Of a DNA stretch of 64,000 nt, positions 1 to 64,000 are shown one piece after another (positions within the stretch are counted from its first letter, which is position 1; each line of letters starts with the position of its first letter). The translations under genes were made by a program, and so were the position numbers. The notes beneath the pieces were generated by a model that worked only from the letters and a program-made list of their open reading frames with translations, had not been told where the DNA came from and ran no database searches. This DNA comes from Desulfovibrio cuneatus DSM 11391 (GTDB taxonomy: Bacteria > Desulfobacterota > Desulfovibrionia > Desulfovibrionales > Desulfovibrionaceae): NCBI RefSeq assembly GCF_000430005.1, contig NZ_KE387017.1:129715-193714 (forward strand). The letters are read 5' to 3'.

Positions 1-99
1 CACTCGGGCTTCGTGGAGATGAACAGCCAGCAAAGCTGCCTGTTCCCTCCGCCCTCGCTCCACGGCTCGCTACGCTCGCGACTGCCGTCGGCTTTAGGG
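1..99 (-). repeat. Dispersed structured repeat, family B copy 1 (window-edge)
   Basis: On the minus strand this reads as conserved left flank (GCCGACGGCAGTCGCGAGCG...), a variable hairpin (GAACAG-G-CAGC, loop TTT, GCTG-G-CTGTTC), then the conserved right flank CATCTCCACGAAGCCCGA. Other copies lie at 1669-1758 and 36697-36901. CGTGGAG in the left flank pairs with CTCCACG in the right flank, enclosing the variable hairpin. The copy may continue beyond the window edge. Confidence 0.75.
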
Positions 100-104
100 A
101 AGCT

Positions 105-129
105 GCAAACGGAATAAATCAGCGTTTCC
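105..129 (-). repeat. Half copy of family A foldback element next to znuA stop
   Basis: On the minus strand the znuA stop codon TAA (130-132) is followed directly by GGAAACGCTGATTTATTCCG, the end sequence of family A. Only this end is present; the sequence then passes into the family B copy. Confidence 0.7.
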
Positions 130-1131
130 TTATGGGCGAACATGGGGGAAAGAGGCCGCCAGTTCCTTGCTGAAGGACTGAAGCAGGGCCAGCCAGTCTT
201 CTTGCAAGGGGTCCACCGTTACAATTCGCGCCCCAATGCTATCTGCCACCATAGCGGCAGCACTTTTGGGGAACTGCGGTTCAATAAAGACAGTGTTCAG
301 GCCGTGGTGCAGGGCTGTATCAATTACCTTCTTCATGGCTTTGGGGCTTGGTTCTTTGCCGTCAATTTCAATGCTCAGTTCGGTGGTGCCGAATTCTTCA
401 GCGAAATAATGCCAGGCCGGGTGAAAAGTCAGAAACAGGCGTTGCTTGGCCGGGAATGGCGCAAACTGAGCGTGGATGCTTTTTTGCAGGGTTTGTATGT
501 CGTTACGCAGGGCAGTCGCTGCTTCGGTAACGGCGTTGGCCTTTTCAGGTAACAGGGCCACAACTTCTTTTTCCATGACGTCCAGCATGCGCAACATAAG
601 GGCTGGGCTCAGCCAAATGTGGGGGTCTTTGCCTGTGTGCCCATGACCGTGGGCATCTGTAGCGTGGGCTTCGGCGTGGTCGTCGTGGTCATCGTCTTTA
701 TGTCCGGGCTCAGCATGTTTTTCCTCACCTTTGTGGGCAGGCTCGGCATGTTTTTCGTCTTCATGGTGGTCAGCATCTTCTTCTAATGCGGCATGTAAGG
801 GCACAATACGCAGTTGCTTTGCCGCACCTTGAATGCGCGGGAGCCAGGCCGCTTCAAACGGGGCCCCAATGGTAAAGTATACCTGTGCCCCTGCCACGGC
901 GCGCATTTGGGCCGGGGAGGGTTCAAAGGTGTGTGGGTCGCTGCCGCTGGAGGCCAGTACTGTTACTTCCAACGCAGTGCCAGCCAGGCGTTGCAGGAAA
1001 TATTTTTGCGGGGCCAAGCTGACCACTACCTTTACGGGTGCTGCTGCGTGGGCAAGTGATGCGGTGACGAGGAATAACAGAATAGCGACAATATTGAGGC
1101 AGGTGATGCGGGAGGATGGACGCATATGCAT
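130..1131 (-). CDS. znuA: Zinc ABC transporter substrate-binding protein (ZnuA-like)
   Basis: This is a periplasmic metal-binding protein of the cluster A-I (ZnuA/TroA) family that delivers Zn2+ to an ABC importer. The 333 residues start with a signal peptide (about residues 1-30, ending SLAHAAA). His67 (DPHTFEPSP), His171 (DPHIWLSP) and His237 (FHPAW) are the expected metal ligands. A His/Asp/Glu-rich loop (about 113-168, many HAE and HGH units) is typical of zinc-selective members. The start ATG is preceded by AAGGA six bases upstream; a second ATG two codons later is less well placed. The permease and ATPase genes are not in the window. Manganese specificity cannot be excluded, but the His-rich loop favours zinc. 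Confidence 0.92.
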   Translation of the reverse strand: MHMRPSSRITCLNIVAILLFLVTASLAHAAAPVKVVVSLAPQKYFLQRLAGTALEVTVLASSGSDPHTFEPSPAQMRAVAGAQVYFTIGAPFEAAWLPRIQGAAKQLRIVPLHAALEEDADHHEDEKHAEPAHKGEEKHAEPGHKDDDHDDHAEAHATDAHGHGHTGKDPHIWLSPALMLRMLDVMEKEVVALLPEKANAVTEAATALRNDIQTLQKSIHAQFAPFPAKQRLFLTFHPAWHYFAEEFGTTELSIEIDGKEPSPKAMKKVIDTALHHGLNTVFIEPQFPKSAAAMVADSIGARIVTVDPLQEDWLALLQSFSKELAASFPHVRP

Positions 1132-1217
1132 GGAATTTCCTTGAGGATACCCAAGAGGGCGATATGGTTACAGGAGGCCTTTACACCGAAACCGGGAAAG
1201 GCCGTTTGGCCTTATCC

Positions 1218-1245
1218 ATTGTAGACAATGTGCGGGTGGGGTCAA
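1218..1245 (-). promoter_or_regulatory. Sigma70-like promoter of znuA
   Basis: Minus strand: TTGACC (-35, 1240-1245), 16-base spacer, TACAAT (-10, 1218-1223), about 85 bases before the znuA start. Confidence 0.7.
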
Positions 1246-1250
1246 GGGGG

Positions 1251-1272
1251 AAAACAGGAGGTAACCTGTTTT
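1251..1272. promoter_or_regulatory. Operator-like palindrome upstream of znuA -35
   Basis: AAAACAGG-N6-CCTGTTTT is a perfect 8-base inverted repeat ending five bases from the -35 box. The position suits a metal-dependent regulator such as Zur, but no consensus match is claimed. Confidence 0.4.
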
Positions 1273-1405
1273 GGCGGCTAAGTTACCGGCTTTTTGCCGT
1301 AAGCTTGTGTTTTGTTCCGCTGGTTACTGGTACGTATTGAGATAAAAAGATGATGAGGCCAGAGAATGTACTTGGCTTGTTTGAGTAACCCTAAAACTGG
1401 CATTA

Positions 1406-1530
1406 GAAAAAGTTGAGTTTTTTCGTTTGGCAAGGCGTGCTGCCAATTTGAAAGGGGGGCTGGACTCTTTGGTCCTGCCCCCCTGACAAATTGACGAACA
1501 ACGCCGCCAAACGGAATAATCCACTTTTTC
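1406..1530. repeat. Family A foldback element, 125 bp (A1)
   Basis: Imperfect palindrome with ends GAAAAAGT...ACTTTTTC, the conserved arm TTTTCGTTTGGCAAGGC / GCCGCCAAACGGAATAA, and a copy-specific inner stem (CAATTTG... / ...CAAATTG, then GGGGGGC-T-GGAC, loop, GGTCC-T-GCCCCCC). It lies between znuA and rpoC. No transposase is encoded. Confidence 0.85.
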
Positions 1531-1558
1531 TTAACAATGCACTACTGAAATCGCCTTT

Positions 1559-1610
1559 GGAAAATGCTCAGTTTTGCATTTGGCAAGGCACGAGCTTTTT
1601 GGGAAGCAGG
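1559..1610 (+). repeat. Truncated (left half) family A element
   Basis: GGAAAATGCTCAGTTTTGCA and then TTTGGCAAGGCACGAGC match the left arm of family A; the complementary right arm is missing. A family B copy follows about 60 bases further on, the same order as at the window start. Confidence 0.65.
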
Positions 1611-1668
1611 AGTACATTTATTTGTCCAGCCCTTACCCAAAGCCTTTGCTCTATCTGCCTTCCCTGCT

Positions 1669-1758
1669 GACGGCAGTCGCGAGCGTTAGCGAGCCATGGA
1701 GCGAGGGCGGAGGGTACAGACAGCTTGCTGCCTGTACATCTCCACGAAGCCCAAGCGG
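1669..1758 (+). repeat. Family B structured repeat copy 2, at the rpoC 3' end
   Basis: Left flank GACGGCAGTCGCGAGCG..., variable hairpin GTACAG-A-CAGC TT GCTG-C-CTGTAC, right flank CATCTCCACGAAGCCC. It ends five bases from the rpoC stop codon, so it would lie in the 3' end of the rpoBC transcript as an antisense copy. Confidence 0.75.
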
Positions 1759-1762
1759 TAGT

Positions 1763-4700
1763 TTAGAAGTCCACAAGAAGGGGACTCGCTTCCAGCTCTT
1801 CCAGGAACTTGTCCGGACGTTCTTTCTGCTCTGGCACCACGATTTCTGCATGCACATATTCGCGGTAGCCAGTGCCAGCAGGAATGAGGCGGCCTACAAT
1901 AACGTTTTCCTTCAAGCCGCGCAGGGTGTCGCTTTTCCCTTTCAGGGCCGCTTCTGTCAGTACCTTTGTGGTTTCCTGGAAGGAAGCCGCAGAGATGAAG
2001 GAAGAGGTGGTAAGGGAGGCCTGGGTAATACCCAGTACCAGCGGTTCTGCGTTGGCAGGGGTAAGCCCTTCAGCCACAGTGCGCAGGTTTTCAGTGCGGA
2101 ACTCGGCTTTATCTACCTGTTCGCCCACCAGGAAGGTGGTTTGGCCTGGGTCAAGCACTTGCACCTTGCGCAGCATTTGCCGCACAATGACTTCAATGTG
2201 CTTGTCATCTATGGCCACGCCCTGGAAGCGGTACACGTCCTGAATTTCTTCTACAAGATATGCGGCAAGGAATTTTTCACCCTTGGTACGCAGAATGTCG
2301 TGCAGTTCAGGGCTGCCTTCGGTGAGCATTTCGCCAGATTCCACAAAGTCGCCATCGCTTACAATAATGTGGCGGCCTTTGGGTACCAGGTATTCTTTGG
2401 CTTCCCCGGCTTCAGGCGTCACAATAATCTTGCGCTTGCCTTTGGCTTCCCCGGCAAAGGCCACGGTTCCGTCAATTTCGGAAACAATAGCCATGTCTTT
2501 GGGTTTACGCACTTCAAAGAGTTCAGCAACGCGTGGCAAACCACCCACGATGTCTTTTGTTTTGGAAGATTCGCGAGGTTTACGGGCAATAATGTCGCCT
2601 GCCTCAATTTCCATGCCGTTTTTCACCATGAGCAGGGCGCCCACGGGCAAGGTGTAGGTGGCAGCCAGGGCAGAACCCGGACGGCTTTTCACTTCGCCAT
2701 ATTCGTCGCAAATGGAAACCGAAGGCCGCAGGTTGGTAGAGCGGTATTCGATAATTGTTTGCGAAGACATGTGGGTGGCTTCGTCCACTTTTTCCTGGTA
2801 GGTGCGGCCTTCCAGAATGTCGGTAAACTTTACCACACCGTTTACTTCGGAAACGAATGGTTCGTTGAAGGGGTCCCATTCAGCAATAAGGTCGCCCTTT
2901 TGCACATCCTGGTTTTCCTTCACCACCAGCTTGGAGCCGTTGGGCAGAATGTACTTTTCCCGTTCACGGCCTTGCTCGTCCACAATGCTTACCTGGCCGC
3001 TCTTGGAAAGAACCATGAACTGGCCTTCGCGGTTTTGTACGGCCTTTACGCGGGAAAGAATGATGCGGCCCGCGTGTTGGGCGGCAATATTGGAACGTTC
3101 AATTTCGCGCGATGCCGTACCACCGATGTGGAAGGTACGCATGGTAAGCTGCGTGCCCGGTTCCCCAATGGATTGGGCAGCAATAATCCCAACAGCTTCG
3201 CCAATGTTCACCAGGTGCCCGCGGGCCAAATCGCGCCCGTAGCACTGGGAACACACGCCGCGTTCTGCCTGGCAGGTAAGCGCGGAACGGATGGTGAGGG
3301 AGTTTATGCCTGCATCGTCCAGGGCCAGGGCCACTTCTTCGGAAATAAGCGTGTTTGCTGGGAACAGCAGTTCACGTGTTTCCGGGCTGTAGATGGGGTA
3401 CAGGGTAACGCGGCCAAGGGCGCGTTCTGCAAGGCGCATTTTAATTTCGCCGCCCTTTACCAGGTGGCTCAGTTCAATGCCGTCCACTGTGCCGCAGTCT
3501 TTTGTGCTTACAATAACGTCTTGTACCACGTCTACCAAACGGCGGGTAAGGTAACCGGAGTTGGCTGTTTTCAGCGCGGTATCGGCCAGACCTTTCCGTG
3601 CCCCGTGGGTGGAGTTAAAGTACTGGGAAACGTCCAGCCCTTCCCGGAAGCAGGAAGTGATGGGGGTTTCAATGATTTCCCCGGAAGGTTTGGCCATCAG
3701 ACCGCGCATCCCAGCAAGCTGGCGCATCTGGTCCTGGTTACCTCGGGCACCGGAGGTGGACATCATGAATATTGGGTTAAAGGAGGCGTTGGTTTTGGTC
3801 TCGCCCGTCTTTTTGTTCACTATTTCTTCGGTGGAAATAGATCTGACCATTTCTGTGGAAACGTCCTGGGTGGCTTTTGTCCACACGTCCACCACCTTGT
3901 TGTACTTTTCAGTACGGGTGATGATACCGTCGTGGTACTGGCGCTGAATGTTGTCCACTTCATCCTTGGCAGCCTCAATAATACCTTTTTTGGCATCAGG
4001 AATTTGCAAGTCTTTCACGCCAATGGTAATGCCAGCGCGCGTTGCGTATTCGTACCCCAGGTCTTTGAGCCTGTCGCACAGAATTACGGTGGCCTTGCTG
4101 CCAGCGTCGCGGTAAGCAGAACCCACCAGGCGGGCAATGTTCTTTTTGGTCAGCACGCAGTTGACGTTCTCAAAGGGAATACCTTTGGGCAGAATGTCGC
4201 GCACAAGAATACGGCCAGTGGTGGTTTGAATGAGTTCACCATCAATACGTACCTTGATGCGGGCGTGCAGGCCAAGCTGGCCACCATCGTACGCGGCGAT
4301 AACTTCCCATGGGGCGCAGAAGATTTTATCTTCACCATCTTCAAAGTCGCGTTCCACTGTCATGTAATACAGGCCAAGCACAATGTCCTGGCTAGGTACA
4401 ATAACGGGGCCGCCGTTGGCAGGGGAAAGAATGTTGTTGGTGCTCATCATGAGTACCCGGCATTCCACCTGTGCTTCAATGGAAAGGGGCAGGTGCACGG
4501 CCATCTGGTCACCGTCAAAGTCGGCGTTATAGGCAGAACACACCAGGGGGTGCAACTGAATGGCCTTGCCTTCCACCAGCAGTGGTTCAAAGGCCTGAAT
4601 GCCTAAGCGGTGCAGCGTAGGGGCGCGGTTCAGCATAATGGGGTATTCGCGCACCACTTCTTCAAGAATGTCCCACACTACCAGTTCTTCGCGTTCCACC

Positions 4701-5917
4701 ATTTTCTTGGCACTTTTAATGGTAGAGGCAAGACCCCTGGATTCCAGCTTGGAATAAATAAAGGGCTTGAACAGTTCCAGGGCCATCTTTTTGGGCAGGC
4801 CGCACTGGTGGAGCTTCAGTTTTGGACCTACAACGATAACGGAACGACCAGAGTAGTCTACGCGCTTACCCAGAAGGTTTTGGCGGAAGCGACCCTGCTT
4901 GCCCTTGATCATGTCGGAAAGGGACTTCAGGGGGCGGCCGTTGGTGCCAGTAATGGCACGGCCACGGCGGCCGTTGTCGAACAGTGCGTCCACTGCTTCT
5001 TGCAGCATGCGCTTTTCGTTGCGGATAATAATGTCAGGAGCGCCCAGTTCCATCAGCCTTTTCAAACGGTTGTTCCGGTTGATCACGCGGCGGTACAGGT
5101 CGTTAAGGTCGGAAGTGGCAAAACGCCCGCCATCCAGCGGCACAAGGGGGCGCAGTTCTGGTGGAATAACTGGAATAACTTCCATAATCATCCACTCTGG
5201 CTTGTTGCCAGACTCCAGGAACGCTTCCACAATTTTGAGGCGCTTGGTGAGCTTTTTCTTTTTGGTCTGGGAACGGGTGGCCTGCGATTCTTCGCGCAAT
5301 TCCACTTTCAGTTCTTCCAGTTTCACTTCTTCCAGCAGGCTGCGCACAGCTTCCGCACCCATGCCCACGGTAAAGGCATCTTCACCGTAGTGTTCCAGCA
5401 CCTGGTAGTGCTGGTCTTCAGAAATAACCTGAAGGCGGGTCAGGTTGGTGCTACCTGGGTCAAGCACAATGTACGAATCGAAGTACAGTACTTTTTCCAG
5501 GTCTGCCATGGTAATATCAAGCAATGTGCCAATTTTGGAAGGCAGGGTCTTCAAGAACCAAATGTGTGCCACAGGGGCAGCCAGTTCAATGTGGCCCATG
5601 CGTTCACGGCGTACTTTGGAGGCAATAACTTCCACGCCGCATTTTTCGCACACAATGCCACGGTGCTTCATGCGCTTATATTTGCCGCAGTTACACTCAT
5701 AGTCTTTTACCGGGCCGAAAATTTTGGCGCAGAAAAGGCCGTCACGTTCTGGCTTGAATGTGCGGTAGTTAATGGTTTCCGGCTTTTTAACCTCACCATA
5801 AGACCATTCGCGGATACGTTCCGGCGCGGCAATGGAAACCTGAATAGATTGCAGGTTCTTAATATTGGATACGGTGGCGGAAGAACCTCTGACGGCGAAG
5901 AGTTCGTCTAGAGACAT
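1763..5917 (-). CDS. rpoC: DNA-directed RNA polymerase subunit beta'
   Basis: Catalytic subunit of RNA polymerase, 1384 residues, full length. The start [11 protein letters not shown] at 5917 is chosen because the family begins there; an in-frame extension to 5980 is not needed. The N-terminal zinc ribbon uses Cys75, Cys77, Cys90 and Cys93; the Mg2+-binding NADFDGDQ motif is at about residues 464-471; a second cysteine cluster ([15 protein letters not shown]) lies in the C-terminal half. It follows rpoB after 166 bases. The C-terminus [10 protein letters not shown] is intact. Confidence 0.98.
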
Positions 5918-6083
5918 AGGTATACCTGCCAGTGTTTCGTAAGGGAGAAAGTGCGGCCTTGCCTGAAAACGGGGTGGCAAAGCCGCTGTTTCTCTCCTGT
6001 GCTGTTATTTTAAAAGGATATGGGCGTTACCCAGTCCTTGAGAATGCATACACAGCCTAAGCTGCGCGGCCAAAACACAATGG

Positions 6084-9000
6084 TTATTCTTCAGAATTAT
6101 TGAAAAATTCCATTGGTTCAGGTTGGGCCCCTTCTGGCAACTGGGCCATATAACCCGAGCGTTTGGGGCGTCTTTTGCCTTCTTCCTGAATCAGGTTCAC
6201 ATCCAAGCCAAGGCTCATGAGTTCTTTCACCAAAACGTTGAACGACTCAGGCAGCCCAGCTTCCAGGAAGTTGTCCCCTTTGACTATTTTTTCGTACATT
6301 TTTACGCGGCCCACCACGTCGTCGCTTTTGACGGTGAGGAATTCCTGTAAAAGGTACGCGGCGCCATAGGCTTCCAGTGCCCACACTTCCATTTCCCCAA
6401 GACGCTGGCCACCAAACTGGGCCTTACCACCAAGGGGTTGCTGGGTTACCAGGGAGTATGGTCCAGTGGAACGGGCGTGGATTTTTTCATCAACCAAGTG
6501 GTGGAGTTTCAGTACGTACATAACCCCAGTTGTTACCCGGTTTTTGAAGGATTCCCCTGTCCGGCCATCAAAAAGAATGGTTTTGCCGTCATCGGGCAAA
6601 CCAGCTTTGGTAAGCCATGCCCAGATTTCTTCTTCCGTGGTGCCGTCAAACACCGGAGTTTTGGTGACAATACCATCACGCATGGCCTTTACAGAAGCAA
6701 TGAACTCTTCATCAGAAAGGGAGTCCACCAGGTCGGCGGTTTTTTGCGTGGAGAACACGTCCTTCACCCGGGCGCGAAGTTCGCTGATTTCTGTATTCTT
6801 GGAAGCCATTTCAGCCAGTTGCCCGCCAAGTTCTTTGGCTGCCCAGCCCAGGTGGGTTTCCATGATCTGCCCGATGTTCATACGCGAAGGCACACCAAGG
6901 GGGTTCAGCACAACGTCTACCGGGCGGCCATCTGCAAAGAAGGGCATATCTTCTTCCGGCAGGATGCAGGAAACAACACCTTTGTTCCCGTGGCGCCCTG
7001 CCATTTTATCGCCCACGCTCAGCTTACGCTTCACAGCCACATACACTTTGGCCATTTTGATAACGCCGGGGGGCAAATCGTCCCCTTCTGTTACCTTGCC
7101 GCGCTTGGATTCATAAATGTTCTTGATGTATTCAAGCTGGCGCTCGTAGGTTTCCAGTTCTTCAGCAATGGCGTCGTTGGTTTCCTTGCACTTGAACAGC
7201 CCGGCAAATTTTTTCACGGGCATGTCTGCCAGCATTTCCGGGGTAGGCACGCTGCCAGCTTCTGCCAGCACTTCACCTTTTTTCTGTCCTGTCAGGTTCT
7301 GGGCAAGCTGTTTGCCCGCACCAAGTTGCACAAAGCGGTTGCGCACGCTCTCGCCCAGGGCTTTAATGTGGTCGTGTTCCTTGGTGTCCAGGCGGCTCAG
7401 GGCCAAATCTTCAATGTCACGGGTTCTGTCATCTTTTTCACCGGAGCGGCGGTTGAACAGCTTCACCTCAATAACGGTGCCTTCAATTCCTGGGGGAACT
7501 TTCAGGGAGGTGTTTTTCACGTCGCGTGCCTTGTCGCCAAATATGGCGCGCAGCAGCTTTTCTTCCGGGGTAAGCTGAGATTCACCCTTGGGGGTAATTT
7601 TACCCACCAGAATGTCGTCTGGCTTCACGTTGGCACCAATGCGAATAATGCCGCTGTTGTCCAGGTTGCGCAGCATGTCTTCACCCACGTTGGGAATATC
7701 GCGGGTAATTTCTTCTGGGCCAAGCTTGGTGTCGCGGGCAACCACTTCAAATTCTTCAATGTGTACAGAAGTAAATACGTCTTCTTTTACACAACGCTCA
7801 GAAATAAGAATGGAGTCTTCGAAGTTGAAGCCACACCAGGGCATGAAGGCTACGGTAAGGTTTTTACCAAGTGCCAGTTCCCCGCCATCAATACCGGGGC
7901 CGTCTGCCAGCACCTGGCCCTTGGTGACCTTTTGGCCAGGGTAGCAGGAAGGCTTCTGCCCAAAGCAGGAGTTCTGGTTAGACTTGTGGTATTTGAGCAG
8001 GTTGTAAGAACGTACCCCGCCGGATTCCGGGTAAATGGGGTCTGTGTAGCTTACAATAATGCGTTCTGCATCGGCGTAGTTTACCACGCCTGTGGCTTCG
8101 GCCAGAATACATGCGCCGGAGTCCTGGGCCACGTCGCGTTCCATACCGGTGCCCACCAGGGGCTTGTCGCTGCGCAGCAGCGGCACGGCCTGGCGTTGCA
8201 TGTTGGAACCCATGAGCGCGCGGTTGGCGTCATCGTGCTCCAGAAAGGGAATAAGCGCCGCGGAAATGGACACCATCTGGCTGGGGGAAATGTCGATGAG
8301 GGTAACATCACCTTTGGGGGTCATTTGTACGTCGCCGTGAATACGGGCTGTAACAAACTCATCCAGCAGGTTATTCTCTTCATCCATTACCGCGTTGGCC
8401 TGGGCAATTATTTCGTTATGCTCGCGGGAGGCATCCAGGTAGACAATTTCATCGGTGATATTGGCATTTTTCACCACCCGGTAGGGGGTTTCAATAAAGC
8501 CAAAGTCGTTTACCCGGGCAAAGGTGGTAAGGGAAACGATAAGACCGATGTTTGGACCTTCCGGTGTTTCAATGGGGCAAATACGACCATAGTGGGAAGT
8601 GTGCACGTCGCGCACTTCAAAGCCTGCCCGTTCACGGGTAAGACCACCAGGCCCAAGGGCGGAAAGACGACGCTTGTGCGTCACTTCCGAAAGGGAGTTG
8701 GTCTGGTCCATGAACTGGGAAAGCTGGGAAGTACCAAAGAATTCTTTGAGCACAGCCGTTACCGGCTTGGGGTTAATGAGGTCGTGGGGCATAAGGGTGC
8801 CCACTTCCTGCAAGCTCATACGTTCCTTGATGGCACGTTCCATGCGTACAAGGCCGATGCGGTACTGGTTTTCCACCAGCTCGCCCACGGGGCGCACGCG
8901 GCGGTTGCCCAGGTGGTCAATGTCGTCTGCCGGGCCGTGGGTGTCTTTCAGGTGGGTCAGAATTTGAATGGCTTTGATGATGTCTGCATCGGTGAGCACA

Positions 9001-10253
9001 CGCAAATCACAGCTCGGGTCAATATCCAGGCGCTGGTTCAGTTTGTAGCGACCCACAGGGGAAAGGTCGTAATATTCCGGTGAACGGAACAGGTTGTCAA
9101 AAAAGCTGGCAGCGATTTCTGGCGTGGGAGGAGAGCTGGGGCGCAGGCGGCGGTAAATTTCCACCTGGGCAGCTTCCATGTCCGGGGTTTTGTCCAGTAC
9201 CAGGGTGTCGCGAACGGAAGAGGAGGTGTCTGTGCCTTTGGTGTGCAGCACGGCAATGCGGGCAATGCCGTTTTCACGCAAAATTTCCACAAGCCCTTCG
9301 GTGATTTCGTCTGTAGCCTCGGCAAGAATTTCACCAGTGCTTTCATTCAAAATATCTTCAGCCAGGAACAGGCCGATGATGGACTCAGGGGCAACGCTAA
9401 CGGCTTTAATGCCTTCGTCGCAAATCTGTTTCCAGGCGCGTTTGGTAATAATTTTGCCAGCTTTGGTAATGGATTTGCCCGCAGCATCTACAATGTCTTC
9501 ATAGGCATTGTCTTTGCGGTACAGGGCAGGGTCCACTTCCCAGTTCACCTTGTCGTCTTCTGCAAGAAGGTAGTATTCCTTTTTGTAGAAGGTGTTGAGA
9601 ATGTCCACCACAGACATGCCCATGGCTTTAAACAGCACAGTGGCAGGCATTTTACGGCGGCGGTCAATGCGCACGTAAAGAATGTCGCGGTGGTCAAAAT
9701 CAAAGTCAAGCCAGCTACCACGCATGGGAATAACACGGCAGGAATACAGCACTTTGCGGCTGGAGTGCGATTTGCCGGAATCATGCTCAAAGATGATGCC
9801 GGGGGAGCGCTGGAGCTGGTTAACAATAACCCGCTCTGTGCCGTTAATGATAAACGTGCCTTTTTCCGTCATCAGGGGCAGGGTACCAAAGTAAATGTCC
9901 TGCTCTTTAATGTCGCGGATGGTACGGTTTTCCGTTTCTTCATCCACATCATACACCACAAGGCGTACTTTGATGCGGATGGGGGCTTCGTATGTCAGCC
10001 CTTTGCTGATGCATTCTGCCTGATCATATTTGGGTTCGCCAATCTCATAGCTGACAAATTCCAGACTAGCTGTGCGGTTGAAGTCTTCAATAGGAAAGAC
10101 AGAGCGAAATACGGCTTCCAGGCCTTCTTCAGAGGTACGTAAAGAAGGTTCAAGTTGCAGAAATTTCTTATACGAATCCACCTGCAGGTTGAGCAGGTGA
10201 GGAGTAGGGAGGGCAACTTTGATTTTGCCGAATTGTTTTGTCAGCTGGGCCAT
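6084..10253 (-). CDS. rpoB: DNA-directed RNA polymerase subunit beta
   Basis: 1389-residue beta subunit with all the usual blocks: the rifampicin-region sequence [20 protein letters not shown] followed by [20 protein letters not shown], and the C-terminal [20 protein letters not shown], which contacts beta'. The rif-region residues have the sensitive-type pattern (Q, D, H, R, S present). The start [10 protein letters not shown] has a GAGGTGA sequence just upstream. It is transcribed from the rplJL side; a strong hairpin at 10843-10870 may reduce read-through from rplL. Confidence 0.98.
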
Positions 10254-10422
10254 GATTTCACCTCAGGGTCAGTAACAACAGTTTCTGAACGCGGACATCG
10301 GGAATATATCGTTATCCGTTTCGCCGGGAATGCTGCGGAAAAGGGGGGCGGGCATAGCTCCGCGCACTAAAAACGCCAAAAGGCTAAGCTAGGAACGGTT
10401 TTTTGGTTCCTGCCCAGCGAGT

Positions 10423-10667
10423 CTAGTGGGGTGTTATGCGAGGGGTACAAGCAAAGTACGGCCCAATTTTGCTCAGCGGTTTTCTGCATTGTGGACACAA
10501 AGTGAGCCAATATAGTTGAAGGCTCCCAAAAAGGCAAGTGGAAAAATAGAAAATATGCCTATATACTTCATCGGATTGCAGGCAAAGCATAGCAGTGCAC
10601 TGAGGAAGCCCAACGGCACAAAGGCAATAAGCAGGAGTGCAACAGTCGCCTTTATTCCCAAAATCAA
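10423..10667 (-). pseudogene. Possible frameshifted small membrane protein with CxxC end
   Basis: The 659-base gap between rplL and rpoB has no clear gene, but the minus strand holds protein-like pieces in two frames. One frame gives two hydrophobic segments (KATVALLLIAFVPLGFL and YIGIFSIFPLAFLGAF). A one-base shift near 10500 then gives LCPQCRKPLSKIGPYFACTP, which resembles a small zinc ribbon. Neither frame alone gives a convincing protein, and there is no good ribosome site (TTG or ATG without Shine-Dalgarno). It is either a decayed gene or chance. The rest of the gap up to rpoB (10254-10422) holds only a small hairpin (10391-10411). Confidence 0.35.
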
Positions 10668-10842
10668 CCCTTACTGTTTCCATTGTATACTAATGCAATA
10701 TGGCAAGCAAGTAAGAGTGTGCCCCAAGAGTCAATTTACCTGGCGCGCAAAGAGGGCACAAAGAAACAAATGCTGTGGTGGCATACTGTTAAGGAACAAT
10801 GCCACTCATTTACCCCGGCGGAATTACTGCAAGGAAAATGAA

Positions 10843-10870
10843 GCAGGCCCTGTGCGAACACAGGACCTGC
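10843..10870 (-). terminator. Hairpin between rplL and rpoB (attenuator-like)
   Basis: Minus strand GCAGG-T-CCTGTG TTCG CACAGG-G-CCTGC followed by TTCATTTTCC. It is a strong stem with a weak T-run, where other bacteria have a partial terminator that sets the ribosomal protein to polymerase ratio. Confidence 0.6.
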
Positions 10871-10912
10871 AAATTCACAGAAGATGATCTGCGAAAGAAG
10901 CAAATAACAACG

Positions 10913-11290
10913 TTACTTTACTTCTACTTCAGCGCCAGCTTCAAGCAGTTGCTTCTTGGCATCTTCTGCTTTGTCTTTTGCTATAGCTTCCAGCAGGGTA
11001 GAAGGAGCGCCGTCTACTTTGTCTTTTGCTTCTTTCAGGCCAAGGCCTGTAAGAGCGCGCACAACTTTAATAACGCCAATTTTGTTAGCGCCAGCGGCCT
11101 TCAGGATAACGTCGAACTCGGTCTTTTCTTCTTCAGGAGCAGCAGCAGCAGCAGGCATTGCCATCATTGCAGCAGCAGGAGCAGCAGCAGATACGCCGAA
11201 TTTGTCTTCCAGTTCTTTGATGAGCTCAGAGAGTTCAAGAACGGTCATGCCAGCGATAAATTCAATAACTTGTTCTTTGGTAACAGACAT
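10913..11290 (-). CDS. rplL: 50S ribosomal protein L7/L12
   Basis: 125-residue stalk protein of the large subunit, which recruits translation factors. It shows the N-terminal dimerisation domain, an Ala/Pro-rich hinge (about residues 35-52) and the conserved C-terminal domain ([20 protein letters not shown], then [15 protein letters not shown]). It lies 33 bases after rplJ; their products form the L10(L12)n complex. Confidence 0.97.
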
Positions 11291-11323
11291 GGATATACTC
11301 CTTGTAGGTTCTTTGGCCCGCGG

Positions 11324-11842
11324 TTAAGCGGCTTTTTTGGTTTCAATAGCTTTAAGGGCATACAACACACCACGAATGGTGTTTGCAAGTACAGAAACAA
11401 GCCCGGTGGGCACGGCGTTCATGGTGCCGAGCAACTGGCCAAGCAGTGCTTCCCTGCTTGGCAGCTTGGCAAGTGCGTCAAGCTGTGCAGTGTCTAGTAC
11501 TTTACCCTCAAGGCTCGCGCGGCGCAAAACAAGTGTTTTGCTGGTCTTGGCAAAGTCAACCATTGCTTTTGCAACGGCTACGGGATCATCCGAACCAAGG
11601 GCGATGGCGCAGTTTTCGCGGAATGTGTCTTTAATGACCGCATGGGGACCGTCTTCAAGGGCGATCCTTGCCAGGGTATTCTTCACAATAAGCAACGTTG
11701 CGTTGCTTTCGCGAAGTTTAACCCGCAGGCGTGTCATTTCTTCCACCGGCATACCCTTAAAGTCGGCGATTACCGCAATGTTTGCATCTTGGGTTGCGGC
11801 CTTGATGCTGGCAATAATAGCGGCTTTCTGATCTTTTTTCAC
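11324..11842 (-). CDS. rplJ: 50S ribosomal protein L10
   Basis: 172 residues; anchors L7/L12 to the ribosome and, in known bacteria, represses its own mRNA through the leader. The start is GTG (MKKDQKAAI) with a textbook AAGGAG six bases upstream. The N-terminal rRNA-binding domain ([20 protein letters not shown]) and the C-terminal helix ending IETKKAA are present. Confidence 0.97.
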
Positions 11843-12039
11843 GCGACTCTCCTTAAGTTATGTTGAGCCTGGTGGAAATGGAGCCAAAGAAAGTCTCGGC
11901 AGGTCTTCTCATTGGGCCTCTCAAATAGCCCTTTGTGCCTGCTGTCTGTGACTCGAATTTCCAGTGCCTCTAGCCATGGCGGCAATGCCGCCTATTGAAG
12001 GAAGAAAACCCGCAGAACCTAAGCCCTGCGGGTGTTCAA
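11843..12039 (-). promoter_or_regulatory. rplJ leader (expected L10 autoregulatory region)
   Basis: 197 bases without a gene lie between rplA and rplJ on the minus strand. The start holds a terminator-like hairpin (12001-12032); the rest has short inverted repeats. Position and length match the L10 leader known from other bacteria; I have not verified the L10-binding fold. Confidence 0.5.
12001..12032 (-). terminator. Terminator-like hairpin after rplA
   Basis: Minus strand CCCGCAG-N10-CTGCGGG followed by TTTTCTT. It is probably partial, since rplJL normally receive some read-through from rplKA. Confidence 0.65.
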
Positions 12040-12747
12040 TTAGCCTTCAATAAATTTGCGAATAATTTGTGGGTCTACCTTAAAGCCGGGGCCCATGGTG
12101 GTGGAAACAGACATGGCGCGCATGTAGGTGCCTTTGGCAGCAGAAGGGCGCAGTCGGTTTACTTCACCAAGAACAGTTTTGAGGTTGTCCATAATTTTTT
12201 CAGCACCAAAGGACACTTTACCCAGGGGGGAGTGCAGCACACCGGCTTTGTCCACCTTGAATTCAACGCGGCCCGCTTTTACTTCTTGTACAGCTTTGGC
12301 TACGTCAAAGGTTACAGTGCCAGTTTTGGCGTTGGGCATAAGCCCACGGGGGCCAAGCACCCGGCCTACCTGACCGACAAGGGCCATGCAGTCTGGGGTG
12401 GCTATGGCGCTGTCAAAGTTCAGGTTGCCAGCTTTGATTTCAGCTACCAGGTCTTCAGCACCAACAATGTCGGCACCGGCAGCCTTGGCTTCAGCCTGCT
12501 TTTCACCTTTACAGAAAACAGCAACGCGCACTGTTTTCCCCAGGCCATGTGGCAGGGAAATAGCACCGCGAACCATTTGGTCTGAATACTTTGGGTCTAC
12601 ACCAAGGCACAGAGCCAAATCTACTGTTTCATCAAATTTTGCGAAAGAAGCAGCAAGTGATTTTGCAACAGCTTCTTCAACTGCGAATTTTTCTTGTAAA
12701 TCCAGGCCGTCAATTGCGGCGCGGAATTTCTTCCCACGTTTCGACAT
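12040..12747 (-). CDS. rplA: 50S ribosomal protein L1
   Basis: 235-residue L1 stalk protein. The start [16 protein letters not shown] is followed by the two L1 domains, with signature [18 protein letters not shown]. In known bacteria L1 also represses the rplKA mRNA. It ends at ...QIIRKFIEG, immediately before the terminator-like hairpin. Confidence 0.97.
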
Positions 12748-12825
12748 GCTGTACCTTATCCTCGTTTGAATCTCCTGCCGACTTAATACGCACTATGGCA
12801 CCGCGGCAGTACAGTTGATTAAACG

Positions 12826-13248
12826 CTACTTAACGTCAATGCCCATGCTGCGTGCTGTGCCCATAATGGAACGCACCGCTGCTTCAAGATCTTTAGCGGT
12901 AAGATCGGGCAGTTTCAGTGCAGCAATTTCTTCCACTTGCTTCATGCTAATGGAGGCAACTTTGTTTCTGTTGGGCTCGCCAGAACCTTTTGCTACGTTG
13001 GCAGCTTTGGCAAGCAGAACGGAAGCAGGAGGGGTTTTGGTAATGAAAGAAAAGGTGCGGTCGTGGTAAACCGTAATAACTACGGGAATAACCGTGCCTT
13101 TTTGGTCTGCCGTTTTGGCGTTGAAAGCCTTGCAAAATTCCATGATGTTCAGGCCGTGCTGACCGAGCGCAGGCCCAACAGGTGGGGAAGGGTTAGCTAC
13201 GCCACCGGGAATTTGCAGTTTAATTTTCGCCACTTCTTTTTTGGCCAT
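12826..13248 (-). CDS. rplK: 50S ribosomal protein L11
   Basis: 140 residues; N-terminal domain with the proline-rich [19 protein letters not shown] signature and a C-terminal domain binding the GTPase-centre rRNA. Start [11 protein letters not shown] with AAGGAAA upstream. It lies 61 bases downstream of nusG. Confidence 0.97.
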
Positions 13249-13309
13249 GATAGTTTCCTTTTAACCTTGGGGCACCCATGCTTACAGGGTAAGCTGCCCC
13301 CACATATGG

Positions 13310-13864
13310 TTAGCCCTTGGTTACCTGCACAAAGTCAAGTTCAACAGGGGTTTGTCTGCCAAATATCGAAACAGAAACGCGAAGTTTGCCTTTATCGTAG
13401 TTTACTTCTTCCACAACGCCGTTAAACCCGCCGAAGGGACCATCTACAACGCGCACTTCGTCGTCACGTTCAAAGTTGAATTTAGGCCTTGGTTGTTCCT
13501 GACGTGATTCCATAAGGCTCAATATGCGGTCGGCTTCGCTGTCGCGCATGGGTGTTGGGCGGTTTTTGCCGCCAACAAAACCAGTAACCTTTGGAATGGA
13601 CTGCACAAGGTGCCAGGAAAAGTCGGTCATGATCATACGAATCATGACATAACCGGGGTAAAACTTACGGGTGAAGGTTTTCTTCTCCCCGCGTACGAGC
13701 TCAATAACCTTTTCAGTTGGTGTAATAACCAGTTCTATCAGCCCCTGGTCTTGCGCTGTGCGTTGCATTTCCTTAATGGTAAGCTCCACACGCTTTTCAA
13801 AGCCAGAGTAGGTATGAACAATGTACCAACGGGCTTTTTGAGAACCTTCAAGCTCCTGAGTCAT
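13310..13864 (-). CDS. nusG: Transcription termination/antitermination protein NusG
   Basis: 184 residues. The NGN domain (about 10-125, including FTRKFYPGYVMIRM) binds RNA polymerase; the C-terminal KOW domain (about 128-180, VRVVDGPFGGFNGVVEEVN) binds S10 or Rho. Its ATG is separated from the secE stop by a single base, which suggests translational coupling. Confidence 0.97.
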   Translation of the reverse strand: MTQELEGSQKARWYIVHTYSGFEKRVELTIKEMQRTAQDQGLIELVITPTEKVIELVRGEKKTFTRKFYPGYVMIRMIMTDFSWHLVQSIPKVTGFVGGKNRPTPMRDSEADRILSLMESRQEQPRPKFNFERDDEVRVVDGPFGGFNGVVEEVNYDKGKLRVSVSIFGRQTPVELDFVQVTKG

Positions 13865-13865
13865 C

Positions 13866-14156
13866 TTACACCCCTATGGATAAAATGGCCTCGACTATCC
13901 ATGCGAGGAGAATATCGACGAATCCGAGGAAGAGTGACATGACAACCACCAAGCCGGCCACTGCATAACTTGTTACTTTCACTTCTTTCCAGGTGGGCCA
14001 AGAAACCTTGGCAAGTTCCGCCTGGGAAGCTTGAAAGTAATTTGCCATGCGCTGGAAAAAACCAGGTGTGGTTTCCAGTTCAGACATCTTTTGCTTGGGC
14101 TGGCTTTTTACACCAGCAGCCTGCGCCTGGTTCTGCGATTTCTGCTTGATGCCCAT
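13866..14156 (-). CDS. secE: Preprotein translocase subunit SecE
   Basis: 96 residues with the start MGIKQKSQ (AGGTG four to five bases upstream). An earlier in-frame ATG at 14180 has no ribosome site and overlaps nothing conserved. The basic amphipathic stretch AELAKVSWPTWKEVK is the SecE/Sec61-gamma signature and is followed by one membrane span (about residues 67-92). SecE stabilises the SecYEG channel. Confidence 0.95.
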   Translation of the reverse strand: MGIKQKSQNQAQAAGVKSQPKQKMSELETTPGFFQRMANYFQASQAELAKVSWPTWKEVKVTSYAVAGLVVVMSLFLGFVDILLAWIVEAILSIGV

Positions 14157-14342
14157 ATTGCACCTGTGTAGCGATTGCACGGGTTAAAGGCGATGCAACT
14201 TTTGTATGCCCGTTCAGCTTTTCTAACAAAATACATAATGACAGAGAGAAAAGATGAGGGGGAAGAAAGAGCAATACGCCGGACCACTATCAATAAGACT
14301 GTTCTGCGGTAAGTTGAACCTACCGCAGAACAGATATTAACG

Positions 14343-14419
14343 TGGCAGGGCAGGAGGGATTCGAACCCACAACATGCGGTTTTGGAGACCGCCGCTCTAG
14401 CCGTTGGAGCTACTGCCCT
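14343..14419 (-). tRNA. tRNA-Trp (anticodon CCA)
   Basis: Cloverleaf on the minus strand: acceptor AGGGCAG/CTGCCCT, anticodon loop CTCCAAA, T-arm GGTTCGAATCC, and a genomically encoded CCA end. It sits between rpmG and secE, as in many proteobacteria. Confidence 0.95.
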
Positions 14420-14432
14420 AGAGGGGAAGAGT

Positions 14433-14582
14433 TTACTTCGTTTCGCGGTGAACTGTCATTTTTCTGTCCCAAGGGCAGAACTTTTTCAGTTCAAGACGAG
14501 AAGTGGTATTCTTCTTGTTCTTGCTGGTGGCGTAATTGCGCCGTTTGCACTCAGTGCAGGCGAGCAGAATGTTAACCCGCAT
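14433..14582 (-). CDS. rpmG: 50S ribosomal protein L33
   Basis: 49 residues, [20 protein letters not shown]... ending TVHRETK. It has the zinc-type pair C9-x2-C12, but downstream there is only one cysteine (FCPWDRK) where zinc-binding forms usually have a CxxC, so zinc binding is doubtful. It starts three bases after the tuf stop. Confidence 0.93.
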
Positions 14583-14585
14583 ACG

Positions 14586-15782
14586 TTACTCCAGTATTTC
14601 GGAGACAACGCCCGCGCCAACAGTACGGCCACCTTCGCGAATAGCGAAGCGCAGGCCCTGTTCCATAGCGATGGGGTTAATCAGATCTACAAGGAAGGTA
14701 GCGTTATCGCCGGGCATAACCATTTCAACGCCTTCAGCAAGGCCAATGATGCCGGTGATGTCTGTGGTACGGAAGTAAAACTGGGGACGGTAACCCGTAA
14801 AGAACGGGGTGTGACGGCCGCCTTCTTCTTTAGAAAGAACGTATACTTCCGCTTTGAACTTTTTGTGGGGGGTGATGGACTTGGGAGCGGCAAGAACCTG
14901 ACCGCGCTCAACGTCGTCGCGCTTCACGCCGCGCAGCAGGGCACCAATGTTGTCGCCAGCCTGACCTTGGTCAAGAAGCTTGCGGAACATTTCAACACCT
15001 GTGCAGATGGTCTTCACGGTGTCTTTGATACCAACGATTTCTACTTCTTCGCCCACTTTTACAATACCGCGCTCAACACGACCGGTTACCACGGTACCGC
15101 GGCCGGAAATGGAGAACACGTCTTCGATGGGCATCAGGAAGGGCTTGTCAATGACGCGCTCAGGCTGGGGAATGTAGTTGTCACAAGCCTTGAGCAGTTC
15201 AATAATAGGCTTTGCTGCTGGGTCGTCTGCGCTGGTAGCTTCAAGAGCTTTCAGTGCGGAACCGCGAATAACAGGAATGTCGTCGCCGGGGAAGCCGTAG
15301 CTGGAAAGAAGTTCGCGAACTTCCAGTTCTACCAGCTCAAGCAGTTCTTCGTCGTCAACCATGTCGCACTTGTTGAGGAACACAACAAGGCTAGGCACAC
15401 CTACCTGACGAGCAAGCAGAATGTGTTCGCGGGTTTGTGGCATGGGGCCGTCGGTTGCTGCTACAACAAGAATGCCGCCGTCCATTTGGGCTGCGCCGGT
15501 GATCATGTTTTTAATGTAGTCAGCGTGGCCGGGGCAGTCAACGTGTGCATAGTGACGCACGTCTGTTTGATATTCCACGTGGGATGTGGAAATGGTGATG
15601 CCACGCTCTTTTTCTTCGGGGGCTTTGTCAATTTCATCATAAGAGATGAATTTGCCGCCACCAAAAGCAATGCCAGCCACTTTGGTAATGGCTGCGGTGA
15701 GGGTGGTTTTACCGTGGTCGATGTGACCAATGGTGCCGATGTTTACGTGCGGCTTGGAGCGATCAAATTTTTCCTTACCCAT
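14586..15782 (-). CDS. tuf: Elongation factor Tu
   Basis: 398-residue GTPase that brings aminoacyl-tRNA to the ribosome. G1 GHIDHGKT, G3 DCPGHADY and G4 NKCD are visible, and domains 2 and 3 are complete. SD AGGGAG lies upstream of ATG. It is embedded between tRNA-Thr(GGT) and rpmG, the usual tRNA-tufB arrangement. Whether a second tuf copy exists cannot be seen here. Confidence 0.98.
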
Positions 15783-15834
15783 GGTGTTCTCCCTAACTTG
15801 CTGATTCTCACGCAGTTGGTGAATTGTGAAAAAA

Positions 15835-15910
15835 TGGAGCCCACGAGCAGGATTGAACTGCTGACCTCGTCCTTACCAAGGACGCACTCTACCTACTGAG
15901 CTACGTGGGC
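15835..15910 (-). tRNA. tRNA-Thr (anticodon GGT)
   Basis: Minus strand: acceptor GCCCACG/CGTGGGC, anticodon stem CGTCC/GGACG with loop TTGGTAA, T-arm GTTCAATCC, encoded CCA. Confidence 0.95.
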
Positions 15911-15953
15911 ATTTCCGTTTTAGCGAGCTGTGGGGAGGGACCGGGTGCTTTTG

Positions 15954-16029
15954 TGGAGCGGGAAACGAGACTCGAACTCGCAACCCTCAGCTTGGAAGGC
16001 TGATGCTCTAGCCATTGAGCTATTCCCGC
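15954..16029 (-). tRNA. tRNA-Gly (anticodon TCC)
   Basis: Minus strand: acceptor GCGGGAA/TTCCCGC, anticodon stem TCAGC/GCTGA with loop CTTCCAA, T-arm GTTCGAGTC, encoded CCA. Confidence 0.95.
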
Positions 16030-16092
16030 GCACTCGCCGTAGTTCCCCGGCAGGTAACCTGCCTCCTACAGCCTTAGACGCATTCAAATTTA

Positions 16093-16178
16093 TGGTGGTG
16101 GAGGGTGGATTTGAACCACCGAAGTCGTACGACGACAGATTTACAGTCTGTTCCCTTTGGCCACTCGGGAACTCCACC
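16093..16178 (-). tRNA. tRNA-Tyr (anticodon GTA)
   Basis: Minus strand: acceptor GGTGGAG/CTCCACC, anticodon stem-loop CAGACTGTAAATCTG, a long variable arm (class II tRNA), T-arm GGTTCAAATCC, encoded CCA. Four bases from the next tRNA. Confidence 0.95.
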
Positions 16179-16181
16179 ACA

Positions 16182-16257
16182 TGGAGCTGGCGATGGGACT
16201 TGAACCCGCAACCTGCTGATTACAAATCAGCTGCTCTACCAATTGAGCTACACCAGC
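16182..16257 (-). tRNA. tRNA-Thr (anticodon TGT)
   Basis: Minus strand: acceptor GCTGGTG/CGCCAGC, anticodon stem-loop CTGATTTGTAATCAG, T-arm GGTTCAAGTCC, encoded CCA. First gene of the tRNA-tuf transcript. Confidence 0.95.
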
Positions 16258-16348
16258 GTCGAAAAAGCTAATACTTCTGTTATGAAGAAAAGGCAAGAAC
16301 AATTTTGAGTAAATTGCAATTTGGTGCTTTTCCCTCATGCGAGAAGGC

Positions 16349-16377
16349 ACATTAGTCGTGTTCTTTCTTGAAGTCAA
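16349..16377 (-). promoter_or_regulatory. Promoter of the tRNA-tuf-ribosomal block
   Basis: Minus strand: TTGACT (16372-16377), 17-base spacer, TAATGT (16349-16354), about 90 bases before the first tRNA. It is the best sigma70-like match in this region. Confidence 0.75.
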
Positions 16378-16452
16378 GCGAAATACGCAAGGATGTGGAA
16401 AAAATGAGGTTCGCTCCGGCTACAAGCCAAGACGCCTTGCTGGCACTAAGAG

Positions 16453-16490
16453 AAACACCCCGCCTGGCACTGCCGGGCGGGGTGTTTTTG
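16453..16490 (-). terminator. Terminator of lpxC (bidirectional shape)
   Basis: AAACACCCCGCC, loop, GGCGGGGTGTTT: a 12-base stem flanked by A-rich sequence on one side and TTTTT on the other. It lies between the lpxC stop and the tRNA-tuf promoter, where it would insulate the two. Confidence 0.75.
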
Positions 16491-16539
16491 AGCTCTCAAT
16501 AAGGATTATTTGGGAAGCATTGATTAACGCAGCGCTTCC

Positions 16540-17466
16540 TTAGGCACTGGCCGCTGCGGTGTGCAGTGCGCGGGGCTGGCGCTTGTGTTCAACTATGCGG
16601 TGCAGGGGCTTGTGGTGTAGCGTTACTTCTTCCAGCAGGGTGCCCTTGCCTGCAACTAGTTCCCGAAGCAGTTGGTTGTTCAGGGCATGGCCGGAGCAAC
16701 GTACCGTGAACTTGCCTTGCAAGGGAAGTGGGAGCATAGCCATGTCGCCAATGAAGTCCAGTAACTTGTGCCGGACAAATTCATCCTGGCTGCGCAACCC
16801 GTCCTGGTTCATCACGCCAGTGTCGTCCAACACAACGGCATTTTCAAGGCTGCCCCCAAGGGCCAGTTTGTGGGCACGCATGGCTTCCACATCTTTCAGA
16901 AAGCCAAATGTTCTGGCATAGGCCACCGTGGCAAAGCTTTCCGGTGTCACTTCCAGCTTCAAGCGCTGGGTGCCAATAGTTTTGTGGGGAAAATGTATAG
17001 TGTAGTCCACCATGAAGCCTTCATAAGGTTCTGCCATAATGAAGGCGTCGCCCTTGCTGGTGGAATGAGCAGCTTTTACGCGCAGCACACGGCGCGGCTT
17101 GTGCAGTTGTTCGATGCCAGCGTCCTTTATAAGGAGAGCAAACTGCCTGGCGCTGCCGTCCAGAATGGGAACTTCGCCGCCCTGGATGTCTATATGTACG
17201 TTGTCTATTTCCAGTCCGCGCAGGGCAGCAAGCAGGTGTTCCACTGTAGAAACAGCACAATGCTCATTGCCAAGGGTTGTGGCAAGGCCTGTGGCAATAA
17301 CCACCTCAGGTGTGGGGGAAATGGTACATACCCCTTGTTTGCCTGAAACATGGAAGAGGATGCCTGTGTCCGCAGCGGCCGGGCGCATACGTAGAGTAAC
17401 GGTTTTGCCGCTGTGCAAGCCAATTCCTGTGCAATCAATGGAATGACGAATGGTGGTTTGAAGCAT
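16540..17466 (-). CDS. lpxC: UDP-3-O-acyl-N-acetylglucosamine deacetylase
   Basis: Zn2+-dependent deacetylase, the committed step of lipid A synthesis; 308 residues. Visible signatures: GIGLHSGK near the N-terminus, VEHLLAAL with ligand His77, HKLLDFIGD (second His and Asp ligands) and SGHALNN. The start MLQTTIRHS at 17466 is chosen because GAGGAA lies five bases upstream; an in-frame start at 17478 lacks one. It follows prmC at a distance of 218 bases with no gene between them. Confidence 0.96.
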   Translation of the reverse strand: MLQTTIRHSIDCTGIGLHSGKTVTLRMRPAAADTGILFHVSGKQGVCTISPTPEVVIATGLATTLGNEHCAVSTVEHLLAALRGLEIDNVHIDIQGGEVPILDGSARQFALLIKDAGIEQLHKPRRVLRVKAAHSTSKGDAFIMAEPYEGFMVDYTIHFPHKTIGTQRLKLEVTPESFATVAYARTFGFLKDVEAMRAHKLALGGSLENAVVLDDTGVMNQDGLRSQDEFVRHKLLDFIGDMAMLPLPLQGKFTVRCSGHALNNQLLRELVAGKGTLLEEVTLHHKPLHRIVEHKRQPRALHTAAASA

Positions 17467-17684
17467 GGTTCCTCGCAATGTTAACAGTCAACCTGCTCCA
17501 ATATATGCAAATAATGCACCAAAATGACTATTGTTGTATCTACTTAATTTTAAATATGATTTCTTTTTCAGAGGGGGTTTGTACTTGTGTCTTTTTGGCG
17601 ACTGTTGTTTTGAAGACACACCTGCCATACAGGCTCTAATGAAGAAACAGGTGCGTGTTGCAGGGGGGCGTCCATGGCTGGGCC

Positions 17685-18596
17685 TTACTTGGCTGTGCGC
17701 ACAGCCATGGCAATTCTGTCCAATCCTGCTAAATCGGCAATTATTCGTGCTTCCTGCCATTTTGCGTGTTGGAGCATTGCCAGCACTGCACTGCCTTGTG
17801 TGTGGCCCATTTCCATAAGTAGCAGGCCGTCTGGGCGTAAGGCTGTGGCGGCTTGCCGCACCAGGGCCTCCAGGTCTTCCAGCCCGGTGGCGGGTGCAAC
17901 TGCATTATCGGAACGCCGGGGCACCAGCGCAGTAGCGGGTTCAAAGTGGCGCACCTCGTGGCAGAGTCCCTCATATTCTTTCTGGCTTATATAGGGAGGG
18001 TTGGCCACAAACAGGTGCATGCTTTGCGGCAGCATAACGGGCATGGTAAAGTCGGCCTGGGCAAACAGGAGTGAGGAAACATGGTGGCGGGCGGCGTTGG
18101 TTTTGGCTACTTGCAAGGCAGCACGGCTTGTATCTACAGCAATGCCGCGCATGAAGGGCAGTTCCAGGGCCAGGGTAATGGCAATGCAGCCAGAGCCAGT
18201 GCCGCAATCAATAAAATAGCCAGCTTCCGTGTTTCGGGCAGGGGGGGCGGTAAAAAAAGACACAGCCGTTTCCACCAGCAATTCTGTTTCCGGCCTGGGC
18301 ACCAGGGTACTGGCAGTCACACCAAAGGCCCGCCCATAGAACTCTTTTTCCCCAATGAGGTACGCAACTGGTTCCCCTGTGCTGCGCCGCAGTATCAGGG
18401 CCTCCGCCCTGGCATACAGTTCTGCATCAAGGGGCATATTGGGGGTGAGCAGGCATGTTTTGAGGAAGTCGTTGCGGTCCATGCCAAGGGTATGGGCCAG
18501 CAGTACCTCTGCTGAAAGGCGCGGGCTGTCTACCCCGTGCTGGTGCAGCAGGGCTGTGAATTGCCTCAGGCTGTTGTGTAAAAGTGGGTTTGGCAT
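17685..18596 (-). CDS. prmC: Release factor glutamine methyltransferase
   Basis: 303 residues; methylates the Gln of the GGQ motif of release factors using S-adenosylmethionine. The N-terminal helical domain is followed by a Rossmann methyltransferase domain: FIDCGTGSGCIAITLAL (SAM site) and the substrate-binding NPPYIS motif. It lies downstream of prfA, its substrate, with a 288-base repeat-filled gap between them. Confidence 0.95.
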   Translation of the reverse strand: MPNPLLHNSLRQFTALLHQHGVDSPRLSAEVLLAHTLGMDRNDFLKTCLLTPNMPLDAELYARAEALILRRSTGEPVAYLIGEKEFYGRAFGVTASTLVPRPETELLVETAVSFFTAPPARNTEAGYFIDCGTGSGCIAITLALELPFMRGIAVDTSRAALQVAKTNAARHHVSSLLFAQADFTMPVMLPQSMHLFVANPPYISQKEYEGLCHEVRHFEPATALVPRRSDNAVAPATGLEDLEALVRQAATALRPDGLLLMEMGHTQGSAVLAMLQHAKWQEARIIADLAGLDRIAMAVRTAK

Positions 18597-18609
18597 GGCT
18601 TACTTGTGT

Positions 18610-18769
18610 AAAATGGGGGGACGCTGTCCCCCAGCCCCCTGCAAGGGACGTGACGCCCCTTGACCCCCATTTTCGTTCCTTTTCCCGTAATGCGGGAAAA
18701 GGAACGAAGTTGCGGGTTCCAAGGGCATCATGCCCTTGGCGGAGGGGTTTGGGGAGGCAGGGCCTCCCC
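18610..18769. repeat. Composite multi-hairpin intergenic element (family E)
   Basis: The prfA-prmC gap holds several hairpins in a row: AAAATGGGGG...CCCCCATTTT closing a small branched fold (18610-18673, with GGGGGACGCTGTCCCCC and CAAGGG...CCCTTG inside); a perfect 16-base stem with a 5-base loop (18672-18708, TTCGTTCCTTTTCCCG arm); CCAAGGGCA TCA TGCCCTTGG (18719-18739); and GGGGAGGC..GCCTCCCC (18751-18769). No convincing open frame. It would be transcribed in the prfA-prmC mRNA. Confidence 0.7.
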
Positions 18770-18885
18770 AAAATGGCAATAGGCGTTGTTGTATGCAGGC
18801 GTGGGTTGAGGGTGCGAAAAAGGGGAACCGAAGCTCCCCTGCCATTATATATAATGATGGTATGAAAAAGATGCACTGCCGGGTG

Positions 18886-19956
18886 CTACTCGCCAGACTG
18901 TTGCTTGAGGGCTTCGGTTTGCGCGGCCGTGGTGAGGGCATTGATGAAGTCCTGGATGTCGCCTTCCATCACGGAATCAAGTTTGTACAGCGTCAGGTTG
19001 ACGCGGTGGTCGGTGACGCGGCCCTGGGGAAAGTTGTAGGTGCGGATGCGTTCCGAGCGGTCACCGGAGCCTACCTGGGCGCGGCGGGTTTCAGCATGTT
19101 CGGCATTCAACCGTTCCTGCTCTGCCTGTACAATGCGTGAAGAAAGAATTTTCAGGGCCTTGGCCTTGTTTTTGTGCTGCGACTTTTCGTCCTGGCAGGC
19201 CACCACAAGGCCTGTGGGAATGTGGGTAACGCGCACGGCAGAGTCTGTGGTGTTCACGCTTTGCCCGCCAGGGCCGGAGGAACGATACACGTCATAGCGC
19301 AGGTCTTCCGGGCGGATGTTGGCGTCTGCTTCTTCCGCTTCGGGCATAATGGCCACGGTGGCGGCAGAAGTATGGATGCGTCCCTGCGATTCCGTAGCAG
19401 GAACGCGCTGCACCCGGTGGGTGCCAGCTTCATACTTAAGGTAGCTGTACGCTTTCTGCCCGGCAAGCAGGGCGATAATTTCTTTGTAGCCGCCGGAGTC
19501 GGAATCAGAAGCGCTCATCACTTCCACTTTCCATCCGCGTGATTCTGCATAGCGTGTATACATGCGGAACAAATCGCTGGCAAACAGGGCGGCTTCTTCC
19601 CCGCCTGTGCCAGCGCGGATTTCCAAAATAATGTTCTTGTCGTCCAGGGGGTCTTTGGGCAGCAGCAGCACAGTAAGTTCATGCTCAAAGCGCTCGGCCT
19701 CTGCTTCCAGTTCCTTGATTTCTTCCTGGGCCATGGCGCGAATTTCCGGGTCGCCATCAGCAAGCAGTTCTTTGTTGCCTGCAAGCCCGGTCTGTACTTC
19801 CTTGTACTGCTTGAAGACATCCACAACTTCTTTCAGGTCTGCGTGGGCTTTGGCCAGTTTACGGTATTTTTCCTGGTCGGCCAGCACATCGGGGGAAGAA
19901 AGCTGTACTTCAAGGTCCGCATAGCGGTGTTCAAGGTTTTCCAGTTTGGCGAACAT
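18886..19956 (-). CDS. prfA: Peptide chain release factor 1
   Basis: 356 residues. Stop-codon recognition element RVPATES (PxT type, residues 185-190), which marks RF1 (UAA/UAG), and the catalytic GGQ at 230-232 in [11 protein letters not shown]. The ATG overlaps the upstream stop codon (TAATG), so translation is probably coupled to the DUF1385 gene. Confidence 0.97.
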
Positions 19957-20984
19957 TAGTTTTGCTCCAGACGCGTATAGGCAGTGGTGGAAATAGTGGA
20001 TGTGGTATCGCCATGCAGGGCTTCTTTCAGCGCAGCAAGGGCCACTTCAAGTTGTTGTTTGTCAGGTTCGCGCGTGGTGAGCTTTTGCAGCAGCATTCCA
20101 GGCCCGCGTAACAGGGTACCCAGCAAAGGGGTGTGAATGCGGGCGGCGTAGCGGATGGCTTCATAGGCCACGGCGCTGATGGGGGCCATAAGCAGCAGCT
20201 TGAACACCAGCACCACACTGTGTTTTACTATGGGGGAGGCTGGTGTCCACACGGCCAGCATAGCCGGCACGGTAATGGTATGCAGCACAATGGAAATGCA
20301 CAGTACAAACAGCAAAAATGCGGTGCCACACCGTGGGTGCAGCCTGCTGTAGCGGGCGGCTGTTTCCGGGGTAACGGGGTTTTCGCCCTGTTCATAGGCA
20401 CTAATGGCTTTATGTTCTGCCCCGTGGTAGGCAAACACACGGCGAATTTCCGGCAGGCGGGAAATAGCCAGTATGTACCCAAGAAAGATGACCATTTTGA
20501 TCAGGCCATCCCACAGGTGGAAAGAAAACCCTTCCACCGCACCAGCAAGGGAAAAATACCCAAGGCCCAGGGTAAGCAGGTGCGGAACCACCACAAACAG
20601 CAAAAGGGCAAGCCCCAAAGCCACGGCCATGGTAAGTACCATTTGCCATGGTTTAATGGGTTCGCCCTCTGCCTCCGCCGCAAGGCTTGCGGAAAGGTTC
20701 AGCGCACGAATACCGTTGACCATGGTTTCCAGCAGAACCGGAAACCCGCGCAGCCATGGTTTTTTTGCCCATGGCGCATTTAAGAGCACCCGCCAGGGAA
20801 GCACGGTGGTCACCACTTCTTCATCAGGCTTACGCACAGCAATGGCAAGTTGTTTGCCATTGCGCATCATAACGCCTTCCATAACAGCCTGCCCACCCAC
20901 CGCCAGGCTTTCCTGCTTTTCAGCTGCGGCAAGGGCGCTTTGCAGCGCAATACAATATTGGGGCAGTGTGTTGAGAAGAAGCAC
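19956..20984 (-). CDS. DUF1385 membrane protein
   Basis: 342 residues, function unknown. The GTG start at 20984 is chosen because TAAGG lies five bases upstream and the longer frame would run through rpmE. The N-terminal soluble part has the family signature VGGQAVMEGVMMRNG; about four to five hydrophobic segments follow, with a conserved FAYHGAEHKAISAYE and HPRCGTAF between them. The family is consistently found beside rpmE and prfA in diverse bacteria, as here. Confidence 0.9.
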   Translation of the reverse strand: MLLLNTLPQYCIALQSALAAAEKQESLAVGGQAVMEGVMMRNGKQLAIAVRKPDEEVVTTVLPWRVLLNAPWAKKPWLRGFPVLLETMVNGIRALNLSASLAAEAEGEPIKPWQMVLTMAVALGLALLLFVVVPHLLTLGLGYFSLAGAVEGFSFHLWDGLIKMVIFLGYILAISRLPEIRRVFAYHGAEHKAISAYEQGENPVTPETAARYSRLHPRCGTAFLLFVLCISIVLHTITVPAMLAVWTPASPIVKHSVVLVFKLLLMAPISAVAYEAIRYAARIHTPLLGTLLRGPGMLLQKLTTREPDKQQLEVALAALKEALHGDTTSTISTTAYTRLEQN

Positions 20985-20991
20985 AGTAACC

Positions 20992-21198
20992 TTACTTCTC
21001 CAGCTTGGCGTATTTTTTACGGAAGCGGTCAATACGGCCAGCGGTGTCAATAAGGCGCTGCTTGCCTGTGTAGAAGGGGTGGCAGTTGGAGCAAATTTCC
21101 ATGTGCAGGTCTTCTTTAACGGAAGTTGCTTCAATGCTGAAGCCACACGCACAGCTGATTTTGGAATTGAACGTTTTGGGATGGATATTCTCTTTCAT
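20992..21198 (-). CDS. rpmE: 50S ribosomal protein L31 (zinc-binding form)
   Basis: 68 residues, start [10 protein letters not shown]. Cysteines in SCACGF and ICSNCHPF give the C+ (zinc-containing) type of L31. First gene of rpmE-DUF1385-prfA-prmC; only seven bases separate its stop from the next start. Confidence 0.95.
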
Positions 21199-21339
21199 GC
21201 TGAACCTCGTAAAAGTTATGATAAGTTTCCCCTCGGGAAAACCGGTGGGTGTGGTTGCAAACGGCTATTCCTACCCGCAATGTGGGCCTTTGACAAGCAA
21301 AAAATGGCGGGGACGAAAAATTCATGCAGGCTCTTTCTT

Positions 21340-21362
21340 TTCATACCCAACACTTATATACT
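21340..21362 (+). promoter_or_regulatory. Possible promoter of tlyA (leaderless transcript)
   Basis: TATACT at 21357-21362 is preceded, 17 bases earlier, by a weak TTTCTT (21334-21339). Transcription would start at about the tlyA ATG (21371), which has no Shine-Dalgarno sequence. Confidence 0.4.
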
Positions 21363-21370
21363 AATGCCAT

Positions 21371-22123
21371 ATGAAAAAAAAACAACCAGCTTCCGTCCTT
21401 GTTGCGGCCAGGGGCTTTGCCCCTTCTGAAGACGCAGCCCGGCGGCTTATTATGACCGGTCAGGTGTTTATGCAGGTGGGGCAGGGCAGTGTGCGGGTGG
21501 AAAAGCCCGGCCAACTGCTACCTCCGGAAACGATTCTCTTTCTGCATGGGGAAGAGCGCTTTGTCAGCCGTGGTGCCTACAAGCTGCTTACTGTCATAGA
21601 GCATTTTTCCCTGAATGTGCAGGGGCTTGTGTGCTTGGATGCAGGTGCTTCCACAGGGGGCTTTACCGACTGCCTGCTGCAACACGGTGCCAGTAAAGTA
21701 TATGCCGTGGATGTGGGGAAAAATCAGTTACATGAAAAATTGCGAGGGGAAAGCCGTGTTGTTTCCCTGGAAGGGGTAAACCTGCGCACTGCCCACCAGG
21801 ACCTTCTGCCGGAACAGGTAGACCTTATTGTGGCTGATGTTTCCTTTATTTCCCTGACCCAGGTGCTTCCCGCCTGTTTGCGCTGGCTCAAACCTGGGGG
21901 GCAGGTGGCTGCCCTTATTAAGCCCCAATTTGAAGTGGAGTCCCATGAAACTGTGCGCGGCGTGGTGCGTGAAGCAGCCCTGCGGCAAAAAGCCGTAGAA
22001 AAGGTCACCACCTTTGCGAAGGAAACACTGGGCCTGGACTTACATGGGGTGGTGCCCGCTGCGGTAAAGGGCCCTAAAGGAAATCAGGAATATTTAGCGT
22101 TATGGACGCTTATCGGTAAGTAG
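21371..22123 (+). CDS. tlyA: TlyA family rRNA (cytidine-2'-O)-methyltransferase
   Basis: 250 residues: N-terminal S4 RNA-binding domain (about 1-60) and an FtsJ-like Rossmann methyltransferase domain with CLDAGASTGGFTDCLLQ (SAM site), ALIKPQFEV and the C-terminal GPKGNQEYLAL. Members methylate 16S/23S rRNA or act as hemolysin-like proteins; rRNA methylation is the better supported role. No ribosome site precedes ATG. Convergent with the following gene. Confidence 0.88.
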   Translation: MKKKQPASVLVAARGFAPSEDAARRLIMTGQVFMQVGQGSVRVEKPGQLLPPETILFLHGEERFVSRGAYKLLTVIEHFSLNVQGLVCLDAGASTGGFTDCLLQHGASKVYAVDVGKNQLHEKLRGESRVVSLEGVNLRTAHQDLLPEQVDLIVADVSFISLTQVLPACLRWLKPGGQVAALIKPQFEVESHETVRGVVREAALRQKAVEKVTTFAKETLGLDLHGVVPAAVKGPKGNQEYLALWTLIGK

Positions 22124-22154
22124 CTGTTTTGGTCTAAATTCCTTGGCCCCGGAG

Positions 22155-22688
22155 TTATTCTTTTATAGCGGCAGCAGCAGCCCCAGGATTTTGTTTACCG
22201 GAAATGGTATGGGGGGTAAGGCGCAGCACGGCAGTGCTTTTCAGGGCCTCATCGCTAAAGGGCTGGTCTCCGGCTTTGGCTTGGGTGAGAATTGCCTGCA
22301 TGCCGGCTCGCGCTTCTTGCAGGGTTGTTACCTCTTCAAGGGTGCCTTCCATAAAAACGCTGGCATAGTGGGTGGTAATTTCGGTGGCACCGTGGCCTGG
22401 GTCGTACACGTCTGCCTTGCCCACCAGCACAGCACTTACCGGCAGCTTACCTCCGGCATCCTGTAGCATACGAATTTTGCGGCCCGCACGGGCGCTGTGC
22501 ATGTACAGGCATTGGTTGTGCCAACCAAAGTTCATGGGAACAAGGTAGGGTGCTTCGTGCCCTGGCAGGCCCAGCACAACATAATTGCTTTGGGTCATAA
22601 TGGCATCCAAGACTTTTGGGTCTTGTATTGCTCTGTCTTTACGGCGCACGCTACCTCTCCTTTTTGGGGTATCTGCCTGATCGTTCAT
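22155..22688 (-). CDS. Pyridoxamine 5'-phosphate oxidase family (flavin-binding) protein
   Basis: 177 residues from MNDQADTPKRRG at 22688. The split beta-barrel fold of FMN-binding nitroimidazole-resistance-like proteins is suggested by YVVLGLPGHEAPYLVPMNFGW, then CLYMHSARAGRKIRML and YASVFMEGTLEEV. Substrate unknown. The start overlaps the 3' end of the carboxypeptidase gene by 38 bases, so the two are probably co-transcribed; a longer in-frame start would lie deep inside that gene and is rejected. Confidence 0.8.
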   Translation of the reverse strand: MNDQADTPKRRGSVRRKDRAIQDPKVLDAIMTQSNYVVLGLPGHEAPYLVPMNFGWHNQCLYMHSARAGRKIRMLQDAGGKLPVSAVLVGKADVYDPGHGATEITTHYASVFMEGTLEEVTTLQEARAGMQAILTQAKAGDQPFSDEALKSTAVLRLTPHTISGKQNPGAAAAAIKE

Positions 22689-23688
22689 CGGAATAATTGC
22701 GCCGCTTGGGTGCCGGGGCTGGTGCCGCTTCCTGTGGGGAGGTAAAGCCGGAATCCATAAGGGCCGATATTTCCCGTGCGCGGGTGCTGCTGCTTGGGCT
22801 TCCCAGAAGCACCACAACCACACGTTTGGTGCCCCGCTTGGCAGTGGCAATAATGTTGAAGCCCGAAGCGTCTACATAGCCGGTTTTCAGGCCGTCTGCC
22901 CCGAAATATTTGTCCAGCAGGGGGTTGGCATTACGCTTTGTGTACCCCCGGTATTCCATGGTGCTGTGCCTGTGGTAGCGCTCCAGGTTTTGCGGGTAGG
23001 CGCGCAAATAGCTTCTGGCCAGGCTCAGCATGTCGGCGGGGGTGGTCACCTGCCCTTGGGCAGGCAGCCCACTGGCGTTTTTGAACAAACTGCTGCGCAT
23101 GCCCAGTTCCCTTGCCTTGCGGTTCAGCATCATGGCAAAGTTGGATTCTGTTCCCCCAAAAAACTCGGCAACCGCTACGCTTGCATCGTTGCCAGAAGCA
23201 ATGGCCATGCCGCGGAACAGGGTGTCCAGGCTTACTCTGTCGCCTGCACGCAACCCCATGCGGGAAGGCTGGGCGTTGGCAGCATTGGCGCTAACCGTAA
23301 CAATGGTTTCAGGGCCAAGCTTGCGGGCCCGCATAAGGTCGTGTGCCACATACATGGAAAGTATTTTTGTGAGGGAAGCAGGTGGAATGCTGACGTTTTC
23401 CCCTTGGGAAAACAGCACCTTGCCGGCATTCATGTCAAAAACGATAGCACCACGGTAGGGCTGGTTTGTGGCAGCCCTTTTTTGGCGGCTTTTTCTTTTG
23501 GACCCTTTGGTTTTCGTTCTTTTCTTGGAAATTTTTTTGGTGTTGTCTACAGCTGCCAGGAGTTGGGTGTCTTCATGGGCAGCAGCGGCTGCTTGTGGGC
23601 TTAAGGCCACCGGGGCAGCCAGAAAAAGGCAGAAGCATAGGCAGGCGGAAAGGGCAAAGCGTGAGGCGCGGGTAAGATTATTCAGCAC
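22651..23688 (-). CDS. D-alanyl-D-alanine carboxypeptidase (peptidase S11)
   Basis: 345 residues, periplasmic peptidoglycan-trimming enzyme. Signal peptide (about 1-37, AAAAA end), a very basic linker (about 51-72), then the penicillin-binding active site: SLTK (Ser105, Lys108), SGN (165-167), KTG (268-270). The usual C-terminal domain of PBP5/6 is missing; a basic, Pro/Ala-rich tail ends the protein, so it is the short DacC/DacD-like form. Confidence 0.93.
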   Translation of the reverse strand: MLNNLTRASRFALSACLCFCLFLAAPVALSPQAAAAAHEDTQLLAAVDNTKKISKKRTKTKGSKRKSRQKRAATNQPYRGAIVFDMNAGKVLFSQGENVSIPPASLTKILSMYVAHDLMRARKLGPETIVTVSANAANAQPSRMGLRAGDRVSLDTLFRGMAIASGNDASVAVAEFFGGTESNFAMMLNRKARELGMRSSLFKNASGLPAQGQVTTPADMLSLARSYLRAYPQNLERYHRHSTMEYRGYTKRNANPLLDKYFGADGLKTGYVDASGFNIIATAKRGTKRVVVVLLGSPSSSTRAREISALMDSGFTSPQEAAPAPAPKRRNYSDERSGRYPKKER

Positions 23689-23746
23689 GAACAGGCTCCG
23701 GAAGCAGGGTGAGAGCGCCGGGGGTAGCCCGAAACGCTTGAAAAAT

Positions 23747-23774
23747 GCACCCTGGTGAGCATAGAGCAGGGTGC
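23747..23774 (-). terminator. Hairpin upstream of the carboxypeptidase gene
   Basis: Minus strand GCACCCTG-N12-CAGGGTGC followed by ATTTTTC, about 60 bases before the carboxypeptidase start. Terminator-shaped but placed in a probable 5' leader, so attenuation is possible. Confidence 0.4.
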
Positions 23775-23941
23775 TTGTGCCAAATGTTTTCCTTTAATGC
23801 GCCAATCTGTCCAGAAGGTCAACCCAAACATGGCAAAAACCGTATACTTGGCGCTGCATAGCTTACTGCGACTGCTTTTTGTTGCTTGCCTGTTGTTGCG
23901 CAAACACAGCATTTACCAGGTTGCATGCAGCGTACCGCGCC

Positions 23942-24104
23942 ATGTGCTATAGTGTCTTTTTTTAGTACACATTGTGGGCTTTCCTGCTTGCTTTGGGGAA
24001 AGCTCTTGGGGTAAGGTGGCCGTTGCTTAATTACTGGATGTGATTCAGGAAAGCGTTCATGGTGCGGGTGTTACATGCCATGTGCCGTATCTACAGGAGT
24101 ATCT
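23942..24104 (+). promoter_or_regulatory. metA promoter and structured leader
   Basis: Extended -10 TG-C-TATAGT (TATAGT at 23948-23953) with no good -35. The following leader of about 145 bases contains a 9-base stem GGGCTTTCC...GGAAAGCTC and a CATGG...CCATG hairpin before the ribosome site. Between 23775 and 23941 I see no gene. A methionine-related control element is plausible, but no known riboswitch core was recognised. Confidence 0.4.
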
Positions 24105-25058
24105 ATGCCCATAAACATTCCCATTGATTTACCGGCATTTCGGGCTCTTTCCGATGAGAATATATTTGTCATGGCAGAAGATCGGGCGCAAAGCCAAGAT
24201 GTACGCCCGCTGCAAATAGCCATTGTTAATTTGATGCCAACAAAAATTGCTACAGAAATTCAGCTGCTGCGTTTGCTCAGCAATTCTCCCATTCAGGTAG
24301 ACATTACCTTGATCCGGGCGGAGAACCATATTTCGCGCAACACTTCCACTGCTCACCTGGAGCGTTTTTATACAGGCCACTCCAAGCTCAATAACCGTAA
24401 GTTTGACGGCATGATTATTACCGGGGCGCCTGTGGAACAACTGCCCTTTGAGGAAGTGGATTACTGGGACGAGCTGTGTGCCATTATGGAATACAGCAAG
24501 GAACATGTGTTTTCCACCCTGCACATTTGCTGGGGCGCGCAAGCCGGGCTTTTTTACCATTACGGTGTGCCCAAACAGCCCCTGCCTGAAAAAATGTTTG
24601 GGGTGTTTCCCCACCGCCTTGCCAGCCATACGGTGCCCTTGTTCCGTGGGTTTGATGACGAGTTTTTTATGCCTCATTCCCGCCACACGGAAGTACGCTA
24701 TGAAGACCTGCAAGGCATACCTGGCCTGCGGGTGCTGGCCTGTTCGCAGGAAGCCGGGGTGTGCATTGTGGGGGCAGAAGAAAGCCGCCAGTTTTTTGTA
24801 ACCGGGCACTTTGAATACGACGCCAACACCCTGGCCCTGGAATATCAGCGTGATGTGGGCAAAGGTTTGCCCATTGGTGTGCCAGCCAACTATTATCCTG
24901 ATGACAACCCAACCCTGCCCCCCCTTGTGCGGTGGCGTTCCCATGCCAGCCTGTTTTTTTCCAACTGGCTGAATTACTATGTCTATCAGGCTACTCCCTT
25001 TGAACTGGACAATATCGGAGCGTGCTCATTGCCTGAGCATAAAAAAAGCGCTCAATAA
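24105..25058 (+). CDS. metA: Homoserine O-acetyltransferase (MetA family)
   Basis: 317 residues from ATG 24105 (GGAG upstream). First step of methionine synthesis from homoserine. Catalytic Cys142 (HICWGAQAG), His235 and Glu237 (GHFEYD) are present. Position 111 is Glu ([16 protein letters not shown]), the residue known to give acetyl-CoA specificity in MetA proteins, where succinyl users have Gly. The next gene, 10 bases downstream, uses O-acetylhomoserine, which fits. Confidence 0.93.
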
Positions 25059-25068
25059 GGATTCACCC

Positions 25069-26373
25069 ATGAAAGTGAAACACTTTGAAACGTTGGCTAT
25101 TCATGCTTCAAACAACAAGGCAGACCCCACCGGAGCCCATGCTGTGCCTGTGCACCGTACTTCTGCCTATCTGTTTAAAAACTCGGCCCATGCCGCAGAC
25201 CTGTTTGCCTTGAAGGTACCGGGTAACATCTACACCCGCCTTGGCAACCCCACCCAGGATTCACTGGAAGCACGTCTGGCCCTGCTGGAAAATGGGGGCA
25301 AGCCTGGTGCTTCTGCCCTGGCCCTGGCTTCCGGCACTTCCGCTATTTTTTACGCCATCATCAACCTTGCCGGGCAGGGGGATGAAATTGTGGCTGCCAA
25401 CAACCTGTATGGCGGCACCTATACCATGTTCGATACCATTCTGCCCCAGTTTGGCATAACCACTCGCTTCGTTCACCCCGGCAAGCTGGATGCATTTGCT
25501 GCCGCCATAACGCCCCGCACCCGCGCCGTGTATGTGGAAACCGTGGGCAACCCTTCCCTGGATATGGTGGATTTGGAAGCACTGGCAACCCTGGCCCACA
25601 GCCACGGCCTGCCCCTGGTGGTGGATTCCACCTTTACCACCCCCTACCTGTGCCGTCCTTTTGAGCATGGGGCAGACATTGTGGTGCATTCCCTTACCAA
25701 ATGGATTGGCGGGCATGGCACCGGCCTTGGGGGCGTTGTGGTGGATTCCGGCAAATTCGATTGGACCAACCCGCGCTTTACCCTGTATAATGAGCCCGAT
25801 AACGGCTACCACGGGCTGCGCTGGGGGCACGACCTTGGCGGCTTGCCACCGTTTATTACCCGTATGCGTACTGTTCCCCTGCGCAACCTTGGGGCCTGCA
25901 TTGCGCCAGATAATTCCTGGCTGTTCCTGCAGGGGCTTGAAACCTTGAGCCTGCGCATGGAACGCCACAGCAGCAACGCCCTGGCTGTAGCCACGTTTTT
26001 GGCAAAACACCCCAAAGTGGCCTGGGTGCGTTACCCCGGGCTGGAAAGTGACCCTGCCTACCCCTTGGCCTGCAAATATTTGCCACGCGGGGCCGGGGGC
26101 ATGGTGGTGTTTGGCATTAAGGGCACAGACGCAGGGGGCGGCAAAGCTGCCGGGCAGCGGTTTATTGATGCATTGGAGCTTTTTTCCCAGGTGGCAAACG
26201 TGGGCGACGCCAAAAGCCTGGCCCTGCACCCGGCAAGTACAACCCATTCCCAGCTTTCCAATAAAGACCAGGAAGAGGCCGGACTGAAGCCGGAGCTGGT
26301 GCGCCTTTCCATTGGTATTGAACATGTGGACGATATTCTGGAAGACCTGGAGCAGAGCCTGAAAAAAGCTTAG
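25069..26373 (+). CDS. metY: O-acetylhomoserine sulfhydrylase
   Basis: 434 residues, Cys/Met-metabolism PLP enzyme. PLP lysine Lys211 in [22 protein letters not shown] and the N-terminal HFETLAIHA are typical of O-acetylhomoserine aminocarboxypropyltransferases. It would combine O-acetylhomoserine with sulfide to give homocysteine, natural for a sulfide-producing organism. Start ATG 25069 (AAGG upstream); an earlier frame into metA is rejected. Ends with a strong terminator. Confidence 0.93.
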
Positions 26374-26390
26374 CCAAGTGTGTTATGCAT

Positions 26391-26428
26391 GTGGGCAGAA
26401 AGGTGCTTCCTTTCTGCCCACTTTTTTT
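26391..26428 (+). terminator. Terminator of metA-metY
   Basis: Perfect 13-base stem GTGGGCAGAAAGG / CCTTTCTGCCCAC, loop TGCTT, followed by seven T. Confidence 0.95.
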
Positions 26429-26514
26429 GTTTGCATGGCTGAGGGAAGTGGGCGTAAAGTTGGTCAGCGTGTGTTCAATGCAGGAATACACAACTAAATT
26501 GCCACGAGGTACCT

Positions 26515-27213
26515 ATGCCGCTCATATTGTTTGCTTTCATGTGGGCAATGCTCTTTTTTCCCATAAATGCCTTTGCAGACGACTTTACCCCGGAACGCTT
26601 TGATTGTAGCAACAGTCAGCGGTATTATGTGGTGCAGGTGCCCTCACACGATTTTTCACAAGGGCCTGAACTGGCGCAGACGTATACGGATGCCAACCGC
26701 ATTGACCTTGCACACCTCTGGCAACAGGGCATGTCAATTTGGAATTATGGGGGGCAGCGTTTTTGTAACCTAGGCTTGTTGCCCGTAGGAAAATCGGTTA
26801 CCGTGCTGGGTGATGATTTTGGGGCCAGGAATCCTCTTTTTATCTATTTTTCTTTCCGTAAGTTACATGTTTTTGACGCCAATGAAGACGGCATTTTGGA
26901 AATTGCCCTTATCGAATATGTTGATGGGGGGTTTTACCAAGTAACAGTGCTTGGTGGCTGCCCAGAGAGTTATTATATACCTGTGGCGCAGTTTGTTGCA
27001 CGAAGGGTGCAGCAGAATGGCATCTGGATTCAGCCAGAAAATTTTGTTTTTGGCGATTATCATGCCTGGCCGGAATTTGTAGTGGAAGCCCCTGCCAAGC
27101 TCACGGGAAATTTGTATAGCAAACAGAAAAATTGGGCTGTGCGGCAATGGCGTTTTACTACCAAGGCTGGCAAGTATACGGAAACAGTTATAAAACGCTT
27201 GCCCGATGCATAA
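26515..27213 (+). CDS. Unknown exported protein
   Basis: 232 residues, not recognised. A clear signal peptide (about 1-21, ending INAFA) precedes a soluble region rich in aromatic residues, with four cysteines (FDCSNS, RFCNLG, GGCPES positions). The segment FRKLHVFDANEDGILEIALIEYVDGG resembles a short EF-hand/FG-GAP-like Asp loop (DANEDG), so calcium binding is conceivable but unproven. Good SD (GAGG, five bases). It lies 74 bases upstream of the FIST gene in the same direction and may belong to that sensory unit. It is more AT-rich than its neighbours. Confidence 0.75.
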   Translation: MPLILFAFMWAMLFFPINAFADDFTPERFDCSNSQRYYVVQVPSHDFSQGPELAQTYTDANRIDLAHLWQQGMSIWNYGGQRFCNLGLLPVGKSVTVLGDDFGARNPLFIYFSFRKLHVFDANEDGILEIALIEYVDGGFYQVTVLGGCPESYYIPVAQFVARRVQQNGIWIQPENFVFGDYHAWPEFVVEAPAKLTGNLYSKQKNWAVRQWRFTTKAGKYTETVIKRLPDA

Positions 27214-27287
27214 TGCATGGCCAGGGCGTAGCTTAGGCAGTTTTTGGTAAACAGGTACAATGGCTGTTAATAAAGGGAAGTGAACTC

Positions 27288-28442
27288 ATGATACAGATGT
27301 ATACCGCACGTACAGCAGAAGCTGATGAACTGGAATATGCACTGCAAGAAATTCAAGAGCAGATTGACTTTACGGCCTTGAAACAAAATTCCTGTGGGAT
27401 TATGCTGTGCCATATGGATTATATTGAAAGTGGTCTGGTAAAGGCCCTATGCGAAGCGTTGCCGTTTCCTACCATTGGCATGACTTCCATGGCCAGTGCG
27501 GACCAACGTGGACATAGCCTTTTTGAACTTACCCTGACAGTGCTTACCAGTGATGAAGTGACGTTTGCAGTGGGCATGACAGACAATATTACCCGTGCCA
27601 ACCACAAGCAGGAAATAGAGGGCTTGTATGCCGCACTGCGCACCCGCGTGCCCAGTGACCCGGCCATGATTATTACCCTTGCGCCCCACGTGCACGACGT
27701 GGCCGGGTATGAGGTGGTGGCGGTTATGGACGCGGCCTGCAATGGAATTCCCATTTGGGGGTCCATTACCTGCGGTGTTGATTTTGCCTATGAGGCAGTG
27801 CAAACCGTGTGCAATGGAAAGCACTTGCAACGGGGGCTGGCCATGATGCTTGTGCATGGCCCGGTGGAGCCCAGATTTATTGTATCTTCTTTGCCAGAAC
27901 GTAACATTACCAACAACCGCGCCATTATTACGAAAAGTAAGGGCTCTATTTTGTATGAAATTAATGACATGCCCGTGCTGGACTACCTGGCTACCGTTGG
28001 GTTGGTTATTAATAAAGAAAATATTACCACAACTCCATTAATGGTGTATTATGATGCCGCCAAAGCCCCTGTGGCCCTTAGTTTTTATACGTTATTTGAT
28101 GATGGTTCCGTGTTAACCGGGGGTGAACTGCCTGAGGGAACTTCCTTTGCTGTGGGTAACATTGATGCAGAAGGTATTGTGGAGTCTGCCCAATGGGCCA
28201 TTAAACAGATACTGGCCTGCCCGAGCAGGCAGGCAACACTGTTGTTTCCATGTGTAACAAGATATATTATGCTGGCTCCAGAACAAGACCGCGAACTTGC
28301 CCTGATTGAAGAAAGTCTTGGCAAAAAAGGCTCGCCTTTTATGATGGGGTATTCCGGCGGTGAAATTTGCCCCATGCCCGGGCCAGACGGAACCTTGCGC
28401 AACCGTTTCCACAACTACACCTTTTGTGCGTGCATTTTGTAG
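27288..28442 (+). CDS. FIST domain sensory protein
   Basis: 384 residues, cytoplasmic, no membrane segment. FIST_N region in the first half (GIMLCHMDYIESGLVKALCEALP, then IGMTSMASADQ) and FIST_C at the end (GYSGGEICPMPGPDGTLRNRFHNYTFCACIL). FIST proteins are thought to bind small ligands and pass signals to kinases or c-di-GMP enzymes. The next gene, 42 bases downstream, is a hybrid histidine kinase lacking its own periplasmic sensor, so this protein probably supplies its input. Confidence 0.87.
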   Translation: MIQMYTARTAEADELEYALQEIQEQIDFTALKQNSCGIMLCHMDYIESGLVKALCEALPFPTIGMTSMASADQRGHSLFELTLTVLTSDEVTFAVGMTDNITRANHKQEIEGLYAALRTRVPSDPAMIITLAPHVHDVAGYEVVAVMDAACNGIPIWGSITCGVDFAYEAVQTVCNGKHLQRGLAMMLVHGPVEPRFIVSSLPERNITNNRAIITKSKGSILYEINDMPVLDYLATVGLVINKENITTTPLMVYYDAAKAPVALSFYTLFDDGSVLTGGELPEGTSFAVGNIDAEGIVESAQWAIKQILACPSRQATLLFPCVTRYIMLAPEQDRELALIEESLGKKGSPFMMGYSGGEICPMPGPDGTLRNRFHNYTFCACIL

Positions 28443-28484
28443 GCAAGGCCCTTTGGTTTTGCTATTTTTTTGAGGGAAGTAATT

Positions 28485-30230
28485 GTGAATAATCCTGAAT
28501 CAGAGATGGATGCCCTTGCCACACTGGCGCAGCTTGAACGGGAAAACCGTAAGTTGCGGCGTGAAATTGGGCACCTCAAAACCACCATTACCCAAGAAAA
28601 ACTTGCTTCCCTCACCATGCTGAACCAGCAAAAGGCCAGTACGTTTATTCAGCGGGAACGGGAACGTTATTTGGCGTTGTTACTTGCTAACTCTCCCAGC
28701 ATTATTTTGTTTCTTGGGCAAACAGGGCGCATAGAGTTTTGTACGGAATACTTTGTTTTCAAAGTGGGTTTTTCCAACACTTCCGAGGTGTTGGGGCTTC
28801 CCTTGGAAGAACTTGTAGCCCCCTTTCTTACCCTTGCCGAGCATGAGCAGCTCATGGGGCATATCCGTTCTGTGCTGGTGGACAACTCCCCCATTGCTGT
28901 GGATGTGCCCTTTAATTTTGATAATGACGGCAGCGGTGAAGAATATACAGGGGTACTGGTGCCCATGAATGATCAGGAACAGCACACCAAAGGGGTGTTG
29001 TTGCTCTTGCAAGACGTGACCGACCTGAAACGTTCACGCGAAGAGGCCCTGGAGGCCAGCAAAGCCAAAAGTGCGTTCCTTTCCAACATGAGCCATGAAA
29101 TTCGTACGCCCATGAATGCCATTATTGGCATGACAACTATAGGCATGCGTGAACAAAGTATTGAACGCAAAGACAATGCATTTAAAGCAATTGACAGTGC
29201 TTCCAAACACCTATTGGGTGTTATTAATGACATTTTGGATATATCCAAAATAGAATCAGGCAAAATGGAAATTTCTCCCATTGCCTTTCAGTTTACCAAG
29301 ATGCTGGACACGGTTGCCAATGTGGTGTTGCAGGCCATTCAAAGCAAGCGCCAGCACTTTGCCCTTGAAGTTGACCCGGCCATTCCCAAGGTGGTGAAAG
29401 GCGACGACCAGCGCCTGGCCCAGGTCATTACTAATATTCTCTCCAATGCTTCCAAATTTACCCCGGAACAGGGTCACATTATCCTTTCTGTCAAGCTTTT
29501 GCACAACGCACACAATGCTTGCACCGTGCTTGTGGCTGTGAAGGATTCAGGCATTGGCCTTTCACCGGAAGAGCAGGCAAAGCTGTTTACCATTTTCCAG
29601 CAGGCAGAAGCAGGCACGGCCCGTAAATATGGTGGCAGCGGCCTGGGCTTGGCCCTTTCTAAGCACATTGTGGAGCTTATGGGGGGTACTATTGGGGTGG
29701 AATCGAAAAAAGGGAAGGGTTCCCGCTTTTTCTTTTCCGTACAGCTTGGCATTCCTGACCAGCAGGAAATTGCGCTGCAAGAGAGCATGGCAATTTTGTG
29801 TGAAGGGAATAGGGATTGCAACAAGCCAGAGAATGATTACTCCGGGCATGTTATATTGCTGGTAGATGACATTGATATCAATTTGGAAATTGTGGCTACA
29901 CTGCTGGAACCCACCAACGTGGGTATTGATATGGCCAAAAGCGGTAAAGAAGCGTTTGAGGCTTTTGTGGCCAACCCGGCGCGGTATTCCTTGATTCTTA
30001 TGGATTTGCAAATGCCGGAACTTGATGGCCTGCAAGCCACGGAAATGATACGAGGGCTTGCCGTGCCAGAAGCTGCCAGCATACCCATTATTGCCATGAC
30101 AGCCAACGTGTTTAAAGAAGATGTGGAAAAATGCATGAAAGTTGGCATGAATGGGCATTTGGGGAAACCCATTGTAATGGAAGAGGTGGAGAAGGTGCTG
30201 GCGCAGTATTTGAAGGGGAAGAAGGGGTAG
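28485..30230 (+). CDS. Hybrid sensor histidine kinase / response regulator
   Basis: 581 residues from GTG 28485 (GAGGGAAG upstream; an in-frame TTG at 28470 lies on top of that site). Order: coiled coil (about 10-60), PAS domain (about 63-180), HisKA with His204 in FLSNMSHEIRTPMNA, HATPase (about 310-430, with FTIFQQAEAGTARKYGGSGLGL), receiver domain (about 455-575) with phospho-acceptor Asp507 (LILMDLQMPELDG). No membrane span, so it is cytoplasmic. It pairs with the upstream FIST gene. No output domain, so a separate partner is needed. Confidence 0.94.
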   Translation: MNNPESEMDALATLAQLERENRKLRREIGHLKTTITQEKLASLTMLNQQKASTFIQRERERYLALLLANSPSIILFLGQTGRIEFCTEYFVFKVGFSNTSEVLGLPLEELVAPFLTLAEHEQLMGHIRSVLVDNSPIAVDVPFNFDNDGSGEEYTGVLVPMNDQEQHTKGVLLLLQDVTDLKRSREEALEASKAKSAFLSNMSHEIRTPMNAIIGMTTIGMREQSIERKDNAFKAIDSASKHLLGVINDILDISKIESGKMEISPIAFQFTKMLDTVANVVLQAIQSKRQHFALEVDPAIPKVVKGDDQRLAQVITNILSNASKFTPEQGHIILSVKLLHNAHNACTVLVAVKDSGIGLSPEEQAKLFTIFQQAEAGTARKYGGSGLGLALSKHIVELMGGTIGVESKKGKGSRFFFSVQLGIPDQQEIALQESMAILCEGNRDCNKPENDYSGHVILLVDDIDINLEIVATLLEPTNVGIDMAKSGKEAFEAFVANPARYSLILMDLQMPELDGLQATEMIRGLAVPEAASIPIIAMTANVFKEDVEKCMKVGMNGHLGKPIVMEEVEKVLAQYLKGKKG

Positions 30231-30265
30231 TAGGTTTTTTTAGAAGAATATGGAGATGTGAGAAT

Positions 30266-30299
30266 GGGGGGCGCACTGTGGTGCGCCCCCCGTTTTTGT
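30266..30299 (+). terminator. Terminator of the FIST-kinase unit
   Basis: Perfect 11-base stem GGGGGGCGCAC / GTGCGCCCCCC, four-base loop, then GTTTTTGTTTT. Confidence 0.93.
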
Positions 30300-30360
30300 T
30301 TTAGGGGGAAAGGGAGTGTGTGAGTATGTGCGGCGTGCCGCTGCGCCAGTCTGTTATTTC

Positions 30361-30681
30361 TTGTTTTGTTTGCCGCTCCGCTTGGGGTGGAAACACGAAG
30401 TTTTTTCGTTTGGCAAGGCTTAAGCCCCCAGCACCGTCATCCCCGCGCAGGCGGGGATCCAGTATTTTTAGTGGGTTAGGTGTTTTTTTGCGGCGCAAGC
30501 GTCACACCATTCCTCTATTCTTGTTTTGTTTGCCGCTCCGCTTGGGGTGGAAACACGAAGTTTTTTCGTTTGGCAAGGCTTAAGCCCCCAGCACCGTCAT
30601 CCCCGCGCAGGCGGGGATCCAGTATTTTTAGTGGGTTAGGTGTTTTTTTTGCGGCGCAAGCGCCACACCATTCCTCTTTTC
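30361..30681 (+). repeat. Tandem 160-bp repeat (family D), two units
   Basis: Units 30361-30520 and 30521-30681 are nearly identical; differences are a T-tract length change and two or three substitutions. Each holds TTTGCCGCTCCGCTTGGGG, the family A arm TTTTTTCGTTTGGCAAGGC, and the palindrome ATCCCCGCGCAGGCGGGGAT, a type of repeat seen in many bacterial genomes. A third unit begins at about 30692 but diverges. A related sequence lies at 57998-58138. Confidence 0.9.
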
Positions 30682-30706
30682 TCTTCATTCATCCGCTCCG
30701 CTTGGG

Positions 30707-30786
30707 TTAGGGGGCCCTCGCCCGCCCCCTAACAACCCTAGGCGCACGGGGTTGCACCCCGTGACCCCGCTAGGACTGCTGTCCTG
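30707..30786. repeat. Cluster of nested hairpins after the tandem repeat
   Basis: TTAGGGGGC...GCCCCCTAA (30707-30732), then CCTAG enclosing CACGGGG TTGCA CCCCGTG and closed by CTAGG (30737-30774), then AGGAC TGCT GTCCT (30773-30786). The first stem shares its arm with the repeat near 58050. Confidence 0.65.
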
Positions 30787-31150
30787 CGCTCAGTAGATTT
30801 GTTCCGCTCACTCGAAGACTCGTACGCTGCACAAATATATTCGCGCGGGAAGGGCACCGTGCAGGGTGAGGGTAAGGTGGGGGTTGTGGGCTGGGGAATA
30901 TCAACTGCCATGCTACCGGAAGGTAATTGGCACTCTGGCGGGGAGTGGATAAGAAACCACCGCACTCCGCATGAGTAGGGCGGGCGCAGCAAAGCGCGCG
31001 TGGGCTGGGGGTAGCGCGAAGAATTACCTGTAAGGTGCGGCGAAGCGCCGCGATTTCTAGTGGGTAGAAACAATGCAATTTTACAGTGAGTATGCTTAGG
31101 CAAGATATCGCTTACACTTCGCAGTACAATGGAAGATAGTTTGTAATGGT
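30787..31150. other. Gene-poor stretch without recognised feature
   Basis: No convincing open frame on either strand; the frames present are low in hydrophobic and acidic residues and lack ribosome sites. It contains short inverted repeats such as GCGGCG AA GCGCCGC near 31040. A good terminator (31151-31190) ends it on the plus strand, so a small RNA cannot be excluded; no known RNA family was recognised. Confidence 0.4.
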
Positions 31151-31190
31151 AAAGCCCTTTGCTCTGGCAACAGGGCAAAGGGCTTTTATA
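31151..31190 (+). terminator. Terminator-like hairpin with no obvious gene
   Basis: Perfect 12-base stem AAAGCCCTTTGC / GCAAAGGGCTTT, 12-base loop, then TATAAAAAAA. On the plus strand nothing coding precedes it; on the minus strand it could back up the alaS terminator. Confidence 0.65.
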
Positions 31191-31271
31191 AAAAAACCAG
31201 GTTTCACGGTAACGGCACAGGGTGCCACTCCCTCAATTCAGAACAAAATTTTCGGGAAAAGGGGATGGGGG

Positions 31272-31328
31272 TGTGGGGGAAGGGGAAAAAGCCTCTTTTG
31301 TAAAAGAGGTTTTTCCCCTTCCCCCACA
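31272..31328. terminator. Very long bidirectional terminator after alaS
   Basis: A 57-base near-perfect palindrome: TGTGGGGGAAGGGGAAAAA arm, inner CCTCTTTT GT AAAAGAGG, then the exact complement of the arm. One mismatched pair only. T-runs occur inside both arms. It lies 28 bases after the alaS stop. Confidence 0.8.
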
Positions 31329-31356
31329 TAATCCATTCCCCTATCTCCCAAAGGGC

Positions 31357-34005
31357 TTACGCCCCCAGCAGTTCTTTCATTTTGGCGAACATGGCATCAA
31401 TGCCAGCGGGGTTATTGCCCCCGGCCTGTGCCATGTCTGGTCTGCCGCCGCCAGAGCCGCCCACCAGGGCTGCTGCGTCCTTAATAAGGGCAGGGGCGGT
31501 GAAGCGGGCATGCAGGTCTTTGCTTACCCCCACCAGCACGTGCACCTTGCCGTCTTCTTCGGCTGTCAGGCAGAACACGCCGCTGCTCATTTTAGAGCGC
31601 ACGTCGTCGGCCAAGTCCCGCAGGGCTTTCACGTTGGGGGCCTGGGTTTGGGCGCACAACAGGGCCACGCCGTTCACCTGCTCCACGCTGTCCATAAGGT
31701 TTTTACCCTGGCCGGAGGCAGCCTGGGCCGCGGCTTTTTCGGCCTGCTTGCGCAAGTCGCGCATGTCTGCCTGTAGGGCTTCCACTCGTTTTGCTGTTTC
31801 GCCGGGGCGGCATTTCAGGGCTTTTTGGGTGTCGTGCAGTTCCTGGCGCAACCCGTTCAGGTAGCGCAGGGCATTTTCCCCGGTGGCGGCTTCAATGCGG
31901 CGCACCCCGGCAGCAACGCCTGCTTCGGAAAGAATAACGAACAGCCCGGCTTGCCCGGTGCGGCGCAGGTGGGTGCCACCGCACAGTTCTGTGCTGGTGC
32001 CTTCCACGGTGACTACGCGCACGGTGTCGCCGTATTTTTCACCAAACAGGGCTGTGGCCCCGGCGGCAACGGCGTCATCGTAGCTTTGCTGCACAGCACA
32101 AAGGGGCAAATCTGCCAGAATGGCAGCGTTTACCTGTGCTTCCACCTGGGCAATTTCTTCGTCCGTCACGCCACTGATGTGGTTGAAGTCGAAGCGCAGG
32201 CGTTCCGGCGTTACCAGGGAACCTGCCTGCCGGGCATGGGAACCCAGCACGTTTTGCAGAGCGGCGTGCAAAAGGTGGGTACAGGTGTGGTTGCGCTCGC
32301 ACGCCACACGGGCGGCGGCATCCACCGCAAGGGCTACTTCCGCATCCAGCAGCATTTGCCCATGGGTTATGGTTACATGTTGTACCACAAGGTCTGGGGA
32401 GGGGCGCATGGTGTCTGTTACCTTGGCAGTGCCAAGGGAAGACGTTATGGTGCCCACGTCACCAGCTTGCCCGCCGGAAGCGCCGTAAAACGGCGTTTGC
32501 CCGGCCACAAGCCAGCCGCTTTGCCCTTCCGCCAGGGCTTCCACAGCGTCGCCTTCCTGCGAGAGCAAGGCCACCACGCGGGAATTGGTGGTAAGGGCGT
32601 CATAGCCCACAAAGGCGCAGCGTAACCCTTCTTCCAGCAACGCGGTGAAGCGGCTGGTGAGGTCAGCCTCGCCAGAGCCTTTCCAGGCTGCCTTGGCGCG
32701 GGTTTTTTGTTCCTTCATGTGCTGGGTAAACCCGGCTTCGTCCACGGTGAACCCGCGCTTTTCACACACGTCGTTGACAATATCCAGGGGGAAGCCGAAG
32801 GTGTCGTACAGGCGAAAAGCCAGCTCACCCGGAATGGTGGCGCTGCCTTTGGCGGTGAGGTCTGCCATGGCTTCTTCCAGCAGGGCAAGGCCGTTATCCA
32901 GGGTTCCGGCAAAGCGTTCTTCTTCTTCCAGCACAACGCGCTGCATAAATTCGTGGCTGTGCAGCAGTTCCGGGTAGGTGGGGCCCATAAGCTCCACCAC
33001 TTTGTCTGCCGTGCTGTGCAGGAAGGTTTTGGGCATGCCAATGAGGCGGCCAAAACGGTAGGCCCGGCGAATGAGGCGGCGCAGCACATAGCCCCGCCCT
33101 TCATTGGAAGGCATAATGCCGTCTGCCACCATAAAAGCCACGGAACGGCTGTGGTCGGCTATTACGCGCAGGGCCGTGTCCACGTCGTTGGTGTCTGGGG
33201 CGCTGCGGCTGTACGTGACGCCAGCAAGGGCGCAGGCATGGCCAATAATGTCTTTGAATAGGTCAATGTCGAAGTTGGAATACACGCCCTGGCACACAGC
33301 GGTAATGCGTTCCAGCCCCATGCCCGTGTCTATGCTGGGGCGTGGCAGGGCTTCGCGGGTGCCATTTGGCAGTTGGTTAAACTGCATGAACACCAGGTTC
33401 CATATTTCCAGAAAGCGGTCGCAGTCGCAAATGCCAATGCCGCACTGCGGGCCGCACCCAAGCTGTTCGCCCTGGTCAATATAAATTTCTGAGCAGGGGC
33501 CGCAAGGGCCTGTGTCGCCCATGCTCCAGAAGTTGTCTTTTTCCCCCATGCGAATAACGCGCTCCGCGGGGAACTGGGCAATTTCCTGCCACAGCGCGGC
33601 GGCTTCATCGTCGTCGCGAAACACGGTAACATACAGCTTTTCTTTGGGAAGTTTCAATTCTTCCGTAATAAAACGCCAGGCCAGGGTAATGGCTTCACGC
33701 TTAAAGTAGTCGCCAAAGGAAAAGTTCCCCAGCATTTCAAAAAACGTGTGGTGGCGGGCTGTTCTGCCCACATTTTCCAGGTCGTTGTGCTTGCCACCCA
33801 CGCGCAAACACTTCTGGGAAGTGGTGGCGCGTGTGTAGTTGCGTTTTTCAAGCCCCTGGAACAGGGTTTTAAACTGCACCATGCCTGCGTTGGTAAACAG
33901 CAGGCTGGGGTCGTCTTTGGGAATAAGGGAAGAGGAACGAACAGCCTCATGTCCGTTTTGCTGGAAAAATTCCAGAAAGCGGCGGCGAATTTCTTGAGTA
34001 GTCAT
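31357..34005 (-). CDS. alaS: Alanyl-tRNA synthetase
   Basis: 882 residues, class II synthetase. N-terminal catalytic domain starting [19 protein letters not shown], the tRNA-recognition domain, the editing domain with [11 protein letters not shown] and [11 protein letters not shown] (zinc/editing site), and the C-terminal oligomerisation domain ending [21 protein letters not shown]. It follows recA by 24 bases on the same strand; the recX gene often found between them is absent here. Confidence 0.98.
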
Positions 34006-34029
34006 TAAAAGGGGCTCCTTGGGAACGTG

Positions 34030-35115
34030 TTATTCTTCGCTGGCGTTTTCGTCGTCGTCGTCGTCATTTTCCGGCACAGCCAGCAAGGCTTGCGGGTTCA
34101 TGCCAAGGTGTTCAATAAGTTTCTGCTCAATTTCCATGCGCATGGCATCGTTTTCTTCCAGCAGGGCGCGGGCGTTTTCCTTGCCCTGGCCCAGGCGTTC
34201 CTTGCCGTAGGAAAACCACGCACCGCTCTTGTCCACAATGCCCGCTTCCACACCAAGGTCAATAATTTCACTGGTGCGGGAAATTCCGGTGCCGTACAAA
34301 ATATCAAACACAGCTAGGCGGAAAGGCGGAGCCACCTTGTTTTTTACTACTTTTACGCGGGTACGGTTGCCGTAGGCTTCTTCTTTGTCTTTCAGGCTTT
34401 GAATGCGGCGAATGTCCATGCGGATGGTGGCATAAAACTTCAGCGCGTGCCCGCCGGTGGTGGTTTCCGGGTTGCTGTACGGGCCAGACATGCCGCCAAT
34501 TTTCATACGGATTTGGTTAATGAAAATAACGGCGGTGCGTGATTTGTGGATAGAGCCGGTCAGCTTACGCAGGGCATGGGACATAAGGCGTGCCTGCCCG
34601 CCCACCTGGGTTTCCCCCATGTTGCCTTCCAGTTCCGTTTGCGGAATAAGGGCGGCAACGGAGTCGATAACAACCAGGTCTACCGCGCTGGAGCGCACCA
34701 AAAGGTCGGCAATTTCCAGGGCCTGCTCGCCGTAGTCGGGCTGGGAAATAAGCAGGTCGTCCACGTTCACGCCAAGGCGCTTTGCGTAGTTCACGTCCAG
34801 GGCGTGTTCTGCGTCAATAAAGGCGCAAGTGCCGCCCAGTTTTTGGGCTTCAGCAATAATATGCAGGGTCAGGGTGGTTTTCCCGGAAGATTCCGGGCCG
34901 TATATTTCGCACACCCGCCCTCTGGGTATGCCACCAACGCCAAGGGCAAGGTCCAGGCCAATGGAGCCAGTGGGAATAACAGGAATTGCTACGCAGCTTT
35001 TATCGCATAGGCGCATAATGGCGCCTTGCCCATGCTTGCGTTCAATGGTGGAAAGCGCGGTGTTCAGCGCTTCCATGCGGATTTCTTCAGCGGTAAGGGC
35101 GGTTTTTTTTGCCAT
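34030..35115 (-). CDS. recA: Recombinase RecA
   Basis: 361 residues from [12 protein letters not shown] (GGAG six bases upstream; the longer start at 35127 is not supported). Walker A GPESSGKT at 73-80; loop L2 [20 protein letters not shown]; acidic C-terminal tail ([13 protein letters not shown]). Homologous recombination and SOS co-protease. Weak promoter GTGACT-17-TATTTT upstream on the minus strand; I did not find a convincing LexA operator. Confidence 0.98.
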
Positions 35116-35239
35116 GAGATACTCCATAGGGAAATGTGATAGGAAAAAATAGCAGAATCACCCTTGGAAGTCACGATTTTTCCCGGCCTTACGCTGCCGG
35201 GTGCTTGCATTTTTCCCCAGCCCGCCTTAAGTGGAAGGC

Positions 35240-36343
35240 ATGAAGAATATTGAATCGTACCACGTGGTCGCCCTTTTTTCCGGCGGCCTGGATAGTATAG
35301 TGGCAGCAAAGTTGATGCAGGAGCAAGGCCACAGTGTATTGTGCCTGCATTTTTGCACTCCGTTTTTTGGTAAACCTGAAAAAATTGACCATTGGCAAAA
35401 AATATACGGCCTTACCATTCGCGCTGTGGATGTGGGGGACGAGTTTGTGAACATGCTGGTGCGCCGCCCTGTGCACGGCTTTGGCAGTGTGCTTAACCCC
35501 TGCGTGGACTGCAAGGTGCTTATGATGCGCCACGCCCGGCGCATTATGGATGAAGTGGGGGCCTGCTGCATTGTTTCCGGTGAGGTCATTGGGCAGCGGC
35601 CCATGTCGCAGCGGCGCGAAACCCTGAACATTATTGCCCGTGATGGCGGGGTGGAAGACCGGCTGCTGCGGCCCTTGTGCGCCAAGCACCTTGCCCCCAC
35701 CTTGGCGGAACGCGAAGGTTTGGTGGACAGGGAGCGCATGCTGGACTTGTTCGGGCGGGGCCGCAAAGGGCAAATGGCCCTGGCAGAACATTTCAAGCTC
35801 AAGGAAATTCCTACCCCCGCAGGGGGGTGCCGCCTGGCAGAGCAGGAAAATGCCCGCAGTTACTGGCCCCTCTTGCACCACATTCCCCACCCCACAGCCA
35901 AGGACTTTCACCTTACGGCAAAAGGTCGCCAGTTATGGAGCGCAGGGGAGCACCCCTTGTGGTTGACCATTGGGCGCAAAATGCAGGACAATGACGATAT
36001 TCTGGCCCTTGCCGGGGCAGATGACCTGCTGTTCAAAACCGCCAACTTTCCCGGCCCGGTGGGCCTTGGCAGGGTGGCAGGGCAGGAATGGACAGAAGAG
36101 GCCATTGCTTCCGCTGCTGCGGTGGTGGCAAGCTATGCCAACAAGGCAGTGGAGCACCACAAAACAACAGGGGAAGCCGTTGCCGTGCGTGTGCATGCGG
36201 GCAGCCTGGACGCCCCAGGCCGCATGGTGGAAGTGGCACCCCAGCGCGTTTCCCCCTATGGCTGGGGGGAAAAGAACTGGGAAAGTACCAAGGCCAGTAT
36301 TAAGGAAGAGGCCAAGGCTTTGCGGGAAGGTGAGAGTGCATAG
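35240..36343 (+). CDS. PP-loop ATP pyrophosphatase family protein, probable tRNA thiolation
   Basis: 367 residues. The N-terminus has the PP-loop motif ALFSGGLDSIVAAKLM of ThiI/MnmA-type enzymes, then NPCVDCKVLMM (CxxC) and SGEVIGQRPMSQRR. The C-terminal part (about 230-330, LWLTIGRKMQDNDDILALAG) is not a standard MnmA domain and may bind RNA. Likely role: sulfur insertion into tRNA; the exact position is unknown. ATG 35240 is chosen over GTG 35231; GGAAGG lies very close to it, so the start is not certain. Divergent from recA. Confidence 0.75.
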   Translation: MKNIESYHVVALFSGGLDSIVAAKLMQEQGHSVLCLHFCTPFFGKPEKIDHWQKIYGLTIRAVDVGDEFVNMLVRRPVHGFGSVLNPCVDCKVLMMRHARRIMDEVGACCIVSGEVIGQRPMSQRRETLNIIARDGGVEDRLLRPLCAKHLAPTLAEREGLVDRERMLDLFGRGRKGQMALAEHFKLKEIPTPAGGCRLAEQENARSYWPLLHHIPHPTAKDFHLTAKGRQLWSAGEHPLWLTIGRKMQDNDDILALAGADDLLFKTANFPGPVGLGRVAGQEWTEEAIASAAAVVASYANKAVEHHKTTGEAVAVRVHAGSLDAPGRMVEVAPQRVSPYGWGEKNWESTKASIKEEAKALREGESA

Positions 36344-36390
36344 GGAAGTAGCTCCTTTTGCTGCTGGGGTGGGTACATTGCTAAGGCTTT

Positions 36391-36418
36391 TGTGTTTGGT
36401 TTTGGGCGTGGCACGTTG
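36391..36418 (+). repeat. 28-bp dispersed repeat, copy 1
   Basis: An exact match to 53260-53287 (TGTGTTTGGTTTTGGGCG then TGGCACGTTG). In both places it leads into a hairpin. Confidence 0.85.
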
Positions 36419-36557
36419 GTAAAACTAGCCTTTTTCGCGCATGCGTCGTTGGCGGCGTATTTTACGGCGGGGCAGACCGTGAGGTCAGCCCCTTGAAAAA
36501 TTCGCCGCCGCCTTGCCTGCACAAAAAATTCTATCTTTTCACCAACGCCCCGCCCAA
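36402..36557. repeat. 156-bp foldback element (family C)
   Basis: Imperfect palindrome over its whole length: TTGGGCG...CGCCCAA outside, GTTGGT...ACCAAC, TTTTTCGCGCATGC...GCCTGCACAAAAAA, GGCGGCG...CGCCGCC, and a tip GGGGC-A-GACC GTGA GGTC-A-GCCCC. The bulged-stem tip has the same design as family A but a different sequence. No open frame. Confidence 0.85.
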
Positions 36558-36696
36558 GCACAGCCCCCTTGCTCACGCCATGGACGTGCAAAGCCACGCC
36601 CTGTCGCTCGCAATGGCTACGCTTTTTGCTCTTGCTGTGTTTTGCAAACAAAACCATTTACCAAAAGTTGTTTCTTTCGCTGTACTCATGAGCTAC

Positions 36697-36901
36697 CCTA
36701 AAGCCGACGGCAGTCGCGAGCGTAGCGAGCCGTGGAGTGAGGGCGGAGGGCGAAAGCGGCTAGGCCGCTGAAGCATCTCCACGAAGCCCGAACGGAGAAA
36801 GGGAGACGGCAGTCGCGAGCGTAGCGAGCTGTGGAGTGAGGGCGGAGGGCGAAAGCGGCTAGGCCGCTGAAGCATCTTCACGAAGCCCGAACGGAGAAAA
36901 G
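36697..36901 (+). repeat. Family B repeat, tandem pair (99-bp period)
   Basis: Units begin at 36706 and 36805. Each has GACGGCAGTCGCGAGCG..., CGTGGAG-type stem (GTGGAG in unit 2), hairpin AGCGGC TAG GCCGCT, and CATCTCCACG (CATCTTCACG in unit 2) AAGCCCGAACGGAG. It lies just upstream of the NAD(P)-binding protein gene. Between 36558 and 36696 I see nothing else. Confidence 0.85.
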
Positions 36902-36942
36902 ACCGGGCAAATGCCACATAACTGAAGCAAGGAGCTACCACA

Positions 36943-37875
36943 GTGTTTGATAAAAAGCAGGCTGTTACTGGTGCATTCGGGTTTACAGGTGGTTATATTG
37001 CCCGGCAATTGCTGGAAAAAGGGCAAAAGGTGGTTACCCTTACCAACTCCCCCCAGCGCAACAGCCCGTTGCAGGGCAGGGTGGAGGTGCGGCCCCTGAG
37101 TTTTGACGATGTGCCCCGGCTGGCGGAAAGCCTGCGCGGGGTTGAGGTGTTGTATAATACGTATTGGGTGCGCTTTAACCACGGGGAAAGCACTTTTGCC
37201 AATGCCGTGCGCCAGTCCCTTGCCTTGTTTGAAGCGGCAAAGCTAGCCGGGGTAGAGCGGGTGGTGCACATTAGCATTGCCAATGCCAGCACCGACTCCC
37301 CTTTTGAATACTACAGCGCCAAGGCCAGTGTGGATTACGCCCTCAAGGCTTCCGGCCTGTGCCATGCCATTGTGCGCCCTGCCGCCCTGTTTGGGGCCGG
37401 GGGCATATTGCTGAACAACATTGCCTGGGCTTTGCGCCGCCTGCCCGTGTTTGCCATGTTTGGCACCGGGAAGTACCACATGCAGCCTGTGTTTGTGGAA
37501 GACCTTGCCAACCTTATGCTGGCCCAGGGTTCTTTGCGAGAAGATACCGATGTGCTGGCCCTTGGGCCGGAAGATTTTATGTACAAAGACCTGGTGGCAA
37601 CCATTGGCAAGGCCATTGGCTGCAACCGCCGGGTAATGCACCTGCCCCCCCAGCTTGGGTACCTAGGGGCCAAAGCCATTGGCTTTTTGATGCGCGACGT
37701 GTTCGCCACCCAGGAAGAAATTGGCGGGCTCATGGCAGACCTCTTGCACGTGCCCGGCGCTGCCCCCACCTGCCCCACACGCTTTACGGACTGGCTTGCC
37801 AAAAATGCCGACTCCCTTGGCCGCAGCTACGGCAATGAGCTGGGGCGGCGGCGCGATAAGACCAAAAGGTATTAA
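36943..37875 (+). CDS. NAD(P)-binding protein, atypical short-chain dehydrogenase (NmrA/NDUFA9-like)
   Basis: 310 residues, GTG start with AAGGAG eight bases upstream. N-terminal Rossmann motif AVTGAFGFTGGYIARQLLEKG; ISIANASTDSPFEYYSAKASVD has the YxxxK-like pair; VRPAALFGAGG and YHMQPVFVEDLANLM are typical of extended atypical SDRs that bind NAD(P)H without a clear reductase activity. Substrate unknown. Followed by a hairpin and the DUF169 gene. Confidence 0.85.
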   Translation: MFDKKQAVTGAFGFTGGYIARQLLEKGQKVVTLTNSPQRNSPLQGRVEVRPLSFDDVPRLAESLRGVEVLYNTYWVRFNHGESTFANAVRQSLALFEAAKLAGVERVVHISIANASTDSPFEYYSAKASVDYALKASGLCHAIVRPAALFGAGGILLNNIAWALRRLPVFAMFGTGKYHMQPVFVEDLANLMLAQGSLREDTDVLALGPEDFMYKDLVATIGKAIGCNRRVMHLPPQLGYLGAKAIGFLMRDVFATQEEIGGLMADLLHVPGAAPTCPTRFTDWLAKNADSLGRSYGNELGRRRDKTKRY

Positions 37876-37888
37876 GAAGGAGATTTTT

Positions 37889-37927
37889 GGGGGAACCAAC
37901 AGGGCTTGAAGCCCTGATGGTTCCCCC
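37889..37927. terminator. Strong hairpin between the SDR and DUF169 genes
   Basis: GGGGGAACCA-A-CAGGGC TTGAA GCCCTG-A-TGGTTCCCCC, with single opposed A bulges. No T-run follows on the plus strand, so it may act as an mRNA-stabilising or spacer hairpin rather than a terminator. AAGGAG six to twelve bases upstream is followed by an in-frame TTG leading into DUF169, which is probably chance. Confidence 0.55.
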
Positions 37928-38039
37928 AAGCCCCCTCCTTTACCCCATTTCTCTGCTCGGTCTTTGGCACCTGCTTCAAAAAGTGAGTAACGGCGTCAAG
38001 CAAAAAGCGCAGCACTTCATCTATATGGAGGTAGTCACA

Positions 38040-38879
38040 ATGGAAGCGACACTGCAAGGAACACAGGCATTGTTACAGCACCTTGGCCTTGGGGAAGAAC
38101 CCTTTGGCGTGCATTACACCAACACCAAACCGGAAAAAGCCTTTTGCCCCAAGCCCGGTGTGCCCATTTCCCGCGCGTTGGAAGAAGAGGGCAAGGTGAA
38201 CATGCAGGAAGTGTTTGGCTGCTTTTCCTGCATTATTGGCAACATTTGGCTGGCTCGGAAAAAGCACTGCGCTGCCTTTATTTCAGAGGAAGAATACGGC
38301 TGCCCCGGCGGTATATTTTACAGTGCCATGCAAAAGCCCAACGTGGCGTTCATTGAATATTACGTTACCACGGGCATTCCCGGCACCCCGATTCATGGGG
38401 AGCGCTACCTGCCCTCGCCGGAGGCCATGCGCCAATTCCTGGCACAGGTGAACCCGCCCAAGGCCCCGGCAAAATACTGTGTGTTCAAGCCTCTTTCCCA
38501 GTTTACGGAAGCTGAACAACCGGATTTTGTCATTTTCTTTGCCCGGCCAGAAGTGCTCACAGGCCTGTTCACCCTCACCAGCTTTAGCACGGGTAATGTA
38601 GATTGCGTGGCTAGCCCCTTTGGGGCAGGCTGCACCAACATTGTGGGCTGGCCCCTGCATTACCGGGAACAAGGCGTGGAAAAAGCCGTGCTTGGCGGCT
38701 TTGACCCTTCCGCCCGCAAGTTCCTGAAAACCGACGAACTCACCTTTACTGTACCCCTTGGCCTGTACCGCAAAATGCTGGCTGCATTGCCGGAATCCAT
38801 GTTCAACCAACAAGGCTCTTGGCCTGAGGTGCGCAAGAAGGTGGCGCGCAGTGGTGCCGCTTGGGGTGAGACAGAATAG
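38040..38879 (+). CDS. DUF169 family protein
   Basis: 279 residues from ATG 38040 (GGAGG, eight bases). The whole protein matches the DUF169 pattern: GVHYTNTKPEKAFCPKPG, the Cys-containing FGCFSCIIGNIWLARK, SPFGAGCTNIVGWPL and GGFDPSARKFLKTDELTFTVP. The role is unknown; several conserved cysteines suggest metal or redox chemistry. Members are frequent in anaerobes. Not in an obvious operon with the upstream gene. Confidence 0.85.
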   Translation: MEATLQGTQALLQHLGLGEEPFGVHYTNTKPEKAFCPKPGVPISRALEEEGKVNMQEVFGCFSCIIGNIWLARKKHCAAFISEEEYGCPGGIFYSAMQKPNVAFIEYYVTTGIPGTPIHGERYLPSPEAMRQFLAQVNPPKAPAKYCVFKPLSQFTEAEQPDFVIFFARPEVLTGLFTLTSFSTGNVDCVASPFGAGCTNIVGWPLHYREQGVEKAVLGGFDPSARKFLKTDELTFTVPLGLYRKMLAALPESMFNQQGSWPEVRKKVARSGAAWGETE

Positions 38880-38893
38880 GCGGAAACGTAAAT

Positions 38894-38928
38894 GCGGGCT
38901 TCAAGGGCATAATGTCCTTGAAGCCCGC
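38894..38928 (+). terminator. Hairpin after DUF169
   Basis: Perfect 13-base stem GCGGGCTTCAAGG / CCTTGAAGCCCGC with a nine-base loop, 14 bases after the stop; only a weak T-rich tail (GTCTGTATT). Confidence 0.6.
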
Positions 38929-38971
38929 GTCTGTATTGGTAGGATTTTCTTTTACGCTGAATGAATGTCTA

Positions 38972-39096
38972 GGAAATGCTTAGTTTTTCGTTTGGCAAGG
39001 CACGAGCTTTTTTTGAGGCGGGTGCTGGGCTCTTTGGCCCTGCCCCGCCGCAAAAAAAGCGAGTAAGGCCGCCAAACGGAATAACTTAGCGTTTCC
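38972..39096. repeat. Family A foldback element, 125 bp (A3)
   Basis: GGAAATGCTTAGTTTTTCG ... GCCAAACGGAATAACTTAGC then GTTTCC. Inner stem GCTTTTTTTG-GGCGGG / CCCCGCC-CAAAAAAAGC is specific to this copy; tip GGGC TCTTTG GCCC. Its right end runs into the last codons of the PHP hydrolase gene. Confidence 0.9.
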
Positions 39097-40234
39097 CTAC
39101 TTCCACCCATATGGGGTTGGTCACAGCATAGCGCCCCTTTGCGTCCTGCACCACCACGTTATACCACGTGTCTTTTGCCGGAGTTACTTCCAGGGCATAG
39201 GCCACGGGTTCTTTGGTGCCATTCAGTTCCTGGGTAGCTACTTCCTTGCCTTCTGAGAACACGGTGACTTTTTTCAGGCCGTTCACGGCTTGCAGTTCCA
39301 TGGTCAGGGGCAGGGCTTTGCCTGCGGCAACATGCTGGGTGCTGCCAAACATGCTTGTGGTTGCCGGGGTAATAATGGGCCCCATGGTGACATAGCTATG
39401 GCCTTCCTTCATGGCCTGCATGAATGCCTTGGCGTTCACCGGGCCTTCCACATGGGCATACAGGCGAATAATGCCGGGGTACAGGCCGGAAGTTACGTCA
39501 TGCTGGTCGGAACCGGAGCTCAGGTACACCTTTTTGCCCTTGTTCCAGTATTCCATGGCCGCGTCCAGGGCGCGCTTGTCCATGTTTTTGGGGTCTTCCA
39601 GCTTAATGGTGGACTGCAATTCCAGAAAGTCGAAGTCTTCGCTGCCAGCGTCAAACCCGCCCTTTACTCCGCTGCGGTTGTTCAGGAAGCCGTAGTCGGT
39701 GAAGGGGTGGTGCATCACCACCAGGGCGTTCTGGTCGTGCCCGGCCTTAATGATTTCTGCCGGGGTAAGGTTGGGGGAAATGGGCTTTTGGGAATAGTCC
39801 ACACCCAGAATGCCCCAGTGGCCCCAACCGGGGGAAACTTCCAGGTTGGAAAGGAAGGGCAGGCCGCCTTCTTTGGCAAAGCCCTGCATGGCGGCGTTGT
39901 TGGCAACCGAGTCGTGGTCGGAAATGGCGTGCAGGTTCAGGCCAGCGGCCAGTTGCGCCTTATACAGTTCCTTCACAGGGGAAGCGCCGTCGCCAATGTC
40001 GGAATGCTGGTGAATGTCGGCATTGTACCAGTTACGGCTGGCAGGGTTTATGAGGGTGGGAATAACCACGTTTTCCGTTAAGGTTTCACGCGGCTTGAGG
40101 CGCTTGGTAACCACCACAGGCAGGCTGGTAAAGTCGTGCCCGCGGGTTACGGTAAAGGTCACATCTGTTTCCGGCGCGGCAACATCAAAGGCCACGGTGC
40201 TGGTTTTTGGGTCTAAAAGAGAGCGGCCAAACAT
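39086..40234 (-). CDS. CehA/McbA family metallohydrolase (PHP domain)
   Basis: 382 residues. PHP metal-site motifs: YNADIHQHSDIGDG, AISDHDS, VSPGWGHWGILG, VMHHPF and SSGSDQHD. The N-terminal ~65 residues look like a beta-sandwich and the C-terminal ~90 like another. There is no signal peptide, although relatives are often exported, and the ATG has only AAGG two bases away. The frame stays open upstream to a TAG near 40320 without another ATG or GTG, so the N-terminus may be shortened or start at an unusual codon. The last codons (VGKR stop) are made from the end of the family A element. Substrate unknown. Confidence 0.78.
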   Translation of the reverse strand: MFGRSLLDPKTSTVAFDVAAPETDVTFTVTRGHDFTSLPVVVTKRLKPRETLTENVVIPTLINPASRNWYNADIHQHSDIGDGASPVKELYKAQLAAGLNLHAISDHDSVANNAAMQGFAKEGGLPFLSNLEVSPGWGHWGILGVDYSQKPISPNLTPAEIIKAGHDQNALVVMHHPFTDYGFLNNRSGVKGGFDAGSEDFDFLELQSTIKLEDPKNMDKRALDAAMEYWNKGKKVYLSSGSDQHDVTSGLYPGIIRLYAHVEGPVNAKAFMQAMKEGHSYVTMGPIITPATTSMFGSTQHVAAGKALPLTMELQAVNGLKKVTVFSEGKEVATQELNGTKEPVAYALEVTPAKDTWYNVVVQDAKGRYAVTNPIWVEVGKR

Positions 40235-40341
40235 TGCCTTTAGGGGGAATGTTTGGCTGGATAGTATGGCTGTTTTGTGTAGATGAAGTGTTACGGTAAA
40301 TGGGTTTTGCCCCTTCCCCTACAAAACTACCTCCCCCTCTC

Positions 40342-41130
40342 TTACGGCACCTGTTTCCCCAAAAAGCGCAGCATGCCGTCCAGAATGGTATAGGGGTGGG
40401 GGGGGCAGCCGGGAATGAACAGGTTCACGGTAAGGTGGGCGGGTGCGCCTTCACCTTCCGCTTCCAGCCCGCTGAACAACCCGCCGGAAATGGCGCAGGC
40501 CCCCACGGCCATGACCAGTTTGGGCGGGGTTACGGCGGTGTAGCATTTTTGGGTGGCAAGCTGCATGTTGCGGGGCAGGGGGCCGGTAATGAGCAGGCCG
40601 TCGGCATGGCGGGGGGAGGCCACGTAGTCTATGCCGAAGCGCGGCAGGTCGAACACAATGGTGCCCAGCACGTTGCAGTCGGCTTCGCAGGCGTTGCAGC
40701 CCGCGGCGGAAACTTCGCGCAGGCGGCAGGAGCGGCGCAAGCTTGGCAGCATGGGGTGGTCAAAGGGCTGCACCTGGCTGGGCACCGGGGCATCCGCTGG
40801 TTCAGGGCTGGGGAACACCCAAAGCCCTTGCCGGGTGGAAGAAGCCAAACGGTATTCTTTGGTAAAGGTCAAGGCGCTTTGGGGGCAGGCCTTAGCGCAC
40901 TTGCCACAAAAGGTGCAGCGGCCCATGTCCAGCCCAAGGGTGCCTTCTTGCAGGGCAAGGGCCTGGGTGGGGCACACTTCCATGCAGGCGGTGCAGCCTG
41001 CATTGGCAGTGCATGTGTGGGCGTTTATGTGGGGCCTGCCCATGAAGCGCTCCGAAAGTACAGGATGGGCACTTGGGTAGGGTACAGTACGGTATTGTTG
41101 GCGCAGTCGTTCAGCAATGGTTTGGAGCAT
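40342..41130 (-). CDS. Ferredoxin-NuoB fusion, small subunit of Hyf/Ehr-like membrane complex
   Basis: 262 residues from MLQTIAERL (AGGA nine bases upstream); a longer frame to 41304 runs into a repeat and is rejected. N-terminal two-[4Fe-4S] ferredoxin domain (CTANAGCTACMEVCP, CTFCGKCAKACP). C-terminal NuoB/HycG-like domain with the proximal-cluster cysteines (GCNACEADC, GACAISGG, PGCPPHPY). In Hyf/Hyc these are two genes (H and I); here they are fused. It passes electrons from a soluble donor towards the large subunit. It is separated from that gene by family A element A4. Confidence 0.9.
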   Translation of the reverse strand: MLQTIAERLRQQYRTVPYPSAHPVLSERFMGRPHINAHTCTANAGCTACMEVCPTQALALQEGTLGLDMGRCTFCGKCAKACPQSALTFTKEYRLASSTRQGLWVFPSPEPADAPVPSQVQPFDHPMLPSLRRSCRLREVSAAGCNACEADCNVLGTIVFDLPRFGIDYVASPRHADGLLITGPLPRNMQLATQKCYTAVTPPKLVMAVGACAISGGLFSGLEAEGEGAPAHLTVNLFIPGCPPHPYTILDGMLRFLGKQVP

Positions 41131-41207
41131 GGCGAATTTTCCTATGGGTGCCGCGAGAGTTGTGTTCTCGAAATAGTAATAGGGATACCCTAGTTGAAGG
41201 GTATTGA

Positions 41208-41334
41208 GGAAACGCGCAGTTTTTTCGTTTGGCAAGGCGTGAGCTTTTTTGGGAAGGGCGGGTGGGTTCTTTGGCCCTGCCCCCTTCGTAAAAAAGCGAA
41301 ACAACGTAGCGAAACGTAAAAAATGCGCGTTTCC
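41208..41334. repeat. Family A foldback element, 127 bp (A4), inside the Ehr-like operon
   Basis: GGAAACGCGCAGTTTTTTCG ... AAATGCGCGTTTCC; inner stem GCTTTTTTGGGAAGGGCGGG / CCCCCTTCGTAAAAAAGC. Its end touches the stop codon (41335-41337) of the large subunit gene with zero spacing. Confidence 0.9.
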
Positions 41335-42855
41335 CTAAAGGTCGTGCCCGCAGTAAGACAAATTAAAACTCTTGTTACACAGGGGGAAGTCGGATATCTG
41401 CTGCCCGCGCAGGGCCATGGCAAGGCCTATCCAGTTATGGAAGGAAGGGTCCATTACCTTGTACCGGGCAAAGTTCCCCTGCGCACCTGTCATGGCAACG
41501 TGGCACACCTCGCCGCGCCAGCCTTCCACCAGGGCCACGGCAAGGGTGTGGGGGGCCAGGGGGGGCGTGTTACTGCACCCTGGCGTGGGGTGGGAATACA
41601 CTTCCCCTTCTGGCAGACTTTGCAGCATGCGGGTAATAAACGCCACAGACTCCTGAATTTCTTTGTGGCGCATGGTGGCTCTGGCAAAAACGTCACCTGC
41701 TTGCAGGGTGTGGGTGTGCAGGTCGTGCCCGCGCATGCCCGGCAAGGGGTGGGTGGAGCGTGCGTCGCACGGTAAGCCGCTGGCCCTGGCAGCAGGCCCC
41801 ACAAGGCCCAGGTCGCGGGCTGCTTTTTCCGGCACAGTGCCAATACCCATCATGCGGCTGAGCACTGAACCTGTGCGCCACATAAGGTTGGCAGCACCTT
41901 CCACATCTTTGGCAGCCAGGTGCAGGCGCTCCACCATGGTGCGGCACAGGGCGGCGTCTGCTGCCACTGCCGTGCCGCCGGGGCAGACAAGGTTGCGCCC
42001 AAAGCGGTTGCCGCAGAGCAGCGCCGTAATGTTCAAAAAGTCGCCGCGCAGCCTGCCGCAGAAGGCAGATGTGGGCAGGTAGCCAATGTCCCCGGCCAGT
42101 GCGCCCAGGTCGCCTGTGTGGTTGGCAAGGCGTTCCAGTTCCAGGGCCACAGCCCGCAAGGCCTGCCCGCGCGGGGCCACAGGCAGGTGGGCCAGGGCTT
42201 CAATAATGGTACTATAAGCCCAGCTATGGCCAATGGTGGTGTCGCCTGCCAGTGTTTCCATAAAGGGCAGGGTGCGCTTGGTTGGGCCGCCTTGCAGGGC
42301 CTTTTCAATGCCCCGGTGGTGGTAGCCCAGGGAAATTTCCAGGTGCATTACCACTTCACCCTGGCACTGAAAGCGAAAATGCCCGCATTCAATAATGCCC
42401 GCATGAATGGGGCCAACAGCCACCTCATGCACGTCCTCGCCCGTAACGGTGAAAAAGTCGGCTATGCCAATGGCGGGGCCGTGGGGCGTGGCCGGAAAGC
42501 GCACGGGCTTGAGCCACGGGTGCCCTGTGGGTTCAATACCTGTTTCTTCATAGAGTTCACGCTCAAACAGGTGCAGGGCTGGCATGGCGGGGGTAAATGC
42601 CGGGTATGCTTGCGGGGCCGGGGTGGCTGCCACGGCAAGGGAATTTTCTGCATCACGGGCCAGCACGGCATAGAGCATGCGCGAGGTGCGGTTGTTCTGG
42701 GAATCATTTTCCTGCGGGCCAGCAAAGAACGCACACACACGGGCCCTGTTGTGCAATTCATCCGTAAGCCATTGGGAAAACTCGCCTATGCCAAGGCTAG
42801 GAATGGAGTGCACGGGAACGCTGGTGCCGTTCATAAGGGTGATGTGGTTTGCCAT
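41335..42855 (-). CDS. NiFe-hydrogenase-like large subunit lacking the Ni-Fe cysteines (EhrL-like)
   Basis: 506 residues, NuoC-NuoD type fusion like HycE/HyfG. N-terminal NuoC-like part (about 1-120); then VGPIHAGIIECGHFRF and LGYHHRGIEKALQGG, diagnostic of the NuoD/HycE family. Where hydrogenases have CGxC (after the RGIEK block) this protein has METLAGDT (199-206), and where they have DPCxxC it has PLCNKSFNLSYC (491-502). So the four Ni ligands are not kept, and hydrogenase activity is unlikely. This matches the energy-converting-hydrogenase-related (Ehr) group. Ten bases after the NuoN-like gene. Confidence 0.9.
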   Translation of the reverse strand: MANHITLMNGTSVPVHSIPSLGIGEFSQWLTDELHNRARVCAFFAGPQENDSQNNRTSRMLYAVLARDAENSLAVAATPAPQAYPAFTPAMPALHLFERELYEETGIEPTGHPWLKPVRFPATPHGPAIGIADFFTVTGEDVHEVAVGPIHAGIIECGHFRFQCQGEVVMHLEISLGYHHRGIEKALQGGPTKRTLPFMETLAGDTTIGHSWAYSTIIEALAHLPVAPRGQALRAVALELERLANHTGDLGALAGDIGYLPTSAFCGRLRGDFLNITALLCGNRFGRNLVCPGGTAVAADAALCRTMVERLHLAAKDVEGAANLMWRTGSVLSRMMGIGTVPEKAARDLGLVGPAARASGLPCDARSTHPLPGMRGHDLHTHTLQAGDVFARATMRHKEIQESVAFITRMLQSLPEGEVYSHPTPGCSNTPPLAPHTLAVALVEGWRGEVCHVAMTGAQGNFARYKVMDPSFHNWIGLAMALRGQQISDFPLCNKSFNLSYCGHDL

Positions 42856-42864
42856 ATATGTTCC

Positions 42865-44358
42865 CTAAAAAGGCCAAAAGGAAAATGAAGGAGCCTGCCC
42901 TGCCACCGTAGCGGCTGCGCCATGGAGAAACTTACTTATCCATGGCGGCTGGTACAGGCCCAGCATAAGGCACCCGGCCAGCAGCATAGCGGAAGGGGCT
43001 ACGCTCCACAGGCCTTCTTGCTGTGGGGGCACGCCTTCCTTGGTGGCACCAAAGGCCATGTGCAGGCAGGCCGTTGCCATGCCCGCAAAAATAAGGCCAA
43101 GGCACACAAGGTAAATAACAGGCACATACCACGCCGCGCTGCCAAACATGGCCCGCAGAATAGTGAATTCGCTGGTGAACAGCCCGAACGGCGGAGCCCC
43201 TGTAAGGGCAAGGAACCCGGCAAGCCACAGCGGCCCGGTGCGGGGCAGGGTGCGGAGCACGCCGGAAACCTGCCTGATAACCTGGGTGTGGTAGGTGGCC
43301 AGCACGTTGCCTGCCAGCAAAAACATGGCGGCTTTGGTAAGGGAATGGCAGAGCAGGTGCAGCATGCTCCCGAATGTGGCCATGCCCCCAATGCCCACGC
43401 CAAGAGCGAGAATGCCCATGTGTTCCACACTGGAATAGGCCAGCATGCGCTTGAAATCGGTTTGGCCCAGAATGAATAGGGCCGCTACCACCATGGAAAA
43501 CAAACCAAATAGGACAAACAGTTCTCGGCTGAAGTCCCCAAACCCGGCGGCAACGCTGAGTTGATGAATGCGCAAGATTCCCAGAAAGGCGCAGTTAAGC
43601 AGGGCGCCGGAAAGCAAGGCAGAAACCAGGGAAGGGGCTTCGCTATGGGCGTCGGGCAGCCAGGTGTGCATGGGGGCCAGTCCCATTTTGGTGCCATACC
43701 CCACAAACATAAAAATTAAGGCTGCCTTGAACCACTGGGCGTTTACTTTGCCAGCGCTTGCCAGCATGGCGGGCATGGTCATGGGAATGTCTGCATGGGC
43801 GGTGGTTTGCCATGCCACATTAAGCAGAAAGTTCCCTAGCAAGGCCAAAGCAATGCCCACGGAACAAATAATAAGATATTTCCAGGTGGCTTCCAGGGAG
43901 CGCTGGTGGCGGTGAAAGTAAATGAGCGGGGCGCTGGCAAGGGTGGTGGCTTCCACTGCGGCCCACATCAGGCCCAAATGCTGGGAAACGGCCACCAGGG
44001 TGGCAGCGCCAAGGAACAGGAGCAGGCAGGCGGTGAAAATGGCTTCCGGCACGTTGGCAAAATGCAGCCGGGCCCGGAATGCCGCGTGGTCGTGTTCCCC
44101 TTCCCGGTGAAAGTACCCCACAGCATAGCAGGAAGCTGCCAGAAACAGCCCGGCAGTGGCGGAAAGCACCAGCAGGCCGGGGGCGTCCAGGGCCAGCACA
44201 CCCCACAGGGGCGGCGGCGGGGTGAGCCAGCACAGGGCCACCAGAATAAACTGGGCCAGGGCCGTGCCCACCAAAAGCACGCGGCGCAGTTTGTGGCCAT
44301 GAATAAAAAATGCGGCTCCGCCAGCAAGAAAGGGCAAGGCAACAAGGGCGGCAAGCAT
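42865..44358 (-). CDS. Proton-conducting membrane subunit, HyfF/NuoN-like
   Basis: 497 residues, about 14 membrane helices. Antiporter-type motif MGLAPMHTWLPDAHSEAPS with the conserved Lys-x-Gly-x-x-Pro-x-H and the following SALLSGALLNCAFLGILR. Ends FSFWPF. Part of the six-gene complex; probably pumps H+ or Na+. Two bases after the HyfE-like gene. Confidence 0.92.
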   Translation of the reverse strand: MLAALVALPFLAGGAAFFIHGHKLRRVLLVGTALAQFILVALCWLTPPPPLWGVLALDAPGLLVLSATAGLFLAASCYAVGYFHREGEHDHAAFRARLHFANVPEAIFTACLLLFLGAATLVAVSQHLGLMWAAVEATTLASAPLIYFHRHQRSLEATWKYLIICSVGIALALLGNFLLNVAWQTTAHADIPMTMPAMLASAGKVNAQWFKAALIFMFVGYGTKMGLAPMHTWLPDAHSEAPSLVSALLSGALLNCAFLGILRIHQLSVAAGFGDFSRELFVLFGLFSMVVAALFILGQTDFKRMLAYSSVEHMGILALGVGIGGMATFGSMLHLLCHSLTKAAMFLLAGNVLATYHTQVIRQVSGVLRTLPRTGPLWLAGFLALTGAPPFGLFTSEFTILRAMFGSAAWYVPVIYLVCLGLIFAGMATACLHMAFGATKEGVPPQQEGLWSVAPSAMLLAGCLMLGLYQPPWISKFLHGAAATVAGQAPSFSFWPF

Positions 44359-44360
44359 GG

Positions 44361-45092
44361 CTATTCCCTTAATGCGGCTATTTTGTCCACATCGGTGGTG
44401 TCAAACGCCTGGTTCAGGTGGTAAATGGCAAGAATCATAATGAAAATGCCCACAAAAATATCCAGCAGAATGGTGAGCTCCAGCCACATGGCCCCATCAT
44501 GCGCCAAAGGAACGCCCAGCAGGTAAATGCCGTTTTCCATAACAAGGTAGCCCAATACCTGGGCAAGGGCCTTGCGCCGGGTGACCAGCAGGAGCAGCCC
44601 TGCCAGAATGGTGGCAAAGGCCGGGGCAAAAAAAGCCAGAAACAGAGGGTTGGCAGGGGGGGGCAGGTGGTTTGCCAGCCACAGGGAAAAGGCAAACCCC
44701 ACCACCCCGGCCAGCACGCAGCGGTTGTGCCCCATGTAGGGGGGCAGGGGCGGCGTGGGGGGCAGGGTGTTGTATACCCGCTGGAACATCATGGGCAGGG
44801 CCACAGCCTTGATGCCTAAAAATATCACGGCCAGGGTAATGCCGGACCACGTAAGGGGGCTGCCCAGCAAAAGGGGCATAAGCCCCAAGGCAATGCCCTG
44901 CACCGCCAGCAGGCGAATGGCGGTGGGTAGGCGCTCTGAAGCCAGCATGACAACGTTGGTGATGAGCACAAGGCCAAGGGCAGCCACCAACCATGGGGAA
45001 GACGGAATGAGAACTGGGGGCGGCGGCGCGTCAAAAAGATATTGGGTAACAGCGGTTAGGGCGGACGTGGTAGTTGCATCGAGTATGGGCAT
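44361..45092 (-). CDS. HyfE-like membrane subunit
   Basis: 243 residues, six to seven helices. The C-terminal half (AQVLGYLVMENGIYLLGVPL, ILLDIFVGIFIMILAIYHLN) matches the NuoK-like HyfE core with a conserved Glu in the membrane. The N-terminal extension is typical of HyfE. Nine bases after the NuoH-like gene. Confidence 0.88.
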   Translation of the reverse strand: MPILDATTTSALTAVTQYLFDAPPPPVLIPSSPWLVAALGLVLITNVVMLASERLPTAIRLLAVQGIALGLMPLLLGSPLTWSGITLAVIFLGIKAVALPMMFQRVYNTLPPTPPLPPYMGHNRCVLAGVVGFAFSLWLANHLPPPANPLFLAFFAPAFATILAGLLLLVTRRKALAQVLGYLVMENGIYLLGVPLAHDGAMWLELTILLDIFVGIFIMILAIYHLNQAFDTTDVDKIAALRE

Positions 45093-45101
45093 GGGGCACC
45101 G

Positions 45102-46001
45102 TTACCTTACGCTGAGCAGGCAGGCCAGGGCGGCGAACGCCCCTGCCAGGGTAATTATTTGGGGCACGCGCATAAGGCGCAGGCGGGCCATGACCGATTC
45201 CACAACACCAATAGCCACCACCACCGCCAGCACCCCGGCCAGGGAGGCCGCTAGGGAAGCGTACTGGTTTTCCAGGCTGGGCAGCAGCACCCCGCTGATG
45301 AGGGCGGCAAAAAACCACAGTTTCAGGGCCGCGCCGTATTCAATAAAGGCCAGTTCCACTCCGCCGTGGTCCAGCACCATCACTTCATGAATCATGGTGA
45401 GTTCCAGGTGGGTGTTGGGGTCGTCTGCGGGAATGCGGCAGTTTTCCACCAGGGTGACAAAAAAGAAGGCCACGCTGAGCAGAATAAGCACGGGCCAGTC
45501 GTTGCCCCAATTGGCCCCGTAGGCCGGGGAAAGCATGAAGGAAAGGGAATAGGTTCCGGCAATAAGGCCAAGGGGCATAAGCCCCAGCAAGAACACAGGT
45601 TCCGCAAGGGCGGCAAAGGCCACTTCCCGGCTGGCCCCCATGCCTTCAAAGGCAGAACCTGTATCCAGCGCGGCGGCAACGGTGGCAAAGCGGCCCATGG
45701 CCAGCAAATAGGCGGCCAGCAAAAAGTCGCCAGTAAAGGCAAACAGGGCTTTGTTGCCTGCAAAGGGCAGCAGGCACAGGGCCGTTGCCGTGGCGGCAAG
45801 CCCCACCACAGGCCCGGCGCGAAACACCCAGGAACTGGCAGTGGGGTACACCGCGCCTTTCTGCAGCAGCTTGGCAATGTCGTAATACAGTTGCAGGTAG
45901 GGCTTTCCCATGCGGCCGCCAAACCGGGCTTTTACCCGGTTAATGATGCCCGCCAAAAGCGGGGCCAGAACTAGCGCAAGAACAAGATGGAAGGCTGCCA
46001 T
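45102..46001 (-). CDS. HyfC/NuoH-like membrane subunit
   Basis: 299 residues, about eight helices. KARFGGRMGKPYLQLYYDI and EGMGASREVAFAALAEP are the NuoH-family signatures, with the acidic loop that faces the quinone or hydrogenase module; NCRIPADDPNTHLELTMIHE follows. Links the peripheral subunits to the membrane arm. Two bases after the HyfB-like gene. Confidence 0.93.
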   Translation of the reverse strand: MAAFHLVLALVLAPLLAGIINRVKARFGGRMGKPYLQLYYDIAKLLQKGAVYPTASSWVFRAGPVVGLAATATALCLLPFAGNKALFAFTGDFLLAAYLLAMGRFATVAAALDTGSAFEGMGASREVAFAALAEPVFLLGLMPLGLIAGTYSLSFMLSPAYGANWGNDWPVLILLSVAFFFVTLVENCRIPADDPNTHLELTMIHEVMVLDHGGVELAFIEYGAALKLWFFAALISGVLLPSLENQYASLAASLAGVLAVVVAIGVVESVMARLRLMRVPQIITLAGAFAALACLLSVR

Positions 46002-46003
46002 AA

Positions 46004-48124
46004 TTACCTCATTTTCCAGGCAAGCAGCACCACAAGGGTGATGAGAATATACAGCACATACACGTTAAGCCGCCCGTGCTGCATGTGCTTGGCCCACAAG
46101 GCAGCGCGCAGGCACAGGCGGGCAAGGCGGGCATACAGCCCGGTTTCCACCCAGTCTGGGGTGGTGGTGCTGGCCGTGGCCGCGCTGGGGAAGTAGTCGG
46201 TTATGGTGGGGGTGGTGTTTTGCTGGCGCAAAAAACTGCGCATAAACACTGCCATAGGCTGGGAAAACGAGGCGGCGGTGTATTGCATGCGCGGTGTGGG
46301 GGCGCTATAGCCGCAGTCCCAGGTGGGGGCTATGGTCACTTCCCGCTTGCGCAGCAACCAGCGGCGCAGCAAGAGCAGCCCTGCCACCAGGGCGGCAAAC
46401 AGCGCAAAGCCCGTGTTAATGTGCAGGAGCAGGCCAGGCATGTCATGGGAGGATATGGGGGCGAGTTTGAATTGAGATACGTAGCTTAACGACTTACGAT
46501 AGCTGTCATCAATGACACTCCACAGGCCCAATTGCCAAAATATATTGCTAATAACATTTAATGCCATAGGCACAGCAAGCCCACTGCCCACACACAGCCC
46601 CCCCAGCACCCACAGGGTGGCCCGTTGCAGGGCGGGCGGGTCTTGCCCCAACTGAGTGGCCGGGGTGCGTGGGTTGCCGGAAAACACCAGGGAATAGACG
46701 CGGGTAAAGCTGACCACCGCCAGCCCGCCTGCCATGGCCAGCACAAAAAGCCCGCCCCAGTAATACATGCCGGACTGGGCATCAAAAGAACCGCCAAGGG
46801 CTAGAGCCACATACAGCACAAATTCACCGGCAAATCCGTTCAGCGGCGGCAGGGCGCAAATGGCAACTGCCCCCAGGGCAAAAAAGGCGCTCACCACGGG
46901 CATGCGTTTGCCAAGGCCCCCCAGCAGGGTAATGGTGTCTGTGCCTGTGGCGCGCTCCACTGCATCGGCTGCCAGAAACAACAGGGTTTTATACAGGCTA
47001 TGGTTGAACAGGTGCAGGAGAGCGGCGATATAGCACAACAGCGCGAGGTTTGGCTGCGAACTGTAGAGCTTGGCCCCAAAGCCCAGGGCAAGGCACACAA
47101 TGCCCATGTTTTCAATGCTGGAATAGGCCAGCACGCGCTTAATGGAAGGCTGGGCCAGGGAAAAGAGAATGCCCAGCACAATGGAAATGGCCCCTGCCCC
47201 TATCAAGAGTTCAGCAAACAGGAAGTTGGTGTATTGAAAAAGTGCCAAGGTGCGTATGAGGCCATAAATACCGCTGGTGCTCAGTGCCCCGGCCATGAAG
47301 CCCGCAATGTGCCCCGGAGCAGCCGGGTAGGCCCGTGGCAGCCACACATGCATGGGCATAAGCCCTGCCTTGGCCCCAAACCCCACAAAGGCCAGCAGGG
47401 CCAGCAGAAGTTCGTTGGGGAGAGGGGGAGAAAGCAGTGTTTTGGTTGCGGCTATTGGGGCAATGAACGAAAACATACCGAAAAGATTATTAAAATCCGC
47501 AAAGGCAAGGCTACCCCCACTGTACGCAGAAAGCAGGCCGAAAAAGGCCAGCAAACACAAGGCCCCAAGGTGGGCAGCAATCAGGTAGTACCACGCGCCC
47601 TTGCGCACAGCGCCTTGTTCATGGTGCAGGGAAAGCAGAAAAAACGGAGCCAGGGACATTATTTCCCAGCCCATAAGGAAGAGGAAAGCATCTGCTGCGG
47701 TGAACACCACCACCAGCCCGGCAGTGAGCATGCTGTAAAAAAACCAGTGCAGGCCAAGGTGGTGGGGGGAATCGTTCTGGTTCAGGGTGCTTGCGCCATA
47801 CACGGCGCATACGGCGGAAACAATGAAGGTGGGGAGTAAAAAAAAGGCCCCTAAACCATCCAGATGGAAGGTAAAGGAACCAAGGGGCAGGGAAAAAGCA
47901 GTCAGGGTTACTTTGTCAGCCAGTGGGCCAAGCCAGAAGCCGTGGTGTTCTATGCTGGGGGTATTGATGGCTAACAGCGTTTGCCCCGCGCCCGCAAGGC
48001 CAGCGGCAGCGGCAGCAAGGGCTGTGGCAGCGCCCACTTTGCCAGCTACTGGCCCACGGCCTGCCAGCAAGGCCAACAGGCCCCCGGCAAAAAGTATTCC
48101 CAGGGCAACAAATATGAAATACAT
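46004..48124 (-). CDS. HyfB/NuoL-like proton-conducting subunit, first gene of the cluster
   Basis: 706 residues, about 16-17 helices. MGWEIMSLAPFFLL (membrane Glu) and KAGLMPMHVWLPRAYPAAPG (Lys/His) are antiporter-type functional residues. A long C-terminal extension as in HyfB. Strong SD (GGGAGG six bases before ATG). It heads the order B-C-E-F-G-(H+I fusion). Confidence 0.93.
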   Translation of the reverse strand: MYFIFVALGILFAGGLLALLAGRGPVAGKVGAATALAAAAAGLAGAGQTLLAINTPSIEHHGFWLGPLADKVTLTAFSLPLGSFTFHLDGLGAFFLLPTFIVSAVCAVYGASTLNQNDSPHHLGLHWFFYSMLTAGLVVVFTAADAFLFLMGWEIMSLAPFFLLSLHHEQGAVRKGAWYYLIAAHLGALCLLAFFGLLSAYSGGSLAFADFNNLFGMFSFIAPIAATKTLLSPPLPNELLLALLAFVGFGAKAGLMPMHVWLPRAYPAAPGHIAGFMAGALSTSGIYGLIRTLALFQYTNFLFAELLIGAGAISIVLGILFSLAQPSIKRVLAYSSIENMGIVCLALGFGAKLYSSQPNLALLCYIAALLHLFNHSLYKTLLFLAADAVERATGTDTITLLGGLGKRMPVVSAFFALGAVAICALPPLNGFAGEFVLYVALALGGSFDAQSGMYYWGGLFVLAMAGGLAVVSFTRVYSLVFSGNPRTPATQLGQDPPALQRATLWVLGGLCVGSGLAVPMALNVISNIFWQLGLWSVIDDSYRKSLSYVSQFKLAPISSHDMPGLLLHINTGFALFAALVAGLLLLRRWLLRKREVTIAPTWDCGYSAPTPRMQYTAASFSQPMAVFMRSFLRQQNTTPTITDYFPSAATASTTTPDWVETGLYARLARLCLRAALWAKHMQHGRLNVYVLYILITLVVLLAWKMR

Positions 48125-48374
48125 CCCAAACCTCCCCTATGCCAAGGCGCGTTTTTGCGAGAGAATTCTTCACGGCGGGTTGGGGGCACGCAAACGCATG
48201 CAGGCTTTCTGCAAACAAGCTTAGGGCACTATAGCTTTGCCTGTGCAGGAAGCCCTTTATTCCTTTGGTAAGCCGTGTTAGGGTAACAGTGTTTCCCTTT
48301 TTTGCTCAATTTGCGAGCATACCGGGTTCTTTTTGCCTCGTCAACGCTATGGCAGGCTTTTACAGGAGGGGATT

Positions 48375-48698
48375 ATGCACGGATTTCAGATTTCGTTTTA
48401 CACCCAGCAGGGGCGCAGGCACAAGCACATGAGCATTGCGGAATGGCTCATGCAGGAAGCCAAATCGCTGGGAATTGCCGGGGCAACGGTTACAGCCGCT
48501 CAAGGTGGCTACGGGCGCGATGGCTTATACTGTTCCAGCCATTTTTTTGAGTTGGGGGACCAGCCCGTGGAGGTAAGCCTGGCGGTGAATGCCACCCAGG
48601 CAGACCAGCTTTTTGCCAGAGTAATAGAAGAAAAAGTACCGCTTTTTTATATAAAAACGCCCATTGAATTTGGTATTATCGGGGAAGAGCAGGAATAA
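48375..48698 (+). CDS. DUF190 family protein
   Basis: 107 residues from MHGFQISFYTQQ (GGAGG upstream; an earlier in-frame ATG is rejected). Small soluble PII-like fold protein: QGGYGRDGLYCSSHFFELGDQPVEVSLAV and EEKVPLFYIKTPIEFG. Function unknown; family members are often near transport or energy genes. It lies divergent from the Hyf-like operon; the 250-base gap between them contains no other gene. Confidence 0.87.
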   Translation: MHGFQISFYTQQGRRHKHMSIAEWLMQEAKSLGIAGATVTAAQGGYGRDGLYCSSHFFELGDQPVEVSLAVNATQADQLFARVIEEKVPLFYIKTPIEFGIIGEEQE

Positions 48699-48807
48699 AA
48701 GCGCCTGATGCGGGGGACGCGCAGGTGCAGCCTAGCGTCAGAGTTGTATGCAACTACATTGATGTTCCTTTTGCCCTTTTGCCTGCACCACACAAAGCGA
48801 GCAACGA

Positions 48808-49425
48808 ATGATTATTGAACATTGTTTTTATTCCCATATTTCCACTCCGTTGGGCATGGCCCTGGGGGCCACAGCGTGTGTTCCTGCCCATACCATACTC
48901 CAAGCCGCGCATGAAAAAGGCGCAAGTGAAGCCCCCCCATGCGATACGCATACAGTGCCTATAGCTGATAACGCCCCGGTTGAGGCGGTGGTGGGCTTCT
49001 GGTTTATGGGGCAGCGCCATTTCCCGAAAATGGGGGAAGGGTGGGTGGAAGATGCCAGCCGCCCCATGCTGCTGGCGGTGCAAGCCTGGGTGGCGGCCTA
49101 TTTGACCGGGGTACGGGAAGCTCCGTACTTTGCCCTTGCGCCGCAGGGCACGGCGTTTCAGCAAGCGGTGTGGCGCATGCTGCTGGCTATTCCTTACGGA
49201 ACGCTCACCACATACGGTGCCATGGGGCAGCAACTGAGTGCCACTATGGGCGGGAAAAGAATGTCTGCCAGGGCCGTGGGCAGTGCCGTGGGGCGTAACC
49301 CCATAACCCTGCTTATTCCCTGCCACCGGGTGGTGGGGGCCGGGGGCAAGCTTACCGGGTTTGCCAGTGGGCTGGAGAATAAAAAAGCCTTACTGGCGCT
49401 TGAACACGCGAGCTTTTTACAATAA
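48808..49425 (+). CDS. ogt: Methylated-DNA--protein-cysteine methyltransferase
   Basis: 205 residues. Acceptor Cys172 in IPCHRVVG; AFQQAVWRMLLAIPYGTLTTYG and RAVGSAVGRNP are the DNA-binding signatures. The N-terminal domain (about 1-105) is longer than usual and has four extra cysteines. Repairs O6-alkylguanine. No strong ribosome site. Convergent with the prephenate dehydratase gene, only 18 bases apart. Confidence 0.92.
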   Translation: MIIEHCFYSHISTPLGMALGATACVPAHTILQAAHEKGASEAPPCDTHTVPIADNAPVEAVVGFWFMGQRHFPKMGEGWVEDASRPMLLAVQAWVAAYLTGVREAPYFALAPQGTAFQQAVWRMLLAIPYGTLTTYGAMGQQLSATMGGKRMSARAVGSAVGRNPITLLIPCHRVVGAGGKLTGFASGLENKKALLALEHASFLQ

Positions 49426-49443
49426 ATTTATTGATTTCTACTA

Positions 49444-50046
49444 CTACTCTTTAGGCTTGGCGTGCACTACAAAAAAGCGGGTGACGTTACGTTCCGTGTC
49501 CTGAATATTCTGGCGTAAAATGGTCAGGCCATAGCGGGGGGCACCGTGGGCACCGCCAATAGCGGCGGTGGTGGGGTCTTGGGCGGCAAGGCGCATGGCT
49601 TCGGCATTGCTGGTCACGGCGCACTGTTCAATGCCGGGCATATTGTTTTTCAGCCATTTGTGGCACTGCATCAGGGAAACTTCATGGGAGTAGATGCGCT
49701 TGATTTCTGCCATGGAGCTGGCGCGGGAAAGCAGGCACTGCTCAATGGCCAGGGCAATGGAATCCACAATGGTCAGTACGTGGCGGGCCATGGCCCCGGA
49801 CGTTTCCCGAATTTGGCCTGCCAGGGAATTTTCATAGGGCACCACGCCAAAACCGTCACGGGCGGCGGAATCAATAACCGCGCCGATGGATTCTGTGGGT
49901 ATGCCGTGCATGCGTTCCCCAAAATAGTTTATGGCTGCCTGTTCTGAATAGGTGCCAGCAGGGCCGAGGTAATAGACATTGGGGTAGTCGCTGGCGGGGG
50001 AGCCTTCCGGGGTGGGGGCTGGGGCAGGGCATGGGTGTTGGTGCAC
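49444..50046 (-). CDS. pheA: Prephenate dehydratase, catalytic domain only
   Basis: 200 residues from GTG 50046 (GGAG five bases upstream); a longer frame to 50124 is Pro/Cys-rich and not family-like. After a short linker the PDT domain runs from YYLGPAGTYSEQAAINYF to NVTRFFVV, with the catalytic Thr-Arg-Phe. The usual C-terminal ACT domain that binds phenylalanine is missing, and there is no chorismate mutase domain in front; the frame simply stops, and no ACT remnant fits in the 18 bases before ogt. Divergent from the aro genes. Confidence 0.85.
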   Translation of the reverse strand: MHQHPCPAPAPTPEGSPASDYPNVYYLGPAGTYSEQAAINYFGERMHGIPTESIGAVIDSAARDGFGVVPYENSLAGQIRETSGAMARHVLTIVDSIALAIEQCLLSRASSMAEIKRIYSHEVSLMQCHKWLKNNMPGIEQCAVTSNAEAMRLAAQDPTTAAIGGAHGAPRYGLTILRQNIQDTERNVTRFFVVHAKPKE

Positions 50047-50296
50047 AAAAACTCCGGGAAAAAACACTGGGCAGGGTAACGGGGGACAAAACAAAAAGGG
50101 CACAGGACGCATTGCACACTGCAAATATCAGCCTTTTGGCATCATGCAGCGAAGCGCAGTGCAAGTCAAGGCTGGGGTGGGCGCTTTTCTGCTCGACCAT
50201 GGGGCATTTATTTGGCATTGTTGTTGCGGACGTGTTGCAGAATATGCCGCAGGCCATTCCCTCGCTCTTTCGACCTTTAACGTGCAGGAAAATACC

Positions 50297-51592
50297 ATGC
50301 GTTACCTTGTCATCCCATCCTCCCTTCAGGGCAGCGGCACGGTGCCCAGTTCCAAATCGCACACTATGCGTGCGGTATTGTTTGCCTCGTTTGCCAAAGG
50401 CCAAAGTATTATTCATAATGTATTGCCTTCGCCAGATGCCGTGGCCATGGTGGCGGCCTGCCGGGCCTTGGGGGCTGAAATAGTTGAGCAAGGCTCCACT
50501 TTGACCATTCAGGGTGTGGGTGGGTGCCCGCGCCCGCCGCAGAATGTGATTGATGTGGGCAACTCCGGGCAGGTGCTGCGCTTTGTGGCAGCCCTGGCAG
50601 CGCTTATGCCTTATTATACCGTGCTTACGGGCGATAAATCTATTTGCACCATTCGGCCCATGCAGCCCCTGCTGGAAGGGCTGACCCAGGCCGGGGCTTT
50701 TGCGGTTTCCACTAAAGACGACGGCAAAGCCCCCATTGTGGTGCGCGGCCTTGCCCGCGCCGCTGCCCTGGAAATTGACGGTAGCGACTCCCAGCCTGTT
50801 TCGGCCCTGCTCATGCTGGCCGCCTTCCTGGAAGGTACCACCACCATTACCGTGCGCAACCCCGGTGAAAAACCGTGGATTGGCCTTACCCTACACTGGC
50901 TGGATATGTTTGGCGTGCGCTATACCAATGACAATTTCTGCCAATATACCGTTACCGGGCCCACGGCCTTTAATGGCTTTACCTACACCGTTCCGGCAGA
51001 CTGGAGTTCCGCAGCCTTCCCCATTGCGGCGGCGCTGGTTACGCGCAGTGAAATGACGCTGGAAAATGTGGATTTTGCCGACCCCCAGGGGGACAAGGGC
51101 GTGGTGGAAGCGCTGGAAAAAATGGGCGCTCAGTTCACGCGGGAAGAAGGGGCCAAGCGCCTGCGGGTGCATGGCGGGGTAGCCCTGCACGGGGCAGAGC
51201 TGGACGTGAACACCATTATTGACGCGGTGCCTGTGCTGGCGGCCGTGGCCTGTTACGCTTCCAGCCCCACAACCATTACCGGGGCTGCCATTGCCCGGCA
51301 AAAAGAAAGCGACCGTTTGCACGCCATTGCCACAGAGCTTGGCAAAATGGGCGCACGTATTGAAGAACGCCCCGACGGCCTGGTTATTCACCCTGCCCCC
51401 CTGCACGGGGCGCACACCACCAGCTACCACGACCACCGCATTGCCATGGCCTGCGCTGTGGCAGGGCTTGGGGCATCTTCCCCCACCACGGTGCATGACG
51501 TGGCCTGCGTTGCCAAAAGCTTTCCGGGGTTTGCGGGCATTATGCAGGGGCTTGGAGCAAACGTGGCAGAAGTGACGGGGGAAGATGCGTGA
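50297..51592 (+). CDS. aroA: 3-phosphoshikimate 1-carboxyvinyltransferase (EPSP synthase)
   Basis: 431 residues from MRYLVIPSS (AGGA eight bases upstream). VPSSKSHTMR (Lys/Ser/Arg of the shikimate phosphate site), IRPMQPLLEGL, DSQPVSALLM, KESDRLHAIATELGKMG, YHDHRIAMACAV and AKSFPGF are present. The PEP-site motif is NSGQVLRF where common enzymes read NAGTAxR, so it belongs to a divergent EPSPS group. Overlaps aroK by four bases (GTGA). Confidence 0.92.
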   Translation: MRYLVIPSSLQGSGTVPSSKSHTMRAVLFASFAKGQSIIHNVLPSPDAVAMVAACRALGAEIVEQGSTLTIQGVGGCPRPPQNVIDVGNSGQVLRFVAALAALMPYYTVLTGDKSICTIRPMQPLLEGLTQAGAFAVSTKDDGKAPIVVRGLARAAALEIDGSDSQPVSALLMLAAFLEGTTTITVRNPGEKPWIGLTLHWLDMFGVRYTNDNFCQYTVTGPTAFNGFTYTVPADWSSAAFPIAAALVTRSEMTLENVDFADPQGDKGVVEALEKMGAQFTREEGAKRLRVHGGVALHGAELDVNTIIDAVPVLAAVACYASSPTTITGAAIARQKESDRLHAIATELGKMGARIEERPDGLVIHPAPLHGAHTTSYHDHRIAMACAVAGLGASSPTTVHDVACVAKSFPGFAGIMQGLGANVAEVTGEDA

Positions 51593-52113
51593 GCATTGTC
51601 CTTATTGGCTTTAAATCCAGTGGGAAAAGCACCCTTGCCGCAGCTTATGCCCAGCGTGTGGGTAATCCCCTTTTAGATTGCGACCACCTGCTGGAGCAAG
51701 CGTGGCAGCAGGAAACAGGCGAGTTTGCCTCGTTCCGCGACATTTACCGTACCGTTGGGGAACAGGCGTTCCGCCAGCGCGAAGCGGCTGTGCTGCAATC
51801 GTTGGCAGGCAAGCAGGCAGCAGTTGTGGCCACAGGTGGCGGGGTGGTGCATTGCCCCCATGCCCCGGAACTGCTGCGGGCCATTGGTCTGGTGGTGTTT
51901 GTGGATACAGCCCCCCAAGTGGTGGAACGCCGCCTGGCTGGGGTAAATTCCCCCCTGTTTGCCGACGGGCGTTTTATGGATTTGTATGCCCAGCGCAGGC
52001 CGTTGTACCTGGCTGCGGCAGACGTTGTTTTTACCATCTCCTGTGAGGAAGGCCCGGCGCAGCTTGCGGCCCGCCTCCAAACCCAACTGGAAGCATTGCA
52101 CCATGGCGCATAA
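51589..52113 (+). CDS. aroK: Shikimate kinase
   Basis: 174 residues, GTG start inside the aroA stop. Walker A GFKSSGKS (7-14), DCDHLLEQ (shikimate site Asp), GGGVV and RRPLYLAAADVVF (lid/adenine region). Substrate for AroA. The stop overlaps the aroC start by 11 bases. Confidence 0.94.
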   Translation: MSIVLIGFKSSGKSTLAAAYAQRVGNPLLDCDHLLEQAWQQETGEFASFRDIYRTVGEQAFRQREAAVLQSLAGKQAAVVATGGGVVHCPHAPELLRAIGLVVFVDTAPQVVERRLAGVNSPLFADGRFMDLYAQRRPLYLAAADVVFTISCEEGPAQLAARLQTQLEALHHGA

Positions 52114-53233
52114 CCGATTTGGCACACTGTTTTGTTATACCACCTGGGGGGAATCGCACGGGCCAGCCGTGGGCGTTGTTGTGGACGGCTGCCCCGCAGG
52201 CTTGCCCCTGGACGATGCCCGCATAAATGCCGCCCTTGCGCGGCGCGCACCGGGCAAGTCGCCCTATACCACCCCGCGCAAGGAAGAAGATAGGGGCCGT
52301 ATTCTTTCCGGCGTGTTTGAAGGGGTTACCACCGGGGCACCCATTAGCATTGTGGTGGAAAATGCCGACGCCGACTCCACCAAGTATCAAGCCGTAAAAG
52401 ACCTTATGCGCCCAGGCCATGCCAACTTCACGTACCTGCACAAGTACGGTGTGTTTGACTACCGCGGCGGTGGGCGTGCTTCTGCCCGTGAAACCGTGGG
52501 CCGTGTAGCGGCCGGGGCTGTGGCAGATGCGTTGCTGGAACCTTTTGGCATTCGGGTGGCTGCCTACCTTGAAGAAGCCGGGGGCGTGGCAGGCCCCAAG
52601 GCCCCTAGTGTGGCCCACATTGTGGAGCATACAGCCCACAGCGGCATGTTTGCCATTGATAGAACTGCAGAAGAAGCCATGGGCCGTGCCATTTTAGACG
52701 CCAAAGACGCAGGCGATTCCGCAGGCGGGGTAGTGGCCTTTTTGGCAGAAGGCGTGCCCCCTGGTCTTGGCGAGCCCGTGTATGGCAAGCTGGACGCTCT
52801 GTTGGCCCTTGCCCTTATGGGAATACCCGCCGCAAAAGGGGTGGAAATGGGCCTTGGTTTTGCGGCGGCTGCCATGCGCGGCACAGCGCATAATGATGCT
52901 TTTATTACCGAAAACGGCAGCATTACCACTGCCACCAACCGCGCTGGCGGGGTGCTTGGGGGTATTAGCACAGGGGCACCGCTGTATGGGCGCGTTGCCT
53001 TTAAGCCCACAGCCAGTGTGGAAGCCCCGCTGCCTACAGTAGACGTGAATGGCACTGAGGCTACGTTCCAGTTGCCCGCAGGGTCACGCCACGACCCGTG
53101 CGTGGCAGTGCGGGCTGTGCCGGTGGTGGAAGCTATGTGCCGGGTGGTGCTGGCCGATGCGCTCTTGCTGCAACGGGCCAGGGCTATGAATGAGCAGGGC
53201 CTCTTTCCCCTTGGCAGCCCTTGGAAGCCTTAG
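52103..53233 (+). CDS. aroC: Chorismate synthase
   Basis: 376 residues from MAHNRFGTLFCYTTWGESHG. GESHG, RRAPGKSPYTTPRKEED, the FMN site GGGRASARETVGRVAAGAVA and FQLPAGSRHDPCVAVRAVPVVEAM are typical. Final step of the shikimate pathway, using reduced FMN. Translation is coupled to aroK. The stop codon is followed within one base by GAAACACTGATT, an end of a family A element. Confidence 0.96.
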   Translation: MAHNRFGTLFCYTTWGESHGPAVGVVVDGCPAGLPLDDARINAALARRAPGKSPYTTPRKEEDRGRILSGVFEGVTTGAPISIVVENADADSTKYQAVKDLMRPGHANFTYLHKYGVFDYRGGGRASARETVGRVAAGAVADALLEPFGIRVAAYLEEAGGVAGPKAPSVAHIVEHTAHSGMFAIDRTAEEAMGRAILDAKDAGDSAGGVVAFLAEGVPPGLGEPVYGKLDALLALALMGIPAAKGVEMGLGFAAAAMRGTAHNDAFITENGSITTATNRAGGVLGGISTGAPLYGRVAFKPTASVEAPLPTVDVNGTEATFQLPAGSRHDPCVAVRAVPVVEAMCRVVLADALLLQRARAMNEQGLFPLGSPWKP

Positions 53234-53259
53234 AGAAACACTGATTTTTTGCTCTCAAT

Positions 53260-53287
53260 TGTGTTTGGTTTTGGGCGTGGCACGTTG
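53260..53287 (+). repeat. 28-bp dispersed repeat, copy 2
   Basis: Exact copy of 36391-36418. Here it is followed by a short hairpin GATACC ACTC GGTATC instead of the long foldback. Confidence 0.85.
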
Positions 53288-53322
53288 ATACCACTCGGTA
53301 TCACTGAGTAAATGGTATTTTG

Positions 53323-53447
53323 GGAATGCTCAGTTATTTCGTTTGGCAAGGCACGAGCTTTTTTTGAAACAGGAGTGGACTCTTCCGTCCTCGACTGTTT
53401 CAAAAAAAGTGAAGTAACGCCGCCAAACGAAATAAATCAGCGTTTCC
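53323..53447. repeat. Family A foldback element, 125 bp (A5), between aroC and aroDE
   Basis: GGAATGCTCAGTTATTTCG ... GCCAAACGAAATAAATCAGC then GTTTCC. Copy-specific inner stem TTTTTTTGAAACAG / CTGTTTCAAAAAAA, tip GGAC TCTTCC GTCC. The aroDE ribosome site (GAGGGGGAAG) starts three bases after it. Confidence 0.9.
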
Positions 53448-53460
53448 TGAGGGGGAAGTA

Positions 53461-54852
53461 ATGCTGGTAGGCGTCATTCAAGAAAAAACCATTGCGGCAG
53501 TGGCCCAGCGGCTGGCAGCGCTGCCCCCGGTGTTTGACATGGTGGAGCTGCGCCTGGACGCCCTGGAAGAATTTCGGGTGCAGGATGTGGCGAGCCTTGT
53601 TTTGCCCTGTCCTGCATTGTTTACGCTGCGCCCCAAGGGGCAGGGCGGGGCCTTTGCCGGGAGTGAAACGGAGCGTTTGGAAGGGTTGCTTGCCCTGGCA
53701 GGGCTTGCCCCGGCCTACATTGATGTGGAATACGACACCCCGCCGGAGTGGATAGCCCGCATTGCGGCAGCCAGCCCTGGCACGCAGCTTGTGCTTTCCT
53801 GCCACGACTTTTCCCGCACTCCGGAAAATTTGGCGGCTATGCTGGCCCCCATGCGGGCTGCGGCCCCTGGTGCGTGGTATAAAATAGCCACCATGGGGCA
53901 CTCCACTCTGGACGCCTTGCGTATGCTGGTGTTTTGCAAGGAATGCCCGGACCCGCTTATTGGTATTGTCATGGGGGAAGACGGGGCCAGCACCCGCGTA
54001 TTAGGGCCTGTGGTGGGGCCGGGGTTTTCCTATTGCCCGGTTACGGAAGCTTCTGCCCCAGGGCAGATAGATGCCACCACCCTGGCAGAAGTGTATAACT
54101 TTAAGTCGCTGAATAAAGAGACCAAAATATACGGCCTGCTGGGCGACCCGGTAAGCAAAAGTGTTGGGCACCTGTTCCACAACCGCCTGAACCGGGAAAC
54201 CGGGGAAAATGCCGTGTATGTAAAGTGGCGGCTGGAACCGGGAGAGCTGCCGGAAGCCGTTGGCTTGCTGCGCCGCCTTGGGGTGGCTGGCCTGAGCGTT
54301 ACCATGCCCCTGAAAGAGCACATGATGCCCCTGGTGGATAGCCACGATGCGGCTGTGCATGCCATTGGTGCCCTGAATACTGTTACAGTGGAAGGCGGGC
54401 TGTGGCATGGGCATAATACGGATGGCCCCGGTGCCTTGCGGGCGCTGCCCATGCCCCTTGCCGGAAAGCGCGTGGCGGTGCTGGGGGCAGGGGGCGCTGC
54501 CAAAGCTGTGATTTATGCTGCACAGCAAGCCGGGGCAGAAGTCCTGGTGCTGAACCGCAGTGTTGCCAAGGCCGCAGCCTTTGGGGTGCAGGCCTTGCCC
54601 CTGGAAGCCCTGGAAACCCTGGCAGAGCGGCAATGCCACGTTGTTATTAACGCGTTGCCCATACATGTGGCCTTGCCGCTTACGGCCCGTTCGTTTGTAC
54701 CGGGTTCTGTGGCTATGGACATAACCTACATGGCTGGTTCTGTTTTCCTGGAAACCGCTAAACAGGCAGGCTGCCAGTGTGTGGAAGGCACAGGCATGTT
54801 CCAGGAACAAGCGTTGTTGCAGCGCCGCATTTGGGGCCTTGGTTGCGTATAG
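53461..54852 (+). CDS. aroDE: Bifunctional 3-dehydroquinate dehydratase (type I) / shikimate dehydrogenase
   Basis: 463 residues. Domain 1 (about 1-215): type I dehydratase with ELRLD, His115 and Schiff-base Lys141 (WYKIATMG). Domain 2 (about 222-463): AroE with GDPVSKSVGHLFHN (shikimate site), SVTMPLKEHM (catalytic Lys), HNTDGPGALRAL and the NADP site VLGAGGAAKAVI. Two successive pathway steps on one chain, as in plants and chlamydiae. With aroA, aroK and aroC it gives dehydroquinate to chorismate; aroB and the DAHP synthase are not in the window. Confidence 0.95.
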   Translation: MLVGVIQEKTIAAVAQRLAALPPVFDMVELRLDALEEFRVQDVASLVLPCPALFTLRPKGQGGAFAGSETERLEGLLALAGLAPAYIDVEYDTPPEWIARIAAASPGTQLVLSCHDFSRTPENLAAMLAPMRAAAPGAWYKIATMGHSTLDALRMLVFCKECPDPLIGIVMGEDGASTRVLGPVVGPGFSYCPVTEASAPGQIDATTLAEVYNFKSLNKETKIYGLLGDPVSKSVGHLFHNRLNRETGENAVYVKWRLEPGELPEAVGLLRRLGVAGLSVTMPLKEHMMPLVDSHDAAVHAIGALNTVTVEGGLWHGHNTDGPGALRALPMPLAGKRVAVLGAGGAAKAVIYAAQQAGAEVLVLNRSVAKAAAFGVQALPLEALETLAERQCHVVINALPIHVALPLTARSFVPGSVAMDITYMAGSVFLETAKQAGCQCVEGTGMFQEQALLQRRIWGLGCV

Positions 54853-54893
54853 TGTTTTGAATAAACCTGTTTTTATTTGTTTTTGCTCAATAC

Positions 54894-54928
54894 AATGGCA
54901 GTTCGTGCGTACAGCTCGGGCTGCCATT
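54894..54928 (+). terminator. Hairpin after aroDE
   Basis: AATGGCAG...CTGCCATT stem with a 19-base loop followed by TTGT. A modest terminator candidate. Confidence 0.45.
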
Positions 54929-54938
54929 TTGTAAGCGT

Positions 54939-54968
54939 TTGTCGGGTTGGGGCTGCCTGCAATAATAT
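54939..54968 (+). promoter_or_regulatory. Promoter of the HD-GYP gene
   Basis: TTGTCG (54939-54944), 18-base spacer, TAATAT (54963-54968), about 75 bases before the start codon. Confidence 0.55.
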
Positions 54969-55044
54969 GTCCTGTACTCTTTTGTGGAAAAGAAGTATCA
55001 AAAAAGAAGTAACATAGAGGACATCCAGAACTATATTCTTACGC

Positions 55045-57942
55045 ATGAGAACAATCATGAGACACCGCCGCTTTTCCATATCCCTCCAGTTTGCGGTTCC
55101 TGCCACTATCACACTGTGTTTATTCATTGTTGCTTCCGGGCTTTTGTTTCAGGCCCATCGTGGCATGCGCTACAGCATACTTACTGCCACAGGTGTTTCT
55201 GTAGAGTATCTGGCAGACGCCCTGCGCCAGTCCTTTCATGCTACAGTGCAGCCATCCAACACGTCTTTGCGTGTGTTGCGTTATTCTGCCATAACCCGGG
55301 CAAAAACGCATGAAGAGCGTATGCTGTCGGTTCCGGCATTAGCGGAATTGCTTTTGGCTAACCCCATTAGTAATGCCGTGTATGTGGGCTACGCTACAGG
55401 GGAGCTTTTTTCGTTACGGCAGCTCCTTACATCGCATTTACACGAACCGGATGAGCCGGAAGGGGCTGCTTATGTATTGCGCTCCCTTGTGTTGGATGAC
55501 TACGGAAATATTGAGGAAATACGCCTTTACCTGGATTCGGACCTGCAAGTGATGGTAGGCATGCCGTCCTCGCGTGCCTCCATAGACCCTTTGACCAGAC
55601 CCTGGTTTCTGGCAGCTATGGAAGCCAATGGGGCGGTTATTACGACACCTCCCTATGTGTTTCATTATACGGGGGAAATTGGAGTAACCCTGGCAGAACG
55701 GGCTGGTGCTGGCGATGCTGTGGTGGCATTGGATATTACCACCAGGGACCTTACTACCCAGTTGAATAAATTGCAGGTAACACCTGGCACCCATATGGCC
55801 CTGGTGGACGAAGCAGGCCACCTTGTGGCCCAGGCCCATGACATAATCAAGGAGCCTTTGACGACTGAAGAGTTCCAACTGCGCACCATAAGTTCATCTA
55901 GCTTGCCCATGCTTACCCACCTGCTTGCCACAGAACTGCCAATGAACACCCTTATTCCCTTTGAGCAAGGCGGTGTTGAATGGTTTGGTTTTCTTTCCCC
56001 GCTTACAGACACAGCGGAAAGTGATTTAACATTGCTGGTGGCCATTCCGGGTAATGAACTGTTTGCCAAACTGTGGCAAACCCTGTGGGACCAAATGCTG
56101 TGGACAAGCGCTGCCGTGGTGTTGTGCCTGCTTATAAGCTGGAAGTTTGGGCGCGATATTGTGCGGCCCCTTCAGTTGCTTACCGGGCAGCTTTTGTCTT
56201 TGCGGCGGTTTGACTTTTCTGCCCCCATCGGTGTTTCCACTGTGCTGCGTGAAGTGCAGGAAATGGGACGCATGCTGCGGGCCATGACCCGCGCCATTCG
56301 TGGCTTTCTGGCTATTTCAGAAGCCTTGAATAAAGAACAAAGCCTGGAGCGCATGCTGGAAAATGTGCTGCAAGAGTCACTTAGTATTGTGCGGGGCAGG
56401 GGTGGCGCCATTTATTTGTATGATACAGGCCTAAATGCCCTGGACCTTGCCACAAGTGAAGGGGGCGAGTTTCAGGCGCAACTGCTTCTGCCCCCGGTTA
56501 TGTTCAGTGATGCAGAACTGGCCAGGCACCTGCGCCAGGAACTGCACGGCACCTGCAACGTGACGTTGCTACGTAGCCGGGAAAATGAACTGGTGGGGGC
56601 GCTATGTGTTATTCGCACCCCTTCCCAGCATGAAGAAGAAAGCCAGGCATTTGCTACGTTTATGCAGCAAATTTCCAGTTCTGCCGCTGTGGCGGTGGAA
56701 ACTCGCAAGCTTATGAATGCCCAAACAGCTATGCTGGAAGGGGTTATTCGCCTTGTGGCAGATGCCATTGACGCAAAGTCGCAGCACACCGGGGGCCATT
56801 GCCGCCGGGTGCCGCGCCTGGCCCAGTCGTTGCTCGATGTTGTTAAGCAAACACCCAATACCCCTTTTGCCCCCTTTACCATGAGCAGGGCACAAGATGC
56901 AGAATTCCAGGTGGGGGCGTGGCTGCATGACTGCGGGAAAATTACTACCCCGGAATATGTGGTGGATAAAGCCACTAAGCTGGAAATGATTCGTAACCGC
57001 ATTCATGAAATACGGTTGCGGTTTGAAGTGCTGCACCGCGATGCCGAGATTCAGCGCCTTGAAGCCATGGTGGCGGGTATGCCGGAAGAAGAAGCTACCC
57101 TGGCCTGCCAGGCGTTGCAGGAAGAGTTGCAGGATGAATTTGCCTTTGTAGCCCAGTGCAACATTGGCGGCGAATTTATGCACCCGGAAGATGAAGAGCG
57201 CCTGCGCACCATTGCCCGCCGGGAATGGTTGCGCTTTTTCAACGACCGCCTTGGCCTTGGCCACGAAGAAAGTGACCGGGCGCGGCAAGACGGCAGGCAC
57301 GGTGCTCTGCCTGTGAAGGAACGGCTACTGGCAGACAAACCTTCCCACCTGGTGCGCTGGCGTGAAGGGCTGGAGCCCCCGGTGCAGGCAGGTGACCCCC
57401 GCAATATTTGGGGGTTTGATATGGAACTGCCGGAATATATGTATAACTATGGGGAAATTTATACCCTGAGTGTGAAACGGGGTACCCTGACCGCCGAAGA
57501 ACGCTTCAAAATTAATGAACATATGGTGCAAACCATTTGTTTGCTCTCCAGCTTGCCCCTGCCGCAAGACATGCAGCACGTGCCGGACATTGCCGGGAAC
57601 CACCATGAAACCATGGACGGCAAAGGGTACCCGCGTAAGTTAACGGGCAAAGACATGAGCGTGCCTGAACGGGTAATGACCATTGCCGATGTGTTTGAAG
57701 CGTTAACGGCTTCTGACAGGCCCTATAAAAAAGCCAAAACCCTGCACGAAACGTTTTCCATTATGCAACGCATGGTGCAGAACAACCACCTTGACCGTGA
57801 TCTGTTTAACCTGTTCCTGGAGTCTGGTGTGTTTCTTGAATATGCCAGTACCAACCTGACACGGGCGCAACAGGATGTGGTGGATGTGACACCGTTTTTG
57901 GTGCCACCCAGTGAAGGTATGGGGGAAGAGGTGGCGGTGTAG
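55045..57942 (+). CDS. Membrane sensor with Cache, HAMP, GAF and HD-GYP domains
   Basis: 965 residues. N-terminal membrane helix (about 11-32), periplasmic double-Cache-like sensor (about 35-340, with DPLTRPWFLAAME), second helix (about 350-372), HAMP (about 375-425), GAF (about 440-565), then an HD-GYP domain with HTGGHCRRV, HDCGK (His628), HHETMDGKGYP (853-863) and IADVFEALTASDRPYKKA. HD-GYP enzymes hydrolyse c-di-GMP. About 225 residues separate HDxGK from HHE, much longer than the usual ~60, so there is a large charged insertion. The start has no strong ribosome site; MRHRRF (55057) is an alternative. Confidence 0.88.
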   Translation: MRTIMRHRRFSISLQFAVPATITLCLFIVASGLLFQAHRGMRYSILTATGVSVEYLADALRQSFHATVQPSNTSLRVLRYSAITRAKTHEERMLSVPALAELLLANPISNAVYVGYATGELFSLRQLLTSHLHEPDEPEGAAYVLRSLVLDDYGNIEEIRLYLDSDLQVMVGMPSSRASIDPLTRPWFLAAMEANGAVITTPPYVFHYTGEIGVTLAERAGAGDAVVALDITTRDLTTQLNKLQVTPGTHMALVDEAGHLVAQAHDIIKEPLTTEEFQLRTISSSSLPMLTHLLATELPMNTLIPFEQGGVEWFGFLSPLTDTAESDLTLLVAIPGNELFAKLWQTLWDQMLWTSAAVVLCLLISWKFGRDIVRPLQLLTGQLLSLRRFDFSAPIGVSTVLREVQEMGRMLRAMTRAIRGFLAISEALNKEQSLERMLENVLQESLSIVRGRGGAIYLYDTGLNALDLATSEGGEFQAQLLLPPVMFSDAELARHLRQELHGTCNVTLLRSRENELVGALCVIRTPSQHEEESQAFATFMQQISSSAAVAVETRKLMNAQTAMLEGVIRLVADAIDAKSQHTGGHCRRVPRLAQSLLDVVKQTPNTPFAPFTMSRAQDAEFQVGAWLHDCGKITTPEYVVDKATKLEMIRNRIHEIRLRFEVLHRDAEIQRLEAMVAGMPEEEATLACQALQEELQDEFAFVAQCNIGGEFMHPEDEERLRTIARREWLRFFNDRLGLGHEESDRARQDGRHGALPVKERLLADKPSHLVRWREGLEPPVQAGDPRNIWGFDMELPEYMYNYGEIYTLSVKRGTLTAEERFKINEHMVQTICLLSSLPLPQDMQHVPDIAGNHHETMDGKGYPRKLTGKDMSVPERVMTIADVFEALTASDRPYKKAKTLHETFSIMQRMVQNNHLDRDLFNLFLESGVFLEYASTNLTRAQQDVVDVTPFLVPPSEGMGEEVAV

Positions 57943-57997
57943 GGGGGAAGGGGTTGTCGCGGAGTTTGATGGAAGAGGTGGTGGTGCGTAGGTTTTT

Positions 57998-58138
57998 GCG
58001 GCGTGCCGCCGCCTCAGCCTGTTGATTTTTGTTTTGTTTGCCGCTCCGCTTGGGTTAGGGGGCCCCTTGTGCGGCCCCCTGACCCAAGCGGAGCGGATAA
58101 ATAATGAAAAACCACAAGCGTCTGCGGCGGCACGCCGC
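57998..58138. repeat. Nested foldback repeat related to family D
   Basis: Outer arms GCGGCGTGCCGCCGC / GCGGCGGCACGCCGC and inner arms CCGCTCCGCTTGGG...GGGGGCC / GGCCCCC...CCCAAGCGGAGCGG. TTTTGTTTGCCGCTCCGCTT is shared with the tandem repeat at 30361-30681. A further arm (58144-58160) repeats the same word. The gap 57943-58318 has no gene. Confidence 0.8.
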
Positions 58139-58214
58139 ACTACCCTAAGCGGAGCGGCAAACAAAAGAAGAAAAGAAGAATGGTGAGGCGCTTGCGCCGT
58201 ACTAAACTTCGTGC

Positions 58215-58244
58215 ATTGCCAAACGGAATAAACCAATGTTCCCC
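58215..58244 (-). repeat. Half copy of a family A element
   Basis: ATTGCCAAACGGAATAAACC then AATGTTCC matches the right end of family A; the left arm is missing. Confidence 0.55.
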
Positions 58245-58251
58245 AACAAAC

Positions 58252-58290
58252 AGAACCCCGCCCTGCATAACTCATGCAGGGCGGGGTTCT
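58252..58290. terminator. Bidirectional terminator between HD-GYP and TAXI genes
   Basis: Perfect 17-base stem AGAACCCCGCCCTGCAT / ATGCAGGGCGGGGTTCT with loop AACTC. It serves the convergent gene ends on both strands. Confidence 0.88.
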
Positions 58291-58318
58291 TTCAAATCCA
58301 GCAAAAAAGGTCGTGGCG

Positions 58319-59281
58319 TTATTCCACTTTCATCCCTTTTTCTTTAAAGTAGCGGGCTGCACCGGGGTGCAGGGGCACTGTCAGGCCGTCCAGCGCGGTT
58401 TGCAGGGTAATTTCTTTCCCTTTGGCGTGGGAGGCATGAATGGTATCCAGGTTTTCAAACATCCCTTTGGTGAAGGCATAGATAACGTCGTCGGAAACGC
58501 CGTCATGGGTCAGCAGCACAGCCTTAACAGCCGGGGTTTTGATGTCTTTGTCAATGCCAGTGTAGGTTCCGGCAGGAATGGTGCTTATCACAAAGTAGGG
58601 GTGTTCTTTCACCAGTTTCGCCAGGTAGGCATCGTCAAAGCTTACCAGGGTTACGTCTTTGGAAGTAGCAAGGTCCATAATGGAAGCGGTGGGGAACCCG
58701 GCAACCACAAAGCCTGCGTCAATCTGGTTGTCTTTGAAGCGGTCAGTGGTGGCACCAAAGTCAAGAAAATCTACTTTCATTTGGTCGTAGGTAAGGCCTG
58801 CTACCTGGAACAGCGCGCGCACGTCGGCTTCAACGCCTGAACCGGGGGCACCCACGCCTACGCGCTTGCCTTTAAGGTCGGTAAGGGTGTTAACCTTGGA
58901 ATCTTTCGTTACCAGAAGTTGCACGTGTTCCGGGTACAGGGCAGCCACGGCGCGCAGGTTTTTCATGGGGGCTTTGAACATCATTTCCCCATGGTAGGCC
59001 CAGTAAGAAATGTCGTTCTGGGCAAAGGCCACTTCAATGGCACCGCGGCCCAGCAGGTTGATGTTGGCAACAGAAGCGTTGCCAGTTTCAGCCGTGGCCT
59101 TAATGGCGGGGTTGTTGCTGGCTGCCTTGGCAATGGCCCCGCCAATGGGGTAGTAAGTGCCTGCGGTGCCGCCAGTGGCAATGGAAACATAGGCGGCCGC
59201 CCCGGCAAACGAGGCAGCGCCCAAAAGGCCAGCTAGTGCAGCAATACAAAGCAGGGAAGCGAATTTAAGTTTTTTCATCAT
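58319..59281 (-). CDS. TAXI family TRAP transporter solute-binding protein
   Basis: 320 residues. Signal peptide (about 1-29, AGAAA). VSIATGGTAGTYYPIGGAIAKA and VGVGAPGSGVEADVRALF are the TAXI signatures. It binds a ligand in the periplasm for the fused permease; the ligand is often a C4-dicarboxylate or amino-acid-like acid but is unknown here. The ATG overlaps the permease stop (TGATG), with GGGAG four bases upstream; a second ATG follows directly. Confidence 0.94.
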   Translation of the reverse strand: MMKKLKFASLLCIAALAGLLGAASFAGAAAYVSIATGGTAGTYYPIGGAIAKAASNNPAIKATAETGNASVANINLLGRGAIEVAFAQNDISYWAYHGEMMFKAPMKNLRAVAALYPEHVQLLVTKDSKVNTLTDLKGKRVGVGAPGSGVEADVRALFQVAGLTYDQMKVDFLDFGATTDRFKDNQIDAGFVVAGFPTASIMDLATSKDVTLVSFDDAYLAKLVKEHPYFVISTIPAGTYTGIDKDIKTPAVKAVLLTHDGVSDDVIYAFTKGMFENLDTIHASHAKGKEITLQTALDGLTVPLHPGAARYFKEKGMKVE

Positions 59282-61260
59282 CAAGCTCCCACAGAAGAGG
59301 TTAAGGGTTTTGCTTCATTACGCTTTTTGTACGTTTGAAATAAGTGGATAACAAGAAGAATAGTAAAACCTGCAACATCTGTCAAAGTTCCTGGGGTGAG
59401 CAGGCCCAGGGCACCTAACAAAGCAAGGCCGCGTAGGGCAAGGTTCAGGTGAGTGCGGTAAAAGCCAATGGTGGCCATGGCCAGCAGGAACACCCCGAGC
59501 ATGGCGGTGCATACAGGCTGCACCATGTCCAGCATGGAATCTGCCCCAATGAACAGCAAAATGGGGTTGAATACGTAAATATACGGCACAATAAGCCCGG
59601 CCAGGGCCAGCTTGAAGGCAGTTATGCCCGTGCGCATTGGGTCTGCCCCGGCAATGCCCGCCCCGGCGTAAGAGGCAAGGGCCACAGGCGGGGTAAGGTC
59701 GGCGGCAATGCCAAAGTAGAACACAAACATGTAGGCCGCCAGGGGGGGCACACCCATTTGCAGCAAGGCAGGGGCTGCCATGGTGCTGGTAACAATAAAG
59801 TTTGCCGTGGTGGGCAGCCCGGTGCCCAGGGCAATGCTTGCCAGCATGGTCATTATCATGGTGGGCAGCAGCATACCGCCTGCCAGTTCAATAATGCCGT
59901 TGGCAATGCGCAGGCCAGCGCCCGTTAAGGTGCCCATGCCTACAATCATGCCCACGCAGGCACAGGCGCAGGCCACAGCCAGGGAACCGCGTGCGCCCAT
60001 TTCAAAGGCTTCAAACATTTTTTTAGGGGTAAGGGCCGTTTCCTTGTTGAGGTAGGAAAGGGGAATACACACCAAAATGCCGTAAAAAGCCGCTTTGAGC
60101 GGAGTATAGCCAGCAAGCAGAAAGTAGATAATGGCAATAAGGGGAATAAGCAGAAAGCCCCGGGTGCGCAGCAGGTCCCAAATGTGGGGCAAGCGGTCTT
60201 TGGGCAGGCCCACAAGGCCAAGGCGCTGGGCTTCAAGGTGCACCTGAATGATAACGGAAGCATAGTACAGCAGGGCAGGAATAACCGCTGCCAGGGCCAC
60301 CTGCAGGTAGCCAATGCCCAGAAACTGGGCCATAATGAACGCGCCGGAACCCATGATGGGGGGCATTATTTGCCCGCCAGTGGAGGCAACGGCTTCCACT
60401 GCGCCCGCAAAATAAGGGCGGTAGCCCACGCTTTTCATCAGAGGAATGGTGAACATGCCCGTGGTGCACACGTTGGCCACGGAAGAGCCGGAAACAGTGC
60501 CCATAAGCCCGGAAGCAACAACCGCCACCTTGGCAGGCCCGCCTGTGGACCACCCGGCCAGGGCCAGGGATAGGTCGATAATGAATTTGCCGATGCCGGT
60601 TTTGTCCAGCACGGCGCCAAACAGGATAAAGATAAATACGAAGGTGGAAGATACTTGCAGCGGTGTGCCAAAAAGCCCTTCCGTGCCCAGGTACATGTGG
60701 TTGATGATGCGCTCAATGCTGAAGCCCCGGTGGGCCATGGCTTCCGGTAAGGATTGCCCGAAATAACAGTAGAGCAGCGCAGCAATGGCCAATAGCGGGA
60801 GAATGGGATTGGAAATGCGGCGGGTAGCTTCCAGCACAAGGGCAATAAGCACAAAGCCCATTATGATGTCCATTTGGGTGGGCAGGCCTGCACGTTCCGT
60901 AAGGGCCATATAATTTACCACAAGGTAGCCACAGGCCGCTACCCCCGCAGCAGCCAGAAAAAAGTCGCTTATGGGAATGCTGTTGTTGCCGCGCTTGCGG
61001 TACATGGGGAAAAGCAGAATTGTCAGGGTAAGGGCAAACGCCAGGTGAATGGCCCCTTGCTGCTGAATGCTGAGCAGCCCGATGCCCGCCGTGGTAAAGT
61101 GGAAGGCCGCCATGGCAAAGGCCACAAGGCTGATGAATATTTTCTGCCATCCCCCCACAATGCGGAAGCGGGATTCAGAGTCGTATTTACGGATGAGCTC
61201 GTCAAAGTCAATGCCCTCTTTTTTGGGCTGCTCCGTGGGAGTTTGTACCTGTTCAGTCAT
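59281..61260 (-). CDS. TRAP transporter permease, fused small and large membrane subunits
   Basis: 659 residues from MTEQVQTPTEQ (AAGGAAG upstream); the extended frame to 61293 is rejected. The N-terminal small-subunit-like helices (about 45-160) are followed by the 12-helix DctM-like part with GLMGTVSGSSVANVCTTG, EAVASTGGQIMPPIMG and GTGLPTTANFIVTST. Such fusions are always paired with TAXI proteins. Ion-driven secondary uptake. Confidence 0.95.
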   Translation of the reverse strand: MTEQVQTPTEQPKKEGIDFDELIRKYDSESRFRIVGGWQKIFISLVAFAMAAFHFTTAGIGLLSIQQQGAIHLAFALTLTILLFPMYRKRGNNSIPISDFFLAAAGVAACGYLVVNYMALTERAGLPTQMDIIMGFVLIALVLEATRRISNPILPLLAIAALLYCYFGQSLPEAMAHRGFSIERIINHMYLGTEGLFGTPLQVSSTFVFIFILFGAVLDKTGIGKFIIDLSLALAGWSTGGPAKVAVVASGLMGTVSGSSVANVCTTGMFTIPLMKSVGYRPYFAGAVEAVASTGGQIMPPIMGSGAFIMAQFLGIGYLQVALAAVIPALLYYASVIIQVHLEAQRLGLVGLPKDRLPHIWDLLRTRGFLLIPLIAIIYFLLAGYTPLKAAFYGILVCIPLSYLNKETALTPKKMFEAFEMGARGSLAVACACACVGMIVGMGTLTGAGLRIANGIIELAGGMLLPTMIMTMLASIALGTGLPTTANFIVTSTMAAPALLQMGVPPLAAYMFVFYFGIAADLTPPVALASYAGAGIAGADPMRTGITAFKLALAGLIVPYIYVFNPILLFIGADSMLDMVQPVCTAMLGVFLLAMATIGFYRTHLNLALRGLALLGALGLLTPGTLTDVAGFTILLVIHLFQTYKKRNEAKPLTSSVGA

Positions 61261-61294
61261 AAGGCTTCCTTCAATAATAAAACGGTGAAACAAG

Positions 61295-61518
61295 GGAAAT
61301 GCTGATTTATTCCGTTTGGCGGCGTTGCTTCACTTTTTCTGAAACAGTCGAGGACAGAAGAGTTGACTCGGCCCGTCCTGGGCCTCGGCCTTCGGCTCCC
61401 GCCCTTCGGGCGGTTTCCAATTCCGCTTTCATGCGGAATTGTCACTCCTGCTTCAAAAAAAGCTTGCGCACAGGGCCTGTGTCCCCGACCTTGCCAAACG
61501 AAATAACTGCGCGTTTCC
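61295..61518. repeat. Enlarged family A element, 224 bp (A6)
   Basis: Ends GGAAATGCTGATTTATTCCG ... TTGCCAAACGAAATAACTGC then GCGTTTCC. The centre carries extra hairpins: GGCCTCGGCCTTCGG region, CCCGCCCTTCGGGCGG and AATTCCGC...GCGGAATT. Another family end (AATCAGTGTTTCC) follows at 61531-61543. It separates DUF1850 from the TRAP permease gene. Confidence 0.85.
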
Positions 61519-61607
61519 CAAAGACCATTTAATCAGTGTTTCCTAAGAAAAACACTACGCATGTGTTGTCTCAAGGTATTCTTACGCAGTAAAAATATCA
61601 AATATTA

Positions 61608-62171
61608 TTACTGTTTTTTTGGCTCCAGTCCTGCCAGAACATGCCACAAGGGGCGTTGTTGCACGGTTATGTGCAGCCGGGCCAGGGGCATGGTGCGGTA
61701 AAGCGCATGCCAGCCACCAGGGGAAACCCTGGCTTCATTTGTACCTAATTCTTCTGTACCTACCCGGTACCACACCTCTGGTTCTGCCCTTCTGCCACCT
61801 TGCAGAATCATCCAGGGGGGGGTGGAATAAAAGCGCCCCGGTGTGGGCAGGGCAAAAGGCAACCCTGCGTTATGCGATTGAATACGCGTGCGCCACGGCC
61901 ACAGCAGCCCGTGCAGCGGTGCCAGAAATTCTTCCACCGGGGTGCGCTGCACAGAATGAATCATGCGGGTGTGCAACTCCTGCCCAAGGGGGGCAGGCAA
62001 GGAAAAGCCAAGGGCTTTTTGGTTGCTTGCCTGAATAACGGGAACAGGCCACAAAGCAAGGCACACACAAAGAAGCAGAAAAAATAGTGCCCCCTGGGCC
62101 AGAAAGACCAAGGGAAGCTTGTGGGGGGAGCACCGTTTACCCAAGCCCAGTCTTGTGCCATAACGGGGCAT
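61608..62171 (-). CDS. DUF1850 protein, TRAP-associated
   Basis: 187 residues from MPRYGTRLG; an upstream ATG at 62225 in the same frame is possible, and neither has a ribosome site. One N-terminal membrane segment (about 22-45), then the DUF1850 pattern HTRMIHSVQRTPVEEFLAP and a Tyr/Trp-rich end. This small family accompanies TAXI-TRAP systems; its role is unknown. Upstream of the permease on the same strand. Confidence 0.82.
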   Translation of the reverse strand: MPRYGTRLGLGKRCSPHKLPLVFLAQGALFFLLLCVCLALWPVPVIQASNQKALGFSLPAPLGQELHTRMIHSVQRTPVEEFLAPLHGLLWPWRTRIQSHNAGLPFALPTPGRFYSTPPWMILQGGRRAEPEVWYRVGTEELGTNEARVSPGGWHALYRTMPLARLHITVQQRPLWHVLAGLEPKKQ

Positions 62172-62223
62172 GCGGCTTTGTAGTGTTACGCCGTGGTTTT
62201 TTACATTGCCCAGGGGTGCTTGC

Positions 62224-63165
62224 ATGCCGATGTTCTCTATTGTTCCTGCACTGGCGTATATGCTGCTTTTTTGTCAGGCAAACCGTTTGTTGGCACGTGG
62301 GTGCTCACAGTGCCTGAACCGGGCCTATAGCGTCAATTGTAGCATTTTGTACACCAAAACGCCACATCTATTTCAGCGCCATATTTCCCGTTTTTTCCAT
62401 GCAGGGAAGAAAGCGCATTGGCATGCCCCGGCTGACCATGGCCTTGCCCCTGAGGCAGGCTGTGCCACGGTACAGGGCGGGCAGGGTGCCATAGGCTGTA
62501 TTGTCCATGCTGCCTTATGCTTTGCCCTGCTGGCTGTGCCGGCAGGCAGTTTACCTGCCCTGTGGGCCTGGCCTTATGCAGGGGGAGTGTTGCTGGGTAT
62601 ACTGTTGTGGGCAGCAGTTTTGCAGCCGTACCCTAAAAGTGGCACGGCACGGGCTGGGGGTATGCCAGGGCTTGCAGGCAGGCCATTGCTGCTGGCCTTT
62701 GCAGGGCTGGTGCTGGTGTGGGGGGGGCTGGGGCTGTGCAGTTGGCACCGGGGGTTACCAGGCTATTTTTGGCACCTGGATGCATTTGTAGCGCACCCTT
62801 TGTGGTGTGAAGTTTCCCCACCTGGCAAGGTGAGCCTTGCCGTGGTTTTGGTCGGGCTGTGCAGCCTGCTACCCCGGTGGCCCAGGCAGGAGGAACAGAC
62901 CGCAGTGCAGCCGTTGCCCGTGGCCTATGTTGCCTGGGTGGTGTTGTGGCAGGCTGTGGTGGTTTCCCTGTTGGTTCCGTTCACTCTTGGGCAATGGCTT
63001 GGGGGAAGCTGGTGGATTGTGGCAGATTTTTTCCTGTTTTGGGGCAAGGTGGGGGTTTTGGTATTTGTTGTTTCGCCGTGTTGCGTGCGCTGGCTGGGGC
63101 CGTGGGGTGGGGCTTGCCTGCTGGTGGCAGGGCTTGGGGGCATGTTGCTGTGGGGGCTTAGGTAA
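62224..63165 (+). CDS. Unknown multi-spanning membrane protein
   Basis: 313 residues from MPMFSIVPALAYMLLF (AGGGG seven bases upstream). Not recognised. One hydrophobic segment at the start, a Cys/His-containing soluble stretch (about 28-95), then six to seven segments in which Trp, Gly, Leu and Val dominate. Late segments (LFWGKVGVLVFVVSP) vaguely recall NuoH/EchB-type subunits, but the NuoH signatures are missing. The 5' end overlaps the DUF1850 start region on the other strand. Unusually many cysteines for a membrane protein. Confidence 0.6.
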   Translation: MPMFSIVPALAYMLLFCQANRLLARGCSQCLNRAYSVNCSILYTKTPHLFQRHISRFFHAGKKAHWHAPADHGLAPEAGCATVQGGQGAIGCIVHAALCFALLAVPAGSLPALWAWPYAGGVLLGILLWAAVLQPYPKSGTARAGGMPGLAGRPLLLAFAGLVLVWGGLGLCSWHRGLPGYFWHLDAFVAHPLWCEVSPPGKVSLAVVLVGLCSLLPRWPRQEEQTAVQPLPVAYVAWVVLWQAVVVSLLVPFTLGQWLGGSWWIVADFFLFWGKVGVLVFVVSPCCVRWLGPWGGACLLVAGLGGMLLWGLR

Positions 63166-63205
63166 TGTGCAGGTTCCATGGACCCTGCACGTTTGCATAA
63201 TACAC

Positions 63206-63242
63206 AAAGCGCCTGCTGGTTTCCCGGCAGGCGCTTTGTTTG
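63206..63242 (+). terminator. Terminator after the membrane protein gene
   Basis: AAAGCGCCTGC / GCAGGCGCTTT, 11-base perfect stem, ten-base loop, then GTTTGTT. Confidence 0.85.
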
Positions 63243-63250
63243 TTATGATG

Positions 63251-63286
63251 GCTCGGCTCCGCTATTCAGGTGAACAGCGGAGCCGG
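63251..63286 (-). terminator. Hairpin after the chemotaxis receptor gene
   Basis: GCTCGGCTCCGCT / AGCGGAGCCGGGC with one mismatch, 12 bases past the receptor stop codon on the minus strand. Confidence 0.6.
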
Positions 63287-63297
63287 GCAAGGGCGTG

Positions 63298-64000
63298 TTA
63301 TTTTTGCAGGCGACCCAGCAAGGAGCGCAGTTCTTGCGCCATGCGGGAAACTTCCTGCACAGCAGAGGCAGATTCCACCATGCCTGAGGCAGTGTCTGTT
63401 GCAATGTTATTGATGGCGTCAATGGATGCGTTGATTTCTTCCGATGTGGCAGACTGTTCTTCTGCTGCCGTGGCAATGCTGGCAATAAGGGCAGAGGTGC
63501 CTTGGGCCAGGTGCAGAATTTCTTCCAGGGCTGTGCCGGAAACTCCGGCCCGTTCCGTGGCAGAAGCGGCAGCCCGTGCTGCTGCGCCCATGCGTTCAAT
63601 GTTCACGGAGGTGGAATTCTGAATGCCACGAATGTTGCCGCCCACTTCAGTGGTGGCACTCATGGTTTTTTCAGCAAGCTTGCGCACTTCGTCGGCAACC
63701 ACAGCAAACCCGCGGCCAGCTTCGCCAGCGCGTGCTGCTTCAATGGCAGCGTTCAGGGCCAGCAGGTTTGTTTGGTCGGCAATGTCGGAAATAACGTTCA
63801 TAACGCCGCCAATGGATTCTGCCTGCCTGCCAAGCTCTTCCATGTTCTTTTGCATTTCCATGGCTGTGGTGTTCACTTCCTCAATGGCGGTGACCACCTG
63901 GTGTACCAGGTGTGCCCCTTCTTCAGCCTTGCCACGGGTGCTTTCAGCCTGCTGGCTGGCATCACTGGCGCTGCGGGCCACTTCCAGCACAGTGGCATTC
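63298..64000 (-). CDS. Methyl-accepting chemotaxis protein, C-terminal part (cut by window end)
   Basis: Only the cytoplasmic signalling domain is in the window (at least 230 residues), and the frame remains open to position 64000. The hairpin tip [19 protein letters not shown] and [18 protein letters not shown] are the MCP signature that binds CheA and CheW. Long coiled-coil arms rich in Ala, Glu and Gln hold methylation sites ([18 protein letters not shown]). No C-terminal NWETF-type tail. Sensor domain unknown. Confidence 0.93.

Follow-up and report, generated by a model that had tools for sequence, protein, structure and literature searches.

Why should short, dispersed hairpins change the sequence of their inner stems and yet keep them paired? 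The question arose in a 64,000-nucleotide stretch of the Desulfovibrio cuneatus DSM 11391 genome (here, the window), where the original prediction described four foldback copies of fixed size, with conserved ends and outer arms and with middles that differ but remain self-complementary. All four were recovered where they had been placed, at 1406, 38972, 41208, and 53323, by a covariance model (R1) built from 32 copies, the four window copies among them. Scanning the window with filters off gave boundaries of 1406-1532, 38972-39097, 41208-41335, and 53322-53448, with scores of 109.9 to 139.6 bits, and returned weaker matches besides. The features that we refer to below are these.

38972-39096, plus strand: hairpin part of the copy under study, of the subfamily with the GAGGCGGG / CCCCGCCGC inner stem
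39086-40234, minus strand: gene whose stop codon lies within the right end of the copy at 38972-39096
1406-1530, plus strand: hairpin copy with an AATTTG / CAAATT inner stem; termini changed but paired
41208-41334, plus strand: hairpin copy, inner stem GGGAAGGGCGGG, directly adjoining the native stop codon of gene 41335-42855
41335-42855, minus strand: gene with a Complex1_49kDa domain; the target site of copy 41208 contains its stop codon (41335-41337)
53323-53447, plus strand: hairpin copy with a GAAACAG / CTGTTTC inner stem
53297-53321, plus strand: left piece of the copy at 53323-53447, GGTATCACTGAGTAAATGGTATTTT, containing a degenerate left inverted repeat
61294-61518, minus strand: long form, carrying an additional structured tip (~78 nt) and, in the outer arm, another insert
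1559-1625 (end approximate), plus strand: 5' fragment of a copy
about 104-129, plus strand: 3' end fragment of a copy, adjoining another repeat

Folding of the four copies against 200 dinucleotide-preserving shuffles gave z values of -7.2 to -10.8 on the plus strand and -5.7 to -9.7 on the minus strand. Their inner stems do differ in sequence while retaining pairing, and the TCTTNN tip is found in all four, as had been claimed. A search of the window against Rfam 15 returned only five tRNAs above the gathering score, and the element matches no known structured RNA family there.

The element is abundant in its own genome (G000, a 3.36-Mb draft in 76 contigs, 96% complete). From 3,679 first-look candidates, 150 were scored and every one matched the model, so that the genome holds at least 150 matches; 146 of them are 123 to 131 bp long, two are 204 to 205 bp, and two are short, which puts full-length copies at no fewer than 146. 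Contrary to the original prediction, size is constrained but not fixed, as there are also forms of 204 to 225 bp that have an additional structured tip. Simple motif searches agree: a 13-mer from the 3' end, with at most one mismatch, has 304 matches in this genome (3 for the reversed control), and a 13-mer from the 5' arm has 292 (11 for its control). Visual inspection of 20 stretches classed 7 of their 27 3'-end matches as 3' fragments; of 20 unpaired 5' motifs, 2 or 3 are 5' fragments. With fragments of both kinds present, there is no firm polarity.

Outside this genome the family is patchy. It was present in 4 of 40 relatives searched at the DNA level, and R1 gave at least one match in 7 of the 15 genomes of the genus, counting opposite-strand matches to a single copy. 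Many copies were found only in G000 and in three of the 14 other genomes of the genus (G004, G009, and G011, of which G009 and G011 are drafts, 65% and 82% complete). At 79 places in these three genomes, a few of them counted twice, the architecture and fold are shared and the stem sequences are their own.

The termini needed revision. In many copies the left end of the original prediction is not the end of the element, and GGAAACGCTGATTTATTCCG, contrary to the earlier reading, is the usual right end in reverse complement; copy 1406, moreover, has different termini that are nevertheless paired (GAAAAAGT / ACTTTTTC). An extra left piece of ~25 nt, resembling GGAARCRCTGATTAAATGGCATTT, lies upstream of the hairpin in 64 to 69 of 146 copies, depending on which of two criteria is used. 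Its consensus, TTAGGGAAGCACTGATTAAATGGCATTTT, opens with an inverted repeat of the right end; the piece is also present in G004 and G011, and a longer version is present in G009. The terminal inverted repeats are GGAARCRCTGATT ... AATCAGCGTTTCC, the left one being degenerate or unrecognized in about half of the copies. The complete element would then be about 152 bp, a ~25-nt left piece starting with GGAARCRCTGATT followed by a 127-nt hairpin ending 3' in AATCAGCGTTTCC. At the left end of the element (53297-53321 in the window), the left inverted repeat is a rival of the hairpin's 5' arm for pairing with one 3' end, which resembles a strand-exchange switch.

With the ends set at GGAA... and ...GTTTCC, 38 of the 150 copies in G000 and 42 of the 79 in other genomes had recognizable ends. 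Flanking 4-mers were identical in 12 of the 38 (permutation mean, 2.4; maximum, 9) and in 25 of the 42 from other species (mean, 6.8; maximum, 14; 1000 permutations each), and identical 5-mers were absent from both sets. The target duplication is therefore exactly 4 bp, with the consensus YTAR (CTAG, TTAA, TTAG, CTAA, and variants). Among the window copies no intact duplication was seen; copy 53322, the only one of them in the test, gives ACTC versus TGAG. At the hairpin boundaries, the right one of which is off by one base, no duplication of 4 nt or more exceeded chance at P 0.05, save for a marginal excess of 5-mers in the ext set (4 of 64 identical; permutation mean, 1.4; P 0.047). The suggestion of a MITE-like element is thus borne out once the ends are corrected: it is short, dispersed in many copies, and free of a transposase gene, with terminal inverted repeats and a duplication of fixed length.

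Long hairpins in bacterial MITEs are usually read as a by-product of inverted repeats. Hundreds of related copies in four species permit a direct, tree-aware test of whether the fold itself is conserved, and a search of open-licence texts on covariation or compensatory change in bacterial MITEs found nothing on this family or this test. In an alignment of 150 copies, standard pairs fill 94.2% of pair cells, against 45.5 to 56.8% when partners are slid; this alignment was fitted to the covariance model and hence favors pairing. In the same alignment 28 of 40 pairs show changes on both sides (11 to 16 when slid), and 424 cells are changed on both sides, versus 105 after shuffling and 29 to 117 after sliding. 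A tree of 146 copies, the long forms dropped, placed 132 double-change events on branches at the model pairs, where 12.1 are expected under independence and 17 to 31 with slid partners. The excess persisted with a tree built from columns that never see both partners (165 double changes; 14.6 expected, 23 to 33 slid) and with one built from unpaired columns (224; 26.7 expected, 31 to 42 slid). Compensatory change beyond chance, as the original prediction proposed, is supported by these counts. A stricter G-test, with a null simulated along the tree, left only 2 of the 40 pairs at E < 0.05, though no column pair among the remaining 7,341 passed, and 22 model pairs stand within the top 77 of all 7,381. 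We take covariation as shown for the hairpin; individual pairs are mostly not significant alone. The fold is retained far beyond chance, out to the termini, while the sequence turns over.

How pairing is kept can be approached from the distribution of the double changes. The nine closest copy pairs, with 0 to 3 differences, have no double changes; doubles per copy pair climb from 0 to 9.0 with divergence, and singles plateau near 5 (the pairs are not independent of one another). Because doubles grow with divergence and are lacking in the nearest copies, pairing is probably kept along propagating lineages and not rebuilt at each move, which speaks against the earlier idea of a hairpin regenerated with every transposition. 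Rare private single changes (21 to G.T, 22 to A.C, and 28 to mismatches) look like unconstrained decay. The scaling of singles and doubles is consistent with a fold that is preserved in multiplying lineages, and with copies that decay afterwards.

Slow copying from arm to arm fits that scaling too. Template switching within a folded strand, as in quasipalindrome correction, could homogenize the arms with no selection on structure; this is a weaker form of the foldback idea, and we regard it as possible, if rather unlikely. It would explain why doubles are frequent relative to singles, terminal branches included (94 of the 132, 79 of these from one Watson-Crick pair to another). Changes from Watson-Crick to Watson-Crick make up 111 of the 132 doubles, and beside 70 transitions they include 41 transversions, which need no wobble step. 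Whole blocks of terminal or inner stem, moreover, have been replaced in single copies, such as L064:3913-4040 and window copy 1406. The share of doubles is similar on terminal and internal branches, which does not favor maintenance along lineages and is not predicted by selection on mobility alone. Arm-to-arm copying is opposed, on the other hand, by the nine closest pairs, and it does not predict an excess of G.T over A.C.

That excess is seen over all branches, where Watson-Crick pairs changed to G.T 84 times and to A.C 41 times, compared with 135 and 154 in an unpaired-column control (P 1.6e-4); tallied per column, the counts are 18 and 7 (P 0.04). The bias toward G.T wobble pairs points to one strand as the one that probably folds, whether as single-stranded DNA or as RNA: the strand whose 5' half reads GGCAAGGC. 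Among the rare private changes the strand bias is absent. One may speculate, tentatively and with low confidence, that the element is a MITE of the cut-and-paste type that needs one of its strands folded in order to move, with the hairpin serving as a substrate or being rebuilt by hairpin-templated copying during transposition. Such a MITE would join features of IS5-type (a 4-bp duplication) and single-strand transposition, and its hairpin would be held by structure rather than by sequence, out to its termini.

The position of the copies relative to genes is equally distinctive. Gene calls came from a script trained on the window rather than from curated annotation. None of the 150 copies lies within a called gene. 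In G000 the right-hand gene runs toward the element at 102 copies; at 85 of these its stop codon is positioned between -12 and +9 relative to the right end, and at 42 it is inside the target site. On the left, where 57 genes point at the element, 13 of them terminate at one or other of the two possible left ends. In the other three genomes the right boundary coincides with the end of a frame open for 40 codons or more in 14 of 21, 15 of 20, and 10 of 16 copies (control, 17.8% of 4,000 positions drawn at random from the window), and open frames end near the left side in 14 of 21, 16 of 20, and 12 of 16; since the left range was twice as wide and had no matched control, one-sidedness is demonstrated for G000 only.

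Twelve homologous loci of the gene at 41335-42855 (L139 to L150), from named relatives that are Desulfovibrio-like MAGs, were fetched; in all 10 examined the gene stops at the identical codon, so the stop is native, and none of the 12 has a model match, which together provide an empty site for copy 41208. A TAA or TAG stop that follows a pyrimidine is itself a YTAR site, and duplication leaves the stop intact, so target choice combined with harm to genes would explain most of the placement. It does not account for the orientation of the element between tandem gene pairs, 64 to 29 (P 3.7e-4). This bias and the strong seating after stop codons would both be expected if a host function kept every copy paired, for instance as a 3' hairpin protecting or terminating the transcript of the preceding gene. 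We consider such a function improbable: private singles show no wobble bias on either strand (21 to 22) and include 28 outright mismatches, the strand that wobble pairs favor lies antisense to the gene abutted by most copies, and the YTAR target with harm to genes predicts the placement as well. Seating directly after stops indicates how such an element reaches high density without breaking genes.

A mobilizing enzyme was sought by protein domain. IS5_3 had no match in G000 (a draft in 76 contigs); DDE_Tnp_1 had none there and, elsewhere, none in 13 of 15 genomes of the genus. No transposase with the inverted repeats of the element was found in G000 or at the IS5-family copies of G004 and G011. 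Two IS5_3 copies (L283 and L285) were rejected as the mobilizer, as they have different inverted repeats of their own and the element-like end belongs to a neighboring copy. Five DDE_Tnp_1 loci (L286, L289, L292, L298, and L301), which were scanned only, have a similar end nearby, and an IS5-family copy in G011 is flanked by TTAG on both sides. L165 and L168, in each of which inverted 3' ends enclose a long stretch, were discarded as autonomous elements since they contain ordinary genes. Only the target suggests that the element belongs to the IS5 group, and because no IS5-family element with matching inverted repeats was found, we do not file the element as a proven IS5 derivative.

Transposition through a single strand, of the REPIN/RAYT type or by another HUH (Y1) enzyme, would suit a long foldback with a strand-specific wobble bias and many intergenic copies, and Y1_Tnp is present in G000. 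The copies there, however, belong to a separate IS200-type element with other ends, contrary to the RAYT-like mobilization first envisaged, and no Y1 match was found in two carriers of the family, G009 and G011, drafts of 65% and 82% completeness. The 4-bp duplication also weighs against it; Y1 elements are not known to produce one. This route is accordingly very unlikely. The IS200-type element (L235, L241, L246, L248, L249, and L250) is multicopy and breaks the G000 assembly at the ends of C15, C44, C20, C51, and C13; its copy at L250 adjoins or sits in a copy of the hairpin element. Least probable of all is a retroelement inserting its 3' end at stop codons by target-primed reverse transcription. 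The right end does abut stops, and 3' fragments lacking the 5' part do occur, but RVT_1 had no match in the four genomes with many copies, 5' fragments occur as well, and there is a 4-bp duplication; we dropped the idea on these grounds.

The reading that we prefer, and think reasonably probable as a whole, is that of a ~152-bp nonautonomous MITE that inserts at YTAR, is moved in trans, sits at gene ends, and keeps its hairpin along lineages. The enzyme that moved it in trans would most likely be an IS5-type transposase or a different one that likewise duplicates YTAR, with each insertion duplicating exactly 4 bp, as the flank statistics indicate. Insertions would survive mainly at targets at gene ends, above all at YTAR sites holding a TAA or TAG stop, where they are in fact found, presumably because the duplication keeps the gene intact. 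Judging from the scaling with divergence, pairing would be maintained in lineages that are still multiplying, and single copies would gain unpaired changes after insertion; the folded form would be the strand with GGCAAGGC in its 5' half, single-stranded DNA or RNA, going by the wobble pairs. Why bacterial MITEs keep hairpins becomes a testable question, with mobility, arm homogenization, or host tolerance as the possible answers.

Several other repeats accompany the element. Its long form (L065, L095, L070:162-366, L073:15-218, L152, L155, L158, and window 61294-61518) has a common tip of ~78 nt with hairpins exposing AGGA loops, placed at one insertion point in two different stem subfamilies. 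Another structured repeat, starting with CCTAAAGCCGACGGCAGTCGCGAGCGTAGCGAGCCGTGGAG, is often inserted within copies of the element in either orientation (window 36706-36899, about 1-95, and 1687-1714; L153, L154, L157, L161, L170, and L258 to L262). Further hairpin families with quite different helices have the same letters in the internal loop, 5' side GCAAGGC and 3' side AACG(C) (window 36418-36540, minus strand; L111:1296-1419; L120:1902-2027; L061:517-642; L040:1642-1767); they may form a superfamily. An exact 132-nt direct repeat with a spacing of 160 (window 30358-30489 and 30518-30649) belongs to a GC-rich hairpin family (TTTGCCGCTCCGCTTGGG), listed with 57984-58054, that hosts insertions of the element in L050 and L128.

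Among known systems, REP and REPIN sequences with RAYT resemble the element in being palindromic, intergenic, and numerous. The element differs in its much longer single hairpin, its 4-bp duplication, and the lack of a linked Y1 gene, a linked Y1 gene without duplication being the mark of REPIN/RAYT. A YTAR duplication is reported for IS5 (PMC10359306), and IS5-type insertion sequences and the MITEs derived from them share it with the element, which differs in having no transposase gene, in an interior that is one long hairpin, and in that no IS5 copy with its inverted repeats was found. Closer in form is ERIC, whose sequence we take to be different from that of the element, and against which the element is set apart by species-specific stems with tested covariation. 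According to PMC2229807, ERIC (also IRU or RU-1) of enterobacteria is a 127-bp imperfect palindrome with many intergenic copies, thought to be a MITE, whose transcripts fold into a long stem; it is like the element in length (~127 bp), long palindrome, intergenic location, and high copy number, and it has TA listed at its termini in place of a 4-bp YTAR duplication. QMITE1 and QMITE2 of Coxiella are, in the sections of their description that we draw on (PMC5896051), long palindromic MITEs with a very stable predicted RNA fold, one QMITE2 copy being located at the 3' end of a gene; they have other sequences and duplications of 2 to 4 and 7 to 9 bp, and those sections contain neither a term for covariation nor the word "compensatory." Its duplication, inverted repeats, and size make the element a bacterial MITE, one whose closest counterparts in kind are ERIC and the QMITEs.
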